64,000 nucleotides of DNA, taken from NCBI RefSeq assembly GCF_009735625.1, contig NZ_CP046244.1, positions 3,422,909 to 3,486,908 of the forward strand, given 5' to 3'. This stretch comes from Moorella glycerini. Its GTDB lineage: Bacteria; Bacillota; DSM-521; Neomoorellales; Neomoorellaceae. The notes below the pieces were generated by a model that was not told the DNA's origin, made no database searches, and saw nothing but the letters and a program-made list of their open reading frames with translations. Positions 1 to 64,000 of the stretch are shown piece by piece (the first letter of the stretch is position 1; each line of letters opens with the position of its first letter). Made by a program: the position numbers and the translations under genes.

Positions 1-1101
1 ACGGCCGCGGCCCCGAGCCGGCCCAGGTATGTGGTCTGCAACGCCGACGAGGGCGATCCCGGTGCTTTTATGGATCGCAGCATCCTGGAGGGTGATCCCC
101 ACAGTGTCCTGGAAGGGATGGCCATCGCTGGTTATGCTATTGGCGCTAAGCAGGGCTATGTCTACGTCCGGGCCGAGTACCCCATCGCCGTTGACCGTCT
201 GGAAAGGGCTATCCGCCAGGCGTGCCGCGCCGGCCTCCTGGGGGATAACATCCTTGGTACAGGGTTTTCTTTTAACATTGAGATCCGGCTCGGAGCCGGG
301 GCCTTCGTGTGCGGCGAAGAAACGGCACTCCTTCGCTCCATCGAAGGCCGCCGGGGCGAACCGCGGCCACGGCCTCCCTACCCGGCCCAGGCCGGCCTCT
401 GGGGCAAGCCCACCGTAGTCAATAACGTCGAAACCCTGGCCAACGTACCGGTGATTATCCGTAAAGGTGCGGAATGGTACGCCTCCTTCGGTACCAAAGG
501 CAGCAAAGGCACCAAGGTCTTCTCCCTGGCCGGCAGTATCAACAACACCGGGCTCATCGAGGTGCCCATGGGCACCACCCTGCGGGAGATAATTTTTGGC
601 ATCGGCGGTGGTATTCCCGGCGGGAAAAAGTTTAAAGCCGTGCAGACGGGCGGTCCTTCCGGGGGTTGCCTCCCGGAGGAGATGCTGGATACCCCTGTTG
701 ACTATGAAGCCCTGACGGAAGCCGGCTCCATTATGGGCTCCGGCGGGCTCATTGTCATGGATGAAAGCGACTGTATGGTAGATATTGCCCGCTTTTACCT
801 GGAGTTTTCCCAGGACGAGTCCTGCGGCCGCTGCACTCCCTGCCGCGTGGGAACCAAACGCCTGCTGGAGATCTTAAAGCGCATTACTTCCGGAGAGGGC
901 TCCATGGGTGATCTCAAGCTCCTGGAAGACTTGAGCCACGACGTTAAAGAGGCCTCCCTCTGCGGTCTGGGCCAGACGGCGCCCAATCCCATCCTTTCTA
1001 CCCTGCGGTATTTCCGCCACGAGTACGAGGCCCACGTCCGGGATAAATACTGCCCGGCCGGGGTATGCCGCAATTTAACGCAACGGCCAGTTCTTCACTA
1101 A
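1..1101 (+). CDS. hydB: Electron-bifurcating [FeFe]-hydrogenase, NADH/flavin subunit HydB (5' partial)
   Basis: The frame is open from base 1 (visible residues begin [20 protein letters not shown]), so the start lies upstream. The visible part is the NuoF-like FMN/NADH core: the FMN-binding stretch [14 protein letters not shown] near visible residue 99, and the NADH_4Fe4S cluster motif [12 protein letters not shown] near residue 273 with its fourth Cys in SLCGLG. In this family the subunit passes electrons between NADH, FMN and the iron-sulfur chain of HydA in a soluble cytoplasmic complex. The gene lies 83 bases upstream of hydA on the same strand, presumably in one operon. It ends shortly after CPAGVC with a ten-residue tail ([10 protein letters not shown]), without the two C-terminal [4Fe-4S] motifs that many HydB proteins carry. 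The family call is secure. The symbol rests on the hydA neighbour. Confidence 0.92.
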
Positions 1102-1184
1102 ACCCGTGCCCGAGAGTAAGCCCCAGATCGCTTCGTGAGGATTTTGTGCGAGCGCAAACCAAGCCAGGGTAAAGGAGCAATCTT

Positions 1185-3032
1185 ATGCCTGCTGACAAAC
1201 TCACCTTCGAACCAGTTTCCCCCGTTGGCCGGGAGGAAGACGCCACCCGCCCCGTCGCAAGGAAAAAGGTACGCTTCTGGATTGACGGCCGGGAAGTCGT
1301 GGCTGAGGAAGGTATTTCTGTCCTGGAGGCCGCCCACCGGGTGGGGATTGAGATTCCCAGCCTCTGTTACCTGAAAAACATCAATGAGATCGGCGCCTGC
1401 CGGGTGTGCCTGGTGGAAATAGAGGGTTCCAAAAACCTCCAGGCGGCCTGCGTGTACCCTGTCTCTGCCGGCCTCAAAGTCCGTACCAGCACGCCCCGGG
1501 TCCTCCGGGCCCGCCGCACCGTGGTGGAACTCCTGCTCTCCGATCACCACCGGGAGTGCACTAACTGCATCCGCAATCTCAACTGTGAGTTGCAGCACCT
1601 GGCCGATACCTTGGGGATCCGCAACATTCGCTTTACCGGCGAAACCTCCAACTACCCCATTTTCAATAACAACCCTTTTATCGTCCGCGATTATAATAAA
1701 TGTATTAAATGCCGGCGCTGTGAGGCCATCTGCAGCAAGGTCCAGGAAGTCCATGTCTATTCTGCCCAGAACCGGGGATTTAACACCGTCATTGCCCCGG
1801 CCTTTATGAAAGACCTTGCCGAAGTCGCCTGTATCACCTGTGGCCAGTGCGTCATCGCCTGCCCCACGGCTTCCCTGGTGGAAAAGGAGTGCATTGATGA
1901 AGTCTGGCAAGCCCTGGAAGACCCGGACAAATATGTGGTCGTCCAGACCGCTCCTTCCATCCAGGTTACCCTGGGAGAAGTGTTTGGTCTACCGGTGGGC
2001 ACTGTGATTACGGGTAAACTGGTAGCCAGCTTACGACGGCTGGGCTTTGACCGGGTTTTCGCCACCGATTTTACGGCTGATCTGACCATTATAGAAGAGG
2101 CCCATGAACTCCTGGAACGGCTGGAAGGCCGCGGCGGGCCCCTCCCTCTCCTCTCCTCCTGTAGCCCGGGGTGGATCAAGTTCTGCGAGCATTTCTACCC
2201 GGAATTTATCCCCAACCTTTCTACCTGCAAGTCACCCCATGAAATGTTCGGGGCCATTACCAAGACTTATTTTGCCCAGAAAGAAGGCCTGGACCCGAAA
2301 AAAATAGTGGTTGTGGCCGTCATGCCCTGCACGGCCAAAAAGTTTGAAGCCAGCCGCCCGGAAATGGGCAGCGGCGAATGGAAGGATGTCGATTTTGTGC
2401 TGACTACCAGGGAGCTGGCACGGATGATCCGCCAGGCCGGCCTCAACTTCCGCCAGCTACCGGATGAAGAATACGACACCCCCTTAGGGATAGCCAGCGG
2501 CGCCGGCACCATTTTTGGCGCCACCGGCGGCGTCGTGGAAGCAGCCGTCAGGACGGCCTATGCCCTCACCCATGGCCGCGAAATGGGGGTAATCGACTTT
2601 GAAGAATTCCGGGGTATCAGCGGCGTCAAAGAGGCCTGGGTAGAGTTAAAGGGAAGAAGGATCAAAGTGGCCATTGCCCACGGTACCGGCAATGCCCGGA
2701 AAGTCCTCGACCGCATGAAGGCCGGTGAGCCGTTTGATTACGTGGAAATTATGGCCTGTCCGGGCGGCTGTGTCGGTGGCGGCGGGCAGCCTATCTTTGG
2801 CAGCCGGGACCACAAGGAGATCTCCTTGGACTACCGCCACAACCGGGCCGATGCCCTCTACCGCATCGACTACTCCCGCCGCATCCGCCTGTCCCATGAA
2901 AACCCGGCGGTGCAAAAAATATACGCCGAGTTTCTGGGCGCGCCCTTGAGCGAGACTGCGAATAAGCTTTTGCATACCCACTACACACCGCGGGGGCCTT
3001 TGCCGGGGTATGCGGTAAATCCAGTCCAGTAA
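1185..3032 (+). CDS. hydA: [FeFe]-hydrogenase catalytic subunit HydA
   Basis: 615 residues, starting at ATG after the ribosome-binding site AAAGGAG. Domains in order: a plant-type [2Fe-2S] domain (about residues 28-105); a His/Cys [4Fe-4S] site (H-x3-C-x2-C-x5-C in HHRECTNCIRNLNC, about 122-135); two [4Fe-4S] motifs (CIKCRRCEAIC and CITCGQCVIAC, about 168-222); then the H-cluster domain with L1 SSCSPGW (Cys326), L2 MPCTAKKFE (Cys382) and L3 MACPGGCVGGGGQP (Cys525, Cys529), and a C-terminal small-subunit-like segment. It makes or oxidises H2 and, with HydB and HydC, couples ferredoxin and NADH. L1 has Ser where many hydrogenases have a second Cys (TSCCP). I recall this Ser variant in multimeric NAD(P)-linked enzymes, but it should be checked. 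The modular layout supports the bifurcating type. Confidence 0.95.
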   Translation: MPADKLTFEPVSPVGREEDATRPVARKKVRFWIDGREVVAEEGISVLEAAHRVGIEIPSLCYLKNINEIGACRVCLVEIEGSKNLQAACVYPVSAGLKVRTSTPRVLRARRTVVELLLSDHHRECTNCIRNLNCELQHLADTLGIRNIRFTGETSNYPIFNNNPFIVRDYNKCIKCRRCEAICSKVQEVHVYSAQNRGFNTVIAPAFMKDLAEVACITCGQCVIACPTASLVEKECIDEVWQALEDPDKYVVVQTAPSIQVTLGEVFGLPVGTVITGKLVASLRRLGFDRVFATDFTADLTIIEEAHELLERLEGRGGPLPLLSSCSPGWIKFCEHFYPEFIPNLSTCKSPHEMFGAITKTYFAQKEGLDPKKIVVVAVMPCTAKKFEASRPEMGSGEWKDVDFVLTTRELARMIRQAGLNFRQLPDEEYDTPLGIASGAGTIFGATGGVVEAAVRTAYALTHGREMGVIDFEEFRGISGVKEAWVELKGRRIKVAIAHGTGNARKVLDRMKAGEPFDYVEIMACPGGCVGGGGQPIFGSRDHKEISLDYRHNRADALYRIDYSRRIRLSHENPAVQKIYAEFLGAPLSETANKLLHTHYTPRGPLPGYAVNPVQ

Positions 3033-3054
3033 ATTCGCGACCAGGCAAAGATGC

Positions 3055-3150
3055 CCCGGGGCGGCAGAACCCGCCTGCCATGGCCTGTTAAGGCTTTAGG
3101 CCCGTGGCTTTGCGCCCGCGCCTTTCGGTCGGGTTCGGGTCAAGACCACC
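3055..3150 (-). ncRNA. GEMM-I-like cyclic-di-GMP riboswitch, orphan and antisense-facing
   Basis: Read on the minus strand, 3113-3094 gives GCAAAGCCACGGGCCTAAAG, the most conserved part of GEMM-I aptamers. It is preceded by a GAAA-capped hairpin (near 3118-3132) and followed by a GGC-x-GCGGGTT-x-GCC hairpin (near 3086-3064), as in that class. No same-strand gene follows: downstream on the minus strand lies the antisense of hydA. The divergent plus-strand gene at 3261 would not be controlled by it in the usual way. It may be a relic, or it may gate an antisense transcript into hydA. The class call comes from motif recall, without a covariance-model search. Confidence 0.6.
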
Positions 3151-3192
3151 GGCTAACCTAAAAACTTAACTAAAAATTAATATAAAACTCCA

Positions 3193-3221
3193 TGGGCAAA
3201 TTTAGTAAAAAAGGGTATAAT
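3193..3221 (+). promoter_or_regulatory. Promoter for the 3261-4498 gene pair
   Basis: A perfect -10 TATAAT at 3216-3221 lies 17 bases after a weak -35 TGGGCA at 3193-3198, about 40 bases before the start of the unknown gene at 3261. This suggests the diguanylate cyclase pair is transcribed separately from the hydrogenase genes. Confidence 0.5.
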
Positions 3222-3260
3222 AGATGATGTGTTTTTAGGCAGGAAAGGAGGCCATCTTTT

Positions 3261-3626
3261 TTGTTACCCCAGGAAACGTCCCGCTCGCCGGAACCACAGC
3301 GTAAAGCCGACATCACCATAAAATTATCTGAATTCGAGATTCCTCCTATGCAGGACATCTTGCTCGTCGGTAAAAGAGCCCCTATCGGTCCCGAAGCCGT
3401 CAGGCGGATGGTTGATGCAGTCTCACCGGAACAGTATGAGATAGTCCGTCTCAACCATGAAGTTTTTGAAGCAGTAGTAGTAAAAAAATCTCTCTTAAAA
3501 CTTCTACCCAAAGAAAAGCTTTTGCCAGTTGTAATCGATGAAGGAAACCGCATCGCCGACGACAACATGGTGGTTAAAGCCCAGATAAATATTACCATCC
3601 AGATCAGCAGGACGGTGGATTTGTAG
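3261..3626 (+). CDS. Hypothetical protein coupled to a CBS-GGDEF gene
   Basis: 121 residues from a TTG start placed about 10 bases after the strong ribosome-binding site AAAGGAGG. I recognise no family. The protein has no signal peptide or membrane segment. It starts with a charged, Pro-rich tail, followed by a mixed alpha/beta-looking region rich in Val, Ile and Lys (for example VVVKKSLLKLLPKEKLLPVV). Its stop TAG overlaps the GTG start of the next gene by one base (TAGTG), a sign of translational coupling, so it probably works with that CBS-GGDEF protein. A sensory or partner role is inference only. Confidence 0.7.
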   Translation: MLPQETSRSPEPQRKADITIKLSEFEIPPMQDILLVGKRAPIGPEAVRRMVDAVSPEQYEIVRLNHEVFEAVVVKKSLLKLLPKEKLLPVVIDEGNRIADDNMVVKAQINITIQISRTVDL

Positions 3627-4498
3627 TGCCCACGGTAGAAGGCCTGATAAGCCAGAAGCTTTATACCATCGACCCTCTGGCCAGTGTCGGCCGGGCGGCA
3701 TCCATCATGGAACGTTATGGTATAGGTAGTCTACCGGTAATAGAAGAGGGAAAACTGGTAGGCATCATCACTTCCAGGGATATAAGAAGATCTCACCCCA
3801 ACCGCCTGGTTGCCGATGCCATGACCAGCAAAGTGATCACTGTACCGCCAACAACTTGCCTCACAGAAGCGCAAAAATTAATGGCAAAATATAAAATCGA
3901 GCGTCTGGTAGTTACCAGAGAAAGTGATATTATTGGCATCGTTACCCGCGCCCAAATTATGTCGGAATTGGGGAAACATACCGATAGTCTTACCGGGTTA
4001 AATAAAGCCGAAATCTTTTACGAAAAGGCCCTGGAGTTATTAAAAGAAGGCCAGGAGATTGCGGTAATCTTCCTGGACTTAGATAACTTCGGCTTCATTA
4101 ATAAAGAGTATGGCCATATCTATGGCGACAATGTCCTGCGCCAGACTGCTTTAATCTTAAATAGCTTAATCGACAGCAATAGGGATACTTTATGTCGTTA
4201 TGCCGGGGACGAATTTGCCGCCGTTACTACCAGGCCCCTGGCCGAAGCCGAAAAACTTGCCCGGCAAATGGTCCTGGACCTTGCTAATGAAAACTGGCCA
4301 GGGAAAATAAAGGTCGCCATTTCTGCCGGCGTAGCCGGAGGCCGCTGCTCAGAACTACGCAGTTCTGGTGAAGATAGTAGTTACATAGTCAAATACCTGG
4401 TCAATATGGCCAGCCTGGCTTCAACCAGAGCCAAAAAACTGAAAAAACCGGTAGTAGCTGTAGAGGCAATTGAGCTTAAAGAAACTGTAGGTATGTAG
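3626..4498 (+). CDS. CBS-pair and GGDEF domain protein (putative diguanylate cyclase)
   Basis: 290 residues from a GTG start that overlaps the upstream stop codon. The N-terminal 120 residues hold two CBS motifs (MERYGIGSLPVIEEGKLVGI and a second ending DIIGIVTR), which usually bind adenine nucleotides. The rest is a GGDEF domain with the active-site loop CRYAGDEF, in which the first Gly is Ala. No RxxD inhibitory site precedes it. GGDEF proteins make c-di-GMP from two GTP. The AGDEF variant is active in some proteins, so activity is plausible but unproven. There are no membrane segments. The likely role is to link cell energy state to c-di-GMP level. Confidence 0.88.
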   Translation: MPTVEGLISQKLYTIDPLASVGRAASIMERYGIGSLPVIEEGKLVGIITSRDIRRSHPNRLVADAMTSKVITVPPTTCLTEAQKLMAKYKIERLVVTRESDIIGIVTRAQIMSELGKHTDSLTGLNKAEIFYEKALELLKEGQEIAVIFLDLDNFGFINKEYGHIYGDNVLRQTALILNSLIDSNRDTLCRYAGDEFAAVTTRPLAEAEKLARQMVLDLANENWPGKIKVAISAGVAGGRCSELRSSGEDSSYIVKYLVNMASLASTRAKKLKKPVVAVEAIELKETVGM

Positions 4499-4537
4499 TA
4501 TATTAGCCTGCGGGAGGTACTGGCCGGCAAAAACTGA

Positions 4538-6391
4538 TTACCAGGAAATTTTCTTTCCCATCTTCTCCTGGTACATTAAGAGGTCGCTTTCTTTAAGCAC
4601 TTCTTCCCATTTCCTGGTGCTTTCCGGTTCCCAGGTGGCAATCCCAAAGCTCAGGCTTAACTTGAAGCCCTCAGGATATCCCTCTTCCCTGGCACCAGCA
4701 TTAAATGCCGCAATTTCTTCTTTTACCCGCGCAATTACTTTGCTAGCTCCCGGGCCATCCGTTTCCGGTAGTACCAGGAGGAACTCATCGCCGCCATACC
4801 GGAAAGCCAGGTCGCTTTCCCGGACTGAGCTTTGCAAATAGCGGGCAACCAGCTTGAGCACTTCATCGCCCATCAGGTGCGAGTAACGATCGTTAATCTC
4901 CTTAAAGTCATCAATATCAATCATGATAAAAGTGATGGGGTGACCGTACCGGCCAGCCCGCTCCACTTCCTGTTTTATCCTGTTGTTAAAATAGCAACGG
5001 TTATAAAGACCTGTTAGCGCATCCTCTGTAGCCTGCCTGAGGAGTTCCTGTTCCAGTTCTTTTAGCTGGGTAATATCGCTGAAGACGGCCAGCTTTTTGT
5101 TGCCCGTAGTTTCCCCCTCTTTAATGGCCACCCAGGTAACTTTAACGGTCTTAATCTCCCCCGACCTGGCCCGCATTTGCCCTTCGTAAGACAACGCCTT
5201 GCCTCCCGGATGAGCCGGCACCAGTTCCGCCGGTTCCGCCTGGCGCCGGACGAGAAAATTATCCATATTTTTCCCTAGCAGTTCAACCTCCGCGTAGCCA
5301 AGGAGCGAACTAAGGGCCGGGTTTACATATTCAATATTGTTAGCGGCATCTATAAGCGCTACGCCTTCCCCCAGGGCTTCAATAAGGGTCCGGTAGTGTT
5401 CTTCCGATTTTTTTAAAGCCCTTTCAGCTTCCTGCCGCTTCTCTTCGGTTTCCAGGGCGCAGAGGGCATAGGCCAGGGCTCCGGCCAGGCGTTCCAGCAG
5501 CCTTATCTCTTCGTCGCCAAAGGCGTTCTTTAAAAACGAGTAAACGGAAATAATCCCCAGAACCCTGTCCCTGTAAAGCAGGGGTATCGAGGCCGTAGAG
5601 GCATACCCCCTTTTCAGGGCTTCCTGGCTGTAAAAGCGATAGCGGGGATCGGTGGCTATATCTTTAATGACAACCGTACGCTTCGTTTTTATCGCCGTAC
5701 CCGTGGGACCCCTGCCGGTTTCTGTTTCATCCCAGGTGACAGTTATGGTGTCCAGGTAACCCGCCTCAAACCCGGCATAAGCTGCGGGCAGGACTCTTTT
5801 GCTTTCTTCTTCGATCAGGCCGATCCAGATAAATTTGTAACCACGCGCTGCAGTCAGCCCACGGCAAACTTCTTGCAACAGCCGTGTCTTGTTTTTTGCC
5901 ATGATGATGGATTGTAAGACTTCGGTAACACAACTGTATATTCCCTGGAGATAGTCTCTTTGTTCTTCCGCAATTTTAAACTTGCTAATATCGCGTACCG
6001 TGATAAATGCTCCCAAAAATTTGCCTCTGTTAAAAATAGGATTTGCCACCACTGATAGATAGGCAGCTTTTCCGTAAATGGATTTGAAAGGAATTTCTAG
6101 AAATTGTGGCCAGTTTTCCGGCGGCCTGGCTAACAGGTTCTCGAGCTGCGCTTCCTGGATAGAAGGAATAGTCCTTATATCAACGCCGATGGTTACTGGT
6201 TCCTCATGCTCTTGCAGGCCTAAGATTTGTTTCATTGCCGGGTTCATGTACATAATCCTGAACTGGCGATCCAGCCTGATTATCCCCAGAGGACAACAGG
6301 TCATAAATTTTTCCAATTCTTCCCTGGCCTTAAGATTGTCGCGAACTTCAGAGAACAGGCGATAAATAAAACTCCGGATTCTTCCAATCAT
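4538..6391 (-). CDS. PAS-GAF-PAS-GGDEF sensor diguanylate cyclase
   Basis: 617 residues, ATG preceded by GAGGGATAAA. In order: a PAS domain (about 25-145), a GAF domain (about 150-315, with the typical HLLP-like region AASIPLLYRDRVLGIISVYS), a coiled linker, a second PAS (about 325-445), and a GGDEF domain (about 450-617). The catalytic loop is canonical (FRYGGDEFLLVLPE) and the RESD motif five residues before it fits the product-inhibition I-site. No membrane helices, so it is a cytoplasmic sensor making c-di-GMP. The gene converges on the CBS-GGDEF gene with a 39-base gap. The ligand is not evident. Confidence 0.92.
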   Translation of the reverse strand: MIGRIRSFIYRLFSEVRDNLKAREELEKFMTCCPLGIIRLDRQFRIMYMNPAMKQILGLQEHEEPVTIGVDIRTIPSIQEAQLENLLARPPENWPQFLEIPFKSIYGKAAYLSVVANPIFNRGKFLGAFITVRDISKFKIAEEQRDYLQGIYSCVTEVLQSIIMAKNKTRLLQEVCRGLTAARGYKFIWIGLIEEESKRVLPAAYAGFEAGYLDTITVTWDETETGRGPTGTAIKTKRTVVIKDIATDPRYRFYSQEALKRGYASTASIPLLYRDRVLGIISVYSFLKNAFGDEEIRLLERLAGALAYALCALETEEKRQEAERALKKSEEHYRTLIEALGEGVALIDAANNIEYVNPALSSLLGYAEVELLGKNMDNFLVRRQAEPAELVPAHPGGKALSYEGQMRARSGEIKTVKVTWVAIKEGETTGNKKLAVFSDITQLKELEQELLRQATEDALTGLYNRCYFNNRIKQEVERAGRYGHPITFIMIDIDDFKEINDRYSHLMGDEVLKLVARYLQSSVRESDLAFRYGGDEFLLVLPETDGPGASKVIARVKEEIAAFNAGAREEGYPEGFKLSLSFGIATWEPESTRKWEEVLKESDLLMYQEKMGKKISW

Positions 6392-6639
6392 TTTATCCCT
6401 CTTCTACGGCAAAACAACCCTTTAAGCGTAAATGGCAGCAGTCTTTTCTATAATATCCTGGTATGACAAAAATATGTAACCGCTTTGCATATAAAAACAG
6501 CAGGCGGCTTCATCATTCCTGCCGTTGAGGCACATCTGTCCTGGTTTAGCTGGTAAAGGTACTCCACCAGTTATTAAATCCTGTTGGCTTACTTTCTATC
6601 ATTATTTTATCCTCACGGGTGTAATAATGCAATTAGAAA
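6392..6639. other. Intergenic region, upstream of the PAS-GGDEF gene
   Basis: This AT-rich stretch is the 5' flank of the minus-strand GGDEF gene. A TATTAT box is visible on the minus strand near 6455, without a convincing -35. I see no gene here. Confidence 0.4.
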
Positions 6640-6676
6640 ATGGAAAAGAAAAAGCCGGTGAAGATTTATCACCGGC
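6640..6676 (-). terminator. Rho-independent terminator of the ABC exporter operon
   Basis: GCCGGTGA (6654-6661) pairs with TCACCGGC (6669-6676) across a 7-base loop. On the minus strand the stem is followed by a T-rich tract (complement of 6640-6653). It lies 20 bases past the end of the permease gene. Confidence 0.8.
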
Positions 6677-6696
6677 AAAAGGAAAGATATGGCCGC

Positions 6697-7701
6697 CTAG
6701 CCGGCCCGTATTTCCTGGCGCATAAAGAAGTAATAGGCCAGGGCAAAGATCAGCATAGTAGCGGCGATAAGCCCTACCAGGTGCGGCCAGATGAGCAGCA
6801 GGCTCTGGTCCAGTGGCAGGCTCCCCGGGATGGCCCCTTCCAGCTGCTGCACCAGTACCGGCCCCAGGGTCCGTACCCCCGGGTTGAGGAGGGTTACCGT
6901 AGCCTCATCATAAAGGGTTGTCGGCGACAGGCGGCTGAGATCCTGTTTTAAGGTGGCGTTATGCAGGATCCGGGCCGGCGCGGCGTCTTCACTTACCGGG
7001 AAGAGGCCGTCGGCGATGAGCCCTGCCAGCATCCCGGCGAAGAGGGCAAAAAACAGCCACACGGCTATACCCGCCAGGGCCGAGGTGGCCGTCTGGCGGA
7101 ACAATAAAGAAAAGAGGAGGGAGACACTCAACCAAAAAGCCACATAAATAATGGTGACCAGGAGGTAGATAAACAGCCGGCCGATTTCCTCCCCCGTGGG
7201 CGGAACGCCGATTAGCAGCAGCCCCAAACCGGCCACCAGGAACCCCAGGGCCAGGATGACCACGGCCAGAACTACCAGGCCGGCCAGGAACTTGCCGTTG
7301 ATAACATCGTCCCGGTAGATAGGCTGGGCCAGGAGACGGCTCAAGGTGCGCTTATTATGCTCGCCGTTGATGGCGTCAAAGCCCAGGGCCAGGCCCAGCA
7401 GGGGTCCCAAAAAAGAAATGAAGGTGATAAAAGGTGGCAGGGACCCGCCGCTGGTGGTAAACAGGCGCAGGAAGACAAACTGGGGGTCTCCTTCCCCGGC
7501 TGCCTGGCGGATGCTCTGGGCTGCTACGTAAAAGGCGCCTACGCCGGCTACGGCCACCAGGGAAACTAGAATCGTAAAGCGGGTGCTGCTCAGGTTGTCC
7601 GCCAGTTCCTTCTGGAAAACAGTTTTCAGCCCGCCGCTGAACCACTCCTGCTGCCGGAACCAGTCCAGCCAGTCTTTTGCCTTATCCTGCCATCGTGCCA
7701 T
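6697..7701 (-). CDS. ABC-2 type transporter permease
   Basis: 334 residues. I place the start at the ATG at 7701 ([15 protein letters not shown]), preceded by GGGAGGGATACC, which overlaps the end of the ATPase gene by 20 bases. After a cytoplasmic N-terminus there are about six hydrophobic segments (for example [18 protein letters not shown] and [17 protein letters not shown]), with the ABC-2 pattern [17 protein letters not shown] between helices 2 and 3. It forms the membrane channel of the exporter encoded by the two upstream genes. The last helix ends in a short basic tail. The substrate is unknown. Confidence 0.87.
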
Positions 7702-8653
7702 GGTATCCCTCCCCCTGGAAGTACTCCCGGTATATATCGTCCAGGTCATAACCCCGGGCGCGTAAATAGAGCAGGGTAAAGCCATGGTTGGCCAGGTATG
7801 GCACCAGCTCGGGACGGATATCGCGGCCTGCGGCGCAGCGCAGCCGGATAAAGGCCCCGTGGCGCTCGACGGCGGTGACGCCCTGCAGGGACCGGAGGGC
7901 CGCTAAGAGGTTGTCATTGTCCGGCTGTGCCTGTAATTCTATCTCCAGGGGCTTGCCGGCCATGACCTGGTGCCCGAGTAAAGCTACCGGCCCGGCTGCC
8001 AGGAGCCTGCCGGCGACAAAAATCCCCACCCGGTCACAGATTTGCTGCACCTGGTGCAGCAAATGGGAAGAGAGGAGAACGGTTTTCCCTCCTTCCCGGG
8101 CCAGCCGGACAATAAGGGCCAGCAACTCCCGCACGCCCTCGGGGTCAATGCCCAGGGTGGGCTCATCAAGGATAATAATCGCCGGGTCCTTGACCATGAT
8201 ATCGGCAATGCCCAGCCGCTGGCGCATCCCGCGCGAAAACTCCTTCACCCTGCGGTGGGCGAAATTGCTCAAACCCACCTGCTCCAGGCTTAAAGCCACG
8301 CGTTTTTCAGCTTCGTCCGGGGGAATCTGATTCAGCCCGGCGGTATAGAGAAGATTCTCCCGGGCCGTCAGGTCGTCATAGAAGCCGACATTATCGGGCA
8401 GGTAGCCAACTATTCTCTTAACCTCCAGGGGGTGGCGGGTAGCATCCAGGCCATTGACCAGGGCCTGGCCGGACGTCGGCTCGGTCAACCCCAGGAGCAT
8501 CAATATCGTCGTCGTCTTACCGGCACCATTGGGCCCCAGGAGGCCAAAGATCTCCCCCTGCCTGATTTCCAGGTTGAGGTCCTGGACGGCAGTTATGGAG
8601 CCATAGCGCTTGGTAAGGTTGCGGGTGACAATGACCGCTGCCTGTCCTGCCAT
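7682..8653 (-). CDS. ABC transporter ATP-binding protein
   Basis: Start taken at the ATG at 8653 ([18 protein letters not shown]), two bases after the stop of the upstream gene; a GTG further upstream is possible but lies inside that gene. 323 residues with Walker [11 protein letters not shown], signature [13 protein letters not shown], Walker [15 protein letters not shown] and the H-loop SSHLL. The C-terminal 90 residues carry the accessory domain common in NatA/CcmA-type ABC-2 exporters. It powers the permease encoded immediately downstream. Confidence 0.92.
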
Positions 8654-8655
8654 GG

Positions 8656-9879
8656 CTATCGCCGCCCGTACTTCCGGAAGGTCCACCCAACGGCACCAAT
8701 AACGATGAGGACCAGGATTACCCCCACCAGGCCCCAGAGGGTAGAAGTCCGCACACTGACCCGGAAATCAGCGCTGCCGCTGGTTTCCTGGGCATTGGCC
8801 GAAAGGCTCACCACGTAATCACCGGCTATGGCCTTGGGCGAAGGTTTGATAAACGCCGTTACCTGCTGGCTGGCGCCGGCCGGCAGCAGGTCAATCTTCT
8901 CCGGTTTGAAGGTGACCGCCCACCCGGTGGCTGCGTTGGCGGCAAAGGTAATGTTGGCCAGGTCAGCGCTGCCGGTATTTTTCACCACCAGGGTTACCGG
9001 GCTCTCTTTACCGGCAATGGCGTCAGCGTTCAAGCGGCCCGAGGGTGTAGTCAATTCCAGGCTGTAGTTACCGGTAATATTGACTTTGAGAACAACACCC
9101 GCTTTACTGCTCCCCGAAGTGGCCTGGATGGGAATATTATAAGTACCGGCCTTGACACCCTGGGGCGGCTTGACGGTCACATCCAGACCCTGGCTCTTGC
9201 CGGGCTTCAAGCTAAGACTAGCAATCTGCTTGCTGTCATAAGCCGGGCTAAAGGTCACCTGCCAGCCGGGAGGCGCCTGGGCGGCCAAGCTGTAGGAGCG
9301 CTCCTGGGCGCCGTTGTTGGTCAGGTCAACCCGGAACTGGAAGCTGGTACTGCTGGTACCGCTCAACACCGGGTAGTCGGTGGTCATCTTGTCGCTGCCA
9401 GTGGCCACTTCTTTAATAACCACCTGCAGGCCAAGGCGGGAAGTGGCGCCGGGTCCGGCGGCCTGGACCACAAAGTTGTAGCTGCCCGGCTGGGCAGTTG
9501 CAGGCACTTCTACCTGGAAATCAACGCTGGCCGGCTTGTCGTTACCGGCAAAGGCCTGGGTAACAATCATGCCGCCGCCTTTAAACACGGTCTGCCATTC
9601 TTTGGGGGCGGAAACAACTTTCAGATCAACCTTCTGGGGCACGCCACTATTGCGTAACTCCAGGGGAAAGGTGACCGTTTCCCCGGGTTGGGCCTCAATG
9701 CCCGGGAAGGCCGTGGACAGGAGCAGGCCGTTATCTGCCCGGGCTGGACCTACAAAGGGACTGAAGGACAGAGCCAGGGTAAATAAAAGTGTCATCAGGA
9801 CTAACCATGGGCGTTGGCGAAGCAAAGCAATCCCCCCATCCAGTATAAATAATGCCACCTTAATAGACGACCAGGTCAT
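8656..9879 (-). CDS. NEW3-domain exported membrane-anchored protein of an ABC exporter
   Basis: Up to 407 residues. An uncleaved or cleaved signal ([19 protein letters not shown], ending near PARA) leads to three or so beta-rich NEW3/Ig-like repeats of about 100 residues with the pattern [40 protein letters not shown] and [12 protein letters not shown]-terminal helix ([18 protein letters not shown]) and the basic tail RKYGRR anchor it in the membrane. The ATG at 9879 is the longest start. A TTG at 9825 just after GGGGGG would give a more usual signal peptide. It is first in a three-gene operon with the ATPase and permease, and is probably the extracytoplasmic partner of that transporter. Confidence 0.82.
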
Positions 9880-9915
9880 GCGAAAGGTTACAACCTACTC
9901 AAAAAAATGGGCGTT

Positions 9916-10527
9916 TTAACGCCCGGTGATGGTAACTATATCCTGTTCCTGGTAAGGTATTACCTTCTCGCCATCGAACTCTAAAATCAGGTAGTGGTAC
10001 TCCTGCCCCCACGGTTCCTGGTAGGTAATCAGGATCAGGGCGCCCCGGCTGGCCTCCGAACGCATGACCTGCAGGGGTAAAACCAGGTAAGCGTTTAGGG
10101 GCTGGGTATAGATAAGCTGCCAGCCTGCGGGCTCCCGGCGCTTGCTGATGGAAGCCAGGAGCTGGTTGGAACCCTCCACCTGGCCGATGCTCACCAGGGC
10201 TTCAGGCTCCGGGCCATTGAAGCTGACTACCTGGTACTGGAGGGGCTTAACTTTAAACCCTGCCGGTGGTCCGGGGGAAGTAACCGGCCATTGCCACCAG
10301 ACCAGGAATAAAAAGGCCAGCACCAGGGCCACTGCCCCGGCTAGAGACCACTTTACCCTTAGCTGCCGGGAAGACCTCCCAGGTACTTCTGGCACCGGTA
10401 AGGAGGCCACCCTGTTTTGTACCCGGTGCCGCATGGCAGCCGTAAAATGCCAGCCGGCCAGGGGCGGCGGGACTTTCCCCGGCAGTCCGGCCAGCAGTTT
10501 ATCCAGGCGGTCCCGGTATTCAGGCAT
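9916..10527 (-). CDS. Putative anti-sigma factor, single-pass membrane protein
   Basis: 203 residues from an ATG at 10527 that overlaps the sigma-factor gene by 8 bases, with GGTGAGGG just ahead. The first 75 residues are cytoplasmic and basic, followed by one membrane helix (WSLAGAVALVLAFLFLVWW) and an outside domain of about 110 residues. Topology and the overlap with an ECF sigma gene suggest an anti-sigma factor. There is no visible zinc-binding HxxxCxxC motif, so it would not be a ZAS-type anti-sigma. The outer domain is not recognised. Confidence 0.7.
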   Translation of the reverse strand: MPEYRDRLDKLLAGLPGKVPPPLAGWHFTAAMRHRVQNRVASLPVPEVPGRSSRQLRVKWSLAGAVALVLAFLFLVWWQWPVTSPGPPAGFKVKPLQYQVVSFNGPEPEALVSIGQVEGSNQLLASISKRREPAGWQLIYTQPLNAYLVLPLQVMRSEASRGALILITYQEPWGQEYHYLILEFDGEKVIPYQEQDIVTITGR

Positions 10528-11077
10528 CACCCTCACCTGCCTGTAAAACTTGCTGCAGGTGCTGGCGGGCCCGGTAAAGGCGGATTTTTACTGTTGGCAG
10601 GGAAATGCCCAGGATTTTAGCTATATCTTTAAGGGTCAACTGCTCGTAATAGTGGAGCCAGATTACCTCCCGGTAGATAACCGGCAAATTTAAAATGGTC
10701 TGCCATAATTCCTGCTGCTGCAGGCTGTCCAGGACCCGGTCCTCAACATCGGGCCAGGTAGGCCCCTGGAGTTTTACGGGTTCCAGGCGCCGGCGGCGGG
10801 TCTGGGCCCGCAGCTGGTCGCGGCAGAGGTTGACGGTAATATGATAAATCCAGGTGTAAATGGAACTGCGGCCCTGGAACTTATCCAGGTTGGTGTAAAC
10901 CCGGATAAAAACCTCCTGGGCGACATCTTCGGCCCAGTAGCGGTCATGGAGATAGGAATAAGCCAGGTAAAGGACTTTATCGCCGAAACGGCGCATCAAA
11001 TATTCCAGCTGTTGCTGGCGATTATCCAGTTCCAGGGAAGCCGCTTCCGGCTGGATAAAAGGCTCTGACATACCCAT
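10520..11077 (-). CDS. ECF-type RNA polymerase sigma factor
   Basis: 185 residues, ATG after GGGGAGG with 9-base spacing. Region 2 is clear (FGDKVLYLAYSYLHDRYWAE, then DVAQEVFIRVYTNLDKF), and region 4 has the helix-turn-helix LTLKDIAKILGISLPTVKIRLYRAR. Regions 1.1 and 3 are absent, as in the SigW/RpoE group. It redirects RNA polymerase to a small regulon in response to an outside signal. The overlapping downstream gene is its likely anti-sigma. The operon may be limited to these two genes, since the next gene starts 36 bases further on with its own leader. Confidence 0.9.
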   Translation of the reverse strand: MGMSEPFIQPEAASLELDNRQQQLEYLMRRFGDKVLYLAYSYLHDRYWAEDVAQEVFIRVYTNLDKFQGRSSIYTWIYHITVNLCRDQLRAQTRRRRLEPVKLQGPTWPDVEDRVLDSLQQQELWQTILNLPVIYREVIWLHYYEQLTLKDIAKILGISLPTVKIRLYRARQHLQQVLQAGEGDA

Positions 11078-11111
11078 CTCCGTTTTCCTCCCCAGGGAGC
11101 TACCTGAAAAT

Positions 11112-11139
11112 ATTTTAGCATTTCTTTGTCCTTCTTCAA
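11112..11139 (-). promoter_or_regulatory. Candidate promoter of the ECF sigma operon
   Basis: On the minus strand, TTGAAG (11139-11134) and TAAAAT (11117-11112) are separated by 16 bases, 35 bases before the sigma gene start. This looks like an ordinary sigma-A promoter. Confidence 0.4.
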
Positions 11140-11151
11140 AGCCTGCTGATA

Positions 11152-11181
11152 AAAACGGCCAGGGGGGATAGCCTCTGGCCG
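11152..11181 (-). terminator. Rho-independent terminator after the OsmC gene
   Basis: CGGCCAG (11156-11162) pairs with CTGGCCG (11175-11181). On the minus strand the stem is followed by TTTTT. It lies directly beyond the OsmC gene end and separates it from the sigma operon. Confidence 0.8.
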
Positions 11182-11190
11182 CGGTTTGCC

Positions 11191-11634
11191 CTAAGGTGCC
11201 GGTGTTACCGGGCTGCGATTGCCGTTGATCTCATAACAGTAACTGACGGGCATGGCTTTCTTCAGCGTATTGACCATGCCACAGTATTTGCTTAAAGATA
11301 ACTCGATGGCATGCTTGACCTGGTCTTCAGGCAGGTCGGGTCCGGCCAGGCGGTAAACCAGGGTAGCAGCGGTAAAGACTTTAGGATGCTCTGGAGCCCG
11401 TTCAGCCTCGACGTCAATGGCAAAGGAAGCCAGGGACAGGCGTTTTTTCTTAAGGATGCTCAGGACATCCAGGGCCGTGCACCCGGCCATACCCATGAGC
11501 AGGACCTCTGAAGGCCTGGCTCCCAGGTTCTGGCCGCCGTGCTCGGGGGCGGCGTCCATGGTTACCGGCTGGCCGGAGGGCCCCAGGCCCTTTAAACACA
11601 TGTGTTCCCCTTCCCAGGTTACGGTTACTTTCAT
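11191..11634 (-). CDS. OsmC/Ohr family peroxiredoxin-like protein
   Basis: 147 residues, ATG after AGGAGGGAAAAGG. The two conserved Cys sit in MAGCTALDVLSILKKKR (about residue 52) and LSKYCGMVNTL (about residue 120), in the spacing used by OsmC/Ohr proteins to reduce organic hydroperoxides with dithiols. The N-terminal PSEVLLMGMAGC is the usual family lead-in. It is monocistronic, with its own terminator. A general hydroperoxide or thiol-stress role is likely; the sequence resembles the OsmC/YhfA branch more than Ohr. Confidence 0.88.
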   Translation of the reverse strand: MKVTVTWEGEHMCLKGLGPSGQPVTMDAAPEHGGQNLGARPSEVLLMGMAGCTALDVLSILKKKRLSLASFAIDVEAERAPEHPKVFTAATLVYRLAGPDLPEDQVKHAIELSLSKYCGMVNTLKKAMPVSYCYEINGNRSPVTPAP

Positions 11635-11693
11635 CCTTTTCCCTCCTGGTGCTATTTTTTGCTATTATACACCAGGGGCGGGGCAGAAGCAAT

Positions 11694-12557
11694 TTAGGGT
11701 TTAGCATGACTGGAATTGGCTGCGTCGCCTTCTCCTGCATCATAAGCCAGCTCATAAGCCCGGCGGGAGATTTCCTGGTAATAGCTATTTAAAAGCTGGT
11801 AAAAATCCCGGGCATAGCGTCCTAAAGGAGGAGGACCCAGGCGCTTTAAAACCCCCTGGGGCACAGCAGGTGGGTGCATCTTAACCTGAAAGGCAGTCAA
11901 CCCCTCCCCTGCCTGCCAGAACTCAACCGGGTGGACCGGCAACTCTGGTGGGAACCTGTTTTCTTCTGCAACCGGCTCCTTCTTTTCTGCTTCTTTAACC
12001 GGCAGGGATGGGCCACCGCCGGCAAGGGCTGCGCGCTTCTCCCTAAGAGCCCTGATTATTGCTTCTTTTTCCCGCCCGCGCAAGAGGAAAAGTAAGAAAG
12101 GGTCGCTATCAAACTTCTCCCCCAGCAAGTAATAGACGGCGGCGATATGCTTGCAGGGGTTGGCCCAGTCGGGACAGGAGCAGCTGGTGACGATATCCCC
12201 GGCAGCGCGGGGGAAGAGGGACAGGCTCACCCCGGTAAAGGCCGTCTCAATATCCTCCGGCATCTCGCCGGCCAGCAAGCGGGCAGCAAAAGCCGCCTGG
12301 CTGGCCAGGGCCTCAATTACCCGGTTCCATTCCCCGTCTGACAGGGGCTTAATTTTAATTTTAACGCTGTAGGGCCTGGGCCTGGTCCCCTGGACTTTAG
12401 CATTGACCACCCCCGGGGCGAGATCAATACTTAAGACGTTGCCCTGCCGGGCATAAGTCCGGCCCCGCTGCAGGCGGCTGGCCCAGCCAAAGGACTCCAG
12501 CACATCCAGCCAGCGCCTGGCCCACCAGTTGCTGCCGAAGTTGCGTCGTGAAGCCAT
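11694..12557 (-). CDS. SWIM zinc-finger domain protein
   Basis: 287 residues, ATG after TTGGAGGTTAAAAA. The SWIM motif CSCPDWANPCKHIAAVYYLL (about residues 129-148) gives the CxCx(n)CxH zinc ligands. The N-terminus (NFGSNWWARRWLDVLESFG, RLQRGRTYARQGNV) is typical of the SWIM proteins that accompany SNF2 helicases. It follows the SNF2 gene on the same strand with a 114-base gap. The family is thought to bind DNA or protein; the exact role is unknown. The C-terminal third (DFYQLLNSYYQEISRRAYEL) is helical. Confidence 0.88.
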   Translation of the reverse strand: MASRRNFGSNWWARRWLDVLESFGWASRLQRGRTYARQGNVLSIDLAPGVVNAKVQGTRPRPYSVKIKIKPLSDGEWNRVIEALASQAAFAARLLAGEMPEDIETAFTGVSLSLFPRAAGDIVTSCSCPDWANPCKHIAAVYYLLGEKFDSDPFLLFLLRGREKEAIIRALREKRAALAGGGPSLPVKEAEKKEPVAEENRFPPELPVHPVEFWQAGEGLTAFQVKMHPPAVPQGVLKRLGPPPLGRYARDFYQLLNSYYQEISRRAYELAYDAGEGDAANSSHAKP

Positions 12558-12671
12558 TTTTTAACCTCCAAAAAGCCTGCCCACCAAAGCCTTCGCGAAG
12601 TGGCCTGCGGCTCAACCGTGAGGCTTAATGTGAGGTTCAGCCCGGCGCAGGCAAAGGCCCGGTCACTACGC

Positions 12672-15600
12672 TTAAAGATCTATCCCTTTTTCCTTTAACG
12701 CCAGCAGTTCCCGCAACTCTCCTATTGACAATTCCGTGAGCCAGCCTTCGCCGGTACCAATAATTTGCTGTGCCAGGGCGCGTTTTTCCTCGATCAGGGT
12801 GTCAATTCTTTCTTCCAGGGTCCCGGCGCAGATAAATTTATAAACCTGGACATTTTTCTTCTGGCCAATGCGGAAGGCGCGATCGGTGGCCTGGTCTTCT
12901 ACGGCAGGGTTCCACCAGCGGTCAAAGTGAAACACATGGTTGGCACGGGTGAGGTTCAGCCCCACCCCGCCGGCCTTGAGGGAAAGGATGAAGAGGGGCG
13001 GCCCATTGTTTTTTTCCTGGAAACGCCGGATTAGCTCCTCCCGCCTGGCCCTGGCCAGGCCCCCGTGCAGGAAAAGGACTTCCCGGCCAAAGGTGGCCTC
13101 TAAATATTCCTGGAGCATTTGACCCATGACGGCAAACTGGGTAAAGATGAGGGCCCGTTCCCCTGCAGCCAGGACCTCTTCCAGCATCTCCTGGAGCCGG
13201 GTCAGTTTCCCGGACCGTCCGTCCAGGAGGCTGCCGTCACCCAAGAACTGGGCCGGGTGGTTGCAGATTTGTTTTAGTTTGGCCAGGGTGGCCAGGACCA
13301 GGCCTTTGCGTTCGATGCCGGTGGCGGCTTCTATCTTTTGCAGCATGTCCTGGACCACAGCTTCGTAGAGGGTAGCCTGCTCCCGGGTCAAGTGGCAAAA
13401 AACCTTGATCTCCTGCTTTTCCGGCAGGTCCTGGATGATAGCCGGGTCAGTCTTGACCCGGCGCAGGATAAAAGGTTGGACCAGGCGCTGTAACCTGCCC
13501 GCCCGCTCCCGGTCCCGGTAACGTTCGATGGGGATCATAAAACGGCTGCGAAAATCGGCCTGGCTGCCCAGGTAACCAGGGTTTAAAAATTCCATGATGG
13601 ACCAGAGTTCTCCCAGGTGGTTTTCCACCGGTGTACCGGTAAGGGCGATCCTGAAGCCGGCCCTTAAGCGGCGTATACTCCGGGTTTGCTTGGCTTCTGC
13701 ATTTTTAATATTCTGGGCCTCGTCCAGCACCACCCCGTCCCAGTCTACGGCCACCAGGTCCCTTTCATCCCGGTGCACCAGGGTATAGGTGCTGATTACC
13801 AGGTCCTGCCAGGCCACTTTCCGGGTAAAAGCGTCACCGGCGAGGCGCTCACTGCCGTGGTGGAGGAGGACCCGCAAGGAGGGGGCAAAACGTGCTACTT
13901 CCCGCTGCCAGTTACCGGCCACTGAGGTGGGACAGATAAGGAGAACCGGGCCGGTTGCCATTCCCTGTTCCTTGCGGTGGAGCAGTAAAGCCAGGAGCTG
14001 GATAGTCTTGCCCAGTCCCATATCGTCGGCCAGGCAGGCCCCCAGGCCCAGTTCCGTAATAAACTTAAGCCAGGAAAAACCCCGCACCTGGTAAGGGCGG
14101 AGGCTACCGCGGAACCCGGATGGCTGGGGCAGGAGGGTAATTTTCAGGTTGTCGTGCACCTTTTCTAGAAGGGCAGCAAGGTAACCCTCGGCTTCAATAC
14201 CCAGTAGCGGAAGACTGGCTGGGGCTATTTCGCCATCAGGTATTCCCTCACCTTGCTCTAGAGTTACCCCGCCCAGCAGGCTAACACGTAAAGCCTCGCC
14301 CAGGCTCATGGTCCCCGGGCCCGGTTGCTTTTTCCAGAACCTGTCCAGGGCCGCCAGTTCCTCTGGCCGGAGCTCCACCCACTGGCCCCGCACCTGGACC
14401 AGGGGAACCTTTAAAGCAGCCAGCCTGGCAAATTCCTTCCTGTCGATCACGGTATCCCCCAGGGCTACTTCCCAGTCATAATCAACCAGGGCTGCAGAGC
14501 CCAGCCTCCCGGGTGTAGCCGGCCTGGTCGTCCGGGAAGCGTTTTTGCCCCGCTCGCTGGCCTTCAGCTTTAAGCGCAGCCCCAGGCGGGATTTATGCTG
14601 CCCCCACCAGGAAGGTACCAGTACGCCAAAGCCGCTTTCAGCCAGGAGGCTAGCCGCTTCCCGCAAGAAAATATAAGCTTCTGCCACCGTCAAGAGACAG
14701 CTTTCCGGGGAAGGGTCTTTCAGGCTTCTTTCCAGGGGCGGGAATAACCGTGCCGCCCGGCCCAAGTCGGCCAGGAGCCTTTCCTGGGGATTGGCGAAGC
14801 GCCGGTTCAGGAACTCCAGCACGCTGCCCCTTTCGCGCCAGACCTCCCCAGCGGGCACCAGGAGGCTGGGATCATCGCTGGCCTGGAGTAAAAACTGCAG
14901 CTGCCAGGAAGGTGGGCCTTCTTCTCCCATCCCTTCCGGTGGTTCCAGGCGGAAACAGGTGCGAAAGGCTACGGTCCCCGGCTGGCTGAACAGGGTCTTC
15001 GTCCAGCCATTGATTTGCTCCTTCAGGTCTTTCATTTCCAGCAACGGCCCGCTAAAGGTGGCTTTTTCTGCCGCCAGGGCCGCAGCCCACCTGGCCGGGG
15101 TATTATCGTCGCCGAGCCCCTTGGTCCTCCCCTCCAGGGGCGAATTCATTAACCAGTACCGGGCCATGGCATCGACGGCGCCGTGCAGGAAATCTTCCAC
15201 CAGGAAGTGAGGATGCGGGAGCGGGGTACTCGCCTGGGACCGGCAGGCGGGCGGCATGCTGGCCGCCAGCAAGTCCACCCGGCGGGCATCTTCCGGCTGG
15301 TCTACCAGGGCCCGCCAGGCTGCCCTTAATTCCTGCCTCAGCGGAGTTTTAGCCCTGGCCCTCTTCCCCGCCGGCGCTTTTACCTCCTCCATCACCACCG
15401 GGACAAAGCGTTCCCGGACCAGGAGTTCCAGGGCTAGCTTGGCTGCCAGGCTCCAGAACAGGAAATCGGGGGCTAAAATATTACCTTTAATTTGCCCTTG
15501 ACTTCCTTCCCCCAGCCGGGTCAGGACATTGATAACCCATACTGGTGATACGGCCAGGCCTTTGACCTCCCAGGGGGTTAAGGCCGGGGAGCTTTCCCGT

Positions 15601-15947
15601 AAAGATTGACCCCTCCGGGCAATCTCGCCGCTACCGGGCAGATACCTTAGTTGCGGCGAAGGTAGCGGTCCAAGATTGGTTGAGGGGAGTAACAACTGGA
15701 TTTTATCCAGGCCCGGCGGAATAAGGGGTATGCTTTTATAAAGGCCCGCGCTTAAATTTAGCAGGACGGTGATAAGTTCCTGGTCGGAAGCCTGAAAAGG
15801 ATGAAGGGGCACTTTATTTTTAGCTGGCCTGGGCAGGTAGAGTTCCTTCTGCTGACGGGCGGCGGCCAGGGATTCCCCCCAGACAAAAAAGCGGCCATTT
15901 ACTTCTTTATTGCTATCTTTAACCCAGGTCCCATGGACGACAATCAT
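12672..15947 (-). CDS. SNF2-family DEAD/DEAH-box helicase
   Basis: 1091 residues. The N-terminal 550 residues contain the bacterial SNF2-associated region (FFVWGESLAAARQQ near the start). The motor follows: motif I DDMGLGKT (about 642), motif II DEAQ (about 741), motif III LTGTPVENHLGELWSI, then the second RecA domain with motif V-VI region GGVGLNLTRANHV and QATDRAFRIGQKKNVQVYKF. It hydrolyses ATP to move on double-stranded DNA or remodel DNA-protein complexes. It is paired with a SWIM protein downstream, a combination widespread in Firmicutes with roles suggested in repair or transcription. The start ATG has CAGGAG 12 bases upstream. Confidence 0.93.
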   Translation of the reverse strand: MIVVHGTWVKDSNKEVNGRFFVWGESLAAARQQKELYLPRPAKNKVPLHPFQASDQELITVLLNLSAGLYKSIPLIPPGLDKIQLLLPSTNLGPLPSPQLRYLPGSGEIARRGQSLRESSPALTPWEVKGLAVSPVWVINVLTRLGEGSQGQIKGNILAPDFLFWSLAAKLALELLVRERFVPVVMEEVKAPAGKRARAKTPLRQELRAAWRALVDQPEDARRVDLLAASMPPACRSQASTPLPHPHFLVEDFLHGAVDAMARYWLMNSPLEGRTKGLGDDNTPARWAAALAAEKATFSGPLLEMKDLKEQINGWTKTLFSQPGTVAFRTCFRLEPPEGMGEEGPPSWQLQFLLQASDDPSLLVPAGEVWRERGSVLEFLNRRFANPQERLLADLGRAARLFPPLERSLKDPSPESCLLTVAEAYIFLREAASLLAESGFGVLVPSWWGQHKSRLGLRLKLKASERGKNASRTTRPATPGRLGSAALVDYDWEVALGDTVIDRKEFARLAALKVPLVQVRGQWVELRPEELAALDRFWKKQPGPGTMSLGEALRVSLLGGVTLEQGEGIPDGEIAPASLPLLGIEAEGYLAALLEKVHDNLKITLLPQPSGFRGSLRPYQVRGFSWLKFITELGLGACLADDMGLGKTIQLLALLLHRKEQGMATGPVLLICPTSVAGNWQREVARFAPSLRVLLHHGSERLAGDAFTRKVAWQDLVISTYTLVHRDERDLVAVDWDGVVLDEAQNIKNAEAKQTRSIRRLRAGFRIALTGTPVENHLGELWSIMEFLNPGYLGSQADFRSRFMIPIERYRDRERAGRLQRLVQPFILRRVKTDPAIIQDLPEKQEIKVFCHLTREQATLYEAVVQDMLQKIEAATGIERKGLVLATLAKLKQICNHPAQFLGDGSLLDGRSGKLTRLQEMLEEVLAAGERALIFTQFAVMGQMLQEYLEATFGREVLFLHGGLARARREELIRRFQEKNNGPPLFILSLKAGGVGLNLTRANHVFHFDRWWNPAVEDQATDRAFRIGQKKNVQVYKFICAGTLEERIDTLIEEKRALAQQIIGTGEGWLTELSIGELRELLALKEKGIDL

Positions 15948-16027
15948 TGCCAGTATGCTCCTGCTGAAATATATCCTGCAATTATTCGCCGCGAGGATTA
16001 ATTTTTCCTGCCGTTCCCCCTTTAACC

Positions 16028-16070
16028 TTGACTTTCAATGCAACATCTGTTACATTGTAACCAATGTTAC
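16028..16070 (+). promoter_or_regulatory. Promoter overlapped by nested dyad operators (chrB-like/P-ATPase operon)
   Basis: -35 TTGACT (16028-16033), 17-base spacer, -10 TACATT (16051-16056). Two interlocking inverted repeats cover the -10 and start region: GTTACA-T-TGTAAC (16049-16061) and GTAAC-CAAT-GTTAC (16057-16070), sharing their middle arm. A bound dimer would block RNA polymerase. The regulator is not identified; the ChrB-like product encoded next is one candidate. Confidence 0.65.
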
Positions 16071-16087
16071 ATCTATGGGTGAGAATA

Positions 16088-16651
16088 ATGAACCAGGACA
16101 CTACCGGCCCCGGCAACAAATGGCACCTGTTCATCTATAAAGTACCCGGTGAACCCTCGAGCAAGCGCATTTACCTCTGGCGGGAACTCAACAGGCTGGG
16201 AGCCCTCTACCTGCAGCAAGCCGCCTGCCTGCTCCCGGCACGCCCCGGCCTACTGGAAAAACTGGAACAACTAAAGACACGGGTAGAAGAATTCGCAGGC
16301 ACTGCCTATCTCTTCCCCAATCTCAACCTTGATCCCGGGCAAGAAGCACAGGTAATAGAGCAATTCAAGGAAATGCGCAATAAAGAATACCAGGAAATAA
16401 TTAAAGAGATTAACAAATACCTGGCGGAACTGGAAAAGGAAGTGCGTATCCAGAACTTTTCTCCGGCGGAAATAGAAGAGGAGGAAGCCGAACTGGAAAA
16501 AATCGAACGCTGGTACCAGCGGGCCCGGGAGCGCGACTGGTATAATGCCCCCCTGGGTGAACAGGTCGCCTCCCTTATAGACGAAGCCCGGGTAGCCCTG
16601 ACGAGGTTTACCACTCTTACCTATGGAGCCTTAAAAGAAAGGGAGGGTTAA
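16088..16651 (+). CDS. ChrB-like protein (chromate resistance ChrB N-terminal family)
   Basis: 187 residues from ATG at 16088 preceded by GGTGAG; an earlier TTG at 16064 lies inside the operator. The start WHLFIYKVPGEPSSKRIYLW with the following RELNRLGALYLQQAACLLPA matches the N-terminal domain of ChrB-type proteins. A long charged helical section follows (residues 95-150, Glu/Lys rich, probable coiled coil). ChrB proteins sense chromate and control chrA in proteobacteria, but no chrA is present here. The gene is 3 bases from the P-type ATPase, so it is likely a sensor or accessory factor for that pump. Confidence 0.75.
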   Translation: MNQDTTGPGNKWHLFIYKVPGEPSSKRIYLWRELNRLGALYLQQAACLLPARPGLLEKLEQLKTRVEEFAGTAYLFPNLNLDPGQEAQVIEQFKEMRNKEYQEIIKEINKYLAELEKEVRIQNFSPAEIEEEEAELEKIERWYQRARERDWYNAPLGEQVASLIDEARVALTRFTTLTYGALKEREG

Positions 16652-16654
16652 TTT

Positions 16655-19216
16655 ATGCCGGCCCCTTGCCCCTGGAGCCAGGCGCCGGGAGATGTTCTGG
16701 CCTGGCAGCAAGTAGACCCGGAGCAGGGTCTAAGTACCGCTGAAGCCCAGAAGCGCCTGAAAATTTACGGTCCCAACCGCACGCTGGCCCGTCCCGTCCT
16801 ATCCTTCTGGCATATCTTTGCCAAAGAAATCCGCGAGCCCATGATCCTTTTGCTCCTGGCGGTAGCTGCCGCCTATTTCCTCCTGGGCGAACTGGGGGAA
16901 GCCCTGGCCGTAACGGCCATTATCCTGGGTATCGTCTTCATTGAGGTAGGCACCGAGTTTCGCGCCAAGAAGGCCATTGCCGCCCTCCAGGACCTGAACG
17001 CCCCCACTACCCCGGTCCTGCGCCAGGGCAAAGTAGAGGCCATTAATACTGAAGACGTTGTCCCCGGCGATATCCTGGTGCTCCAGCCCGGTAACCGCGT
17101 GCCGGCCGACGCCCGCCTCTTGGTGAGCGCCGGCCTGGCCGTCGATGAGTCCCCCCTTACCGGGGAATCCCTGCCGGTGGAAAAACACACCCGGCCCCTG
17201 GACCCGGCGACCCCCCTGCCCGACCGTCACAATATGGTTTATCAGGGTACGGTAATATCCCGGGGTGAAGGCCTGGCCTGCGCGGTAGCCACAGGTCTGG
17301 AGACCGAATTGGGGCGGATTGTTGGCCTTACGCGCCGGGCCCGTGAGCCCCGCACCCCCCTGCAGCAGTTTATGCGGGAACTAAGCCGGGTCCTGGCACT
17401 AGTTGCCCTGGCTTTTGCCGTGCTTATCCCTTTCCTCCAGTTCCTGGTGGCCAGGGAACCCTGGCCCCGGGCGGTCCTCACCGGCCTGAGCCTGGCCTTT
17501 GCCACCATACCCGAAGAGCTCCCCATCCTGGTGACCATGGTCCTGGGCCTGGGTTCTCTAAAGCTCGCCCGGGAAAAGGCCCTGGTCCGGCGCCTGCGAG
17601 CCGCTGAAACCCTGGGACACATCACCACCGTGGTCACCGACAAGACGGGTACCCTGACGGCCAACCGCCTCACCCTGGAAGCCCTCTGGCTTCCGGGGGA
17701 AGGAGAACTCCTATCCCCTGCCCTGGCCAGGCAGGATAACGCGGCCGGGGAATTACTCCTGGCCGCCCTCCTGACCCAGAGCCCGGTTACTGCCTTGGAA
17801 GCCTGTGACCCCCTGGAAAAGGCCCTGGCCGAAGGGGGAGGGCACCTGGACCTGCCCCGGGAAGAGTTGCTGGCCTTTTACCCTTTAAACCAGGATCAGC
17901 GCTGGGTAGGGGCCCTGCGCGCTAACCAGGCCGGGGCTACCCTATACGTCAAGGGAGCGGCGGAAGAAGTGCTGGCCATGTGTACCGGTCCCTCCACCCG
18001 GGAGGCTACCGCCGCCACCCTGGCGCAATTTGCCGGCGAAGGCAAGCGGGTCCTGGCAGTAGCCAGGCGCTTTTTCTCCAGCCAGGACCTGCCGGCAGGG
18101 GCTGCTGCAGCCGGCCAGGACCTCACTTTCCTGGGATTTTTAATCTTTGCCGACTCCTTACGCCCTGAGGCTGCCGCGGCAGTGGCCGCCGTGCAGCGGG
18201 CCGGGATCAAGGTCTACCTGGCCACCGGCGACCACCCCGAGGCAGCCCGCAGTATTGCCCGCCAGGTAGGTATCCCGGCAAGGAAATTGCTGTCCGGCGC
18301 CGAACTGGAGCAATTAAACCCGGAGGATTGGGACCCCTTTCTCCAGGAAACCCGTGTCCTGGCGCGCATAACGCCGGAGCAGAAACTCCAGTTAGTCCAG
18401 GCCCTGCAGGCTAAAGGGGAAATAGTCGCCATGATCGGCGATGGTATTAATGATGCCCCGGCCCTGGCCGTGGCCCACGTGGGCCTGGCCATGGGCCGCC
18501 AGGGTACCGATGTCGCCCGGGAGGCCGCCGGCGTGGTTTTAAGCGACGACTGCTTTTCTACCCTGGCCACGGCCATCCGCCAGGGGCGGGGCCTCCTGGC
18601 CAACCTGCAAAAGTCGGTGCGCTATTACCTGGCAGTGAAGATAGCCCTCATCGTCACCATGCTGGTACCTGCCGCCCTGGGGCAACCGGCTCCCTTTTCG
18701 CCCCTGATGATTATTCTCCTGGAACTGTTCATGGACCTGGCGGCCTCAACTGCCTTTGTCATCGAGCCCCCGGAAGAGCCTCTCATGGAGCGCCCCCCGC
18801 GCCGGCCCGGCCGGCCCTTCCTGGACCGGCCCATGGTCCAGGTGATCTTTGCCGGAGGCCTGCTCCTGGCCCTGGCAGTAGGGCTGGCCTACCAGGGCCT
18901 CGAACTCTGGTGGGGACCGGCCCCTGTACCTATAAGGCAAACTGCCGCCTTTGCCACCTGGATGCTGGGGCATGTTCTCCTTGCCTATTCCCTGCGGACC
19001 CAGAGCCTGCCTCCTTACCGCCAGGGGTTCTTTGCCAACGGTGTCCTTAACCTCTGGGCCCTGGGAGCGGCAGCAGTAACCCTGATGGCTGTCTACCTGA
19101 CGCCCCTGCAGGCTGTCCTGGGTACCGGCACCCTGCCCACCGGGGCGTGGGGGCTGGTGGCCGGGGCCGCCCTGCTGCCCGGCCTGGTGATGCTGCTCTA
19201 CCGTCCCGGACATTGA
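16655..19216 (+). CDS. P-type cation-transporting ATPase (P2-like)
   Basis: 853 residues, start 3 bases after the ChrB-like stop with GGGAGG in the overlap region. It has the N-terminal cation-ATPase domain, actuator motif SPLTGESLPVEKH, membrane motif ATIPEELPILVTM (PEELP in helix 4), phosphorylation site DKTGTLT (Asp329), hinge MIGDGINDAPALAVAHVG, and about ten membrane helices. The PEELP motif and layout match Ca2+/Mn2+-type P2 pumps rather than CPx heavy-metal pumps. It exports or imports a divalent cation using ATP. Expression is probably controlled by the dyad at 16049-16070. Ion specificity cannot be read from the sequence. Confidence 0.9.
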   Translation: MPAPCPWSQAPGDVLAWQQVDPEQGLSTAEAQKRLKIYGPNRTLARPVLSFWHIFAKEIREPMILLLLAVAAAYFLLGELGEALAVTAIILGIVFIEVGTEFRAKKAIAALQDLNAPTTPVLRQGKVEAINTEDVVPGDILVLQPGNRVPADARLLVSAGLAVDESPLTGESLPVEKHTRPLDPATPLPDRHNMVYQGTVISRGEGLACAVATGLETELGRIVGLTRRAREPRTPLQQFMRELSRVLALVALAFAVLIPFLQFLVAREPWPRAVLTGLSLAFATIPEELPILVTMVLGLGSLKLAREKALVRRLRAAETLGHITTVVTDKTGTLTANRLTLEALWLPGEGELLSPALARQDNAAGELLLAALLTQSPVTALEACDPLEKALAEGGGHLDLPREELLAFYPLNQDQRWVGALRANQAGATLYVKGAAEEVLAMCTGPSTREATAATLAQFAGEGKRVLAVARRFFSSQDLPAGAAAAGQDLTFLGFLIFADSLRPEAAAAVAAVQRAGIKVYLATGDHPEAARSIARQVGIPARKLLSGAELEQLNPEDWDPFLQETRVLARITPEQKLQLVQALQAKGEIVAMIGDGINDAPALAVAHVGLAMGRQGTDVAREAAGVVLSDDCFSTLATAIRQGRGLLANLQKSVRYYLAVKIALIVTMLVPAALGQPAPFSPLMIILLELFMDLAASTAFVIEPPEEPLMERPPRRPGRPFLDRPMVQVIFAGGLLLALAVGLAYQGLELWWGPAPVPIRQTAAFATWMLGHVLLAYSLRTQSLPPYRQGFFANGVLNLWALGAAAVTLMAVYLTPLQAVLGTGTLPTGAWGLVAGAALLPGLVMLLYRPGH

Positions 19217-19294
19217 AGGGAGGTTTGCAGTAATAAGAACTGCTATTGCCCGTCCCGGGAGATAATGGTACAATTGTATCAGGGAGGGAAAAAT

Positions 19295-19621
19295 ATGCCT
19301 GAAGAAGCCAGGAAAGAAATAGCTGCCGGGACAGATGAAATATTCTACCCCAGAGGTTTTGACCCGTTTAATTACCTGGTCCAGCAGCTTAATAACATGG
19401 ATGCACGCTGGGAAACCAGGGATAATAAATACGAAAACCGGTTTACCAGAATAGAAACAGAAATGGGGACGCTGCGGCAAGCGATTGGTATTCTGCGGGA
19501 GGAAATGCATCGTGAATTCCGCAGTGTTCAGCGCTGGTCTTTTGGTACTATCGCAGCAGTAATAGTCGGATTTGTCGGTGTTATCGCTTCCCTGCTCGCT
19601 ATCCTGGCCAGGTTACCCTAA
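19295..19621 (+). CDS. Small coiled-coil protein with C-terminal membrane anchor
   Basis: 108 residues from ATG at 19295 (MPEEARKEIAAG), preceded by AGGGAGGGAAAAAT; an upstream ATG at 19265 lacks such a site. The middle is a heptad-rich region (YENRFTRIETEMGTLRQAIG, then ILREEMHREFRSVQ), and the C-terminus is one membrane helix (TIAAVIVGFVGVIASLLAIL). It resembles the many short hypothetical coiled-coil/tail-anchored proteins of Firmicutes. It lies 78 bases after the P-type ATPase and before a terminator, so it may be the last gene of that operon. Function unknown. Confidence 0.75.
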   Translation: MPEEARKEIAAGTDEIFYPRGFDPFNYLVQQLNNMDARWETRDNKYENRFTRIETEMGTLRQAIGILREEMHREFRSVQRWSFGTIAAVIVGFVGVIASLLAILARLP

Positions 19622-19647
19622 AATTAGCTCTGGTAATTGAGCATTAT

Positions 19648-19680
19648 TCGCCTGGAGTATATTTCCAGGCGATCGTTTTT
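19648..19680 (+). terminator. Rho-independent terminator (plus strand)
   Basis: TCGCCTGGA (19648-19656) and TCCAGGCGA (19664-19672) form a 9-bp stem with a 7-base loop, followed by TCGTTTTT. It ends the ATPase/coiled-coil transcript. Confidence 0.85.
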
Positions 19681-19692
19681 ATAGCTTATATA

Positions 19693-19716
19693 CAAAAGCC
19701 CGGGACACCCCGGGCT
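19693..19716 (-). terminator. Rho-independent terminator of the aspartate aminotransferase gene
   Basis: AGCCCGGG (19697-19704) pairs with CCCGGGCT (19709-19716) over a 4-base loop. On the minus strand a TTTTGTATA tail follows. Confidence 0.85.
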
Positions 19717-19730
19717 CAGGAGCGATGGTT

Positions 19731-20924
19731 TTATTGCAATTCGCCGATAAAAGCCTTTAGCCGCTCCAGGCCGACTTCGATCTGGGTCATCGAGGTAGCA
19801 TAGGAAAGGCGCAAGTACGGGTCGGCGCCAAAGGCAATGCCGGGGACCACGGCTACCTGGTATTCATTGAGGAGAACTGTGGCCACGTCGGTAGAACTGG
19901 CCAGCACCTGGTCATGGAAGCGGCGGCCAAATAGCTTGCCAATGTACGGGAAAACATAGAAGGCACCACCGGGCTGGCTGCACTCTACCCCCGGCAGTTC
20001 CCTTAATCCTGCCAGGATGCGGTTGCGGCGCTGTTCAAACTCGCAGCGCATTGCTTCCACCGCTTCCTGGCTGCCGGTCAGGGCGGCCACAGCTGCCTTC
20101 TGGGCTATGGATGTGGGGTTGGAAGTCGAGTGGCTCTGCAGGTCGGTCATGGCCGTAGCAATGGGCCGGGGAGCGGCGGCATAACCAATCCGCCAGCCGG
20201 TCATAGCATAGGTCTTGGAGACGCCGTCGATCAGGATGGTGCGCTCTTTTATTTCCGGCCCCAGGGCGGCGATGCTGGTATGGGTGAGGCCGTCGTAAAG
20301 CAGGGCGGCGTATATTTCATCGGAAATAACCATCAGGCCATGGGCCAGGACTACTTCCGCCAGGGCTTCTAATTCGTTCCGGCTGTAGACCACCCCGGTG
20401 GGATTGCAGGGCGAATTGAGGATTAAGAGTTTGGTCCGGGGAGTCAGGACTGCCTTCAGGGCCGCCGGGGTTAACTTGCAATCCGTAGTAGCATCAGTAT
20501 TTACTACCACCGGCACCCCGCCGGCCAGTTTAATTTGCTCGTAATAACTTACCCAGTAGGGCGCGCTGAGGATTACTTCATCCCCTTCATTAAGTAAGAC
20601 CTGCATGGCGTTGTAAAGGGAATGTTTGGCGCCGCACGATATCACTATGTCGGCCGGCTCATAGCTTAAACCCCGGTTTTTCAGGCTGTCGCAGACTGCC
20701 TGGCGCAGTTCCGGGATCCCGGCCACTGGCGTGTAACGGGTAAAGCCGGCCTTCAAGGCGTCAATGGCTGCTTGCTTGATATGTTCGGGCGTGTCGAAAT
20801 CAGGCTCGCCGGCACTGAAGTTGATTACCTGAATACCCCTGGCTTTCATGGCTTTGGCCTGGGCATCTATAGCCAGGGTAGGGGATGGGCTGATGCCGGC
20901 AGCCCGCCGGGCAAGTTTCACCAT
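19731..20924 (-). CDS. aspB: Aspartate aminotransferase (class I/II, AspB type)
   Basis: 397 residues, ATG after TGGAGGGATTT. Features of the Ib subgroup: NFSAGEPDFDTPEHIKQAA near the N-terminus, SCGAKHSLYNAMQ, NSPCNPTGVVYSR, the PLP lysine in GVSKTYAMTGWRIGY (about residue 237), and the Arg that binds the substrate carboxylate in DPYLRLSYATS. It moves the amino group between aspartate and 2-oxoglutarate, linking oxaloacetate to amino-acid synthesis. The gene is alone, with its own terminator. A prephenate or broader aminotransferase activity is also possible in this subgroup. Confidence 0.93.
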   Translation of the reverse strand: MVKLARRAAGISPSPTLAIDAQAKAMKARGIQVINFSAGEPDFDTPEHIKQAAIDALKAGFTRYTPVAGIPELRQAVCDSLKNRGLSYEPADIVISCGAKHSLYNAMQVLLNEGDEVILSAPYWVSYYEQIKLAGGVPVVVNTDATTDCKLTPAALKAVLTPRTKLLILNSPCNPTGVVYSRNELEALAEVVLAHGLMVISDEIYAALLYDGLTHTSIAALGPEIKERTILIDGVSKTYAMTGWRIGYAAAPRPIATAMTDLQSHSTSNPTSIAQKAAVAALTGSQEAVEAMRCEFEQRRNRILAGLRELPGVECSQPGGAFYVFPYIGKLFGRRFHDQVLASSTDVATVLLNEYQVAVVPGIAFGADPYLRLSYATSMTQIEVGLERLKAFIGELQ

Positions 20925-21023
20925 AAATCCCTCCAGCGTTGATGATATTTTTATTATTTACCTCATTGCCCATTTTGTAAAGGATTTTTTCTGTTAATGA
21001 TTTTTCTGCAGTGTTTTAGATAA

Positions 21024-21056
21024 AGATTTACCCCCCGGTATTTAAACCAGGGGGTA
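21024..21056 (-). terminator. Possible terminator downstream of the exported-protein genes
   Basis: TACCCCCCGGT (21029-21039) and ACCAGGGGGTA (21046-21056) pair with one mismatch. The minus-strand tail is AATCTTTATC, so the T-tract is weak. Confidence 0.5.
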
Positions 21057-21095
21057 AGCAAGTATTTCCAACTTATCAAGCTTTTTCTCTCGCTT

Positions 21096-21401
21096 TTATT
21101 GTTCTAAATTAGTGATTGCAGTTTCCAGTTCTTTAATCAGAGTCGTCGCTATACGGTTCCCAAAGTGCCACACCGTGCGGTTATCTGCGTTGATTAAAAC
21201 GTCAATGTGTTTGCCTTTGGCCCTTTCCGCCAGGTTGGGTGTCCTGTTCCCATTAGCATCTTCTACGTGCCAGGCCTTCACCGTCTGCCCGTCAAACTCA
21301 TCAATGACTACCTTGAAATAACCGTCCGGACCAACAAACACGTTGTTGGTGCTATCGAGGATAATCTCTTGATCGTTCTCAAGCATTACCTCGATAAGCA
21401 A
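21096..21401 (-). CDS. Hypothetical 101-residue segment, in frame with the upstream exported protein
   Basis: Read from TTG at 21401 (or ATG at 21386; neither has a good ribosome-binding site) to TAA at 21096. The sequence is beta-rich and acidic (NNVFVGPDGYFKVVIDEFDG, then AWHVEDANGNRTPNLAERAK) with a helical end (KELETAITNLEQ). It is in the same frame as the gene at 21414-22541, separated only by TGA and four codons. It is therefore more likely the C-terminal part of that protein than an independent gene. I do not recognise a family. Confidence 0.5.
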   Translation of the reverse strand: MLIEVMLENDQEIILDSTNNVFVGPDGYFKVVIDEFDGQTVKAWHVEDANGNRTPNLAERAKGKHIDVLINADNRTVWHFGNRIATTLIKELETAITNLEQ

Positions 21402-21413
21402 GGAGCAGGTGCT

Positions 21414-22541
21414 TCACGTGTCGGGTCTCGCTATGAACCGCGGGTCACTAGGCCACTTATCTGGATTGTTCAGTTTAAATAAATCGGTGTACCCCACCAG
21501 GGCTACCTTGCCATCCCGGAAGGGAGTCCGGTACAGGTCTAACTGCACTTGCACATCTTCTTTGGCCGGCCTTACAACCATCTTGTTCCTGTTAACTTCG
21601 TCGGCAGGGAGATATTTTAATACTTCAGGTGTTACCGGACCCAGTACCTTCTTTGTTACAGTGCCGTCTTTGGCAATTAATTCTACTGTCGCCGAATTGG
21701 CTGTGACCTCGGTAACTTTGACGGTATAATCGCCTAAGGTAGCCGTCTCTCCCGGGCCTAACACCATTTCCACCGGGTCTTTTTCAGTTAACAGCATCCA
21801 GTTAATAGCCCCGGTGCCGAACTCCTTGACTTTCGCTCCTCCGGTAGTCACTTCATCGACTACCAGATAGGATTGGCCGCTGGTGGCAACTGGAGAATCG
21901 TAATATTCAACCTGCCAGTTCTGGCCTTCTTCTCCGGGTAAATAAGAGCCCGCGTGTTTACTGGTACCGTTATTCAAGGTACCGGTGGTTATGTTTATAA
22001 GTTTTGCATCTGTGGCAACCGGGAAGGAGTGTCCGTAGTAGTTGCCCGATGGTTTCAATATCTGGAACTCGGCTTTGGGAGCTTCAAAACCGTCCCCGTC
22101 AAGGCTGATGGACGATAATTCTAAAACCTTCGTCCCGTCACCAAGGGGCACCGAACCGCCTTTTTTGACTTCCACATCTTTGATCACATCAAACCGGGTA
22201 CCGTTATCGACAAGGGTATAAATCTTCCCCAGGATAAGTACCTTATCCCCCTGCAAAACCTTGGCCAGGTTGGTCCGGGTGGTATAGTACAATCCTGAGG
22301 GCGGGATAATAATCTTCCCGTTTTCGATCCGGCTCTGCCTGATCACCAGCCCTTCCTGCAGTCCTATCTTCCTCACAAATGTGTCGACGCTCATGTTCTT
22401 AAATCCGGGAAAACTGGCCACAAAAGCGGCGTCTTTGGCCGGCGCTTTCATCAATACCCGGCCCTCAGCCGCAAAGCTGGGGGTTATAGCCGTAAACATG
22501 ATGGCCAGTATGCCCAGCAGGGCTAATAGCCTTTTACGCAT
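21414..22541 (-). CDS. Exported protein of unknown function (S-layer-like look), ends at in-frame TGA
   Basis: 375 residues from ATG at 22541, preceded by GGAGTGCAAGGA. A clear signal peptide (KRLLALLGILAIMFTAITPS, cleavage near SFA-AE) is followed by a Gly/Val/Thr-rich beta-type region with no membrane helix. Stretches such as LGPGETATLGDYTVKVTEV recall S-layer or Ig-like modules. The TGA stop at 21414-21416 is followed in the same frame by another 105 codons, so the full protein may have been about 480 residues. It lies 126 bases after a lipoprotein gene and close to the molybdoenzyme operon. Surface location is likely; the function is not evident. Confidence 0.7.
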   Translation of the reverse strand: MRKRLLALLGILAIMFTAITPSFAAEGRVLMKAPAKDAAFVASFPGFKNMSVDTFVRKIGLQEGLVIRQSRIENGKIIIPPSGLYYTTRTNLAKVLQGDKVLILGKIYTLVDNGTRFDVIKDVEVKKGGSVPLGDGTKVLELSSISLDGDGFEAPKAEFQILKPSGNYYGHSFPVATDAKLINITTGTLNNGTSKHAGSYLPGEEGQNWQVEYYDSPVATSGQSYLVVDEVTTGGAKVKEFGTGAINWMLLTEKDPVEMVLGPGETATLGDYTVKVTEVTANSATVELIAKDGTVTKKVLGPVTPEVLKYLPADEVNRNKMVVRPAKEDVQVQLDLYRTPFRDGKVALVGYTDLFKLNNPDKWPSDPRFIARPDT

Positions 22542-22684
22542 TCCTTGCACTCCTTTCATAAATAATTGGTTTTAGGAATGAAAATTTATTTTCCAAACTA
22601 TTTTCACCCCCCTGGAAGCTAAAGTAATAATTCAGGTAATTTCACCTCCTTTTAGGCAGCGCTAAATTTTATCTTCTACTCCTT

Positions 22685-23185
22685 CTAGCACCCGCAATCT
22701 TCCTCTTCAGAGGCAGGGGAAGAAGGGGTTTTACCAGCAGTACCAGGGGCGCTGCCATTGGTTTGTGTTTTGGGGGAAGTTGTAGTTGAAGGAGCTACCG
22801 CTTTAGTTTCATCTTTTGTTGGCATAGAAGGTGTCTCCTTGGCTCCTGTTTGGGGTTGAGTAGAAGCAGTTCCAGCTTGAGTTGCCTTTTTTGTTGAGGA
22901 GGAAGTTGTCGCAGGTGTTGATTCTACCTCGCCTTTAGGAGTACTACTAGTTGTTGTAGATTGGGTTTTATCTTCTGTTTTGTCAGCTGTAGAGGGAGCG
23001 GAAGTTTGCTGCCCTTCATTTTTAGTGGCAGTAGAAGAGGGGGAATTGGTTGAATCTGATTGGGTTACCGCCGGAGAATTTGGCTGTCCCTGAGGCTCAG
23101 CCGGACTTTTTTTCCCCCCGCATCCGGCCAGAACCAGGCCGGTAATAACTAAAATGGCAACAACTGTAATAACCTTTTTGCTCAT
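22685..23185 (-). CDS. Ser/Thr/Pro-rich lipoprotein with Cys-terminated tail
   Basis: 166 residues, ATG after AGGGAGGATGGAATA. The signal ends in the lipobox LAGC, so it is lipid-anchored outside the membrane. The rest is low-complexity (Ser, Thr, Pro, Lys, Gln repeats such as SSTKKATQAGTAS) and probably unfolded, ending in the acidic, Cys-bearing tail EEEDCGC. It follows the molybdoenzyme cytochrome b gene with a 93-base gap on the same strand and might be co-transcribed. A spacer, wall-linking or metal-binding role can only be guessed. Codon use in the repeat region is more AT-rich than in its neighbours. Confidence 0.75.
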   Translation of the reverse strand: MSKKVITVVAILVITGLVLAGCGGKKSPAEPQGQPNSPAVTQSDSTNSPSSTATKNEGQQTSAPSTADKTEDKTQSTTTSSTPKGEVESTPATTSSSTKKATQAGTASTQPQTGAKETPSMPTKDETKAVAPSTTTSPKTQTNGSAPGTAGKTPSSPASEEEDCGC

Positions 23186-23278
23186 TATTCCATCCTCCCT
23201 TATAGATTTCTCTTTATTAAATTACTCAGAGCAAAACCATCACCTCCGCCTATTGCTTTATATAATTGTGATATTGCT

Positions 23279-23980
23279 TTACACATTTGTATTGTTAGCC
23301 AGGTAATAATCTTTTTTGAGGGATTTGCCTTGTGCCGCAGTTATCTCTTCATACCATAGGGCATGGTGCTCCAGGGCAAATTTTTGGGAGACTGTCCCCC
23401 ACAACATACCTTTGATACTTTCCCGCGAGTTCGGATGTAACAAAGCCAGGTAAATATGGCCCAACAAAACAGTACCAATTATCAGGGCACCTGCGGAGTG
23501 CAATGTATAAGCTAAAAGCAAGGTTTTTCTAGAAAACCCTTCGGAGAAAAGCATAATCCAGCCGCTGGCCACCATTACCACAAAACTTGCCATGGTCAAC
23601 AGGGAATTGACTTTCTCGCCACCATTAAATTTTCCCTGTCGGGGTAATTTAACTTTAAGTCCAAAAAATTCACGGGGAAAGGCAAACAGGAAGGCTACAT
23701 CATTTCGGGTCCAGTTAAAACAGGCTTTAATCCAGGCCAGAAAGGTTTTATGAGTACCAAGTAATAGAATTACTAGGGATAAAAACGTAAATATAAAACC
23801 CATCCCATGGTGAATATTCCTGAAAGCACGTAAAGTATCTGTTCCCAGGAAGCTCCCATAGCGGCTAAAGACCAGGGCCAGGCCGGTAATTAAAAGAACA
23901 ACACAGGAAATGGCGTGGGTCCAGTGACCAAGGCGTTCGGCTAAATTAAACCGCTTAACCCTCTCGGCATTACTCTTCAT
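23279..23980 (-). CDS. Cytochrome b membrane subunit of a molybdoenzyme (FdnI/FdoI-like)
   Basis: 233 residues, overlapping the ferredoxin gene by 11 bases. It begins KRFNLAERLGHWTHAISCVV, with His in the first helix, and has four membrane helices with further His residues (NIHHGMGF, YTLHSAGALIIGTVLLGHIY) suited to two b hemes. This is the formate-dehydrogenase-N gamma type that passes electrons between the quinone pool and a four-cluster ferredoxin subunit. Here it would anchor the enzyme encoded upstream. Length and helix count are normal for the family. Confidence 0.88.
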   Translation of the reverse strand: MKSNAERVKRFNLAERLGHWTHAISCVVLLITGLALVFSRYGSFLGTDTLRAFRNIHHGMGFIFTFLSLVILLLGTHKTFLAWIKACFNWTRNDVAFLFAFPREFFGLKVKLPRQGKFNGGEKVNSLLTMASFVVMVASGWIMLFSEGFSRKTLLLAYTLHSAGALIIGTVLLGHIYLALLHPNSRESIKGMLWGTVSQKFALEHHALWYEEITAAQGKSLKKDYYLANNTNV

Positions 23981-24671
23981 CCCGCTTCCCTCCCTTAAAG
24001 GCGTTTATAGCCGTACCAACTACTACTGCTGCGGCGGCAGCTCCCATCAGGGCTTTACCGGCAGGATGAACGATGTTTTTCCACAAGTTTATCAGTCCTT
24101 CTTTTTCTAAATCCTTGGGAAGAAGGGAGCGGTCCAGGCCTTCTGCTAGAACATAAAAAGTACTTGTGCCAGCAACTTGAAGGGCCTTATGTTCGCGGAT
24201 ATACTGGTTAATATAGCTTTCCGGGTCATTTAGATCTCCAAAAATGCGGGCATGGGAGACACAGGTGCTCACGCATACCGGCACCAGACCGGCTGCCAGC
24301 CTGTGGTAGCAATAGGTACACTTGTCTACTATCCCGGTTCGGGCGTCTTTGAAACGCGCTCCATAGGGGCAGGCGGCTATGCAATAACCGCAACCTATAC
24401 ACTTATCTGGGTCGACTAGCACCACGTCTCCCTCAGCATGGTAGGTTGCCTGCACAGGGCAGACCTGCTGGCAGGGGGCCGCCTGGCAATGGTTACACAG
24501 GGTGGGTATTTTTATCTTTGTAACCATGGGGTAATCACCATAATCCCTTTCCCAGACCCTGGTTCGCCATTCGCCGCGGACAACCCCGTTTTCCATCTTG
24601 CAGGCAACCATACAGGCATCACAGCCAATGCATTTACGTAAATCGATTACCATGCCGTACTTTACGCTCAT
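23970..24671 (-). CDS. Four-cluster [4Fe-4S] ferredoxin subunit of a molybdoenzyme
   Basis: 233 residues, ATG after GAGGTAGGCAA. Four Cys groups are visible: CIGCDACMVAC, CNHCQAAPCQQVC, CIGCGYCIAAC, and the paired CTYCYHRLAAG/CVSTC. This is the DmsB/FdnH/PsrB arrangement that wires the molybdenum site to the membrane subunit. The C-terminus carries a hydrophobic helix (AGKALMGAAAAAVVVGTAIN), as in FdnH, which would tie it to cytochrome b. Genes before and after encode the chaperone and the cytochrome. Confidence 0.92.
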   Translation of the reverse strand: MSVKYGMVIDLRKCIGCDACMVACKMENGVVRGEWRTRVWERDYGDYPMVTKIKIPTLCNHCQAAPCQQVCPVQATYHAEGDVVLVDPDKCIGCGYCIAACPYGARFKDARTGIVDKCTYCYHRLAAGLVPVCVSTCVSHARIFGDLNDPESYINQYIREHKALQVAGTSTFYVLAEGLDRSLLPKDLEKEGLINLWKNIVHPAGKALMGAAAAAVVVGTAINAFKGGKRDEE

Positions 24672-24689
24672 TTGCCTACCTCGCTTATT

Positions 24690-25370
24690 TTAACTCTGAA
24701 AATTATTTTGATAGTCAGCATCTACCCAGGCTGAACTTATTTTAGCGATTTCCCCAAAGAAGCCCCCGGCTGTCTGGCAGGCTAATAAAGCATAGTCATT
24801 GATCCACCTGCCCAGATGCTGTTCTAAAAAACGCTGCTGCCATTGCCGCCATTGCAACCCTTGCTGGAGACGGTTTGTTTTATAGGCCTCCAATTCGGCA
24901 AAACTTAAGTAGGCCATGAATGCCAGTTCAAAACCCAGGTAGTCCGCAATTGGGATTTCTTGTAAGGGTTTAAATATGTCCAGCTTCCAAGGATCAAAGC
25001 GGGATACTTGATAACAATCCCTTACATGTAATGTTAGCGGTCCATTCAAAGGTCCAAAACGTATTCTATTGCCGTTTAATTCCCTCTCTACGATGGCAGA
25101 TTCAAAGGGAGGTACATACTTAGCGGATACATTCACAAAAAAGCGGTCATAAAACTCTTGTTTTATTTCCCCCATATCGATATTCACGGTGACAGTTAAA
25201 CCTTCAGGGATGTACAGGTCATCTTGCAGCAGTTTAACCATTTTTGCCAGTTCTTCTATATAGATGGCGGTTGGTTCTTGTAAATAGCCCCTGGCCAGCA
25301 ATTCGTATGTACGCGCCCGGATTTCAGTTGTTGCCGCAACCTCAACATCTAAGTCCTGGTAAAACGGCAT
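24690..25370 (-). CDS. TorD/DmsD-like molybdoenzyme chaperone
   Basis: 226 residues from ATG at 25370 (MPFYQDLDVEVAATTEIRAR) preceded by GAGGTGAGACG, ten bases after the catalytic subunit stop. All-helical, with the family features RARTYELLARGYLQEP near the start, YVPPFESAIV, and YLGFELAFMAYLSFAELEAY. These cytoplasmic proteins bind the twin-arginine signal of the catalytic subunit and hold it back from export until cofactor is loaded, which fits the Tat signal of the neighbouring subunit. Confidence 0.85.
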   Translation of the reverse strand: MPFYQDLDVEVAATTEIRARTYELLARGYLQEPTAIYIEELAKMVKLLQDDLYIPEGLTVTVNIDMGEIKQEFYDRFFVNVSAKYVPPFESAIVERELNGNRIRFGPLNGPLTLHVRDCYQVSRFDPWKLDIFKPLQEIPIADYLGFELAFMAYLSFAELEAYKTNRLQQGLQWRQWQQRFLEQHLGRWINDYALLACQTAGGFFGEIAKISSAWVDADYQNNFQS

Positions 25371-25380
25371 CGTCTCACCT

Positions 25381-28300
25381 CTAAACCCTGACAATTTTAT
25401 AACGCCCACCATTGCGGGCCGGTACCCCTGTTGCCAGATCACTCAGGCCGAACACTTTTTGTAAAGACTTATCCAGTGGTGAAACTTTGCCTGCCATAAT
25501 ACCGCCGCCCCGGGAGGCATCGCCGGCAACTTTCTTCTCGCCAACTTGATAACCCCTGGCACCATAGGCCCAGTGGCCATAACCGAAGTAAACGTTAACG
25601 GTTCCCCGGGCTATCCCAGGCCGTACCAGCAACTCACCTGTAACTTCACCGCCAGTTGCTGCCACCAGTTTTACTTTAGTACCTGTTTTCAGGCCCAGGA
25701 CCCCTGCATCCAGGGAATTAATTTCGATATAATTGGTACTGCTCAAGTCCGTTACTACCGGTGCGTTGGCAATTAAAGAGATTGAGCGCAGTTTTGCTTT
25801 GCAATTTACCAATTTAAAAGGCCATTCATCTGGATTAAATGCTTCATCGACAGGTTTACCATCAGCAAAAACTTCCGGCTGCCAGCAAGCAGTACCTGCG
25901 AAAAATTCCCCCGTCATGGAATTACGACTGGTAGCCACCGTCTCATTGTAGATGGTAATTACCCCAGTATAGGCATCTTTTTGCCTTTCACCTTTCCAGT
26001 CTGAATCGTAAGGAGCAAACCTGCCGCCCCGGGCCATAACATAAGCCGCCCTGGGCCACTCTTCATTTTTGATTGCCCCGGCAACATTGAAAAATACTTT
26101 ACCAAATTCCTGTAGTTTATATTCTTCAGGACTTATTTCAGGAACCGGGTTTTCATCATAAGCCACATTGACAACCGCTTTTAAGAAATAATCCTCAGGG
26201 TTATTAAGGGGATAACTGTTACCTGTAACATCTTTGATGGCGTCGTCGCCAAAACCGGGCAGGCCTATTTTTTTAGCTACATCAATGATGTAAGTCTCAA
26301 AACACGGATACCTGCCTGGACCGATCTCCTGCATAGGAGGCCGGACTACCGGCCAGCGTATAGAAGTGGCCTTAATCCCTGTATAGCCATAGATTGAAAG
26401 CAACCCCCAGCTTTCGTACTGAGTAGTATCAGGAAGGACATAATCAGCAACTGCGGCCACCTCCCCCATAAAAGGATCGATGGCAATAATCAAGGGGATG
26501 CGCTCAGGATTCTTAAATTCATTTATTATTTCTTCCCTGGCGGCACCTGGGGTGGCGAAGAAGAGATTGGCCATCCAGCTAACTAATATTTTTGCTTTAT
26601 AGGGATACTCGTTAATAATGGAGTAGACAGCCTGATTATCCATACTGCTATTTAAAGGATACCAGGGCAATTTGGAGGGATAAGGGTTTTCGCCTTTTTT
26701 AACCTTCTCCTGGTACTCGGTGGTATACTCATATGGAAAATCACGGCTTAACCTCACACCGGAACGCCTTGGTGCATCGCTGATAGTATTTAGATCATAG
26801 CGTGGCCCCCGGCCAAAAGCAGCGTACCCTTGAGGGTCTTTGATCATGCCTCCACGTAAATTCCAGGAACCCATCAAAGCCGACAGCAAATATAGGGCCA
26901 TGCCGGTATAAAACCCATTGGCCGCCGCGAGATTGCCCATCCCATCCACGCCTACTTTATACCCATGGCTGGTATATTCCCGGGCCAGTTCCTCTATTTT
27001 CTCCTTAGGAACGCCACAGATGCGGGCATAATCTTCCATAGAATACCTGTAAGCATTTTCTTTAAGAATATTCAGGGCCGTGGTGACTTTAATGCTCTGG
27101 CCATCATTATTTTGAATTACCCCGGAAAAGAAAAGTTCACCTGCTTCCACTCCGGTATTTTTGGCTGGTTGTCCCGTAACCCTGTCAATGACTATGTATT
27201 CATCGCCGTCATTGGTCCACCCCAGGTCTTCCGGGCGCAGTAGTTTACGATAATTAGGGTGCCCCGGATCGATGATTACCAGGTAAGTGCTGTTGGTATA
27301 GCTATAATAACCTTCTTTTTGCGCCGCAGCCATATTGGGTATGGCCAGGTATTTATAATCCAGACTATTGTTGGCAAACATCCAGCAGATCATGGCCATG
27401 ATCAAAGCGCCGTCAGTAGTAGGCTTAATGGGCACCCATTCCGCCTTTTCTCCCGGCCCTACCGCACCGCCAGACATCACCGGGTCGACCACCGCAAATT
27501 TTAATTTCCCCTTAACTTTTGCAGCTGTTGTTCTCCTAGCGATAAGCTGCATCGGCCTGCCGCTAAACCCCGGAGAAGCTCCTATAAATAAGACAAATTC
27601 GCTGTTCAAAACATCGGGCTTGAAAAACGCCCCGCTATTGTTTGCTACTGCCTTCCAGGCAGGACTTTTGGCCCCGCCTCAGGTAGAACCATGGGTAAAA
27701 TAGTTGATAGAGCCAAAAGCCCTCATAAATCTTGAGGCGAAGACCATCCTACCATCATCCCTGCCGCCAAAAAACACCAGCTGGTTAACTTTAGGGCCCA
27801 GTTCCGGCCGGTTGGGATCAATCAGGGTATTAAAATCCCTGACATGCCTCAAGCCTTCAATTTCCTGATTCTCGCCGATTTCGCTAAATAACTTCCCTCC
27901 TTCAATAGTTTCGTTAACAGCCTCTTCCCAGGTAATTGGTTGCCATTTACCTTCACCCCTTTTGCCGGCCCTTTTGAGTGGTACTAACAAACGCATGGGA
28001 TCTTGATGGGCCTGAAGAGTCGCTAATCCTCTAGCACATAAAGTGGCCCTCGCGGTATTACCTTTTCCCTGATAATTGCTGAAGGCCAGATATGCTTCGG
28101 TAAGGGGAGCTTCGTATGGCAGATGTGGTTCACTATTAAGGGGATTATAAGGGTTGCCAAATACCTGTAAAATCTCACCCGTGCTGGCATCAATTTTCAC
28201 TCTATTTCCGCAACAACTATAACACCCCAGGCACGCACTGTGACGCATAATTATACCTGCTGCCGGCATAACCTGGCCGTTCTTGGTGTTTATTAAAGCT

Positions 28301-28446
28301 TCCGGCTTCTGGCCGCTCTGTTTTTGCGGCAGTTCCGGGAAGGGCTCGGGCCTTCCAGCTGCACGAGCAGCCTGCTCCAGCCCTAATCCTCCTGCCCCGG
28401 TAATTCCCGCCGCTAATAATAATTTCAAAAACTCGCGCCGTCGCAA
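25381..28446 (-). CDS. Molybdopterin oxidoreductase catalytic subunit, probable selenoprotein (TGA = Sec256)
   Basis: One frame of 1022 codons runs from TTG at 28446 (GGTGAGGTG upstream) to 25381, broken only by TGA at 27681-27679. The N-terminal part has a twin-arginine signal (RRREFLKLLLAAG), a [4Fe-4S] site (CLGCYSCC, then ATLCARG), and ends FGSINYFTHGST. The frame resumes GGAKSPAWKAVANNSGAF, FIGASPGFSGRP, and so on through the MopB domains and a C-terminal pterin-binding domain. The TGA falls where this family has the Cys (Sec in some formate dehydrogenases) that binds molybdenum or tungsten. A hairpin right after it fits a bacterial SECIS. The length matches TtrA/FdnG-type enzymes (about 1020). 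The residue after Sec is Gly, not the His of formate dehydrogenases, so a tetrathionate, polysulfide or oxyanion reductase is more likely. Exported by Tat, acting outside the membrane. A nonsense mutation is the less likely alternative. Confidence 0.82.
27643..27681 (-). promoter_or_regulatory. Candidate bacterial SECIS element after the in-frame TGA
   Basis: Beginning 17 bases after TGA on the minus strand, CTGCC (27662-27658) and GGCAG (27652-27648) pair around the loop TGGAA, which starts 22 bases after the TGA and has G among its first two bases. Both points match the usual description of bacterial SECIS hairpins. An alternative helix GGCGGG/CCTGCC is also possible just before it. Confidence 0.6.
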
Positions 28447-28744
28447 TCGGACTTACACCTCACCAACTATAATTCATATTTTGAACAATCTTGCTGACTT
28501 GGTACTGATTATTAGGGGGCTCCGTTTTTTATACTTAAAATTTTCTATGGTATTTTTAACCACATAATAGACATCTTTAATTACACATCTAGTTTATGCT
28601 TGTAGTTACTAAAGATAATACATCCATATACCCCTAGATGGTAGTTATTTCTTTCACTATCCATGGTTAATTATAGCAATAACGTAACAGGAAGTCAATG
28701 ATGAAAAGATAGCTATCGAAGGGATTTTGCAGTAGAATTCATAT
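28447..28744. other. AT-rich regulatory region upstream of the molybdoenzyme operon
   Basis: About 300 bases without a gene, markedly more AT-rich than its surroundings. It holds a distant inverted repeat CATCTAG/CTAGATG (28586-28592 and 28634-28640). No clear promoter or riboswitch was recognised, but it must carry the signals for the operon that starts at 28446. Confidence 0.4.
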
Positions 28745-28749
28745 AAATA

Positions 28750-28796
28750 AAAAGACGAGAAGGTAATATACCTCAGGTTAGCAACCTTCCCGCCTT
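28750..28796 (-). terminator. Rho-independent terminator of the tct-fah operon
   Basis: GACGAGAAGGT (28754-28764) pairs with ACCTTCCCGCC (28784-28794), with G-U pairs. On the minus strand the stem is followed by TTTTTATTTATAT. It lies 10 bases after the last gene of the operon. Confidence 0.8.
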
Positions 28797-28803
28797 TTTA
28801 TCA

Positions 28804-29574
28804 TTACGGCGCAGCAACCTTATTAACCAGGCTCCCTATATTTTCCACCCTGATCTCAATGGTATCGCCTACCTCCATGGGGCCTACTCCTTCCGGAGTA
28901 CCGGTCATGATTATATCTCCGGGTAAAAGGGTCATCACCTGGGAGATAAAACTCACCAGGAAGGGCACAGAAAAGATCAGCTGGGAGGTGCGGCCGTCCT
29001 GCTTCAGTTCGCCGTTTAAAAAAGACTGGACGCGGAAGTCAGAGACGTCTATCCCCCGCACAATATAAGGCCCAAGGGGTAAAAAAGTATCGAAGCTTTT
29101 GGCCCTGGTCCACTGGCCGTCTTTCTGCTGCAGGTCCCGGGCCGTAACGTCATTCCCAACGGTATAACCGAAGATATACTCCCCAGCTTCTTCTTCCTTA
29201 ACATTATGGGCCTCCCGGCCGATGACCACTACCAGCTCCGCTTCGTAATCAAGGCGTTTGACCATGGGCCAGTAAATTATATTTTCATTAGGGCCAATAA
29301 CGCTTGTCGGCGGTTTAATAAAGATAACCGGTTCTCCCGGCACCTCCATAGTCAATTCGGCAGCATGGCGCCGGTAGTTCAAACCCACGCAAACGGCCTT
29401 GCTGGGCTGGCAGGGTGACAGCAGCCTGACTTCGTTTAAATTATATTGCTGTCCATTTTCCCGGTACGCCCCAAAAATATCGCCTTCCAGGGCGATAATC
29501 ATGTCCCCTTCTAAGCGACCATAGAAGACTCCTTCACCCACAGTAAAGCGGACAAATTTCTCGACTTTTTCCAT
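28804..29574 (-). CDS. Fumarylacetoacetate hydrolase family protein
   Basis: 256 residues, ATG after AGGAGGCAACAT. Core FAH motifs are clear: CVGLNYRRHAAE, then IFIKPPTSVIGP, the metal ligands in DYEAELVVVIG, GYTVGNDVTARDLQ, KSFDTFLPLGP, and the C-terminal LLPGDIIMTGTPEGVGPM. The family uses Mg2+ or Mn2+ to cleave C-C bonds of 2,4-dioxo acids, hydrate or isomerise 2-oxo-enoates, or decarboxylate oxaloacetate. Last gene of the operon with a second FAH protein, an isocitrate-type dehydrogenase and the Tct transporter, so it probably handles a transported di- or tricarboxylate derivative. The exact reaction is not readable. Confidence 0.88.
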   Translation of the reverse strand: MEKVEKFVRFTVGEGVFYGRLEGDMIIALEGDIFGAYRENGQQYNLNEVRLLSPCQPSKAVCVGLNYRRHAAELTMEVPGEPVIFIKPPTSVIGPNENIIYWPMVKRLDYEAELVVVIGREAHNVKEEEAGEYIFGYTVGNDVTARDLQQKDGQWTRAKSFDTFLPLGPYIVRGIDVSDFRVQSFLNGELKQDGRTSQLIFSVPFLVSFISQVMTLLPGDIIMTGTPEGVGPMEVGDTIEIRVENIGSLVNKVAAP

Positions 29575-29607
29575 ATATGTTGCCTCCTCTAAGCTTTAAA
29601 CCTTATT

Positions 29608-30573
29608 TTAAAAAGAAATATCTTCTTCGGCTACAATTTTGTTGCTTAAGCGTCCAAGGCCAGTAATTTCAATAGTGCAAATATCCCCTACTTGCATATA
29701 GGTTGGAGGTTTACGATCTTTTGCCAGTCCACCCGGCGTGCCAGTGGCTACAATATCTCCCGGTTGCAACGTAAAGATCCGGGAGAGGAAAGATACCAGG
29801 GTAGGTACATCATAAATAAGTTCTCGTGTATTGGAATCCTGCAGTAAACGCCCGTTGACCCAAAGTTTAACATCTAGGTTGCCCGGGTCAGGTATTTCAT
29901 CCCTGGAAACAAGGTAGGGGCCACAGGGGGCAAAATTATCAAAGGTTTTACCCCTGACTACCTGTTTGTCCAGGGCCGTTAAGTCACTGGCGCTGACATC
30001 GTTAAAGATCATATAGCCAGCTACATAATCAAAAGCCTTTTCAACAGGTACGTTGCGGCCTTTTTTGCCGATGACGAAAGCCAGCTCTGCTTCGTAGCCC
30101 AGGCACTGGGTCATTCTCGGGTAGATGATCGGGTCATCCGGCCCGCAAAGGGCATTTTTGTATTTGGCAAAGATCCGCGGCTCAGGGGGGATCGGCAGGC
30201 CTGTCTCCCGGATAAAATCATGATAATTATGGCTCAGGCACACTATGCGCATGGGGTTCTGCACCGGTGCCCCCAGTTTAACTTCGCTGCGCTGGAAGAT
30301 CAGGCGTTTACCAGAAGAGCTTAGATCCTCCAAACTAAAATCCTGGACCTCATCAAGGGCAGCCCGGGCAGCTTCCCAGGAGCGGCCACCGCCACTTAAA
30401 AATTCAACGCTATCGGGAGGAACAAGGGCCTGGGCCAGTTCTTTAGCGCGTTGTACTCCCTTACGGGTCAGATGGGTTTCATAGGCGTAGTTCAGATCTA
30501 CTACCCGTTCCTCATTGGTCACGGCCCCTAAGCGGTAATCCCGCTCACCAAATTGATACATTACTAGCTTCAT
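29608..30573 (-). CDS. Fumarylacetoacetate hydrolase family protein (longer form)
   Basis: 321 residues, ATG after AAGGAGGAAATATGTA. It has the long N-terminal domain (YQFGERDYRLGAVTNEERVV) and the full FAH core: CLSHNYHDFIRETG, the acidic metal site in CLGYEAELAFVIGKKG, MIFNDVSASDLTALDKQ, KTFDNFAPCGPYLV and QPGDIVATGTPGGLA. It is only distantly similar to the shorter FAH protein encoded next, so they are unlikely to be a recent duplication. The pair may perform successive steps such as isomerisation and hydrolysis or decarboxylation of a 2-oxo acid. Confidence 0.87.
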   Translation of the reverse strand: MKLVMYQFGERDYRLGAVTNEERVVDLNYAYETHLTRKGVQRAKELAQALVPPDSVEFLSGGGRSWEAARAALDEVQDFSLEDLSSSGKRLIFQRSEVKLGAPVQNPMRIVCLSHNYHDFIRETGLPIPPEPRIFAKYKNALCGPDDPIIYPRMTQCLGYEAELAFVIGKKGRNVPVEKAFDYVAGYMIFNDVSASDLTALDKQVVRGKTFDNFAPCGPYLVSRDEIPDPGNLDVKLWVNGRLLQDSNTRELIYDVPTLVSFLSRIFTLQPGDIVATGTPGGLAKDRKPPTYMQVGDICTIEITGLGRLSNKIVAEEDISF

Positions 30574-30603
30574 TACATATTTCCTCCTTATGAATAAAAA
30601 TAA

Positions 30604-31605
30604 TTAATTTAGCGCTGCAATGATAGCCGCGGTCATCTCTGCCGTCGTGGCCCTTCCGCCCAGGTCCCCGGTAAGAACCTTACCTTCCCTGAGGACCTTT
30701 GCGACGGCCATTTCAATAGCCCTTGCTGCTTGAGTTTCGCCTAAGTAATTAAGCATCATTGAGGCTGTAAGAATTTCCCCCAGCGGGTTGGCTATACCGC
30801 GGCCGGCTATATCAGGAGCAGTGCCATGAACAGCCTCGAAAAGGGCTACCTCCGGACCAAAATTACCGCCAAAGCCCAAACCCAAACTACCTGCCACCCC
30901 GGCAGCCAGGTCAGCAAGAATATCGCCGTAAACATTAGGAGCTAAGATAACATCATAATCCAGTGGAGCTTTAACAAGCTGAAAACACATATTATCGATC
31001 ATCCGGTCGTTAAATTCTAGTTCAGGAAACTCCGCCGCCACCCGTCGCGCACTCTCCAGGAAAAGACCATCGGTAAGCTTAAGGATGTTAGCCTTGTGAG
31101 CCACTGTAACTTTGCGCCTGCCCATCCGGCGGGCATAGTCCATGGTAAAGCGGGCAACTTGCTCCGAAGTAGCCCTGGTAACAAATTTGAGGGCTACAGC
31201 CGCATCAGGGCCGACTTTCTGCTCTGCTCCTGCAAAAGTATCCTCTGTTGCTTCACGGACAACGATTATATCCACCCCTTTATAGGGAGAAGGAACGCCG
31301 TCAAAATAGCGGGCCCGCCGCACCTGGGCAAAAAGTCCCAGTTTACTGCGCAAGGTTACGTTAGGACTTGCCCACCCCCTGGCAACCAGATTGGTTAGCG
31401 GTCCCTTAATGGCTACTTTGTTGCGCTTAATTGAAGCAATGGTATCTTCCGGTACTGCCTCACCCACCATTTCTACTGCCATTTCTCCGGCCAGCATTTC
31501 TTCCCACTCGATGGCTATCCCTGTCGCCTCAACCACTTGGCGTGCTGCCGGAATCACTTCCCGACCAATGCCGTCACCAGTAATCAACGTTACCCGATGA
31601 GCCAT
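30604..31605 (-). CDS. Isocitrate/isopropylmalate dehydrogenase family protein
   Basis: 333 residues, ATG after GGGGAGGTAAAATT. Beta-decarboxylating dehydrogenase motifs: LITGDGIGREV, the substrate-binding Arg set around LRSKLGLFAQVRRARYF, VVREATEDTFAG, the Lys in KANILKLTDG, DYDVILAPNVYGDILADL and the cofactor loop FEAVHGTAPDIAG. The last resembles NAD-dependent isocitrate and isopropylmalate types. It oxidises a (2R)-hydroxy di- or tricarboxylate to a 2-oxo acid with loss of CO2. With a Tct transporter and two FAH enzymes, the substrate may be a tricarboxylate, malate or tartrate. Leucine genes are not nearby, arguing against leuB. Confidence 0.85.
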   Translation of the reverse strand: MAHRVTLITGDGIGREVIPAARQVVEATGIAIEWEEMLAGEMAVEMVGEAVPEDTIASIKRNKVAIKGPLTNLVARGWASPNVTLRSKLGLFAQVRRARYFDGVPSPYKGVDIIVVREATEDTFAGAEQKVGPDAAVALKFVTRATSEQVARFTMDYARRMGRRKVTVAHKANILKLTDGLFLESARRVAAEFPELEFNDRMIDNMCFQLVKAPLDYDVILAPNVYGDILADLAAGVAGSLGLGFGGNFGPEVALFEAVHGTAPDIAGRGIANPLGEILTASMMLNYLGETQAARAIEMAVAKVLREGKVLTGDLGGRATTAEMTAAIIAALN

Positions 31606-31619
31606 AATTTTACCTCCCC

Positions 31620-32057
31620 TTACGGTAATGGAACCTTTAAGACCTGGCCAAATAAATAATAGGTAGCTAGAGAATAACCTGCTGCTGCGCTAATTAAAAC
31701 CCACCAGTTGCGTACACCCCCCAGAAGCATTAAGGCTATAAGAAAGAAAGTAGTAGTTAAGAGATAACTGGTCGCATCAAAAAGCAGGATATAAATAATA
31801 CTAAAAGCCAAGGTTCCAATAATGTACAAAAGCATTTTGCCTGCTTCTTTTTTATTTTCTTTTTTTATTTCCCCCTTTCGCCAGGACAATATTAATTGAG
31901 CAACGGCAAAAGCAAAAAGCAGGACACTGACAAGGCGGGGATAGAAAGCAGGCCCGGGATCAACGGGATTTATTTCTTGTTTAAAGGTTGCCAGGGAATA
32001 AAAAATTATCGCCAGTATAGCCATTCCCGCGCTAATACCCATTTCGCCATAACGCAT
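31620..32057 (-). CDS. tctB: Tripartite tricarboxylate transporter, small membrane subunit TctB
   Basis: 145 residues with about four membrane helices and a charged loop (SWRKGEIKKENKKEAGK) between the second and third. The pattern INPVDPGPAFYPRLVSVLL after helix 1 is the standard TctB lead. TctB pairs with TctA to form the membrane part of a Na+- or H+-driven carboxylate importer. It follows tctC and precedes the dehydrogenase gene. Because tctA is broken by an insertion sequence, the complex may not form. Confidence 0.85.
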   Translation of the reverse strand: MRYGEMGISAGMAILAIIFYSLATFKQEINPVDPGPAFYPRLVSVLLFAFAVAQLILSWRKGEIKKENKKEAGKMLLYIIGTLAFSIIYILLFDATSYLLTTTFFLIALMLLGGVRNWWVLISAAAGYSLATYYLFGQVLKVPLP

Positions 32058-32118
32058 TTTGATACCACCTGCCTTATCCAGGCCGGCAGCCAGTCAAGCT
32101 GCCGGCCTTTAGCAACTT

Positions 32119-33138
32119 TTACTTTTCCTTAACTTTTTGCAGTAACTGGCCAATTAGTTCATAGTCCTTGCGAGCGTAAGCTGCAAAGTCATCGGGACCC
32201 ATAAAACCATCAGGCTGCTTATTTTTGGCCATGTACTCTTTAAAACCGGGTTCAGCCACTGCTTTCTTTATAGCATCAACTATTTTGGCTTTAACATCGG
32301 AAGGTAACCCTTTTTTTGCTATAAAACCACGGTATTGGGTCATGGTAATATCGTAGCCTAACTCCTTAAGTGTAGGCACTTCCTTCATGTGTTCCATACG
32401 CTGGTCACCGCTTATGGCCAGAACCTTTATCTGACCTGCTTCGACATATTGATTTACCGTGGCTGGAGCCGTACTGATTACCTGAACGTTGTTGCCTAAC
32501 AGGTTAGTTACCGATTCCGATCCTCCTCCAAACGGAACCCATGTTATCTCGATACCGGCTTGTTCCGCTAACTGCAAAATCATTAAATGTAAAGCCGAAC
32601 CTGTTCCCTGGCCGCCTATTTTAAGCTTGCCAGGATTTTTCTTGGCAAAATCAATTACATCATGCATTGTTTTAAATGAACTATTCGCTTTAACTGCTAT
32701 GGCGTAAGGCTCTTTCTGGACGTTGGCTATGAACTCAAAATCGTCAATAGAGAAATCCTTTTTGAGTTCCGATTGTAATGCTGCTATCTGGGAAGCTGTA
32801 ACTGAAGCTATAGTATAACCGTCTGCAGGTTCAGCTTTCAGAGCAGCAAACATCACTCCACCCCCGCCGCCTGGCTTATTAACAACAACCATGGGTTGAC
32901 CCAGATATTTTTCGGCATAACGTGCCACTTCCCGGGCCATAACGTCGGCGGGAGAACCCGCGGTGGAAGAGTTAAGTACGGTTATAGGTTTGTTGGGGAA
33001 GGTAGAGGCAATTTTTCCAGTTTCTTTGGATGCTTCTTTAGGCGCCTCGGCAGGTTTGGAACCAGATGAACAACCTGCCAGTAAACTTGCAGCCAGTACC
33101 AAAGAAACAGTCAATCCCAGCCATCGCTTTTTTAACAT
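32119..33138 (-). CDS. tctC: Tripartite tricarboxylate transporter substrate-binding lipoprotein TctC
   Basis: 339 residues, ATG after GAGGGAATAGAAC. A lipoprotein signal ends LLAGCSSGSKPAEAP. The mature part shows TctC features: FPNKPITVLNSSTAGSPADV, VVNKPGGGGGVMFAALK, KIGGQGTGSALHLM, WVPFGGGSESVTNLLGN. It captures a carboxylate outside the membrane and hands it to TctA-TctB. In the operon it follows the broken tctA. The family as a whole covers citrate, terephthalate and many other carboxylates, so the ligand cannot be named. Confidence 0.9.
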   Translation of the reverse strand: MLKKRWLGLTVSLVLAASLLAGCSSGSKPAEAPKEASKETGKIASTFPNKPITVLNSSTAGSPADVMAREVARYAEKYLGQPMVVVNKPGGGGGVMFAALKAEPADGYTIASVTASQIAALQSELKKDFSIDDFEFIANVQKEPYAIAVKANSSFKTMHDVIDFAKKNPGKLKIGGQGTGSALHLMILQLAEQAGIEITWVPFGGGSESVTNLLGNNVQVISTAPATVNQYVEAGQIKVLAISGDQRMEHMKEVPTLKELGYDITMTQYRGFIAKKGLPSDVKAKIVDAIKKAVAEPGFKEYMAKNKQPDGFMGPDDFAAYARKDYELIGQLLQKVKEK

Positions 33139-33240
33139 GTTCTATTCCCTCCTCTAGTTTTTTAACCACGCTTTATCTTATTTTTTACTTAATTTCATAA
33201 TTTATTTCATGTCCCCCACCTCCCCTTTAATTGGCAAGCT

Positions 33241-34137
33241 TTAACGGCCTGCTTTCTTCATTCCGCGAAAGAATTGATAGCCTATTGAGATGACTGAAAT
33301 CAATAAGATTATTGACGCTATAGGCCTGCTTATAAATATAGCTAAACTTCCATCAGAAATAATTAAAGCCCGACGAAAGGAGGTTTCGATCATCTCCCCC
33401 AGGACGACTGCGAGAACTACGGGAGCAACAGGAAAATCATACTTCCGCATGATATACCCTATAATTCCAAACAGTAACGCTAACCACACGGTAAAAAGGT
33501 TGTTTGATTCCGCATAAGCAGCAAAAATAACCATGGCTAAAACTATGGGAGTTAAAATATTTTTCGGAACGGTTACTACTTTTGCCCAAAGTTGCGTACC
33601 CATTAAACCCATAGCTAACATCACAATATTGCCTACAAGCAAACTGGCAAATAAGCCATAAACCAGATCAGGTTCTTTGACAAAGAGCAATGGTCCGGGC
33701 TGTAATCCCTGAATTGTAAAAGCGCCTATTAAAATAGCTGCTGCTGCCGAACCTGGTATACCTAAAGCCAGGAGGGGAACTAAAGCTCCACTGACAACAG
33801 CATTATTGGCCGCTTCCGGGGCGGCAACTCCTTCCAAAATGCCGGTACCAAACAGTTCTGGATGTTTAGAAGCCCGTTTTTCTTCGCTATAAGCGATGAA
33901 AGAAGCAACAGCTTTCCCAGCCCCGGGAACTATACCAATTAAAAAACCTATAACTGTTCCCCTCAACATAGCCATATGGGTACTTAAATATTCTTTGATA
34001 GTAGGCAGAGCTCCGGAAATTTTTTGATAGGTAACGCTTCCCTCACCTATTTCTTCCATGGTCATCAATACTTCAGAAATAGCGAACAGGCCAATTAAAA
34101 CTGGTATCAGGGGAATACCCTCAAATAAATTCATACT
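33241..34137 (-). pseudogene. tctA: tctA, 3' part (interrupted by IS110-family element)
   Basis: Codons 195 to the stop of the large permease TctA. After the insertion point the frame continues SMNLFEGIPLIPVLIGLFAI, then the diagnostic [20 protein letters not shown] and [20 protein letters not shown], and ends in helices and GMKKAGR. An in-frame ATG inside the element (34170) would give a fusion start, but this fragment lacks the first six or so helices. A working permease from it is unlikely. Confidence 0.9.
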
Positions 34138-34405
34138 AACCGGCCATGTCTGGAAGGCACAACCAATCATGAAAATAGAAAGAAGTGATTACAAACATCT
34201 GATTTTCTGCTACATTGGACTTATCAGGGACAAAGGTTGAGTACATTTTGATGGTATAACCTCGAGTACTAACCTAACCTGATTGCCTTTGAGCACAGCC
34301 AATTGTCGCCCCTTGTTCTTAAGGACTTGGGAACAGCACGGGTGTTAAACTTCTTACTTTCTCGGGCAATCATCCCTGAAATCCAATGAAGCAGGAGGAG
34401 TTCTT
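34138..34405 (+). other. IS110 leader, possible bridge-RNA region
   Basis: In the IS110 group a structured guide RNA is made from the noncoding end upstream of the transposase. This 268-base leader is of suitable size and place. The octamer GTGTTAAA at 34342-34349 also spans the right junction (35781-35788), as a right-target guide would. I could not find a matching left guide, so the RNA is only a candidate. Confidence 0.35.
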
Positions 34406-35652
34406 ATGCAAGACATCTTGGAAACCTGCTGTGGTTTGGACGTCCATAAAGATACCGTGGTTGCCTGCCTATTAAAAGGCAATATTGGCGAGGAACCGAC
34501 AAAAACCATCCGCACCTTTTCCACCCTTCTGCCCGGGCTTGATGAACTGAAAGCCTGGCTGGAAGCAGAGAACTGCCGCCATGTGGCCATGGAAAGCACC
34601 GGGGTTTATTGGCAGCCTGTATATAACGTCCTGGAAGAAGCCTTTGACGGCAGTATGGTTTTGATTGTTGCCAACGCCCGGCACATGAAAAACGTTCCCG
34701 GTAAAAAGACTGACATGAAGGACGCTGAATGGATAGCTACCCTTTTACGCGCCGGATTGTTGGAAGGAAGTTTTATCCCCTCCAAACCTATCCGGGAACT
34801 CCGTAATCTAACCCGGTACCGCAAAAGTATTATCGAAGAGATTGCGTCGCAAAAGAACCGCATCGAAAAGCACTTACAAAGCTGCGGTTTCAAGCTCTCC
34901 ACCTTCCTCACCGATATCTTCGGGGTATCGGGCCGGGCGATTATGGATCACCTTTGCCGTCACGGGAAGATATCCGCCCGGGAAGTAGAGACTTTGGTAA
35001 AGGGTCGTGCCAAGAGTAAGCTTCAGGAAATCAAGCAGGCTGTCAATGGCAAAATGGATGTTCACCAAAGGGAGTTCCTCAAGCTTTTGCTGGGCTGGCT
35101 GGATCAGCACTACGAGCATCTTCGATTGGTAGAGCAAAAGCTGGAGGAAAAACTTAATCAATACCAAAGACAACTGGAACAACTGGACGGCATCCCGGGG
35201 ATTGACAAAACCGCTGCCGCCGCTATTCTGGCGGAAATTGGCATCGATATGAGCCGCTTTAAAACTGCGGAACATATCTGTTCCTGGGCGGGCTTAAGCC
35301 CCGGCAATAATGAAAGTGCAGGAAAAAAAAGTCCACTCGCACCACCCACGGTAACACCTATCTAAAGCGAATTCTTTGCGAAGTTGCCTGGTCCATCACC
35401 CGGGTACGCGACAGCTATTTATCGTCCTGGTACTGGAAGGTCAAGCAACGCCGCGGGGCCAAGAAAGCCCTTATCGCTTTAGCCAGAAAGCTCCTGGTAA
35501 TCATTTACAACTTACTAAAAAACGGTACAGACTACGACGAGACTGCATTTGAGAAAGCCAAACAAAAGCAAGAAAGGTTTCGGATCAAGAAAATTATTGC
35601 TGAGGCCCGGAAGCTGGGACTCGAGGTAAGGGAAGTCGCCCAGGTCGTTTAA
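34406..35652 (+). CDS. IS110-family transposase, needs -1 frameshift
   Basis: First part 34406-35365 (ATG after GGAGGAG). The N-terminal RuvC-like domain has the acidic residues in CCGLDVHKDTVVAC, AMESTGVYWQPV and KKTDMKDAEWIATLL. The C-terminal transposase_20 domain (LDGIPGIDKTAAAAILAEIG) leads to the catalytic-Ser region NNESAGKK. At that point eight A residues (35333-35340) occur, and a -1 shift reads on as KKSTRTTHGNTYLKRILCEV to a stop at 35652, giving about 415 residues, the normal length. The unshifted frame ends 12 codons later. Either frameshifting or slippage makes the full enzyme, or the copy is dead. Confidence 0.85.
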
Positions 35653-35782
35653 CACTATACCCTCAAAAAGGATTAACCTGGCTGATGCAAGTTCATGCAT
35701 CTGCTAGCTTATTATTGCCTTTTTACGCCCTGCCTGGTAGGGTTATTTACTTGATGAAGATCATTTGTTAGGTTATTTTCGT

Positions 35783-36364
35783 GTTAAAAATATACCTGCT
35801 GGTCCCACTGACGGGGTCTATACCTATGGTGGTAATCAAAAGGCCAAAGAATACCGCAATAAAACCTTTAATCCAGGACTTCCCCCCCAAGCTAGCCACC
35901 ATAGTAAGACCAAAAATACCCAGGGCAAAATATTCCGGAGGCCCAAAACTCAGAGCTATTCTAGCTAAAGGGATGGAAATTAATATCAGAGCTATTGTAC
36001 TGGTGATTCCCGCATAGGCAGAAGCCACAATAGATACTCCTAGGGCCTTGGCAGGTAATCCTTTTTTAGTTAGCTGGTAACCATCGAACGTCGTCGGTGT
36101 AGAACCGGCTTCTCCAGGGACGTTAATAGTTACGGCTGTAATCGACCCACCGTACTCGGCCGCGCCATAGAGGGCTGTTAAGAGCACCAGGCTGGTCAAA
36201 GGAGGTAAATTGAAAGTAAAGGGTAAAAGAAGGGCTATTGCCATACCCGCACTCAAGCCAGGCAAAGCCCCGACCAGATAACCTATAATTGAGCCCGCTA
36301 TAATTGCAACAATATTCTGCCACTGTGTCAACAGGCTAAAGCCTGTGATTAAATTGGCCAGCAC
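35783..36364 (-). pseudogene. tctA: tctA, 5' part (interrupted by IS110-family element)
   Basis: The first 194 codons of TctA from a GTG start at 36364, preceded by AGGAGGCGTGAAAGG and four bases after the GntR stop. It shows the TctA start (GSIIGYLVGALPGLSAGMAI), ALYGAAEYGGSITAVTINVPGE and FGLTMVASLGGKSWIKGF, and runs four codons into the insertion sequence before a stop. The full gene would encode the 12-helix carboxylate permease of the operon. Confidence 0.9.
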
Positions 36365-36368
36365 CCTT

Positions 36369-37346
36369 TCACGCCTCCTTTATCGCATGTTCATTTGCTG
36401 CAAGCATGTTTTTCAACATATTTAAGCTGGCCCGGTCAAGAACATTTTCATAGATTAAAACCTTTTGTTCCGGTTTAAGCAGAGTTTCCACACTTTTGTA
36501 AGCAGCGCGGGAAATAATTAAATATTCGGCTTGCCTGATATAATTTTCATATTCAGGATCATCAAGGCCACAGGAAACGAGTTTTTCAAAGTTAATACCA
36601 GCATCAATGATTGATTGAGCAACTTCTAAAGCACCATGCCTGCGTACCATAACAACTGTTATTTTGGCCTTGGTCGGCCACCTGGAAACTGAGAGCATAA
36701 GGTCCATGTAGGGTCCGGCAGTTACCCCGACAATATCTACCGTTTGGTTGTGTAATAACTTTTTAACTTCATGCAAATGGGTAAAGGTGGTCACCACTAA
36801 TGCAGCGCCTGCAATTACTCCTTGAACAGCAGGATTCCCTTCCCTGAGTTCCTCTAAAAGGTAGGGAATAACCTTTATGTTCACCTCCTTCTCGATATCG
36901 TTTTTGTAAGATTCCAGTACCGGTTGATTGCACTCGACAAAAACAAGGTAACGCCCGCTGGGCGGAAGGGGGGCAGCATCATGAGTATTACCGACAAGAG
37001 AAATGGCGGCAATCAAATCATCAGGTGAGTAACCCATTTCCCGGGCTTGTCGGACAGTATGGCGCGCCAAGTCCATTAGAGCTTCACTGGGTTGTGTAAT
37101 TTGACTTGACCGGGTCTTAACAAAAATACCCGCGCCCTGTCTAATCTCAACCAGGCCATCTCGGGCCAGCATTTTAAGGGCATTATTAATCGTCTGGCGG
37201 TTAACATGTAAAAATTGGGCCAGTTGCCTGCTGCTGGGCAGCCTGGTGCCCGGGGCAAACTGTCCTGACAAGATTAAATAGCGAAGCTGTTGTTCGATCT
37301 GGAGGAAAAGGGGGATCTCGCTATCCCTGTTAACAACTAATTTCAT
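36369..37346 (-). CDS. GntR-family transcriptional regulator
   Basis: 325 residues from ATG at 37346 (MKLVVNRDSEIPLFLQIEQQ) with AGAGGAAAG ahead. N-terminal winged helix-turn-helix of the GntR type: RLPSSRQLAQFLHVNRQTIN followed by ALKMLARDGLVEIRQGAGIF. The C-terminal 230 residues look like a periplasmic-binding-fold sensor (FVECNQPVLESYKNDI, GAALVVTTFTHLHEV, DIVGVTAGPYMDLML) rather than the UTRA or FadR type. First gene of the tct-dehydrogenase-FAH operon, four bases from tctA, so it probably regulates that operon and itself in response to a pathway acid. Confidence 0.88.
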   Translation of the reverse strand: MKLVVNRDSEIPLFLQIEQQLRYLILSGQFAPGTRLPSSRQLAQFLHVNRQTINNALKMLARDGLVEIRQGAGIFVKTRSSQITQPSEALMDLARHTVRQAREMGYSPDDLIAAISLVGNTHDAAPLPPSGRYLVFVECNQPVLESYKNDIEKEVNIKVIPYLLEELREGNPAVQGVIAGAALVVTTFTHLHEVKKLLHNQTVDIVGVTAGPYMDLMLSVSRWPTKAKITVVMVRRHGALEVAQSIIDAGINFEKLVSCGLDDPEYENYIRQAEYLIISRAAYKSVETLLKPEQKVLIYENVLDRASLNMLKNMLAANEHAIKEA

Positions 37347-37375
37347 GTTTGCTTTCCTCTGACATAGTGGTTTGC

Positions 37376-37417
37376 TGGTATATTGGTTTATTCTTGTGTA
37401 CCAGTATACCACCAATA
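37376..37417 (-). promoter_or_regulatory. Operator cluster upstream of the GntR gene
   Basis: Two nested inverted repeats: TGGTATA (37376-37382) with TATACCA (37405-37411), and TATTGGT (37381-37387) with ACCAATA (37411-37417). They lie 30-71 bases before the GntR start, the usual place for GntR self-control. Confidence 0.55.
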
Positions 37418-37613
37418 TATTCTTCTGTCAAGATGGAATTCAAATAAATTGTGCCTATATTTTGTAACTAAAATCCATAACGCTTGTACTGCAACTAGTT
37501 TTCTGTAAAATCAATAGCCTGGTGATATGTTCTTCCCTGCATACCACCAGGCCTTTAAATATCATCAAAGAGATTAGTCGGGAATAATTATACTCTACTA
37601 TAACTACTATACT

Positions 37614-38447
37614 CTAGCATAATTCCAAACTCACGTCCAGGGCAGCGACGCTATGGGTCAGGGCGCCAACGGAAATATAGTCGACGCCGGTAGCCGCTAC
37701 TTTCGCTACCCGGTCCAGAGTTATGCCGCCGGAAGCCTCTACTAAGGCCCGGCCGCCAATCACTTCTACGGCCCGGCGCATCTCCGGGAGAGACATGTTG
37801 TCCAGCATAATCAGCTCCATCCCAGCGGCCAGGGCCTCTTCGACCTGGGCCAGGTTTTCAACTTCCACTTCAATTTTCGTCGTCAGGGGAATGGCCCGGC
37901 GGATCCTGGCCACCGCCGCGGTAATACTCCCGGCCGCTTTAATATGGTTATCCTTGAGCAGGACGGCATCCCCCAGGTCCAGGCGGTGGTTGACCCCGCC
38001 CCCCATGCGGACAGCGTATTTATCCAGGAGGCGCAGGCCGGGAACGGTCTTGCGGGTATCGCAAATTTTAGCTTTATAGGGCTTAACTTGCTCTACATAA
38101 CGGGCCGTCAGGGTAGCGATGCCCGACAGGCGCTGGAGAAAATTTAAAGCCACCCTTTCAGCCCCCAGGATGGCCACCAGAGACCCCTCTACCCTGGCTA
38201 CCCTTTGCCCGGCGGGAACCTGGCTACCATCGGTTACCAGGGGTGTAAAGGTACAGCCCGGGGGTATCATCTGGAAGGCCAGCCCGGCTACCGGCAGGCC
38301 GGCAATAATCCCCTCCTGGCGGGCGATGATTTCCCCCCGGCCGCGGTCGGCAGGGGTAAAAAGGGCGCTGCTGGTCAGGTCTCCCGCGCCCAGGTCTTCT
38401 TCCAGGGCTCTTTTGACTATTTCTGTAACTGCGAGCAAATTGAGCAT
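37614..38447 (-). CDS. nadC: Nicotinate-nucleotide pyrophosphorylase (carboxylating)
   Basis: 277 residues, ATG after GGAGGCG. QPRTase features: ALEEDLGAGDLTSSALF at the N-terminus, ERVALNFLQRLSGIATLT, CDTRKTVPGLRLLDKYAVRMGG with the PRPP-binding HR in NHRLDLGDAVLLKDNH, and ASGGITLDRVAKVAATGVDYISVG. It converts quinolinate and PRPP to nicotinate mononucleotide with release of CO2, the third step of NAD synthesis. Third gene of a nadA-nadB-nadC operon. Confidence 0.96.
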   Translation of the reverse strand: MLNLLAVTEIVKRALEEDLGAGDLTSSALFTPADRGRGEIIARQEGIIAGLPVAGLAFQMIPPGCTFTPLVTDGSQVPAGQRVARVEGSLVAILGAERVALNFLQRLSGIATLTARYVEQVKPYKAKICDTRKTVPGLRLLDKYAVRMGGGVNHRLDLGDAVLLKDNHIKAAGSITAAVARIRRAIPLTTKIEVEVENLAQVEEALAAGMELIMLDNMSLPEMRRAVEVIGGRALVEASGGITLDRVAKVAATGVDYISVGALTHSVAALDVSLELC

Positions 38448-38496
38448 ATTAGAATCGCCTCCGGGGATAGGTGGAAAGTGATAATTGAGTTGCGCT

Positions 38497-40122
38497 TCAA
38501 TTGCCAGGAAATTGTTGGAGCGGGACTTCCATAGCTTCCTTCTCCCTGGCCAGCACCAGCCGCTTGCGGTAGGCGGGATCGGTTTCCGGGAAGTCCTCGC
38601 GGTAATGAGCGCCCCGGCTTTCCCGGCGCCAGGTGGCGGCAGTAATAATTAAATGGGCCACAGTCAGCATATTGCGGATCTCTGCCGCTAGGCGGTCCCG
38701 GGCTGGATAACCCAGTAACGGCCACCAAGATTCCAGGGTGCTGGCAGCCTCTTGTAAGCCCTCCCCATTGCGAATTAAACCTACCCGCTGCTGCATAATT
38801 TTCTGGACGGCCAGCCAGTTGCCGGTATCCTCCCGGCCGCCCTCTTTTAGCGTGTTGTATTTTAGCCGTGGACAAGGGGATGGCTTGAGTTCCTGGTTTA
38901 AAAGTTCGGCGGCAATCCGCCCGCCAAAAACCAGGCCTTCTAGCAGGGAATTGCTGGCCAGGCGGTTGGCGCCGTGGACCCCGGTACAGGCCACTTCGCC
39001 GCCGGCATAAAGGCCGGTAATATTAGTCCGCCCGTTTAAGTCCGTCCGCACCCCGCCCATAAAGTAATGGGCCGCCGGTGCCACGGGCAACCATTCCTTT
39101 AGCGGGTCTAATCCCAACTCCCGGCAGGTGGAGGTGATGGTGGGAAAACGGCTTTCCACCAGTTCGCCCTCGAGGTGGGTCAGGTCCAAATAAACGTGGC
39201 CGGACCCGTGCCGGGCCATCTCGCTGGCTACCGACCGGGAGACGACATCCCGGGGGGCTAGCTCCCCCAAGGGGTGGTAGGCAGGCATAAACCTTTCGCC
39301 GGCTTGATTGCGTAAAATCGCCCCTTCGCCCCGGACGGCCTCAGAAATCAAGAAACCGGGTGCGCCGGGGTGCACCAGCACGGTAGGGTGAAACTGGTAG
39401 AACTCTACGTCCATGACCTCAGCCCCGGCGCGGTAGGCCATGGCCACGCCGTCGCCGGTAGCTACTGCCGGGTTGGTCGTAACGGGGTAAAGTCGCCCGG
39501 CGCCGCCGCAGGCCAGGACCACGGCACCGGCCATGACGGCTTTAATGTCCCCTTCCCCGGTTAACACCAGGGCGCCACAGCAACGGCCTTCAACAACCAG
39601 CAGGTCCAGGGCCATGGTCCCCGGCCACAGCTGAATGTTTCTGGCTCCTGCCGCTCTGGCAGCCAGGCCCTGCCAGATGATAGCCCCGGTGGCGTCGCCG
39701 CCGGCGTGGAGGATGCGCCGCCGGCTATGGGCTCCTTCCTTACCCAGGGCTACCTTATCGCCTTCACGATCGAAGGGTATACCCCATTCAATCAGCTCCT
39801 GCACTCGTCCAGGCCCTTCTGTTACCAGCACCCTGGCGGCAGCAGGGTCCCCCAGGCCGGCAGCCGCTGTTAAAGTATCTTCCAGGTGTAATGCGGCAGA
39901 ATCTTCCTCATCAATGGCAGCGGCAATTCCCCCTTGCGCCAGGTCGGTAGCACATGCCGCCGGGTTATCTTTAGTTACCAGGACCACCCGAAAGCGTCCG
40001 GCTATCTTTAAAGCTGTATAAAGGCCGGCAATGCCGCTGCCGATAACCAAAATATCGGTCTCTTCCCGGGGTAAACCAGTAAGATTAAAATTGACGAGAT
40101 AACGGGGAACTTCCCAGCCCAT
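38497..40122 (-). CDS. nadB: L-aspartate oxidase
   Basis: 541 residues from ATG at 40122 (MGWEVPRYLVNFNLTG), 17 bases after nadA; a longer frame upstream overlaps nadA and is not expected. FAD-binding start DILVIGSGIAGLYTALKIAG, LAQGGIAAA, HSRRRILHAGGDATGA, the capping-domain HPTVLVHPG and EAVRGEGAILRN, and GVHGANRLASNSLLEGLVFG. It oxidises aspartate to iminoaspartate; in anaerobes fumarate can serve as acceptor. Works directly with NadA. Confidence 0.95.
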   Translation of the reverse strand: MGWEVPRYLVNFNLTGLPREETDILVIGSGIAGLYTALKIAGRFRVVLVTKDNPAACATDLAQGGIAAAIDEEDSAALHLEDTLTAAAGLGDPAAARVLVTEGPGRVQELIEWGIPFDREGDKVALGKEGAHSRRRILHAGGDATGAIIWQGLAARAAGARNIQLWPGTMALDLLVVEGRCCGALVLTGEGDIKAVMAGAVVLACGGAGRLYPVTTNPAVATGDGVAMAYRAGAEVMDVEFYQFHPTVLVHPGAPGFLISEAVRGEGAILRNQAGERFMPAYHPLGELAPRDVVSRSVASEMARHGSGHVYLDLTHLEGELVESRFPTITSTCRELGLDPLKEWLPVAPAAHYFMGGVRTDLNGRTNITGLYAGGEVACTGVHGANRLASNSLLEGLVFGGRIAAELLNQELKPSPCPRLKYNTLKEGGREDTGNWLAVQKIMQQRVGLIRNGEGLQEAASTLESWWPLLGYPARDRLAAEIRNMLTVAHLIITAATWRRESRGAHYREDFPETDPAYRKRLVLAREKEAMEVPLQQFPGN

Positions 40123-40139
40123 ACAGTTACCAGCCTCGC

Positions 40140-41042
40140 CTATCTTATTGCCAGCATCCGCTCCAGGGCGCGGTAGGCCCGGCTGCGGGTGGTTTCCGGC
40201 ACCTGGACTACCGGCTGCATCTCCCGTAAGCAGCGGGCTATCTTCTCCAGGGTGGTAAGCTTCATATTGGGGCAAACCAGCCCCGGGGACAAGAGATAAA
40301 ATTTTTTCTCCGGATTATCTAGCTGTAGGCGGTGGAGAATGCCCATCTCCGTACCGATCAGAAACTCTTTCGCCCTGCTTTCCCGGGCATACTTGAGAAT
40401 AGCTCCAGTACTACCCACAAAGTCGGCCGCCCGGGTGACTTCCGGCCGGCACTCGGGATGGACCAGGACTTCGGCCTCCGGGTGGGCCGCCCTGGCCCTT
40501 TCTAGCTCTTCGAGGGTCACCCGGTAATGGGTAAGGCAGCCGCCATCCCAGGGGATTATCTCTTTGTCGGTAAACCGGGCGACAAAACTGGCGAGATTCC
40601 GGTCCGGGACAAAAAGTATTCTCCGCTGGGGCAAGGACTGAACGACCGCCACGGCATTGCTGGAGGTACAGCAAATATCGCTTTCGCCCTTAACATCGGC
40701 TGCAGTATTCACGTAACAGACTACTGCGGCATCCGGATATCTGGCTTTAGTCTCCCGCAGGGCCTCGACATCAATGCTATCAGCCAGGGGACAGCCGGCC
40801 TGGCTATCCGGCAGGAGGATTATTTTTTCTGGTGCCAGAATGCTGGCACTTTCCGCCATAAAGCGTACCCCGGCTAAAACTACCACCTTTGCCCTGGTAG
40901 TGGCAGCATAACGGCTGAGGGCCAGAGAATCGCCCACAAAATCAGCTATATCCTGGACGGCATCCTGCTGGTAATTATGGGCCAGGATTACCGCCTGGCG
41001 TTCTTTTTTTAGTTTTTCTATTTCTTGCACCAGTTCCGACAT
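40140..41042 (-). CDS. nadA: Quinolinate synthase
   Basis: 300 residues from ATG at 41042 (MSELVQEIEKLKKERQ), preceded by GGGGAGAACCC. Three-fold repeat of the NadA type with AHNYQQDAVQDIADFVGDSL, and the three Cys that hold the [4Fe-4S] cluster: one in the YVNTAADVKGESDICCTSSN region, one in the HPEC region, one in SPGLVCPNMK. It condenses iminoaspartate with dihydroxyacetone phosphate. The oxygen-sensitive cluster suits an anaerobe. First gene of the nad operon. Confidence 0.95.
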   Translation of the reverse strand: MSELVQEIEKLKKERQAVILAHNYQQDAVQDIADFVGDSLALSRYAATTRAKVVVLAGVRFMAESASILAPEKIILLPDSQAGCPLADSIDVEALRETKARYPDAAVVCYVNTAADVKGESDICCTSSNAVAVVQSLPQRRILFVPDRNLASFVARFTDKEIIPWDGGCLTHYRVTLEELERARAAHPEAEVLVHPECRPEVTRAADFVGSTGAILKYARESRAKEFLIGTEMGILHRLQLDNPEKKFYLLSPGLVCPNMKLTTLEKIARCLREMQPVVQVPETTRSRAYRALERMLAIR

Positions 41043-41197
41043 GGGTTCTCCCCTCTTTTGTCTTATCAGCTGTCTTGTCATTTAAGATTATTATAAATCC
41101 CGTTTATTACCCCGTCAAGAAAGGGATTATTGTACCTGGCCGGGGAATAATAAAACTAACAGTAAATGATTTAAATTATAAGGAGGGAGGTTTTCCT

Positions 41198-41407
41198 TTG
41201 CACGTTAAAGTAGTAGAACTGGTGGGCGAATCGCCCCATAACTGGAAGGATGCTGTCCAGCAGGCAGTGGCTGAAGCCAGCCGGGAGGTAAAAAACATCT
41301 CTGGCGTCGAGGTTTATAACCTGACTGCCAATGTTAGAGACGGCAAACTAACCGAATTCAAAGCCAATGTGAAAATCGCTTATGCCGATCACAGCGCCGA
41401 TCTATAA
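41198..41407 (+). CDS. Dodecin (flavin-binding/storage protein)
   Basis: 69 residues from a TTG start at 41198, placed after the strong site AAGGAGGGAGG; the frame is open further upstream, but no other start has such a site. The protein HVKVVELVGESPHNWKDAVQ has the family Trp (about residue 16) that stacks on flavin, and the length is exact for dodecins, which form 12-mers. Probably binds FMN or FAD and buffers free flavin. Monocistronic, followed by a terminator. Confidence 0.9.
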   Translation: MHVKVVELVGESPHNWKDAVQQAVAEASREVKNISGVEVYNLTANVRDGKLTEFKANVKIAYADHSADL

Positions 41408-41413
41408 ACATGG

Positions 41414-41440
41414 AAGCCCCGGGAATCGCCGGGGCTTTAT
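41414..41440 (+). terminator. Bidirectional rho-independent terminator
   Basis: AAGCCCCGG (41414-41422) and CCGGGGCTT (41429-41437) form a 9-bp stem with a 6-base loop between the converging dodecin and HepT genes. Confidence 0.85.
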
Positions 41441-41445
41441 ATCAG

Positions 41446-41868
41446 CTAAAAACTCCAACCCAGGTACTTAACAATATAGCGGGCATACTGACGAAAATCA
41501 TCAAGGTGGTGGTTCATGATATCGGCCACTTTTTCCATATCTACCTTGCCATATTCATGGACCAGAATTTTTCTAAATCCTGACATACCGGAAATATCCC
41601 GGGCGAATTTTTTAGGTAAAACCCCTAGTTCGGCAAGTTCACCAAAAATATTGCTGTATTCATCTACAATAATTCCTTCTTCAGCCAGGATATGCGTACC
41701 TATATCCAGTACAACCTGGATGCTGAGTTGCAAACCATGTTCTACGATCCAGGCTAGTTCCATATTTTTTCCCAGGTCAGGAGCCTTAACATGTTTATAC
41801 TTCTCAAGTTGAGCTAGATAACTTTCCAACTGTTGCAATTTTCGATTGATAACGGCCGCATCAACCAT
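41446..41868 (-). CDS. hepT: HepT-like ribonuclease toxin (DUF86)
   Basis: 140 residues from ATG at 41868, which overlaps the end of the nucleotidyltransferase gene by 8 bases and follows GGGGGTGCAAGGG. Helical HEPN fold, with the active-site motif R-x4-H-x-Y visible in FRKILVHEYGKVD near residue 105. In this family the toxin cuts RNA, and the MntA partner blocks it by attaching AMP to the Tyr of that motif. The Tyr is present. The pair may act in plasmid, phage or stress control. Confidence 0.88.
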   Translation of the reverse strand: MVDAAVINRKLQQLESYLAQLEKYKHVKAPDLGKNMELAWIVEHGLQLSIQVVLDIGTHILAEEGIIVDEYSNIFGELAELGVLPKKFARDISGMSGFRKILVHEYGKVDMEKVADIMNHHLDDFRQYARYIVKYLGWSF

Positions 41869-42307
41869 CCCTTGCACCCCCAAAGCGTCCTTCGGCCAAT
41901 CTCTTACGTAGGTACTGCTCCTGAATCTTCTGCACGGGCCGGAAATCAAGATAATCCCGCATGGTTTTTTCGTGGAAAGTTATCCGAACCCGGGTATCGC
42001 GGCATAATAGGAGTTTTCCATCCCGCAGGACACGAAAACGCAGGGGTAAAGGTGCTTCATTAAGGATAACAAAATCCAGCAGTTCCCGCAGCTCCTGCCT
42101 CATGGCAACAAGCAACTCACTTTTATAACCATAGTGACCCACCGGCGGTAAACGGAGTTCATCCAGAAAAACGGCCACGTCTACATCACTCAGTTTATTC
42201 GCCGTTCCCCGGGCGTGGGAACCAAAGAGATAAGCAAACATAATTTCTTTTCTCGTTATCAGGGCCTCCCGCAAGCGTTCTTCCAGCGAAAGGGAAGTAT
42301 TCTCCAT
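41861..42307 (-). CDS. mntA: MntA-like nucleotidyltransferase antitoxin
   Basis: 148 residues, ATG. The minimal nucleotidyltransferase motif GS-x10-DxD is clear in GSHARGTANKLSDVDVAVF (about residues 29-47), with a further acidic residue in LLDFVILNEAPLPLRFRVLR. It would adenylylate and so silence HepT encoded by the overlapping gene. The C-terminal tail is basic (RKRLAEGRFGGARDG). Confidence 0.88.
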   Translation of the reverse strand: MENTSLSLEERLREALITRKEIMFAYLFGSHARGTANKLSDVDVAVFLDELRLPPVGHYGYKSELLVAMRQELRELLDFVILNEAPLPLRFRVLRDGKLLLCRDTRVRITFHEKTMRDYLDFRPVQKIQEQYLRKRLAEGRFGGARDG

Positions 42308-42394
42308 TTAGCTCACCGCTTCGTTCCTACTATTATCTTGCGTTACAGGTATATTATACCATCGGCCTTCCGAAATGTCGAGCAGTCTTTATCG

Positions 42395-42790
42395 CTATCC
42401 CTGCCATACCTTGATATGCACCTTGCGCCGGCGGGGACCGTCGAATTCGCAGAAATAAATGCCCTGCCAGGTACCGAGCACCAGGTTGCCGTTATGGACA
42501 ATCACCGTCTTGCTGCTGCCCATGAGGGAGGTTTTGATGTGAGCCGGCGAGTTGCCTTCGCCGTGGCGGTATCCTCCCACTGGAACTATCCTGGCCAGAG
42601 CTGCCAGGATATCGGCCGCCACATCCGGGTCGGCATTTTCATTGATGGTCACCCCGGCCGTCGTGTGGGGTACGTAGACCATGCAGAGGCCTTCCTTTAC
42701 ACCCGCCTCCTGTACTGCTCTAGCTGCCAGGTGGGTAATATCAACCATGGCCTCTTTACTTGGCGTCTGGAGATCAAAGGTAAAAAGCAT
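42395..42790 (-). CDS. YjbQ family protein (UPF0047)
   Basis: 131 residues from ATG at 42790 (MLFTFDLQTPSKEAMVDITH), preceded by AGGAGGAAGGACAGG. The family markers are present: VYVPHTTAGVTINENADPDV, the His pair in YRHGEGNSPAHIKTSLMG, and LGTWQGIYFCEFDGPR. YjbQ proteins form trimers with a metal site; a weak thiamine-phosphate synthase activity has been reported for some members, but the true role is open. It lies 115 bases downstream of a YheO-type regulator. Confidence 0.88.
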   Translation of the reverse strand: MLFTFDLQTPSKEAMVDITHLAARAVQEAGVKEGLCMVYVPHTTAGVTINENADPDVAADILAALARIVPVGGYRHGEGNSPAHIKTSLMGSSKTVIVHNGNLVLGTWQGIYFCEFDGPRRRKVHIKVWQG

Positions 42791-42905
42791 CCTGTCCTTC
42801 CTCCTGAAAATTGCTGCCGGAAACCATGCCGTCTTTTTCTTAAGGGCCTGATCCCCAGCCCGCACCCCCATCGCCACTATCCAGGTCAACCCTGGTTTTG
42901 TTGCC

Positions 42906-43586
42906 CTATAGCACGGCCCGCCGGTTACCTTTAAGGGCCCGGGCTTCCTCCAGGTAATTATAAATGGTATACTTGGAAACTGCCAGGGCCTGGGCGACCA
43001 CATCCACCGCCCCCTTGACCAGGAAAATACCCCGGTCATCGAGCATTTCCACGGCCTTGACCTTTTCTTCCTTGGTCATGACCGGTACCGGTTTGCCCAG
43101 TTCCTGCAGGACGTTTTCCACTACGTTGTCAACCACTTCGTTAATGTCCCGGGCAAACTGCTCCTGGGTACGTTCAAAACCTGCTTCCGCCAGGTCCTTT
43201 AGCTGGCAGAAGTCTTCTAAAATATTTTTAGCCAGCTGGAACTCAGTAAGATCAAAGTTAATACAGAGGCAACCAATGATCTTGCCGCTGTTATCACGGA
43301 TAAAAATGGTTGATGATTTCAATACCTTACCGTCCTTAGTCCGGTTAAGATAGCCGATTAAATCCTTGGTGGCGTCGCCGTAACGTTGCAGGGCTTCCAG
43401 CACCAGGTTGGTAACCGGGGCGCCGATTTCTCTATTAGTCACCGATCCGGCTTTGAAAATAAGGGAACTGGACGGCTCGCTGAGATCATGCAGAACAACT
43501 TCACAATTTTTACCAAAAGTTGCTGCTATACCCCTGGCTACAGGTTTCATGGCCTCCAGGGCCGGGTGAATTTGGTCGCTTGCCAT
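42906..43586 (-). CDS. YheO/DauR-type transcriptional regulator (PAS + HTH)
   Basis: 226 residues, ATG after GGGGGTAACC. N-terminal YheO-like PAS domain (KPVARGIAATFGKNCEVVLH, then KSSTIFIRDNSGKIIGCLCI) and C-terminal HTH_22 domain (DRGIFLVKGAVDVVAQALAV, SKYTIYNYLEEARALKG). The best-known relative, DauR, controls D-arginine use; others sit by amino-acid or RidA genes. The target may be the nearby TRAP/lyase genes or ridA-thrC, but no link can be shown from the sequence alone. Confidence 0.88.
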   Translation of the reverse strand: MASDQIHPALEAMKPVARGIAATFGKNCEVVLHDLSEPSSSLIFKAGSVTNREIGAPVTNLVLEALQRYGDATKDLIGYLNRTKDGKVLKSSTIFIRDNSGKIIGCLCINFDLTEFQLAKNILEDFCQLKDLAEAGFERTQEQFARDINEVVDNVVENVLQELGKPVPVMTKEEKVKAVEMLDDRGIFLVKGAVDVVAQALAVSKYTIYNYLEEARALKGNRRAVL

Positions 43587-43701
43587 GGTTACCCCCCTTG
43601 TTAACCTTTATGCTTAGTATTATACAAAAAAATACCTTATTTGTTGAGATGTTTAAGGAATAATTACTTGATGACTGCCAATAAGAAGAGCAATATTAGT
43701 T

Positions 43702-43733
43702 AAAAAAAAGCGGCTGACTCGCCATACCAGCCG
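43702..43733 (-). terminator. Rho-independent terminator of the TRAP/lyase operon
   Basis: CGGCTG (43711-43716) pairs with CAGCCG (43728-43733). On the minus strand the tail is CTTTTTTTT. The stem begins right after the dehydrogenase stop codon. Confidence 0.85.
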
Positions 43734-44789
43734 TTATATAATACCGTACTCCTGGCCTAAGTGCTTCAACCCTTCTAAAGTTGTATCCTCCAGGTATACA
43801 CCTTCTTTAAGGTGTTTTTCCCTCTCCCTAGCTCCTCTTTCTCCAGGAAGGAGTATTTTTTTAAAGCCAATAGCCAGGGGGGAATTTTTTATCATCCGAA
43901 CAAACTCCTCTAAGCGCTCGTAAAATTCATCCAGGAGCATGAACTTAGTTATATCCAGTGCCATGACTAAATGCCCTGTATCCAAGGGCTTACTGAAGTC
44001 TGGTGGGACTAAAGAACCGACCTTTGTGGCAAAAGCAGCGCCGGTTAATACGCCCGCCAGAATATCTACCATTACTGCGAGACCGTATCCCTTATGTTCT
44101 GACATGGGCAGTACAGCACCGCGTAAAGCTTCAATAGGGTCCGTAGTAGGTTCGCCATGATCGTTTATCGCCCAGTCTCGCGGAATAGGTTTCCCCTCAC
44201 GTGCCGCCAAAATAATGTTACCGCGGGCCGTCTTACTTAACGAGAGATCAAGTACTAACGGTTCTTCATCCTTGCGGGGTACGGCAATAGCAAACGGGTT
44301 GTTGCCCAGGATGGGCTTATAACCTCCCCAGGGTGCCATTACGGGTGAGGTATTCGTAAAAACTATACCGATCATGTGGTGGTAAGTTGCCTGTACAGCA
44401 ATAACTCCTAGCGCTCCCAGATGGTTGCTATGCCTTACTCCAACTATGCCCACACCATAATCTTTAGCTTTAGTTATGGCTAGATTTAAAGCATGCCGGC
44501 CTACTACAGGCCCAAAGCCATTATCCCCATCAACCACAGCAACGGCACCTGCATCATTCAGTACTTTAACTTTTGCCGCCGGGTTCAATACTCCCTGCTT
44601 AACACGCTCCAGGTACATACCGAGCCGGGCGACACCGTGGGTATGGACACCGCGGAGATCGGCTTCGATTAAGGCCTCCACAAGTATCTGGGCATCTTTT
44701 CCTGGCACTCCCGCCTTTTCAACAATAGCCCGACAATAAAAATCTAAATACTGAGCCATCACCGGATTACTTAAGAACTCCCTAGCCAC
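43734..44789 (-). CDS. Ldh-family NAD(P)-dependent dehydrogenase (malate/lactate/sulfolactate type)
   Basis: About 351 residues from GTG at 44789, which has GAGGGTGG 8 bases upstream; a GTG at 44801 is also possible. Family marks: ADLRGVHTHGVARLGMYLER with the active-site His, VVDGDNGFGPVVGRHALNLA, VGVRHSNHLGALG, WGGYKPILGNNPFAIAVPRK and SEHKGYGLAVMVDILAGVL. The fold is not that of classical LDH. Members oxidise (S)-malate, ureidoglycolate, 2,3-diketogulonate or (R)-sulfolactate (ComC). Being last in an operon with a TRAP transporter and a SuyAB-like lyase, a sulfolactate or related 2-hydroxy acid is a reasonable guess. Confidence 0.85.
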   Translation of the reverse strand: MAREFLSNPVMAQYLDFYCRAIVEKAGVPGKDAQILVEALIEADLRGVHTHGVARLGMYLERVKQGVLNPAAKVKVLNDAGAVAVVDGDNGFGPVVGRHALNLAITKAKDYGVGIVGVRHSNHLGALGVIAVQATYHHMIGIVFTNTSPVMAPWGGYKPILGNNPFAIAVPRKDEEPLVLDLSLSKTARGNIILAAREGKPIPRDWAINDHGEPTTDPIEALRGAVLPMSEHKGYGLAVMVDILAGVLTGAAFATKVGSLVPPDFSKPLDTGHLVMALDITKFMLLDEFYERLEEFVRMIKNSPLAIGFKKILLPGERGAREREKHLKEGVYLEDTTLEGLKHLGQEYGII

Positions 44790-44805
44790 TAATATAACCA
44801 CCCTC

Positions 44806-46083
44806 TTAATGCATTCCTAGCAAATTCGGGATTAACATTACGACACCAGGCATGTACGTCAAAATCAAAGCCCCTAAAATCATAATGAGTAAAAACGGCA
44901 TGATGGCAGGTGTTAGTTTTTCAACAGAAACGTTGCTTAACCGGCTTGCCACAAATAGCGATAGGGCAACTGGCGGGGTTATCTGTCCAAGGCCTAATAC
45001 CATTGTCATAACGACACCGTAAAAAACAGGATCAACTCCTAACTTTGTAATAACCGGCAAAAGAATCGGTGCCAGGATTAAAATAGCAGGTCCTTGGTTC
45101 ATAAACAGTCCTGTAACTAAATAAATGATGTTTAATAACAGCAAGACAATAAACGCATTAGATGAGAAGGTCAATATCTGTTCAGTCAAAGCTTGAGGTA
45201 TATTCTGGTTAGTCATAAACCAGCCAAAAATCGTAGCAGCTCCAGCGACTAACATAATAGTTGCGGTACTTTCGGCAACATCATAGGCAACTTTAATCAA
45301 CCTTTTCAGGTCAAGCTCACGGTAAACAAACGCGCCTACAAATAAAGCATATACGGTCGCGACTACTCCAGCTTCTGTTGGAGTAAACACCCCGCCATAA
45401 ATACCTCCCAGGATGATAACAGGAACTAAAAGGGCCCAAAAGGACTCTTTCAACGCTTGTAATAGTTCATTAAGGTCCGCTCGCTTCTCTGAACGATAAC
45501 CTATCTTTTTAGCTATCAGGTAAGCAGCTACCATTAGAAGTAGCCCGAGAATAACCCCTGGCATAATTCCGCCCATGAAAAGTGTAGCTACCGAAACATT
45601 AGCCGTAACGCCATATAAAACCAGCGGGATGCTCGGCGGAATCAATATACCCAGAATTCCAGCAGCTGCAGCTAAGGCAGCAGAATATTTGACATCATAC
45701 CCTCTTTTCGTCATCTCAGGTATAGTAACAGAACCTATGGCAGCTGTAGTAGCCGGGGCAGACCCTGAAAGAGCACCGAAAAACATACAGGCAAGTACTG
45801 TTACCAGAGCCAGACCGCCTGAAATATGACCGACTAATGCCGAAGCAAATCTAACCAGGCGTTTGGCCATTCCTCCATGTTGCATAACTGCCCCAGCCAA
45901 GATAAAGAAAGGAATGGCCAGTAAAGGATAACTATCCAGGCTGGTAAACATTTTTTGAGTAACTACCATCAAGGGAATGTCAGCCAGATAAAGACCCGCA
46001 ATAACTCCAACAATCAGAGCTATAGCTATAGGAAGACCTATAATCAACCCTACAGCAAACGTAACAAGTAATGCTTCTACCAT
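44806..46083 (-). CDS. dctM: TRAP transporter large permease DctM
   Basis: 425 residues, ATG after GGGGAGGAAAACCG. About 12 membrane helices with DctM signatures: LLAIPFFILAGAVMQHGG, CMFFGALSGSAPATTAAIGS, LAAAAGILGILIPPSIPLVL and GGVFTPTEAGVVATVYALF. With DctQ and DctP it imports an acidic substrate using the sodium or proton gradient. Between dctQ and the dehydrogenase gene, 17 bases after dctQ. Confidence 0.93.
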   Translation of the reverse strand: MVEALLVTFAVGLIIGLPIAIALIVGVIAGLYLADIPLMVVTQKMFTSLDSYPLLAIPFFILAGAVMQHGGMAKRLVRFASALVGHISGGLALVTVLACMFFGALSGSAPATTAAIGSVTIPEMTKRGYDVKYSAALAAAAGILGILIPPSIPLVLYGVTANVSVATLFMGGIMPGVILGLLLMVAAYLIAKKIGYRSEKRADLNELLQALKESFWALLVPVIILGGIYGGVFTPTEAGVVATVYALFVGAFVYRELDLKRLIKVAYDVAESTATIMLVAGAATIFGWFMTNQNIPQALTEQILTFSSNAFIVLLLLNIIYLVTGLFMNQGPAILILAPILLPVITKLGVDPVFYGVVMTMVLGLGQITPPVALSLFVASRLSNVSVEKLTPAIMPFLLIMILGALILTYMPGVVMLIPNLLGMH

Positions 46084-46100
46084 CGGTTTTCCTCCCCTGA

Positions 46101-46604
46101 CTAGTTTGCTGCACTCTTCGTTTGTTCAGCATCTCGAGACTGCATAATTTCCATTACCTGTTCCAGGAGAAAAACTGCCATAAAAAACGCACCCAACGGT
46201 ATTACGACATAAGGATAAGCCATAGGAACCTTTAAGGCATCCGATTTTTGCCCCATATTCATCACCATTAATTGCCATCCCTGGATTATTAGTAGTCCAC
46301 AGAACGCTAAAAAGATTATATATGCTAATATGTTAACCAGTTTCCTAAATCTCACGGGTATGGCATTTATTACTAAGTCCATAATTATGTGGGCCTTCGT
46401 TCTTACAGCAGCAGCACTGCCTAAAAACGTTAACCACACAAATAGATACCTTGCTAATTCTTCCCCCCAAGGTAAGGGTAATTTTAATACATACCGAAGT
46501 ACCACCTGGAGGAAAGTCACTCCTGTCAAGACCATAACAATGGCCACAAGAAGTAATCGTAGAATTTTAAAAACGTAATCGTTACATTTTTTAATCCAGT
46601 ACAA
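46101..46604 (-). CDS. dctQ: TRAP transporter small permease DctQ
   Basis: 167 residues from a TTG start (46604) that follows GGGAGGG by 9 bases. Four membrane helices with the DctQ pattern WGEELARYLFVWLTFLGSAA, VRTKAHIIMDLVIN and YPYVVIPLGAFFM. It links the binding protein to the large permease. A strong hairpin separates it from dctP. Confidence 0.9.
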   Translation of the reverse strand: MYWIKKCNDYVFKILRLLLVAIVMVLTGVTFLQVVLRYVLKLPLPWGEELARYLFVWLTFLGSAAAVRTKAHIIMDLVINAIPVRFRKLVNILAYIIFLAFCGLLIIQGWQLMVMNMGQKSDALKVPMAYPYVVIPLGAFFMAVFLLEQVMEIMQSRDAEQTKSAAN

Positions 46605-46627
46605 AAATTATACCCTCCCTTTTGAAC

Positions 46628-46672
46628 TTGCCACGGGCGGTGCAGAACTACTCTCTGTACCGCCCGTGGCAA
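46628..46672 (-). promoter_or_regulatory. Intercistronic hairpin between dctP and dctQ
   Basis: TTGCCACGGGCGGT (46628-46641) and ACCGCCCGTGGCAA (46659-46672) form a perfect 14-bp stem without a following T-tract. Such hairpins in transporter operons usually protect the upstream message so that the binding protein is made in excess. Confidence 0.75.
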
Positions 46673-46678
46673 ACACTT

Positions 46679-47725
46679 TTAGCTGGCTTTTTGCGCAGCT
46701 TCAACCAGATCCTTGCCAATCTTTGGCACCCAGGCATCGTATATGGGCTTAACTGCTTCTATAAACTTGGATAAATCTTTTACTTCGTTAACCTTTACCC
46801 CATACTTTTCTTCCATGTTTTGGCGATATTCTTCAGCTTGCTTACGAGCCACTTCTCTCTGGTACTTCATAGCTTCCTGGGCACTTTCTTGTATAACCTT
46901 TTGCAGTTCAGGAGAAAGTTTATCAAACTTGGCTTTATTCATTATGAGCACCGCTGGAATATACGTATGTCGAGTAAGGGAAAAGTACTTCTGTCCGGCT
47001 TCGTAAAATTTTGCTGCCATGAAATGAGCCTCTGCAGCCTCAGCACCATCTACTGCCCCTTGAGCCAGAGCTGTATATAATTCACCCCAGTCAGTGGTCA
47101 TGGGTAAGGCACCCAGGGCCTTAAAGGTTTCCGTATACACTTGATTCGGATAGACCCTTAATTTAAGTCCTTTTAGATCCTCTAAAGTATTAATAGGCTT
47201 GTACTTATTAAAGACGTGCCTGAAGCCGTTTTCTCCATAAGCAAGTAGCTTAAACCCTTTTTCTGCAGCCGCCTTCTTTATAGCATCGCCAACTGGTCCA
47301 TCCATAATAGCGTCTGCCTGCTTGTAATCCTTGATTAAGAAGGGCAGGTCAAACAAGTAAGCTTGAGGAACCCACCTGGAAAGATCGGGGCTACCAACTA
47401 ATTCCATATCCGCCGTACCAACTTTTACTCCTTCGGTTCTATCACGGGTCCCGCCGAGAACTCCGCTAGCATATACCTCGATCTTTATTTGCCCCTTGGA
47501 TTTTTCCTGTACTAACTCAGCAAACTTCTTCAAACCAATCTGAAAAGGATGATTCTCAGGTTGACTATGCCCCACCTTAAAAACATAGGTAGCCTGTCCT
47601 CCATTTCCAGCTTTTGCGCTTTCTTGTGAGCTACTCTTTTTACCGCAGCCAGATATCAGTAAAACCATCAAAAGAAAGATGCTTATTAGCTTTCCAGCCA
47701 ACGAAAAGGACTTTACTGATAACAT
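46679..47725 (-). CDS. dctP: TRAP transporter substrate-binding lipoprotein DctP
   Basis: 348 residues, ATG after GAGGAAGAGGTATA. Lipobox LISGC near residue 27. The mature protein has the DctP features: FKVGHSQPENHPFQIGLKKF, EVYASGVLGGTRDRTEGVKV, LKGLKLRVYPNQVYTETFKA with the carboxylate-binding Arg, and LAQGAVDGAEAAEAHFMAAK. It binds an organic acid outside the membrane. Clear DctP family rather than TAXI; ligand unknown. Confidence 0.93.
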   Translation of the reverse strand: MLSVKSFSLAGKLISIFLLMVLLISGCGKKSSSQESAKAGNGGQATYVFKVGHSQPENHPFQIGLKKFAELVQEKSKGQIKIEVYASGVLGGTRDRTEGVKVGTADMELVGSPDLSRWVPQAYLFDLPFLIKDYKQADAIMDGPVGDAIKKAAAEKGFKLLAYGENGFRHVFNKYKPINTLEDLKGLKLRVYPNQVYTETFKALGALPMTTDWGELYTALAQGAVDGAEAAEAHFMAAKFYEAGQKYFSLTRHTYIPAVLIMNKAKFDKLSPELQKVIQESAQEAMKYQREVARKQAEEYRQNMEEKYGVKVNEVKDLSKFIEAVKPIYDAWVPKIGKDLVEAAQKAS

Positions 47726-47835
47726 TATACCTCTTCCTCCTCATTATAAATATTTCACAAACCTAAGATGTACAACGCGATGGGATAAGCTACTCAAAAC
47801 TTAGCTTCACATCTCCCTCCTCTTTCCAAAAAACA

Positions 47836-47853
47836 AAGTTGGTCTACTAACTT
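47836..47853. promoter_or_regulatory. Palindrome upstream of dctP
   Basis: AAGTT-G-GT-CT-AC-T-AACTT is an 18-base dyad in the 173-base gap between the lyase large subunit and dctP. It contains TTGGTCTAC, similar to the half-sites seen upstream of both lyase genes, and could be a further operator. Confidence 0.35.
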
Positions 47854-47898
47854 GTCTTCACAGAAAATGCCAGCCCCCTTTCAAGAAAGTATTCCACC

Positions 47899-49068
47899 CT
47901 AAAGACTTATACCTATGCGGTGAATAGCAAAGCCTGTCATCTCTTTTAGAATTTCCGACTTTGTCATCTTACCCGAGAGCACTTCCAATACTTCGTTGTA
48001 AATAAGGTCTGCTGCCTCTTGAATGCCCATGGTACCCGACAAAATTCCGCTCAAATCCAAATCGACAGTGTCCTGCATTAGTTGGTACGAAGTGTTGTTA
48101 CCCGTAATCTTAATTGTGGGCATGATAGGGTGAGATATAGTATGGCCACCACCAGTTGAAAATACCAAAACTTGCGCCCCGGCAGCAGCGATACCAGTAA
48201 TCGACTCGCTACCATGGCCCGGGGTATACATAAGGTACACACCGGGAACCCTTCCCGGCCTTTCACCGTAGCCAATAACATCTTGAATGGGGGCAGAACC
48301 GCTCTTCTTGGCACCGCCAAGAGACTTTTCCTCGATGGTACTTATGCCACCAGCGATGTTGTCCCCAGTAGGCTGCGAGCCACGGATATCCTCTCCAGTA
48401 GCTAGAATACGTTCTTCATAGCTCTGGATAGCCTTATAAATCTTTTGCACTACTTCTGGAGAAACGGCTCTTGAGGCCAGCCATTCCTCGGCACCCATAA
48501 GTTCAGGAAGCTCCGCCAAAATGGAACGGCTACCCTCCCTAATAAAGCGATCAGAACAAATCCCCAAGGCCACATTGGAAGATAAGCCTGATGTAGTATC
48601 CGAGGTGCCGCAGTTAAGTCCCAAAATAAAATTTGACACCTCAGCTTTTTCTCTCGTCAGGGTAGAAAGTTTTCGCATGATATGCATGCCTTTACGCGTG
48701 GCTTCGGCTACTGCATTAATAGCACCCCCAACGGCCCGGATGTTCACTGTTTCTACTGGTTTACCAGTCTTGGAAATTTCGTGTGCTATATCATGAATGT
48801 TACAAAGTTCTTCCCTGAAATGAACTATTACTACTACTCCGCCAACATTCGGATTTTTTCCCATACCACAAAGAATATCAAAAGTCATTTTCAGATCGCT
48901 TTTCGTCTGGGAACGTCCAAGAGGATGGGTAATAGGAATGGCTCCATAGAGAGAATTAGCTACCCGTTCGACTACACTGTTGGCATAAATTGTAGCCGAC
49001 AAAATTAACAGATAATTTCTTGCCCCTACTGTCCCATCAGGACGAACATATCCCATAAAACTACCCAT
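47899..49068 (-). CDS. UxaA/SuyB-type lyase, large subunit (copy 1)
   Basis: 389 residues, ATG after AGGAGGTGGTGCC. UxaA C-terminal family: MGYVRPDGTVGARNYLLILS, GMGKNPNVGGVVVIV, the motif LNCGTSDTTSGLSSN, RGSQPTGDNIAGGISTIEEK and FSTGGGHTISHPIMPTIKIT. The family covers altronate and galactarate dehydratases and the sulfolactate sulfo-lyase SuyB. Altronate and galactarate enzymes usually read CGGSD(G/A); here it is CGTSDTTSG, closer to what I recall for SuyB. Encoded after the small SAF subunit and before TRAP genes. Substrate uncertain. Confidence 0.85.
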   Translation of the reverse strand: MGSFMGYVRPDGTVGARNYLLILSATIYANSVVERVANSLYGAIPITHPLGRSQTKSDLKMTFDILCGMGKNPNVGGVVVIVHFREELCNIHDIAHEISKTGKPVETVNIRAVGGAINAVAEATRKGMHIMRKLSTLTREKAEVSNFILGLNCGTSDTTSGLSSNVALGICSDRFIREGSRSILAELPELMGAEEWLASRAVSPEVVQKIYKAIQSYEERILATGEDIRGSQPTGDNIAGGISTIEEKSLGGAKKSGSAPIQDVIGYGERPGRVPGVYLMYTPGHGSESITGIAAAGAQVLVFSTGGGHTISHPIMPTIKITGNNTSYQLMQDTVDLDLSGILSGTMGIQEAADLIYNEVLEVLSGKMTKSEILKEMTGFAIHRIGISL

Positions 49069-49085
49069 GGCACCACCTCCTCTTC

Positions 49086-49373
49086 TTAACCAAAATCGCC
49101 TCTCCCTCTCATAGATTCGATATTATGTACATGAACATGTTGCCCAATCTCTATATCTTGTGTAGCCCGGCCAATACTCAGGCCGTACTTCACGCCCTTC
49201 CTTATGGGCTTAATAGCAATTTTGTGCCCATAAGGAATATCTGCTTGGACTGTGATTTCTTTAATTTTTCTATATGTTTCCACCTGTATTGCCGCGCCTT
49301 TCTTTACTCCGTGGCTTAAAATAGTTGCTACATTATCTTTTTCCTCATCAATAACCCATGCTATTTTTGTCAT
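49086..49373 (-). CDS. UxaA/SuyA-type lyase, small SAF-domain subunit (copy 1)
   Basis: 95 residues from ATG at 49373 (MTKIAWVIDEEKDNVATILS) with AGAGGATAAGAGA ahead. The SAF domain shows IPYGHKIAIKPIRKGVKYGL and the closing IGQHVHVHNIESMRGRGDFG. In split enzymes this domain forms the lid or part of the active site with the large subunit encoded 17 bases downstream. First gene of the lyase-TRAP-dehydrogenase operon. Confidence 0.88.
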   Translation of the reverse strand: MTKIAWVIDEEKDNVATILSHGVKKGAAIQVETYRKIKEITVQADIPYGHKIAIKPIRKGVKYGLSIGRATQDIEIGQHVHVHNIESMRGRGDFG

Positions 49374-49423
49374 TCTCTTATCCTCTTTTCTTCTAGATAA
49401 CACTTAGACGTAGCAACATGTAT

Positions 49424-49436
49424 GTGGTCCGACCTA
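49424..49436 (-). promoter_or_regulatory. Candidate operator upstream of the lyase/TRAP operon
   Basis: Minus strand TAGGTCGGACCAC, matching 10 of 13 bases of GTGGTAGGACCAC found upstream of the second lyase (51397-51409). The pattern resembles TGGTC-type sites bound by GntR/FadR-family repressors. Confidence 0.5.
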
Positions 49437-49537
49437 TGATGATGAGAAAAGTATTCGACATTTTTTCCATTTTTCCTCTCGATTATATTAAATTTTTTTG
49501 TATGATATACTTATTTTTTTGGAATAATATCTCCTTA

Positions 49538-50737
49538 CTAAATCTCAGCTTCTTTCTCCAATACCGGCAGGTCTAACTCTACCATCTCCGGGTACTTCAG
49601 GCCACTACCGGTGTTTAGAACGACCACCTTTTCATCGGGCTTCAGGAAGCCGCTGGCCAGCAGCTGCTGCGCCCCGGCTACGGCGGCAGCACCTTCGGGA
49701 CAAATAAACATACCCTCGGTCCTGGCGACAAGTTTTACCGCTGCCAGGATCTCATCGTCGCTAACACTTACCGCCGTACCACCGCTTTCGTAAACCGCCT
49801 CTAGTACCAGAAAATCACCTAAAGCCTTGGGCACCCGGATACCGCCAGCAATAGTCTGCGCACCGTGGAAAAACTCCGACTCCTTCTTGCCTTCCTGGAA
49901 AGCCTTAACAATAGGAGAACACCCTTCTGCCTGGACGGAAATCATCTTGGGTAAGGGTCCTTTAATCCAGCCAATGGCCTGGAGTTCTTGCAGGGCTTTC
50001 CAGATGCCGATGATACCCACCCCGCCGCCGGTAGGATAAAGGACGGCATCGGGTAGCTCCCAGTTAAATTGCTCGGCAATTTCTAAACCCATAGTCTTCT
50101 TGCCTTCTATGCGGTAGGGCTCTTTTAAAGTCGAAGCATCAAACCAATCGTATTTCTTCACCCCCTGAGCAATAATTTTTCCGGCATCGGATATGAGGCC
50201 TTTAACTAGATAAGTCCGAGCACCGCTGACAACGCATTCTTTTTTGGCCAGGTCTGGGGCATCAACCGGCATCACTATAATCATTTCCATACCAGCTTTA
50301 GCGCCATAAGACGACCAGGCGCCCCCGGCGTTGCCTGCCGTGGGCATGGCAATTGTTTTTATACCCAATTCCTTAGCTCTGGAAACGCCGACGGCGGCAC
50401 CCCGGGCCTTAAAAGTCCCGGTTGGATTTAAGCCTTCATCTTTGATATAAAGTTGCTTAAATCCAAGCTCCCGCCCCAGGTTGTTGGCAGCAAAGATAGG
50501 AGTAAAACCCTCTCCCAGGGAAATGATATTTTCTTCCCGCTCCAGGGGCAAAAACTCCCAGTAACGCCAGAGGTCGGCCCGCCGGCCTTTTAAGTCTTCT
50601 TTTTTCACTTCCTTCCCCAAACGTTCCATTTCATAGCGCACCAGCAATGGTGAACCACACTGGCAAAGATTATGAATCTCCGTTGCTGAATAAGTACTAT
50701 GGCACTTCGGGCATTCCAGGCAACGAACAAAGCCCAT
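49538..50737 (-). CDS. Threonine synthase-like PLP enzyme
   Basis: 399 residues from ATG at 50737 (MGFVRCLECPKCHSTYSATE), preceded by AGGAGGAAAAATA. N-terminal zinc-ribbon-like Cys set (CLECPKC, then CQCG), then a fold-type II PLP core: the lysine in NPTGTFKARGAAVG, PTAGNAGGAWSSYG, ASTLKEPYRIEGKKTMGLEI, the phosphate loop PTGGGVGIIGIW and LNTGSGLKYPEM. It matches threonine synthases that act on O-phosphohomoserine. No other threonine genes are near; instead it sits between two lyase modules and next to ridA. A different role, such as beta-elimination or cysteate-type chemistry, is possible. Confidence 0.85.
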   Translation of the reverse strand: MGFVRCLECPKCHSTYSATEIHNLCQCGSPLLVRYEMERLGKEVKKEDLKGRRADLWRYWEFLPLEREENIISLGEGFTPIFAANNLGRELGFKQLYIKDEGLNPTGTFKARGAAVGVSRAKELGIKTIAMPTAGNAGGAWSSYGAKAGMEMIIVMPVDAPDLAKKECVVSGARTYLVKGLISDAGKIIAQGVKKYDWFDASTLKEPYRIEGKKTMGLEIAEQFNWELPDAVLYPTGGGVGIIGIWKALQELQAIGWIKGPLPKMISVQAEGCSPIVKAFQEGKKESEFFHGAQTIAGGIRVPKALGDFLVLEAVYESGGTAVSVSDDEILAAVKLVARTEGMFICPEGAAAVAGAQQLLASGFLKPDEKVVVLNTGSGLKYPEMVELDLPVLEKEAEI

Positions 50738-50785
50738 TATTTTTCCTCCTCCTTGACCGGCTATACATTTTTCCAAATAAACTAG

Positions 50786-50800
50786 TGGCTATTATAGCCA
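50786..50800 (-). promoter_or_regulatory. Palindrome over a TATAAT box upstream of the threonine synthase-like gene
   Basis: TGGCTA-TTA-TAGCCA, a perfect 6-bp dyad. The minus strand reads TATAAT within it (50796-50791). The -35 position is poor, so this may be an activated or repressed promoter between ridA and the downstream gene. Confidence 0.4.
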
Positions 50801-50829
50801 GGCAATATTCTCATCCACCTCCATCTCAC

Positions 50830-51219
50830 TTATTTTTCAACCACCGCCACTGCTTCAATTTCCACCAGCACATCTTTGGGTAAGCGGGCCACTTCCACGC
50901 AGGAACGGGCCGGGGGTTCCTTGGTAAAATAGCGGCTGTAAACCTCATTAATCGTACCGAAATCATTCATATCTTTAATGTACAGGGTTGTTTTGACAAC
51001 GTCATCCAGACCGGCGCCGGCTGCGGCTAAAACTGCTTGTAAATTAGCCATCACCCTGGCCGTCTGCTCTGCGGCCCCGCCACCTACAATCTGGCCGTTG
51101 GCTGGGTCAATGGGGATCTGGCCGGAAGTAAAAATAAAATTACCAGCTTTAATGGCCTGGGAATAGGGGCCAATTGCTTGCGGCGCCTCATCAGTTGCAA
51201 TAACATTTTTAAGCGGCAT
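50830..51219 (-). CDS. ridA: RidA family enamine/imine deaminase
   Basis: 129 residues from ATG at 51219 ([20 protein letters not shown]), with AAAGG ahead. Typical Rid[41 protein letters not shown] and the substrate-binding Arg in [20 protein letters not shown]. It hydrolyses reactive 2-aminoacrylate-type products of PLP enzymes. The next gene on the same strand, 92 bases on, encodes such a PLP enzyme, which fits a partnership. Confidence 0.95.
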
Positions 51220-51363
51220 AAACATCATCCTTTCAAGTCTGCTCAGTGTATCTTTGGTTGGTAATTATTATTCGCCATTACTATAAATTTTCCTGCTGCA
51301 ACTTAAAATTTTTTTGTTATATTTACTTGTATTTTTTATGGATATCTACTCTTAAATTTTGCC

Positions 51364-51392
51364 TTGACACTATTAAGGGGAGGTCGTACAAT
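51364..51392 (+). promoter_or_regulatory. Strong sigma-A promoter of the second lyase operon
   Basis: -35 TTGACA (51364-51369) is perfect, the spacer is 17 bases, and the -10 is TACAAT (51387-51392). The best promoter match in the window. Confidence 0.8.
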
Positions 51393-51396
51393 AAAA

Positions 51397-51409
51397 GTGG
51401 TCCTACCAC
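51397..51409 (+). promoter_or_regulatory. Operator at the start site of the second lyase operon
   Basis: GTGGT-CCT-ACCAC, a perfect dyad starting five bases after the -10, where a repressor would stop transcription. A larger inverted pair GAGGTC (51380-51385)/GACCTC (51411-51416) encloses it. A further CCTCAC/GTGAGG hairpin follows in the leader. Confidence 0.6.
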
Positions 51410-51480
51410 AGACCTCACACTTAATGCCTTCCAGGTGAGGCCTATTATATCATTACATTTCCAGAGAGGGGGAACCTGTA

Positions 51481-51759
51481 GTGGAAAAATTCTTTGTCCA
51501 TGACATGCGGGATACCGTTGGCGTGGCCGTGGCCGATATCCAGGCCGGCGAAACGGTAACCGGGTGGGTAATGGAGGACAACTCCATTGTCAGCGTCAAG
51601 GCCCTGAGCGACATCAAACTCGGCCACAAGATTGCCCTCAAGGACATCGCCAAAGGTGAGACGGTAATTAAGTACGGCGAACCCATCGGCAAAACCGTAG
51701 CCCCCATAGCGAAAGGTGAGCATGTCCACGTCCATAATTTAAAGACTACGAGGTGGTAA
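51481..51759 (+). CDS. UxaA/SuyA-type lyase, small SAF-domain subunit (copy 2)
   Basis: 92 residues from GTG after GAGAGGGGG. SAF domain with [40 protein letters not shown] and the end [15 protein letters not shown]. It overlaps the region just ahead of the large subunit start, so translation is probably coupled. Similar in layout, but not closely in sequence, to the copy at 49086-49373. Confidence 0.88.
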
Positions 51760-51761
51760 AA

Positions 51762-52922
51762 ATGACCAGCGCCAAATTCATGGGCTATCGCCGGGAAAAC
51801 GGCAGTGTCGGCGTCCGTAACCGGGTAGTTATTTTACCATTAGATGACCTTTCCAATGCTGCCGCCGAAGGGGTAGCCAAACTCATTGATGGTACCATCG
51901 CCCTGCCCCACCCCTATGGCCGTCTCCAGTTCGGCGAAGACCTGGAACTCTTCTTCCGCACCTTAATCGGCACCGGCTCTAACCCCAATGTGGCGGCCTG
52001 CATCGTTATCGGCATTGAACCCAACTGGACTAATCGCGTGGTGGAAGGCATCGCTAAAACGGGAAAACCCGTAGCCGGCTTTGCCATTGAACGCTACGGC
52101 GACCTGAAGGTCATCGAAATGGCCTCCCGTAAAGCCATTGAATTTGTCCAGTATGCTACCGAATTGCAAAAAGAGGAATGCGATATCTCCGAACTGGTCG
52201 TCAGCATCAAGTGCGGCGAGTCCGACACCACCTCTGGATTAGCCTCCAATCCTTCCATAGGTAACGCTGTCGATCGCCTGGTCGATATGGGTGCCACCGT
52301 TCTCTTCGGCGAGACTTCCGAGCTTACCGGTGGCGAGCACCTGGTAGCCGCCCGTTGCGCCACCCCGGAGATCCGTGAACAGTTCATGCAGAGCTTTAAA
52401 TCCTACAATGACTTTATTATTTCCCAGGGCGTCGACCTCTGCGGCTCCCAGCCCACCGAAGGCAATATCGCCGGCGGCCTGACCACCATCGAAGAGAAGG
52501 CCCTCGGTAACATTCAGAAAATCGGCAAACGGGCCCTGATCCAGGGTGTCCTGCAGCCGGCCGAAGCCCCCAAAGGAAAAGGTTTGTGGTACATGGAGAC
52601 CTCTTCTGCCGGCGCCGAAGCCATTACCCTTTTCGCTGCCGGCGGCTCGGTCCTGCACTTCTTCACCACCGGCCAGGGCAACATCGTCGGCAATCCCATC
52701 ATCCCAGTAATTAAGATTTCGGCGAACCCGGTAACGGTCAGCACCATGAGCGAGCACATTGACGTCGACCTGACAGGTCTTCTGCGCCGGGAAATGGACC
52801 TCGACGGTGCCGGCACCGCCATCCTGGACATGTTTATCCGTACCCTGAACGGCCGCTATACCTGTGCCGAAGCCCTGAGCCATAAGGAATTTATCCTCAC
52901 CAAGCTTTACCGTAGCGCGTAG
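51762..52922 (+). CDS. UxaA/SuyB-type lyase, large subunit (copy 2)
   Basis: 386 residues from ATG at 51762 ([20 protein letters not shown]), with GAGGTGG 7 bases upstream. Family marks: [77 protein letters not shown] and [20 protein letters not shown]. The CGESDTTSG and [12 protein letters not shown] forms resemble what I recall of (2R)-sulfolactate sulfo-lyase SuyB more than altronate dehydratase. With its small subunit it would eliminate sulfite or water from a 2-hydroxy acid. It has no transporter of its own. GC-rich codon use suggests good expression. Confidence 0.85.
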
Positions 52923-52966
52923 TTTGTCAGGTTTAAATTTGCAAAGGCAAATTTCCGGCCTGAAAA

Positions 52967-53004
52967 GAAAAAGTGGGGGGCTTGTTCATGCCTCCCACTT
53001 TTTC
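52967..53004. terminator. Bidirectional terminator between the lyase and sigF genes
   Basis: GAAAAAGTGGGGGGC (52967-52981) and GCCTCCCACTTTTTC (52990-53004) form a long stem with one mismatch and A/T-rich flanks on both sides. A second perfect hairpin AAATTTGC-AAAG-GCAAATTT (52935-52954) precedes it. Confidence 0.85.
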
Positions 53005-53012
53005 TTCTACCT

Positions 53013-53819
53013 TCATTCGTTTTCTTGATCCCCTGCTTGCAAGCTACTGTTTCCCTCCGCCTGCAACAGTTCCCTGATTTTCTGCAGGGCCTGGCGCTCA
53101 ATACGGGAAATCTGCACCTGGGACAGCCCCATGCGGGCCGCCACTTCAGCCTGGGTTTTATCCTGGAAAAAGCGCAAGACCAGGACCCGCCGGTGTTTCT
53201 CCGGAATCTTACGCAGCACTTCCTTCAAGGCAATTTTATCCAGCCAGGCCGGCTCTTCTCCTTCTTCTGCGGCCAGCTGGTCCAGGACATAGATAGGGTC
53301 GCCGTCATCCTGGTAAATGGTATCGTGGATGGACCCCGGCATCTGGACGGCTTCCAGGGCAGCGACTATCTCCTCCCGGGATAGATCCAGGGCTTCGGCT
53401 ATTTCGCCAATGGCCGGTTCCCGGCCCAGTTTTTTAGCCAGTTCCTCCCGGGTGCGGTTGACCTTAAAGGCCGTCTCCTTTAAAGAGCGGCTTACCTTGA
53501 CGGTACTGTCATCGCGTAAAAATCGCCTGATTTCCCCCAAAATCATGGGCACAGCATAGGTGGAAAACCGCACCTGGTAGCTCAGGTCAAATTTATCAAT
53601 GGCCTTGATCAGGCCAATGGTGCCGATCTGGAAGAGGTCTTCCAGTTCATAGTTGCGATTTTCGAAGCGCTGGACCAGGTTAAAAACCAGCTTGAGATTG
53701 CAATTAATCAACCGCTCCCGGGCTTCTTTGTCCCCTGCCTTGGCCCGGCGCAACAGCTCTTCCGTTTCAGCCTCGGACAGGAGGGGAAAGCGGGGCAGGT
53801 TCATTTCCGACAGGCGCAT
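53013..53819 (-). CDS. sigF: Sporulation sigma factor SigF
   Basis: 268 residues, ATG at 53819. Region 2 (EDLFQIGTIGLIKAIDKFDL, then RFSTYAVPMILGEIRRFLRD), region 3 and region 4 (QAEVAARMGLSQVQISRIER) are of the SigF/SigG type. It drives early forespore transcription. Being third after spoIIAA and spoIIAB identifies it as SigF rather than SigG. SpoIIAB holds it inactive until SpoIIAA releases it. Confidence 0.95.
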   Translation of the reverse strand: MRLSEMNLPRFPLLSEAETEELLRRAKAGDKEARERLINCNLKLVFNLVQRFENRNYELEDLFQIGTIGLIKAIDKFDLSYQVRFSTYAVPMILGEIRRFLRDDSTVKVSRSLKETAFKVNRTREELAKKLGREPAIGEIAEALDLSREEIVAALEAVQMPGSIHDTIYQDDGDPIYVLDQLAAEEGEEPAWLDKIALKEVLRKIPEKHRRVLVLRFFQDKTQAEVAARMGLSQVQISRIERQALQKIRELLQAEGNSSLQAGDQENE

Positions 53820-53838
53820 GCTTTTGTCGCCACCTTAA

Positions 53839-54285
53839 CTACTTTCCAATCTCTCCCTTGAAGGCTTTAAACATTCTCACCCGCGTTCCCCGGTTGACCT
53901 CCGAGGTCACCTCCAGTTCATCCATAAAGGACTGCATAAAGGCGAAACCCAGGCCCATCCGCTCGGGATCGGTGGAGTAGGCCGGCTGCATGGCCAGGGC
54001 AACATCGGGGATACCGCAACCCTTATCCTCCACGGTAATTACCAGCCCTGCCTCCGTGCGTTCCACAGCCACCCGCACTATGCCCCGGGGTTCTCCATTA
54101 TAGCCATGGATGATGGCATTGGACACCGCCTCGGAAACGGCAACTTTAATCTCTTCCAGTTCATTCAGGGTCATGTCCACCTGGGCGGCAAAGGTAGCCA
54201 CAGCTACCCTGGCCAGCCCGACATTTTCCGGTAGGCTTAAAAACTCAAGGGCCATGCTGTTTTTAACTTGCGCCTCACCAGCCAT
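53839..54285 (-). CDS. spoIIAB: Anti-sigma F factor SpoIIAB (serine kinase)
   Basis: 148 residues. The start shares one base with the spoIIAA stop (TGATG). GHKL-type ATP site: EEIKVAVSEAVSNAIIHGYN (N-box), VEDKGCGIPDVALAM (G1) and PERMGLGFAFMQSFMDEL (G2). It binds SigF and phosphorylates SpoIIAA with ATP. Confidence 0.95.
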   Translation of the reverse strand: MAGEAQVKNSMALEFLSLPENVGLARVAVATFAAQVDMTLNELEEIKVAVSEAVSNAIIHGYNGEPRGIVRVAVERTEAGLVITVEDKGCGIPDVALAMQPAYSTDPERMGLGFAFMQSFMDELEVTSEVNRGTRVRMFKAFKGEIGK

Positions 54286-54674
54286 CAGTCAACCCCTCCC
54301 GCAGTTTCCGGCCCATCGGGATGGATGGTCATAATTTTACTAAGGCCGGATATTTCCAGCAACCGCCTTACCTGGGGTTGGGGCCGGCAAATGACCACCC
54401 TGCCCCCCTGCTTCTTTAAACGCCGGTAACGGCCCAGGATTACTCCCAGCCCTGAACTATCCATAAAGGTAACTCCTTCCAGATCCAGCAGCAATACTTC
54501 CGGACGGGCGTGATCCAGGCTGGCTTCCAGTTCCCGGCGCAAAGCGTCAGCGCTTTCCAGGTCAACCTCTCCCTTGACCCGCACCCAGAGTTCTTTACCT
54601 TCCATGCTAAAGAATACCTGCAAAGGAAAAACCCCCTCGTTACAGATCTCCGAAGGGGTTAATTCGCTCTTCAC
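54285..54674 (-). CDS. spoIIAA: Anti-sigma F factor antagonist SpoIIAA
   Basis: 129 residues, slightly long for the family owing to an N-terminal tail (MKSELTPSEICNEGVFPLQV). STAS domain with the phosphorylated Ser in LLDLEGVTFMDSSGLGVILG. When unphosphorylated it displaces SigF from SpoIIAB. First of three overlapping or adjacent genes. Confidence 0.95.
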   Translation of the reverse strand: MKSELTPSEICNEGVFPLQVFFSMEGKELWVRVKGEVDLESADALRRELEASLDHARPEVLLLDLEGVTFMDSSGLGVILGRYRRLKKQGGRVVICRPQPQVRRLLEISGLSKIMTIHPDGPETAGGVD

Positions 54675-54704
54675 CGGCCTTCTTCCTGCTAAATAATGGT
54701 AAAA

Positions 54705-55940
54705 TTATTGTCGAATGGTGAAAACAGCCCGGATTGCCCTGGTAATCTCCTGGCCCAGGGATGCCCTGGCTACCGCTTCGCCGGTCACCAGTTCGACGTG
54801 GTCGATCTCTTTACCATCCCTGCAGACCGTCACCTGGCCGATCTTCTGCCCCTCTTTTACGGGTGCATTTAAAAGTGGTGATAAATCTACGCTGGCAGTT
54901 ACCTTTTCGGCCTTGCCCCGGATGCGGTTGACCCGCGCCCCAACTTTAGCCGTGGTGATGGTTTTGACCTGTTCCAGCCGGCCTTTGCCTACCGGTACGG
55001 TGGCTACTACCTGGCCGGGCCCGTAGAGCTGCTGGAAGGCCCACTGTTTATAGGCCCAGTTATAAAGCTTCATGGAATCGGTGAAATGACCATTAGGTGT
55101 CTCCACGCCCATGACTACGGCGATTAATCGCAGGCCGTCCCTTTCGACCGTTGATACCAGGTTCAAGCCGGCGGCGTCAGTAAAGCCGGTTTTAAAGCCG
55201 TCGGTCCCCGGGTACCAGTAGAGCATTTTATTGGTATTATCCAGGATCGACAGGGGCTCCTTGCGGAAGGTGTAACGCTTAATGGAGGTCCACTCCCTGA
55301 TTTTGGGGTACTTCAAGGCATAACGGGCAATAACAGCCATATCGTAGGCGGAAGTATAGTTTTGCTCATCATGGAGGCCATGGCAGTTGGCAAAATGAGT
55401 ATTTTTCAAGCCCAGTTCTTTGGCCTTAGCATTCATCATGGCCACAAAGGCCTCCTCCGAACCGGCCAGGTGTTCGGCCACGGCCACTGCCGCGTCGTTG
55501 GCCGAAGCCACGGCGATGGCAATGAGCATCTGCTCGAGGGGGAAAGTCTCCCCGGCAGCCAGGAAGACTTCCGAACCGCCAAAACTTTCGGCCCGCTCGC
55601 TGGTCTGTACCGGTTCATCCAGCCTGGCCTGGCCATTGGCCACCATATCCATGGCTACAACCATGGTCATCAACTTGGTCATGCTGGCCGGGTAGTAACG
55701 GGCATGGGCATTCTTCTCCCAGAGGACCTCTCCCGTCTGGGGGTCCATGAGGATGGCCCCCTTGGCGTCCAGGGTCAGGCCTGCTGCTGCCTGATTGCCT
55801 GCAGCAGCCTGCGCCGGTTGCGCATCCGCCGGCAGGGCCCCGGCCGCGTCTGTTGTCCCCGAACTTGCAGCCAGCAGCAACCCCGGTAGCAAGCTTAGTC
55901 CCAGGATGACCGCCAGTGATAGAATTCCTGTCCTACGCAC
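54705..55940 (-). CDS. dacF: D-alanyl-D-alanine carboxypeptidase DacF
   Basis: 411 residues from GTG at 55940 after GAGGGGGCGGTGGG. Signal peptide (GILSLAVILGLSLLPGLLLA), an Ala/Gln-rich linker, then the penicillin-binding core with SMTK, SAN and KTG triads (PASMTKLMTM, VASANDAAVAVAEH, DGFKTGFTDAAG) and the C-terminal PBP5 domain ending in a weak amphipathic helix. It trims the last D-Ala of peptidoglycan peptides in spore formation. The position ahead of spoIIAA is the classic dacF site. Confidence 0.93.
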   Translation of the reverse strand: MRRTGILSLAVILGLSLLPGLLLAASSGTTDAAGALPADAQPAQAAAGNQAAAGLTLDAKGAILMDPQTGEVLWEKNAHARYYPASMTKLMTMVVAMDMVANGQARLDEPVQTSERAESFGGSEVFLAAGETFPLEQMLIAIAVASANDAAVAVAEHLAGSEEAFVAMMNAKAKELGLKNTHFANCHGLHDEQNYTSAYDMAVIARYALKYPKIREWTSIKRYTFRKEPLSILDNTNKMLYWYPGTDGFKTGFTDAAGLNLVSTVERDGLRLIAVVMGVETPNGHFTDSMKLYNWAYKQWAFQQLYGPGQVVATVPVGKGRLEQVKTITTAKVGARVNRIRGKAEKVTASVDLSPLLNAPVKEGQKIGQVTVCRDGKEIDHVELVTGEAVARASLGQEITRAIRAVFTIRQ

Positions 55941-56008
55941 CCCACCGCCCCCTCGCCAGGCCGGTTCTCATTTAACTTATATTAGCGATGGGGGGAAAAT
56001 ATGAGCAT

Positions 56009-57178
56009 TTATTTCATCAACATAGAAGCAAAGCTCTCACCGGCCAGATCATACGGTACACCCAGTAGTTCAGCCACTGTGGCGCCCAGGTCGGCGAAGG
56101 TGGACCGGACACCCAGATCTACCGGCTGGATGCAGTTGCCGTAGACCAAAAGGGGTACATACTCCCGGGAGTGATCGGTGCTGGGGGTTGTGGGGTCGCA
56201 GCCGTGGTCGGCGGTAAGCACCAGGACATCTTTTTCATTTAAAGCCTCGAGCAACTCCGGCAGGCGCCGGTCAAAGGCTTCCAGGGCCGCGGCGTAGCCG
56301 GCCACGTCGTTGCGGTGGCCATAGCGCATATCAAAGTCCACCAGGTTGGTAAAGATGAGGCCGCGATTGCTTTCCCGGATAAAGTTACGGGTCTGGTCAA
56401 CACCATCCATATTATCATGGGTATGAATCCAGCGGCTGATGCCCCGGCCGGCAAAGATGTCTTTTATTTTACCCACCGCCATAACCTGGAGGCCGGCGTT
56501 CATGACGGCATCCAGCAGGGTGGGCCGGGGCGGCTCCAGGGAAAAATCCTGCCGCCGGTCAGTGCGGAAGAAATGCCCCGGTTCCCCGACAAAGGGCCGG
56601 GCAATTACCCGGCCTACCGCATGTTCATCCGTCAGCAGTTGCCGGGCAATTTTACAGTAACGGTAGAGTTCCTGCACGGGGATGACGTCTTCATGGGCCG
56701 CAATCTGGAAGACACTGTCGGCCGAGGTGTAAACAATGGGATAACCGGTGCGTATATGTTCGGCGCCCAGTTCCTCAATAATAACCGTACCTGAGGCCGG
56801 TTTGTTGCCCAGGACCTTGCGGCCGATAGCCTTTTCAAAGGGCTCGATAATTTCCGGCGGGAAGCCGCGGGGATAAAGGGGGAAGGGCCGCTCTAAAATC
56901 AGGCCGGCCAGCTCCCAGTGGCCGCTGGTGGTGTCCTTGCCGGCCGTCCGGGAAGCCATTTTACCATAGGCGGCTGCCGGGGCGGCTACCGGGGCAATCC
57001 CCTTGAGGGGGAGAATATTGCCCAGCCCCAGCCGGGCCAGGTTGGGCAGGTGCATTTCTACCGCAGCGGCAATATTCCCCAGGGTATTGCTGCCTTCGTC
57101 GCCATATTTGGCGGCGTCAGGCAGTTCTCCTACACCAACGCTGTCCAGAACGATGACTATGACGCGATCAATGACCAT
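56009..57178 (-). CDS. deoB: Phosphopentomutase
   Basis: 389 residues from ATG at 57178 ([20 protein letters not shown]), with GGAGG 11 bases upstream. Metal-binding alkaline-phosphatase-fold motifs: [29 protein letters not shown] with the phosphorylated Thr, [15 protein letters not shown], and [20 protein letters not shown]. It interconverts ribose-1-phosphate and ribose-5-phosphate in nucleoside salvage. Just downstream of xerD, a common order in Firmicutes. Confidence 0.96.
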
Positions 57179-57204
57179 TGCACCTATTGCCTCCGCAAAT
57201 ATTC

Positions 57205-58092
57205 TCACGCCCGCGGGTGGGTCCGGTCGTACACCTCGCGGATCTTTTTCCTGGTAAGATGGGTGTAGATCTGGGTCGTACCAATGTCGGCATGACCTAG
57301 AAGCTCCTGGACCGAACGCAGGTCGGCGCCATTTTCCAGCAGGTGGGTGGCAAAGGAATGGCGCAGGGTATGGGGCGTAATCTCCTTTTTCAAGTTGGCT
57401 GCCCGGGCATAACCTTTAAGAATCTTCCAGCAACCCTGGCGGGAAAGGCGCCGGCCGTGCTGGTTGACAAAGAGAGCCGGTTCCGCCGTCTTTTTGATTA
57501 GTTTCCCCCGCCCGTTCTCCAGGTATGTCCGCACGTGGAAACAGGCAACCTGGCCCAGGGGAACCACCCTTTCCCGGGACCCCTTGCCCAGGCAGCGGAC
57601 AAATTCCCCCTCCAGGTTAACCTGATCCACATTGAGGGCCACCAGTTCCGAAACCCGCAGGCCTGTGGCATAAAGCAATTCCAGCATGGCTTTATCCCTT
57701 AAACCCGCCGGCGTATCCGGGCGCGGCTGGTTGAGGAGCCTCTCAACCTCCTCCACCGTCAACACCTGGGGTAGTTTTTTTAGTTGCCGGGGGGATTCCA
57801 GGTTGGCCGTAGGATCGCTTTCCACCAGGCGTTCCCTTAATAAAAAGTGGTAAAAGGATTTCAAGGCCGCCAGGTGCTGGGAAATTGTAGCCGGAGACCG
57901 GCCTTCCTGCTGCATTTTTATCAGGTAGGCTACCAGTAAACCATGGTTAACCTCCCGGAAAGATTTTACCCCGCCATTTTCCAGGTAATGCAAAAACTGC
58001 TGCAGGTCGCTGTTATAGGAAGCCAGGGTGTTTTCCGCCAGCCCCCGTTCTACCACCAGGTAGTAAAGGAATTCATCCACCAGCTCACGCAC
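57205..58092 (-). CDS. xerD: Tyrosine recombinase XerD
   Basis: 295 residues from GTG at 58092. N-terminal SAM-like core-binding domain ([20 protein letters not shown]) and catalytic domain with Arg in [15 protein letters not shown]-x-x-R in [20 protein letters not shown] and the nucleophile Tyr in [15 protein letters not shown]. It resolves chromosome dimers at dif. The deoB neighbour and the length fit XerD rather than a phage integrase. Confidence 0.94.
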
Positions 58093-58171
58093 GGCGCACC
58101 ACCATTCCCCTTAAGTTTACCAGATTATTTCCACATGTACAGGTAAAAGTCCTCCATCAGCGCCAAAAAAA

Positions 58172-58200
58172 GCCATAAAAAACCCGCCTGCTAGAGGCGG
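58172..58200 (-). terminator. Rho-independent terminator
   Basis: CCGCCT (58184-58189) pairs with AGGCGG (58195-58200). The minus-strand tail is GTTTTTTATGG. Ends the spoIIM/80-residue gene transcript ahead of xerD. Confidence 0.8.
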
Positions 58201-58211
58201 ATATTTTCCCT

Positions 58212-58454
58212 TTATTCACCCCGGTAAAAGCTCCTTAATTTCTCTAATAAACCCTCCAGGCGGCCGGTATCCCCGGCTGCCGGAGCAGCAGCCGGTTGTT
58301 CCTGTTGCCGGACGGCAGCCGGGGTGTTACTTTGCCTTGCCAGGTTGGACCGGCCACTGCCAACCATCTGTCCCAGCAAGACGGCGGCCACCAGTACGGC
58401 GGCCAGCAGCCAGACAAGCTTTTGCCGCCATTTACTAATGGTAACTACAATCAT
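58212..58454 (-). CDS. Small membrane-anchored protein of unknown function
   Basis: 80 residues, ATG after GGATGGAGGGGATAGGGG. One N-terminal membrane helix (LVWLLAAVLVAAVLLGQMVG) followed by an unstructured Ala/Gln/Pro-rich part and a short amphipathic end (GRLEGLLEKLRSFYRGE). It is 20 bases after spoIIM on the same strand. I do not recognise it; it may be a clade-specific sporulation or envelope protein. Confidence 0.7.
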   Translation of the reverse strand: MIVVTISKWRQKLVWLLAAVLVAAVLLGQMVGSGRSNLARQSNTPAAVRQQEQPAAAPAAGDTGRLEGLLEKLRSFYRGE

Positions 58455-58474
58455 CCCCTATCCCTCCATCCCTT

Positions 58475-59089
58475 TTAAAAATAATTAAGTACCACCCTGG
58501 CAAAAACCGGCGCCAGGTAAACCTCTACCAGTCCCCCGCCCACTACCAGCAGCGTGACCAGCAACATGAAAAAGGAATAAGCTAAAAACCGCGGTAAAAT
58601 ACCCGTTTCACTTAAGCTTCGCCCCCGCAGTAAACCGGTGGAGAAGGAAATACCCAGCATCGCCGCCACAAATAGGGCCGGGATCTGGATAAGATTGGGC
58701 GGCAGGATGGCCATTAGCGACAGGGCCACTCCCTGGAAGGCCTTCTGCTGCACCAGAAAGCCGACGGTGAAACCCAGGATAAAGCCCTTTAAAAAGACAA
58801 TGGCTACAATCAAAGGTATACCAATTACCGTTAAGCCTAAAAACCATACCAGGCCGGTCTCTTTGAGGGCATTGATAATGGCCTGGTAAACCCCTTTATA
58901 CCCGCTTAAATCGTTAGCGTTAAATTGTTTCAAGACGTTATCCAGGTAGGCGGCCAGCTGGATTACCTGCTGTTGCTCCAGAAAGTAAATTGTAACCGTT
59001 CCGGCAATAATTCCTCCCAGGAAAAAGAAAAATATAACCAGATATATGCCCAGGTTGTCCCTGATGTGCCTGGCAAGGGCCCTTTCCAC
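58475..59089 (-). CDS. spoIIM: Stage II sporulation protein M
   Basis: 204 residues from GTG at 59089 after AGGGAGTGAG. Five or so membrane helices with the SpoIIM pattern (RDNLGIYLVIFFFFLGGIIA, FLGLTVIGIPLIVAIVFLKG, FTVGFLVQQKAFQGVALSLM). With SpoIID and SpoIIP it drives membrane migration during engulfment. Confidence 0.93.
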   Translation of the reverse strand: MERALARHIRDNLGIYLVIFFFFLGGIIAGTVTIYFLEQQQVIQLAAYLDNVLKQFNANDLSGYKGVYQAIINALKETGLVWFLGLTVIGIPLIVAIVFLKGFILGFTVGFLVQQKAFQGVALSLMAILPPNLIQIPALFVAAMLGISFSTGLLRGRSLSETGILPRFLAYSFFMLLVTLLVVGGGLVEVYLAPVFARVVLNYF

Positions 59090-59154
59090 CTCACTCCCTC
59101 CCCGGCCGGTATGTCAAATATCATCCCCTAGATAGTTATGCCGCCGGAGAATAT

Positions 59155-59691
59155 TTATGCCTGTACGGTACGAGCAGCAGCCAGTAAACCGGCAATACTC
59201 TTGGCATCCTGGATAGTACCCTTAAAGATCTGGGCCACGGCTTCAGGCAAAGGCAGTCGCACAACTTCTAGAAATTCATCGGCATCGGCTTCTTCCCGGT
59301 GGGGTTTAAGGCCGGTGGCCAGGAAAAGATACATGATTTCATTGGAAAAGCCCGGGGTAGTGTAGAAGGTTAAAAGCAGCTGCCATTCAGCTGCCTTGAG
59401 GCCCACTTCCTCGGCCAGCTCCCGCCGGGCGCAAAGTAAGGGTTCTTCCCCGGCATCCAGTTTGCCGGCCGGGATCTCCAGGGTTACCCGGCCAATGGGA
59501 TAACGGTACTGGCGAACAAGATAAACGTTTTTTTCTTTATCCAGGGCGATAATGGCTACTGCGCCCGGGTGTTCAACAACTTCGCGGCTGGCTTCTCGGC
59601 CATCCGGCAGCCGTACCCGGTCCCGGCGCAGGTTTAAAATCCGGCCTTCATAGATGCGTTCGGAAGTCAGCAGTACTTCAGTAAGGTCCAT
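59155..59691 (-). CDS. nudF: ADP-ribose pyrophosphatase (NUDIX hydrolase)
   Basis: 178 residues, ATG. Nudix box GKLDAGEEPLLCARRELAEE followed by VGL (GX5EX7REUXEEXGU). HPGAVAIIALDKEKNVYLVR upstream and the length fit the ADP-ribose pyrophosphatase group. Cleaves ADP-ribose to AMP and ribose-5-phosphate. In Firmicutes it commonly lies near xerD and spoIIM, as here. Confidence 0.9.
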   Translation of the reverse strand: MDLTEVLLTSERIYEGRILNLRRDRVRLPDGREASREVVEHPGAVAIIALDKEKNVYLVRQYRYPIGRVTLEIPAGKLDAGEEPLLCARRELAEEVGLKAAEWQLLLTFYTTPGFSNEIMYLFLATGLKPHREEADADEFLEVVRLPLPEAVAQIFKGTIQDAKSIAGLLAAARTVQA

Positions 59692-59767
59692 TTTTTATCT
59701 CCCTTCGAAAGTATAGTTATGCCAAAAACCCACCCATAAGCCGCCTCCCGTTATGTGTTAATAATAT

Positions 59768-59793
59768 TAAGAAACTGGCGTTAGCGCCAGTTT
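59768..59793 (-). terminator. Terminator after spo0A
   Basis: AAACTGGCG (59772-59780) and CGCCAGTTT (59785-59793) form a 9-bp stem with a 4-base loop, 22 bases after the spo0A stop. The minus-strand tail is CTTAATATTATT. Confidence 0.75.
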
Positions 59794-59814
59794 CCCCCCT
59801 AACCTCCTGCAGGT

Positions 59815-60588
59815 TTAATTTATCTTGGCCCCTATTCTCAGTTTATCGGCGATCATGGCAATAAATTCCGAGTTGGTCGGTTTGCCCCGTTCTACATTAA
59901 TAGTATAACCGAAGAATTTATTCATCATCTCCACGTTGCCCCGGTCCCAGGCCAGCTCGATGGCATGGCGGATGGCGCGCTCTACCCGGCTGGGAGTGGT
60001 CATAAATTTACGCGCCACCAGGGGATAAAGTTCTTTCGTCACCGCACCCAGGAGGCTGATGTCATCTATGACCATCAGGATAGCTTCCCGTAAGTATTGA
60101 TAACCCTTAATGTGGGCCGGCACCCCCATCTGGTGGATGATCCTGGTTACTTCAACATCCATATTACGGCCACCGCGGTTTGCCTGGGCTGGTGCTGCCG
60201 GCAAGGCCTGCCCGTTGGCCAGCTGGCGCAAGCGGTTGCCAAGCACTTCCAGGTCAAAGGGTTTAAGTATGTAGTAATCAGCTCCCAGCTCCATGGAACG
60301 CATGGTCATGTTCTCCTGGCCCAAGGCCGTCAGGATGACTATCTTCGGCCGCGGTTCGTAGTTTAAAGCATGGAGCTGTTCCAGGACACCAATGCCGTCG
60401 AGATGGGGCATGATTATATCTAGAATCACCACGTCCGGCTCCTGTTCCCGGATAAGTTGCAGGGTTTCATGGCCATTGTGGGCTATCCCCGATAAAATAA
60501 AATCCTGCTGCTCATTAAAGAATTCCTCCAGTACTTCACAAAATTCCCGATTATCATCGGCAATTAATACTTTAATAGGTTCTTTCAT
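59815..60588 (-). CDS. spo0A: Sporulation master regulator Spo0A
   Basis: 257 residues, ATG. Receiver domain with the acidic pair in [17 protein letters not shown] and the phosphorylated Asp in [20 protein letters not shown] (about residue 56). C-terminal Spo0A domain with the DNA-recognition region [20 protein letters not shown] and the end [20 protein letters not shown]. Phosphorylated Spo0A switches on sporulation genes. Follows spoIVB, the normal order. Confidence 0.97.
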
Positions 60589-60641
60589 TGTATTTCATCC
60601 CGCCTCCTAAAGCCCCATGTCATTTTTTAGGCGAGATAGTT

Positions 60642-60648
60642 TTCGACG
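60642..60648 (-). promoter_or_regulatory. Possible 0A box upstream of spo0A
   Basis: The minus strand reads CGTCGAA, one base from the TGTCGAA core of Spo0A binding sites, 54 bases before the spo0A start. Autoregulation is usual for this gene. Confidence 0.4.
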
Positions 60649-60696
60649 TCAACAGGGGATAATCCTTCCAATCGCATAAATAGGCAAAACTTTTGG

Positions 60697-62022
60697 TTAT
60701 CCAACATTTACTTCCATTATATGTAAATCTCCAGGGGATTCGACAGCAGTTCCCCTGGTTGGTGAGACAAGATCTGTTTCCTGGATCATCCATTCGGCCA
60801 GCACTCCATACCCCCTGGTAGGATCGTTAATAAACACATGGGTTACGCCCCCCACCAGTTGCCCATCCTGGAGAATGGGACTGCCGCTCATACCCTGGAT
60901 AATGCCTCCCGTTAAGGCCAGTAGCCGGGGATCGGTTATACGTAGGACCAGCCCCCTGCCACTGGCTCGCTGGTGGGGCATAACCCGTTCAATTTCCACC
61001 TGAAACTTTTCTACCTTTTCTCCCTCAACTACGGTTAAGATCTCGGCCGCTCCCGGGTGCACCGTCTCCGCCAGGGCAACCGGCAAAGGCGAGGTAAAAA
61101 AACCGGGAATATTACCCGTTATTGTTCCAAATATGCCAACTGTGGTATTCTTCTGGATTATGCCACTAAAGCTGCTGTTTTCCAGGAATACACCTATTTT
61201 TTCCCCCGGCTGGCCCCGCCTCCCCTGGTGTATCCCCTGGATGGCTGCCGCGACAATCCGGCCACCGCTGATATTCATTCCCGCCTGGCCATCGCTGCCG
61301 GTAACGATATGCCCTAAAGCGCCAAAGATACTCTTGTCCTGGTCATAAAAAGTTAACGTCCCGACACCGGCGGTACTATCCCGGACAAAGATGCCGATCC
61401 GGTAACGACCCGTCTCCTGGCAGTACAGGGGACGGACATTCATGCTGAACAGGCGTTCATCCCTCCTGACCGTTAAACTTAAAGGGCGATTGGCCCGGCC
61501 GGCAGCATCGATCAGGGAGGCCACTTCCTGGTCACTGCTTACCTTCTGGCCATCAATAGCCACGATGGTATCACCTGTTTCCAGCCCGGCCTGCCGCGCC
61601 GGGTAAAGCATGTTGCCCTGGCCGTCCCTTACGGCTGCCTGGCCCACTACCATTACCCCTTCTGTTTTTAGCAGGACACCAATGGCCTGGCCGCCGGGAA
61701 AGACGCTGACCGGCTGGACCATCTGCACGGTAATATTTTTTAAGGGAATGAGGCCAAATAATTTTAATTGTAACTGCCACCAGCCCGGGCGGCCCTGGCC
61801 GGCGGTACTGGTTTGATCAAGGCTGTTAACCTGTATTTCTACCTGCCGGGCCAGGCCTGGCGGTAGTTCCCAGTTCAACTTAAAAGGCGTTGCCGTAGAC
61901 AGGCGTTGCATCTGGGGCAGAGAAAAAAAGCCGCGTACTGGCGGGAGCATTCCTCCATACAATAACACTGCCGCCAGCACCAGGCCGAGAACCTGGCGCC
62001 CCAGGCGTTTCAAGGGCACCAC
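60697..62022 (-). CDS. spoIVB: SpoIVB serine peptidase
   Basis: 441 residues, ATG. N-terminal membrane segment (VLGLVLAAVLLYGGMLPPVR), PDZ domain (about 130-210, MLYPARQAGLETGDTIVAID), and the S55 protease domain with the catalytic His in GALGHIVTGSD and Ser in IIQGMSGSPILQDGQLVGGV. Made in the forespore, it cleaves SpoIVFA and so triggers SigK activation. Between recN and spo0A. Confidence 0.95.
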   Translation of the reverse strand: MVPLKRLGRQVLGLVLAAVLLYGGMLPPVRGFFSLPQMQRLSTATPFKLNWELPPGLARQVEIQVNSLDQTSTAGQGRPGWWQLQLKLFGLIPLKNITVQMVQPVSVFPGGQAIGVLLKTEGVMVVGQAAVRDGQGNMLYPARQAGLETGDTIVAIDGQKVSSDQEVASLIDAAGRANRPLSLTVRRDERLFSMNVRPLYCQETGRYRIGIFVRDSTAGVGTLTFYDQDKSIFGALGHIVTGSDGQAGMNISGGRIVAAAIQGIHQGRRGQPGEKIGVFLENSSFSGIIQKNTTVGIFGTITGNIPGFFTSPLPVALAETVHPGAAEILTVVEGEKVEKFQVEIERVMPHQRASGRGLVLRITDPRLLALTGGIIQGMSGSPILQDGQLVGGVTHVFINDPTRGYGVLAEWMIQETDLVSPTRGTAVESPGDLHIMEVNVG

Positions 62023-62178
62023 CTCCCATTCCAGGGATTTTGTTTTTGCTTCTAAACATAAAATAACCCCAGGCCATTGCTTTTATGCTGTTAAAAACGA
62101 CCTGAGGAGGAGATATAGCCTGCATTAGGAAGCGTTCAGGGGATAATTTACGATTTTTAAATGTAAATAACATAAATT

Positions 62179-63855
62179 TCATTTTTTGGCCCGGGCCTGT
62201 TCTAAAAGAGCGACCGCATGCTCCCTGGCAATCGGACTCGCTTCCCCGGATAATAACCGGGCCAGTTCTTCCACCCGGGCCTCGCCCTGTAATTTTTCTA
62301 CCCTGGTAAAGGTACGCCCGCCCTGGACAACCTTGGCCACCCGGTAATGCTGCCCGGCAACACCGGCCAGCTGCGCCGAGTGGGTAATGCAGAGCACCTG
62401 GTGGCGCTGGCCAATGGCCGCCAGGGTTCTGGCCACCGCGCGGGCGGCAGCACCGCCCACCCCGGCATCGATTTCGTCAAAAATCAAAGTTGGTACCGCA
62501 TCGACACCGGCTAAAATACTCTTGCAGGCCAGCATTACCCGGGCCATTTCCCCGCCCGAGGTAATCTGGGCTAGGGGACGGCTCCCTTCCCCGGGGTTGG
62601 GCTGGAAGAGAAAAGTTATCGTATCCATACCTGCGGGTCCCGGCCGGGAGGCTTCCGTGCAGGCTATCGTTACCCGGGCCGCCGGCATGGCCAGGTCGTG
62701 CAATACAGAGGTTATCTCGGCAGCTAATTTTTGCGCTGCCTCCAGGCGCTGCCGGCGTAAACGCAGGGCTGCTTCCCGGTACCTGGCTTCAGCGGCAGCG
62801 ATTTCTTTTTCCAGGGCCGCAGCCCTGGCCACCCTCTGCTCCAGGCCCTCTAAAGCCGCTGCCGCTTCCGCCTGGTAGCGCAAAATGGCCGGAATATCAG
62901 CCCCATATTTACGCTTTAAGTTTTTAATCAATTCCAGGCGTTCCTCAAGCTGTTTTAATCTTTGCGGGTCGTAGTCCAGCTTTTCCCCGTAACGGCGGAT
63001 GCCGCGGGCTACCTCTTCCACCTGGGCGGCGGCAGCTTCCAGCAAATTCTGCCAGGGTTTAAGGGCAGCGTCAATGGCAGCCATGGCCTCCAGTTCTGCC
63101 GCCGCCTGGCTGATACGGTCATAAGCCGCCCTGCCTTCTTCCTCAAAAAGGGCGGCGTAAATCCCTGCTGCCCCCTCAGCCAGCCTGGCAGCATTATTTA
63201 GGATCTCCCGTTCCCGGAGTAATTCTGCATCTTCACCCGGGCTTAAATTGGCGGCGGCTATTTCCTTTAGCTGGTAAGTTAACAGGTCGCGCTGCCGTTC
63301 CCCTGCCGCGGCGTCGCCGCCGAGTTCCGCCAGATCATTTTGTAAATTTTGCCAGGCCAGGTAAAGTTCTTTGACTTGAGCCCGCAGCTCCGTTAAGCCC
63401 GCCACGCCGTCAAGCAGGTCCATCTGAGAGGCTGGCCTGAGAATGGACTGGTAGGCGTGCTGGCCGTGGATATCTACCAGCATCTGGCCAATTGTCTGGT
63501 ACATACTTAAAGTGAGACTGCGGCCATTAACCCGGCAGCTGTGCCGGCCGCTGCGGCTGATTTCCCGGCTGAGTAAAAGGCTCCCGTCAGCCTCCACCGG
63601 CACACCAAACCCGGCCAGGATTTCTTCCAGTCCCGGTATGTTAGCAGCCTGGAAGAGCCCGCGCACTACGGCCCGTTCGCACCCGGCGCGAATATACTCC
63701 GCTGAAGCCCGCGCCCCCACCAGAAGCCCTACGGCATCGACAATGATGGACTTGCCGGCGCCGGTTTCTCCCGTGAGTACTGTTAGCCCCGGTTCCAGGT
63801 CCAGCTGCAGGGATTCGATCAGGGCAAAATTTTCGATTTGCAGTTCCTGGAGCAT
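62179..63855 (-). CDS. recN: DNA repair protein RecN
   Basis: 558 residues from ATG at 63855 (MLQELQIENFALIESLQLDL) after GGTGAGGCC. SMC-like: Walker A LTGETGAGKSIIVDAVGLLV, long central coiled coils (about 155-370), signature SGGEMARVMLACKSIL and Walker B TLIFDEIDAGVGGAAARAV. It helps tether ends in double-strand break repair. Four bases downstream of argR. Confidence 0.96.
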   Translation of the reverse strand: MLQELQIENFALIESLQLDLEPGLTVLTGETGAGKSIIVDAVGLLVGARASAEYIRAGCERAVVRGLFQAANIPGLEEILAGFGVPVEADGSLLLSREISRSGRHSCRVNGRSLTLSMYQTIGQMLVDIHGQHAYQSILRPASQMDLLDGVAGLTELRAQVKELYLAWQNLQNDLAELGGDAAAGERQRDLLTYQLKEIAAANLSPGEDAELLREREILNNAARLAEGAAGIYAALFEEEGRAAYDRISQAAAELEAMAAIDAALKPWQNLLEAAAAQVEEVARGIRRYGEKLDYDPQRLKQLEERLELIKNLKRKYGADIPAILRYQAEAAAALEGLEQRVARAAALEKEIAAAEARYREAALRLRRQRLEAAQKLAAEITSVLHDLAMPAARVTIACTEASRPGPAGMDTITFLFQPNPGEGSRPLAQITSGGEMARVMLACKSILAGVDAVPTLIFDEIDAGVGGAAARAVARTLAAIGQRHQVLCITHSAQLAGVAGQHYRVAKVVQGGRTFTRVEKLQGEARVEELARLLSGEASPIAREHAVALLEQARAKK

Positions 63856-63859
63856 GGCC

Positions 63860-64000
63860 TCACCCTTCCCTGAGCTCCTCAAAGCGCTTTAAAACCGTAG
63901 CCACAGCTCCTTTGGGTTTAACAATGACCAGGATGGTATCATCCCCGGCTACCGTCCCGATGATCTCCGGCCAGGCCAGGCTATCCAGGCAGGAGGCAAC
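63860..64000 (-). CDS. argR: Arginine repressor ArgR (3' partial)
   Basis: The last 46 codons are visible, ending TGA at 63860-63862; the start lies beyond the window. [20 protein letters not shown] followed by TILVIVKPK is the C-terminal arginine-binding hexamer domain, with the conserved GDD. It represses arginine synthesis genes when arginine is bound. The argR-recN pair is conserved in Firmicutes. Confidence 0.93.

Follow-up and report, generated by a model that had tools for sequence, protein, structure and literature searches.

A putative selenocysteine ligand in a TtrA/SrdA-like molybdenum/tungsten oxidoreductase of Moorella glycerini

On the minus strand of the window (the whole stretch of DNA that was analyzed, 64,000 nucleotides from Moorella glycerini), a long frame for a molybdoenzyme is interrupted by one in-frame TGA. 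What does this codon specify, and what kind of enzyme does the locus encode? In the reading favored here, which we hold to be about 85% probable, the frame encodes the catalytic subunit of a membrane-anchored Mo/W oxidoreductase in which UGA is translated as selenocysteine (Sec), with selenium replacing the Cys ligand of TtrA/SrdA-type enzymes. The evidence comes from sequence, namely the frame, the aligned column, the relatives, the hairpin, the Sec genes and the operon. The features discussed are collected in Table 1.

Table 1. Positions of the features of the locus (window coordinates unless a locus is named) and the evidence for each.
Feature	Position	Strand	Evidence
Predicted catalytic subunit, Mo/W-bisPGD oxidoreductase, TtrA/SrdA-like group, with in-frame TGA	25381..28446	-	Translation; TtrA model, 781 bits; PF00384, PF01568
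UGA codon, putatively read as selenocysteine 256	27679..27681	-	Cys in ArrA, PsrA and 37 homologues; UGA in four orthologues
SECIS-like hairpin CTGCC-TGGAA-GGCAG	27648..27662	-	Hairpin equidistant from UGA in five Sec genes
Putative twin-arginine (Tat) export signal LRRREFLKLLLAAG...	28357..28446	-	Read from sequence
TorD/NarJ-type chaperone	24690..25442	-	PF02613, 48.4 bits, above cut-off; the true start may lie downstream of the listed GTG
Electron-transfer subunit, four-cluster [4Fe-4S] type	23970..24671	-	TtrB-like, 202.7 bits; PF13247
Cytochrome b561 membrane anchor, formate dehydrogenase gamma-like	23279..23980	-	PF01292, 85.6 bits; TIGR01583, 108.6 of 115.85 bits
Second, divergent tRNA-Sec gene	L108:2827-2923 (G391); L109:8587-8683 (G353)	operon strand	ARAGORN

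The interrupted frame and its family

With TGA read as U, the catalytic gene was translated as a single frame of 1021 codons and a terminal stop. Its sole break is the TGA at codon 256, which lies between ...NYFTHGST and GGAKSPAW.... The start codon is TTG, and a GAGGTG-like ribosome site lies ahead of it. Under the standard code, the gene falls into two ORFs of 255 aa (27679-28446) and 742 aa (25381-27609). The original prediction had described a 1022-codon frame broken only by TGA, which agrees with 1021 residues plus the stop, and had expected automatic annotation to split the gene, as the mechanical ORF list in fact does. Its flanking peptides, coordinates and hairpin sequence were likewise borne out by translation and sequence inspection; the strand, which it did not state, is minus.

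The catalytic subunit is a member of the DMSO reductase (MopB) superfamily: the molybdopterin domains PF00384 (66.4 bits) and PF01568 (30.6 bits) both scored above cut-off, and the C-x2-C-x3-C motif of the first [4Fe-4S] cluster is present. When the protein was compared with solved structures using phmmer, residue 256 fell opposite a Cys both in ArrA (6cz7) and in PsrA (2vpw), residues that we take to be the Mo-ligating Cys193 and Cys173, respectively. This is the metal-binding position at which the TGA had been predicted to sit. An alignment of 42 homologues was also inspected, comprising the window gene, four orthologues and 37 Cys homologues (including a plasmid-borne TtrA). Column 256 was UGA in five rows and Cys in the remaining 37, as foreseen for relatives lacking Sec, and nothing else occurred there. 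The orthologues are from G007 (same genus), Fuchsiella alkaliacetigena (L039/L041), and G353 and G391, two genomes of one genus that look like Desulfitobacterium. Their proteins are ca. 50-56% identical to that of the window (56-63% before the TGA and 48-52% after it), the TGA falls in the identical column, and the RRxFLK-type N-terminus recurs in all four. Each of the five genes has exactly one in-frame TGA in its coding part, with no other stop and no frameshift. Judged from this alignment, the sharing of the column (TGA kept in four orthologues, Cys in 37/37 others) is far beyond chance. An in-frame UGA at a redox or metal-ligand position that is Cys in homologues is one criterion for a bacterial selenoprotein, and UGA 256 appears to encode Sec, with selenium ligating the metal where the relatives use Cys.

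The best-scoring named model was TtrA (NF011567), at 781.4 bits against an equivalog cut-off of 1750. TtrA proper was rejected on the basis of that score, the presence of Sec instead of Cys, and an anchor of the cytochrome b561 type rather than TtrC (NrfD). Identity with ArrA was also rejected (99.6 bits; NCBIfam equivalog cut-off, 1600). Of the TtrA/Psr-type kinship originally proposed, the TtrA side was retained, this being the best family, and the Psr/Phs side was not.

A maximum-likelihood tree (LG+C20, IQ-TREE, midpoint root) placed the five Sec rows in one clade (100/100) within the Cys family. Its sister group is formed by Cys enzymes from the Desulfitobacterium-like family, and both clades together stand beside TtrA of Klebsiella/Pseudomonas and an Azospirillum homologue. 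With Cys in every other row, the simplest account is that Sec replaced Cys once. The Sec enzyme was found in 2 of the 11 species searched of the window's genus; this sparse presence and the scattered hosts suggest that it passed horizontally between lineages. Cys relatives (34-35% identical) are encoded in the window genome as well, and candidate molybdoenzyme matches numbered 83 in G353 and 58 in G391. Two phylum-level scans returned the same five Sec genes, class- and order-level scans revealed no Sec member beyond the five, and a scan of IMG/VR gave no relative.

The ligand stretch reads approximately HGxxUGG[AS]xxPA in the Sec clade, HGAYCGxxYR in TtrA, and HGG[IT]CGxSRRxA in the Cys sister clade. 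Since the hairpin includes the codons for Pro-Ala, the RNA may account for part of the Sec-clade motif. At positions 498-527, residues that vary little or not at all among the Cys rows are altered in the Sec clade, which makes a different substrate plausible.

Operon and probable function

The catalytic gene is followed on the same strand by genes for the TorD-like chaperone, the 4Fe-4S subunit and cytochrome b561. The chaperone ORF overlaps the catalytic gene, and a chaperone is conserved in all Sec operons. The 4Fe-4S subunit, which has an apparent C-terminal membrane helix, is 48-56% identical across the orthologous operons; the anchor is 55% identical to its G007 counterpart. The same four genes are present in G007, and an NrfD anchor replaces cytochrome b561 in G353 and G391, which indicates a probable exchange of the anchor between lineages. 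In Fuchsiella (L075:11716-12315), the catalytic, chaperone and FeS genes were found, with no membrane-anchor gene among the listed adjoining ORFs. Upstream of the operon in G007, G353 and G391 are genes for a periplasmic binding protein, a Cache-type histidine kinase and a sigma-54 response regulator; no such trio was seen adjoining the window's operon. The gene content indicates an exported, membrane-anchored oxidoreductase complex that is probably quinone-linked.

The surroundings of the operon were also surveyed. It is followed by genes for a Ser/Thr-rich, exported-looking putative lipoprotein ending in EEEDCGC (22685-23185, minus) and an exported-looking protein of 381 aa with a weak S-layer match (21414-22559, minus). 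Upstream (28804-34170, minus) lie two fumarylacetoacetate-hydrolase-family genes, an isocitrate/isopropylmalate dehydrogenase-like gene and parts resembling a tripartite tricarboxylate transporter; this region looks like an unrelated catabolic cluster. An IS110-type transposase-like ORF (34406-35365, plus) has a C-terminal end that is seemingly cut short or frame-shifted. In G007, the Sec operon and the two-component regulators are separated by a gene for a DUF4277 protein (L074:11997-13727), which is probably a transposase; this hints at mobility of the Sec locus.

We infer from the sequences the selenium at the metal, the export, the topology, the electron path, the direction and the substrate of the enzyme. 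Its assembly and action may be pictured as follows. SelB with Sec-tRNA(Sec) would read the UGA, aided by the downstream hairpin. The TorD-like chaperone would help to load the cofactor into the catalytic subunit, and the folded protein would be exported via Tat. The 4Fe-4S subunit and cytochrome b561 would connect the enzyme to the menaquinone pool. Its most likely role would be that of a terminal reductase of a chalcogen oxyanion (of the tetrathionate, thiosulfate or selenate type), an assignment that we consider somewhat better than an even bet. Tetrathionate and selenate are reduced by characterized enzymes of this lineage, as is arsenate by those of archaea (PMC10100899). Reported use by Fuchsiella covers nitrate, selenate, AQDS and trace thiosulfate (PMC9387241), and D. 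hafniense converts selenate to selenite, without a Thauera-type enzyme having been found (PMC3306737). As a best guess, selenate and a sulfur oxyanion would both fit, with neither singled out.

The cytochrome b561 anchors of the window and G007 resemble those of quinone-reducing dehydrogenases, and the reaction direction of such enzymes is not readable from sequence. The enzyme might accordingly oxidize a donor (e.g. a reduced sulfur compound) and pass electrons to menaquinone instead of acting as a terminal reductase. The closest characterized relatives, however, reduce tetrathionate or selenate (PMC10100899), and in the Desulfitobacterium-like copies the anchor is NrfD, the type found in Ttr; we regard the oxidizing direction as unlikely, albeit the most serious competitor. 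The locus had been predicted to encode a Sec-dependent respiratory reductase of another kind than formate dehydrogenase. The selenocysteine and the non-formate parts of that statement stand; “reductase” is likely, and the anchor is cytochrome b561 rather than NrfD/TtrC.

A second competitor would be a drifted, FdnG-like Sec formate dehydrogenase feeding the quinone via a gamma-like cytochrome b. The Sec ligand, the FeS subunit with its C-terminal helix and the FdnI-like cytochrome b561 do reproduce the FdnGHI layout. Against this, the formate dehydrogenase models scored poorly (TIGR01553, 36.7 of 814.2 bits; TIGR01591, 66.5 of 666.25 bits), Gly, and in no case His, follows Sec in 5/5 Sec rows, the tree groups the Sec enzyme with TtrA, and the anchor of G353 and G391 is NrfD. 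On the scores, the Gly and the tree position, formate dehydrogenase was rejected as very improbable, in accord with the original placement of the enzyme outside that family.

Decoding of the UGA codon

Assignment of UGA 256 to Sec was examined further through the RNA downstream of the codon and the decoding machinery of the hosts. The first base of the hairpin is number 17 after the TGA, where it had been predicted, and each of the five Sec genes has a hairpin at an equal distance 3' of its UGA. In the bSECIS model, the upper stem has 4-16 bp, the apical loop has 3-9 nt and starts 16-37 nt after the UGA, and a G occurs within the first two loop positions (PMC13188914). The five hairpins fit this geometry: their stems are 5-7 bp, their loops are 3-5 nt and start 19-22 nt after the UGA, and G is found in the first two loop positions. 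In the common register, 85.7% of the pair cells form; shifting the partner by 1-3 bases lowers this to 29-49%. Two pairs exhibit compensatory changes.

The statistical weight of the hairpin is moderate, as it is only modestly better than synonymous shuffles (P=0.033 for the window, P=0.0003 for Fuchsiella, and 0.10-0.23 for the other three). This shuffle test is itself weak because two of three Cys paralogues reach P=0.04-0.08. The bSECIS free-energy threshold was taken as ≤ -7.5 kcal/mol. The window hairpin had an energy of -7.1 kcal/mol alone and -8.1 kcal/mol with the first 12 nt held open, as in the ribosome; folded freely, the window RNA prefers another helix, and the target hairpin forms when those nucleotides are open. 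For G353 and G391, the hairpins were at -5.3 to -5.9 kcal/mol, and free folding over 45 nt gave -9.8 and -7.1 kcal/mol.

The presence of sel genes had been proposed as a check, and the window genome contains all of them: a tRNA-Sec gene (selC, anticodon tca), along with selB (388.6 bits), selA (626.6 bits) and a selD of the Sec type (405 bits), all above cut-off. The selD gene (L102, C1:34016-34942) is a selenoprotein gene itself, with one in-frame TGA. In all four orthologue genomes, selA, selB and selC were above cut-off.

Two selC genes each are present in G353 and G391. The main copy adjoins selA and selB and is identical between the genomes (93/93). The second is positioned ca. 0.1 kb downstream of the Sec operon's anchor gene on the same strand; relative to the main copy it has 10-11 differences in 93 positions, and the G353 and G391 versions are separated by 5. 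ARAGORN classified it as tRNA-Sec in both. Its location next to a selenoprotein operon offers independent support for UGA decoding and suggests that the operon and this tRNA may be kept together. Two tRNA-Sec genes have been noted in D. dehalogenans and D. hafniense (PMC5330540, PMC3306737); the significance of multiple copies has been called unclear (PMC5330540).

Two other accounts of the codon can be weighed against these data. A pseudogene or sequencing error, in which a Cys codon has mutated to the stop TGA and a fragment is the only product, would require just a one-base change and would agree with an annotator's view of two separate ORFs. Yet five diverged genes (the orthologues ca. 50-56% identical to the window's) share the same TGA column without another stop or frameshift, conservation persists 3' of the TGA, the neighboring genes are intact, and selC is linked to the operon in two genomes; the nonsense mutation was rejected as extremely improbable. 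Reading by a suppressor, or as Trp, would put another residue at the metal site and is just as implausible, given Cys at this column in all relatives, the full Sec machinery, and the fact that Trp is not expected as a metal ligand.

Significance and relation to known systems

Superfamily surveys list a Sec ligand only for formate and formylmethanofuran dehydrogenases, and a Cys ligand for the TtrA/SrdA, PsrA/PhsA and ArxA/ArrA lineages (PMC7331816, PMC10100899). One of these (PMC7331816) restricted Sec to FwdB, FdhG and FdhH homologues whose neighboring residues, such as His, aligned too, and would thus have missed a TtrA-like Sec enzyme. A 2026 catalogue of 119 prokaryotic selenoprotein families includes, among these enzymes, only the formate and formylmethanofuran dehydrogenases (PMC13188914). 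No earlier report of Sec in a TtrA/SrdA-like enzyme was found in the open-access literature. If the Sec reading is true, the division of Mo/W ligands by lineage in the DMSO reductase superfamily is not absolute, and the operon suggests why Desulfitobacterium carries a second tRNA-Sec gene (PMC5330540). The Cys and Sec relatives within one genome (G353, G391) would make the role of selenium at a Mo site testable outside formate chemistry. A broader proposal, to which we give slightly less than even odds, is that these genes constitute a separate selenoenzyme family in the TtrA/SrdA lineage, having one Cys-to-Sec origin, a spread among distant Bacillota, its own tRNA-Sec in some hosts, and a substrate that differs from those of the known Cys members and requires the selenium ligand.

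Among known systems, TtrA (Klebsiella plasmid pCRE-243_1) is homologous over the full length, 35% identical, and on an adjoining branch of the tree. A Tat signal, the first FeS cluster motif and a TtrB-like partner are shared. TtrA has Cys where the window enzyme would have Sec, its HGAYCGxxYR corresponding to HGSTUGGAKSPA; the gene order is A-TorD-FeS-anchor in the window and B-C-A in the Ttr system, and cytochrome b561 takes the place of TtrC. The Desulfitobacterium-like Cys paralogue clade (L057, L058, L044, L082-L087, L091) is sister to the Sec clade and 41-44% identical. Where examined (L078, L079, L081), genes for TorD, an FeS subunit and a two-component system lie alongside, as does an NrfD-type anchor. 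This clade differs in its Cys ligand and the surrounding HGG[IT]CGxSRRxA, and no linked selC was seen. SrdA of Bacillus selenatarsenatis, compared by its published description only, has been assigned to the same TtrA/SrdA lineage (PMC7331816, PMC10100899); it has export and a respiratory role in common with the window enzyme as predicted here, and is listed with TtrA as Cys-ligated (PMC10100899). With FdnG/FdhF and FwdB, the window enzyme would share Sec as the Mo/W ligand at the equivalent position of the fold, and its FdnH- and FdnI-like partners are as in Sec formate dehydrogenases. The formate and formylmethanofuran dehydrogenases carry UHxP at this site (PMC13188914), in contrast to UGG[AS] in the Sec clade.
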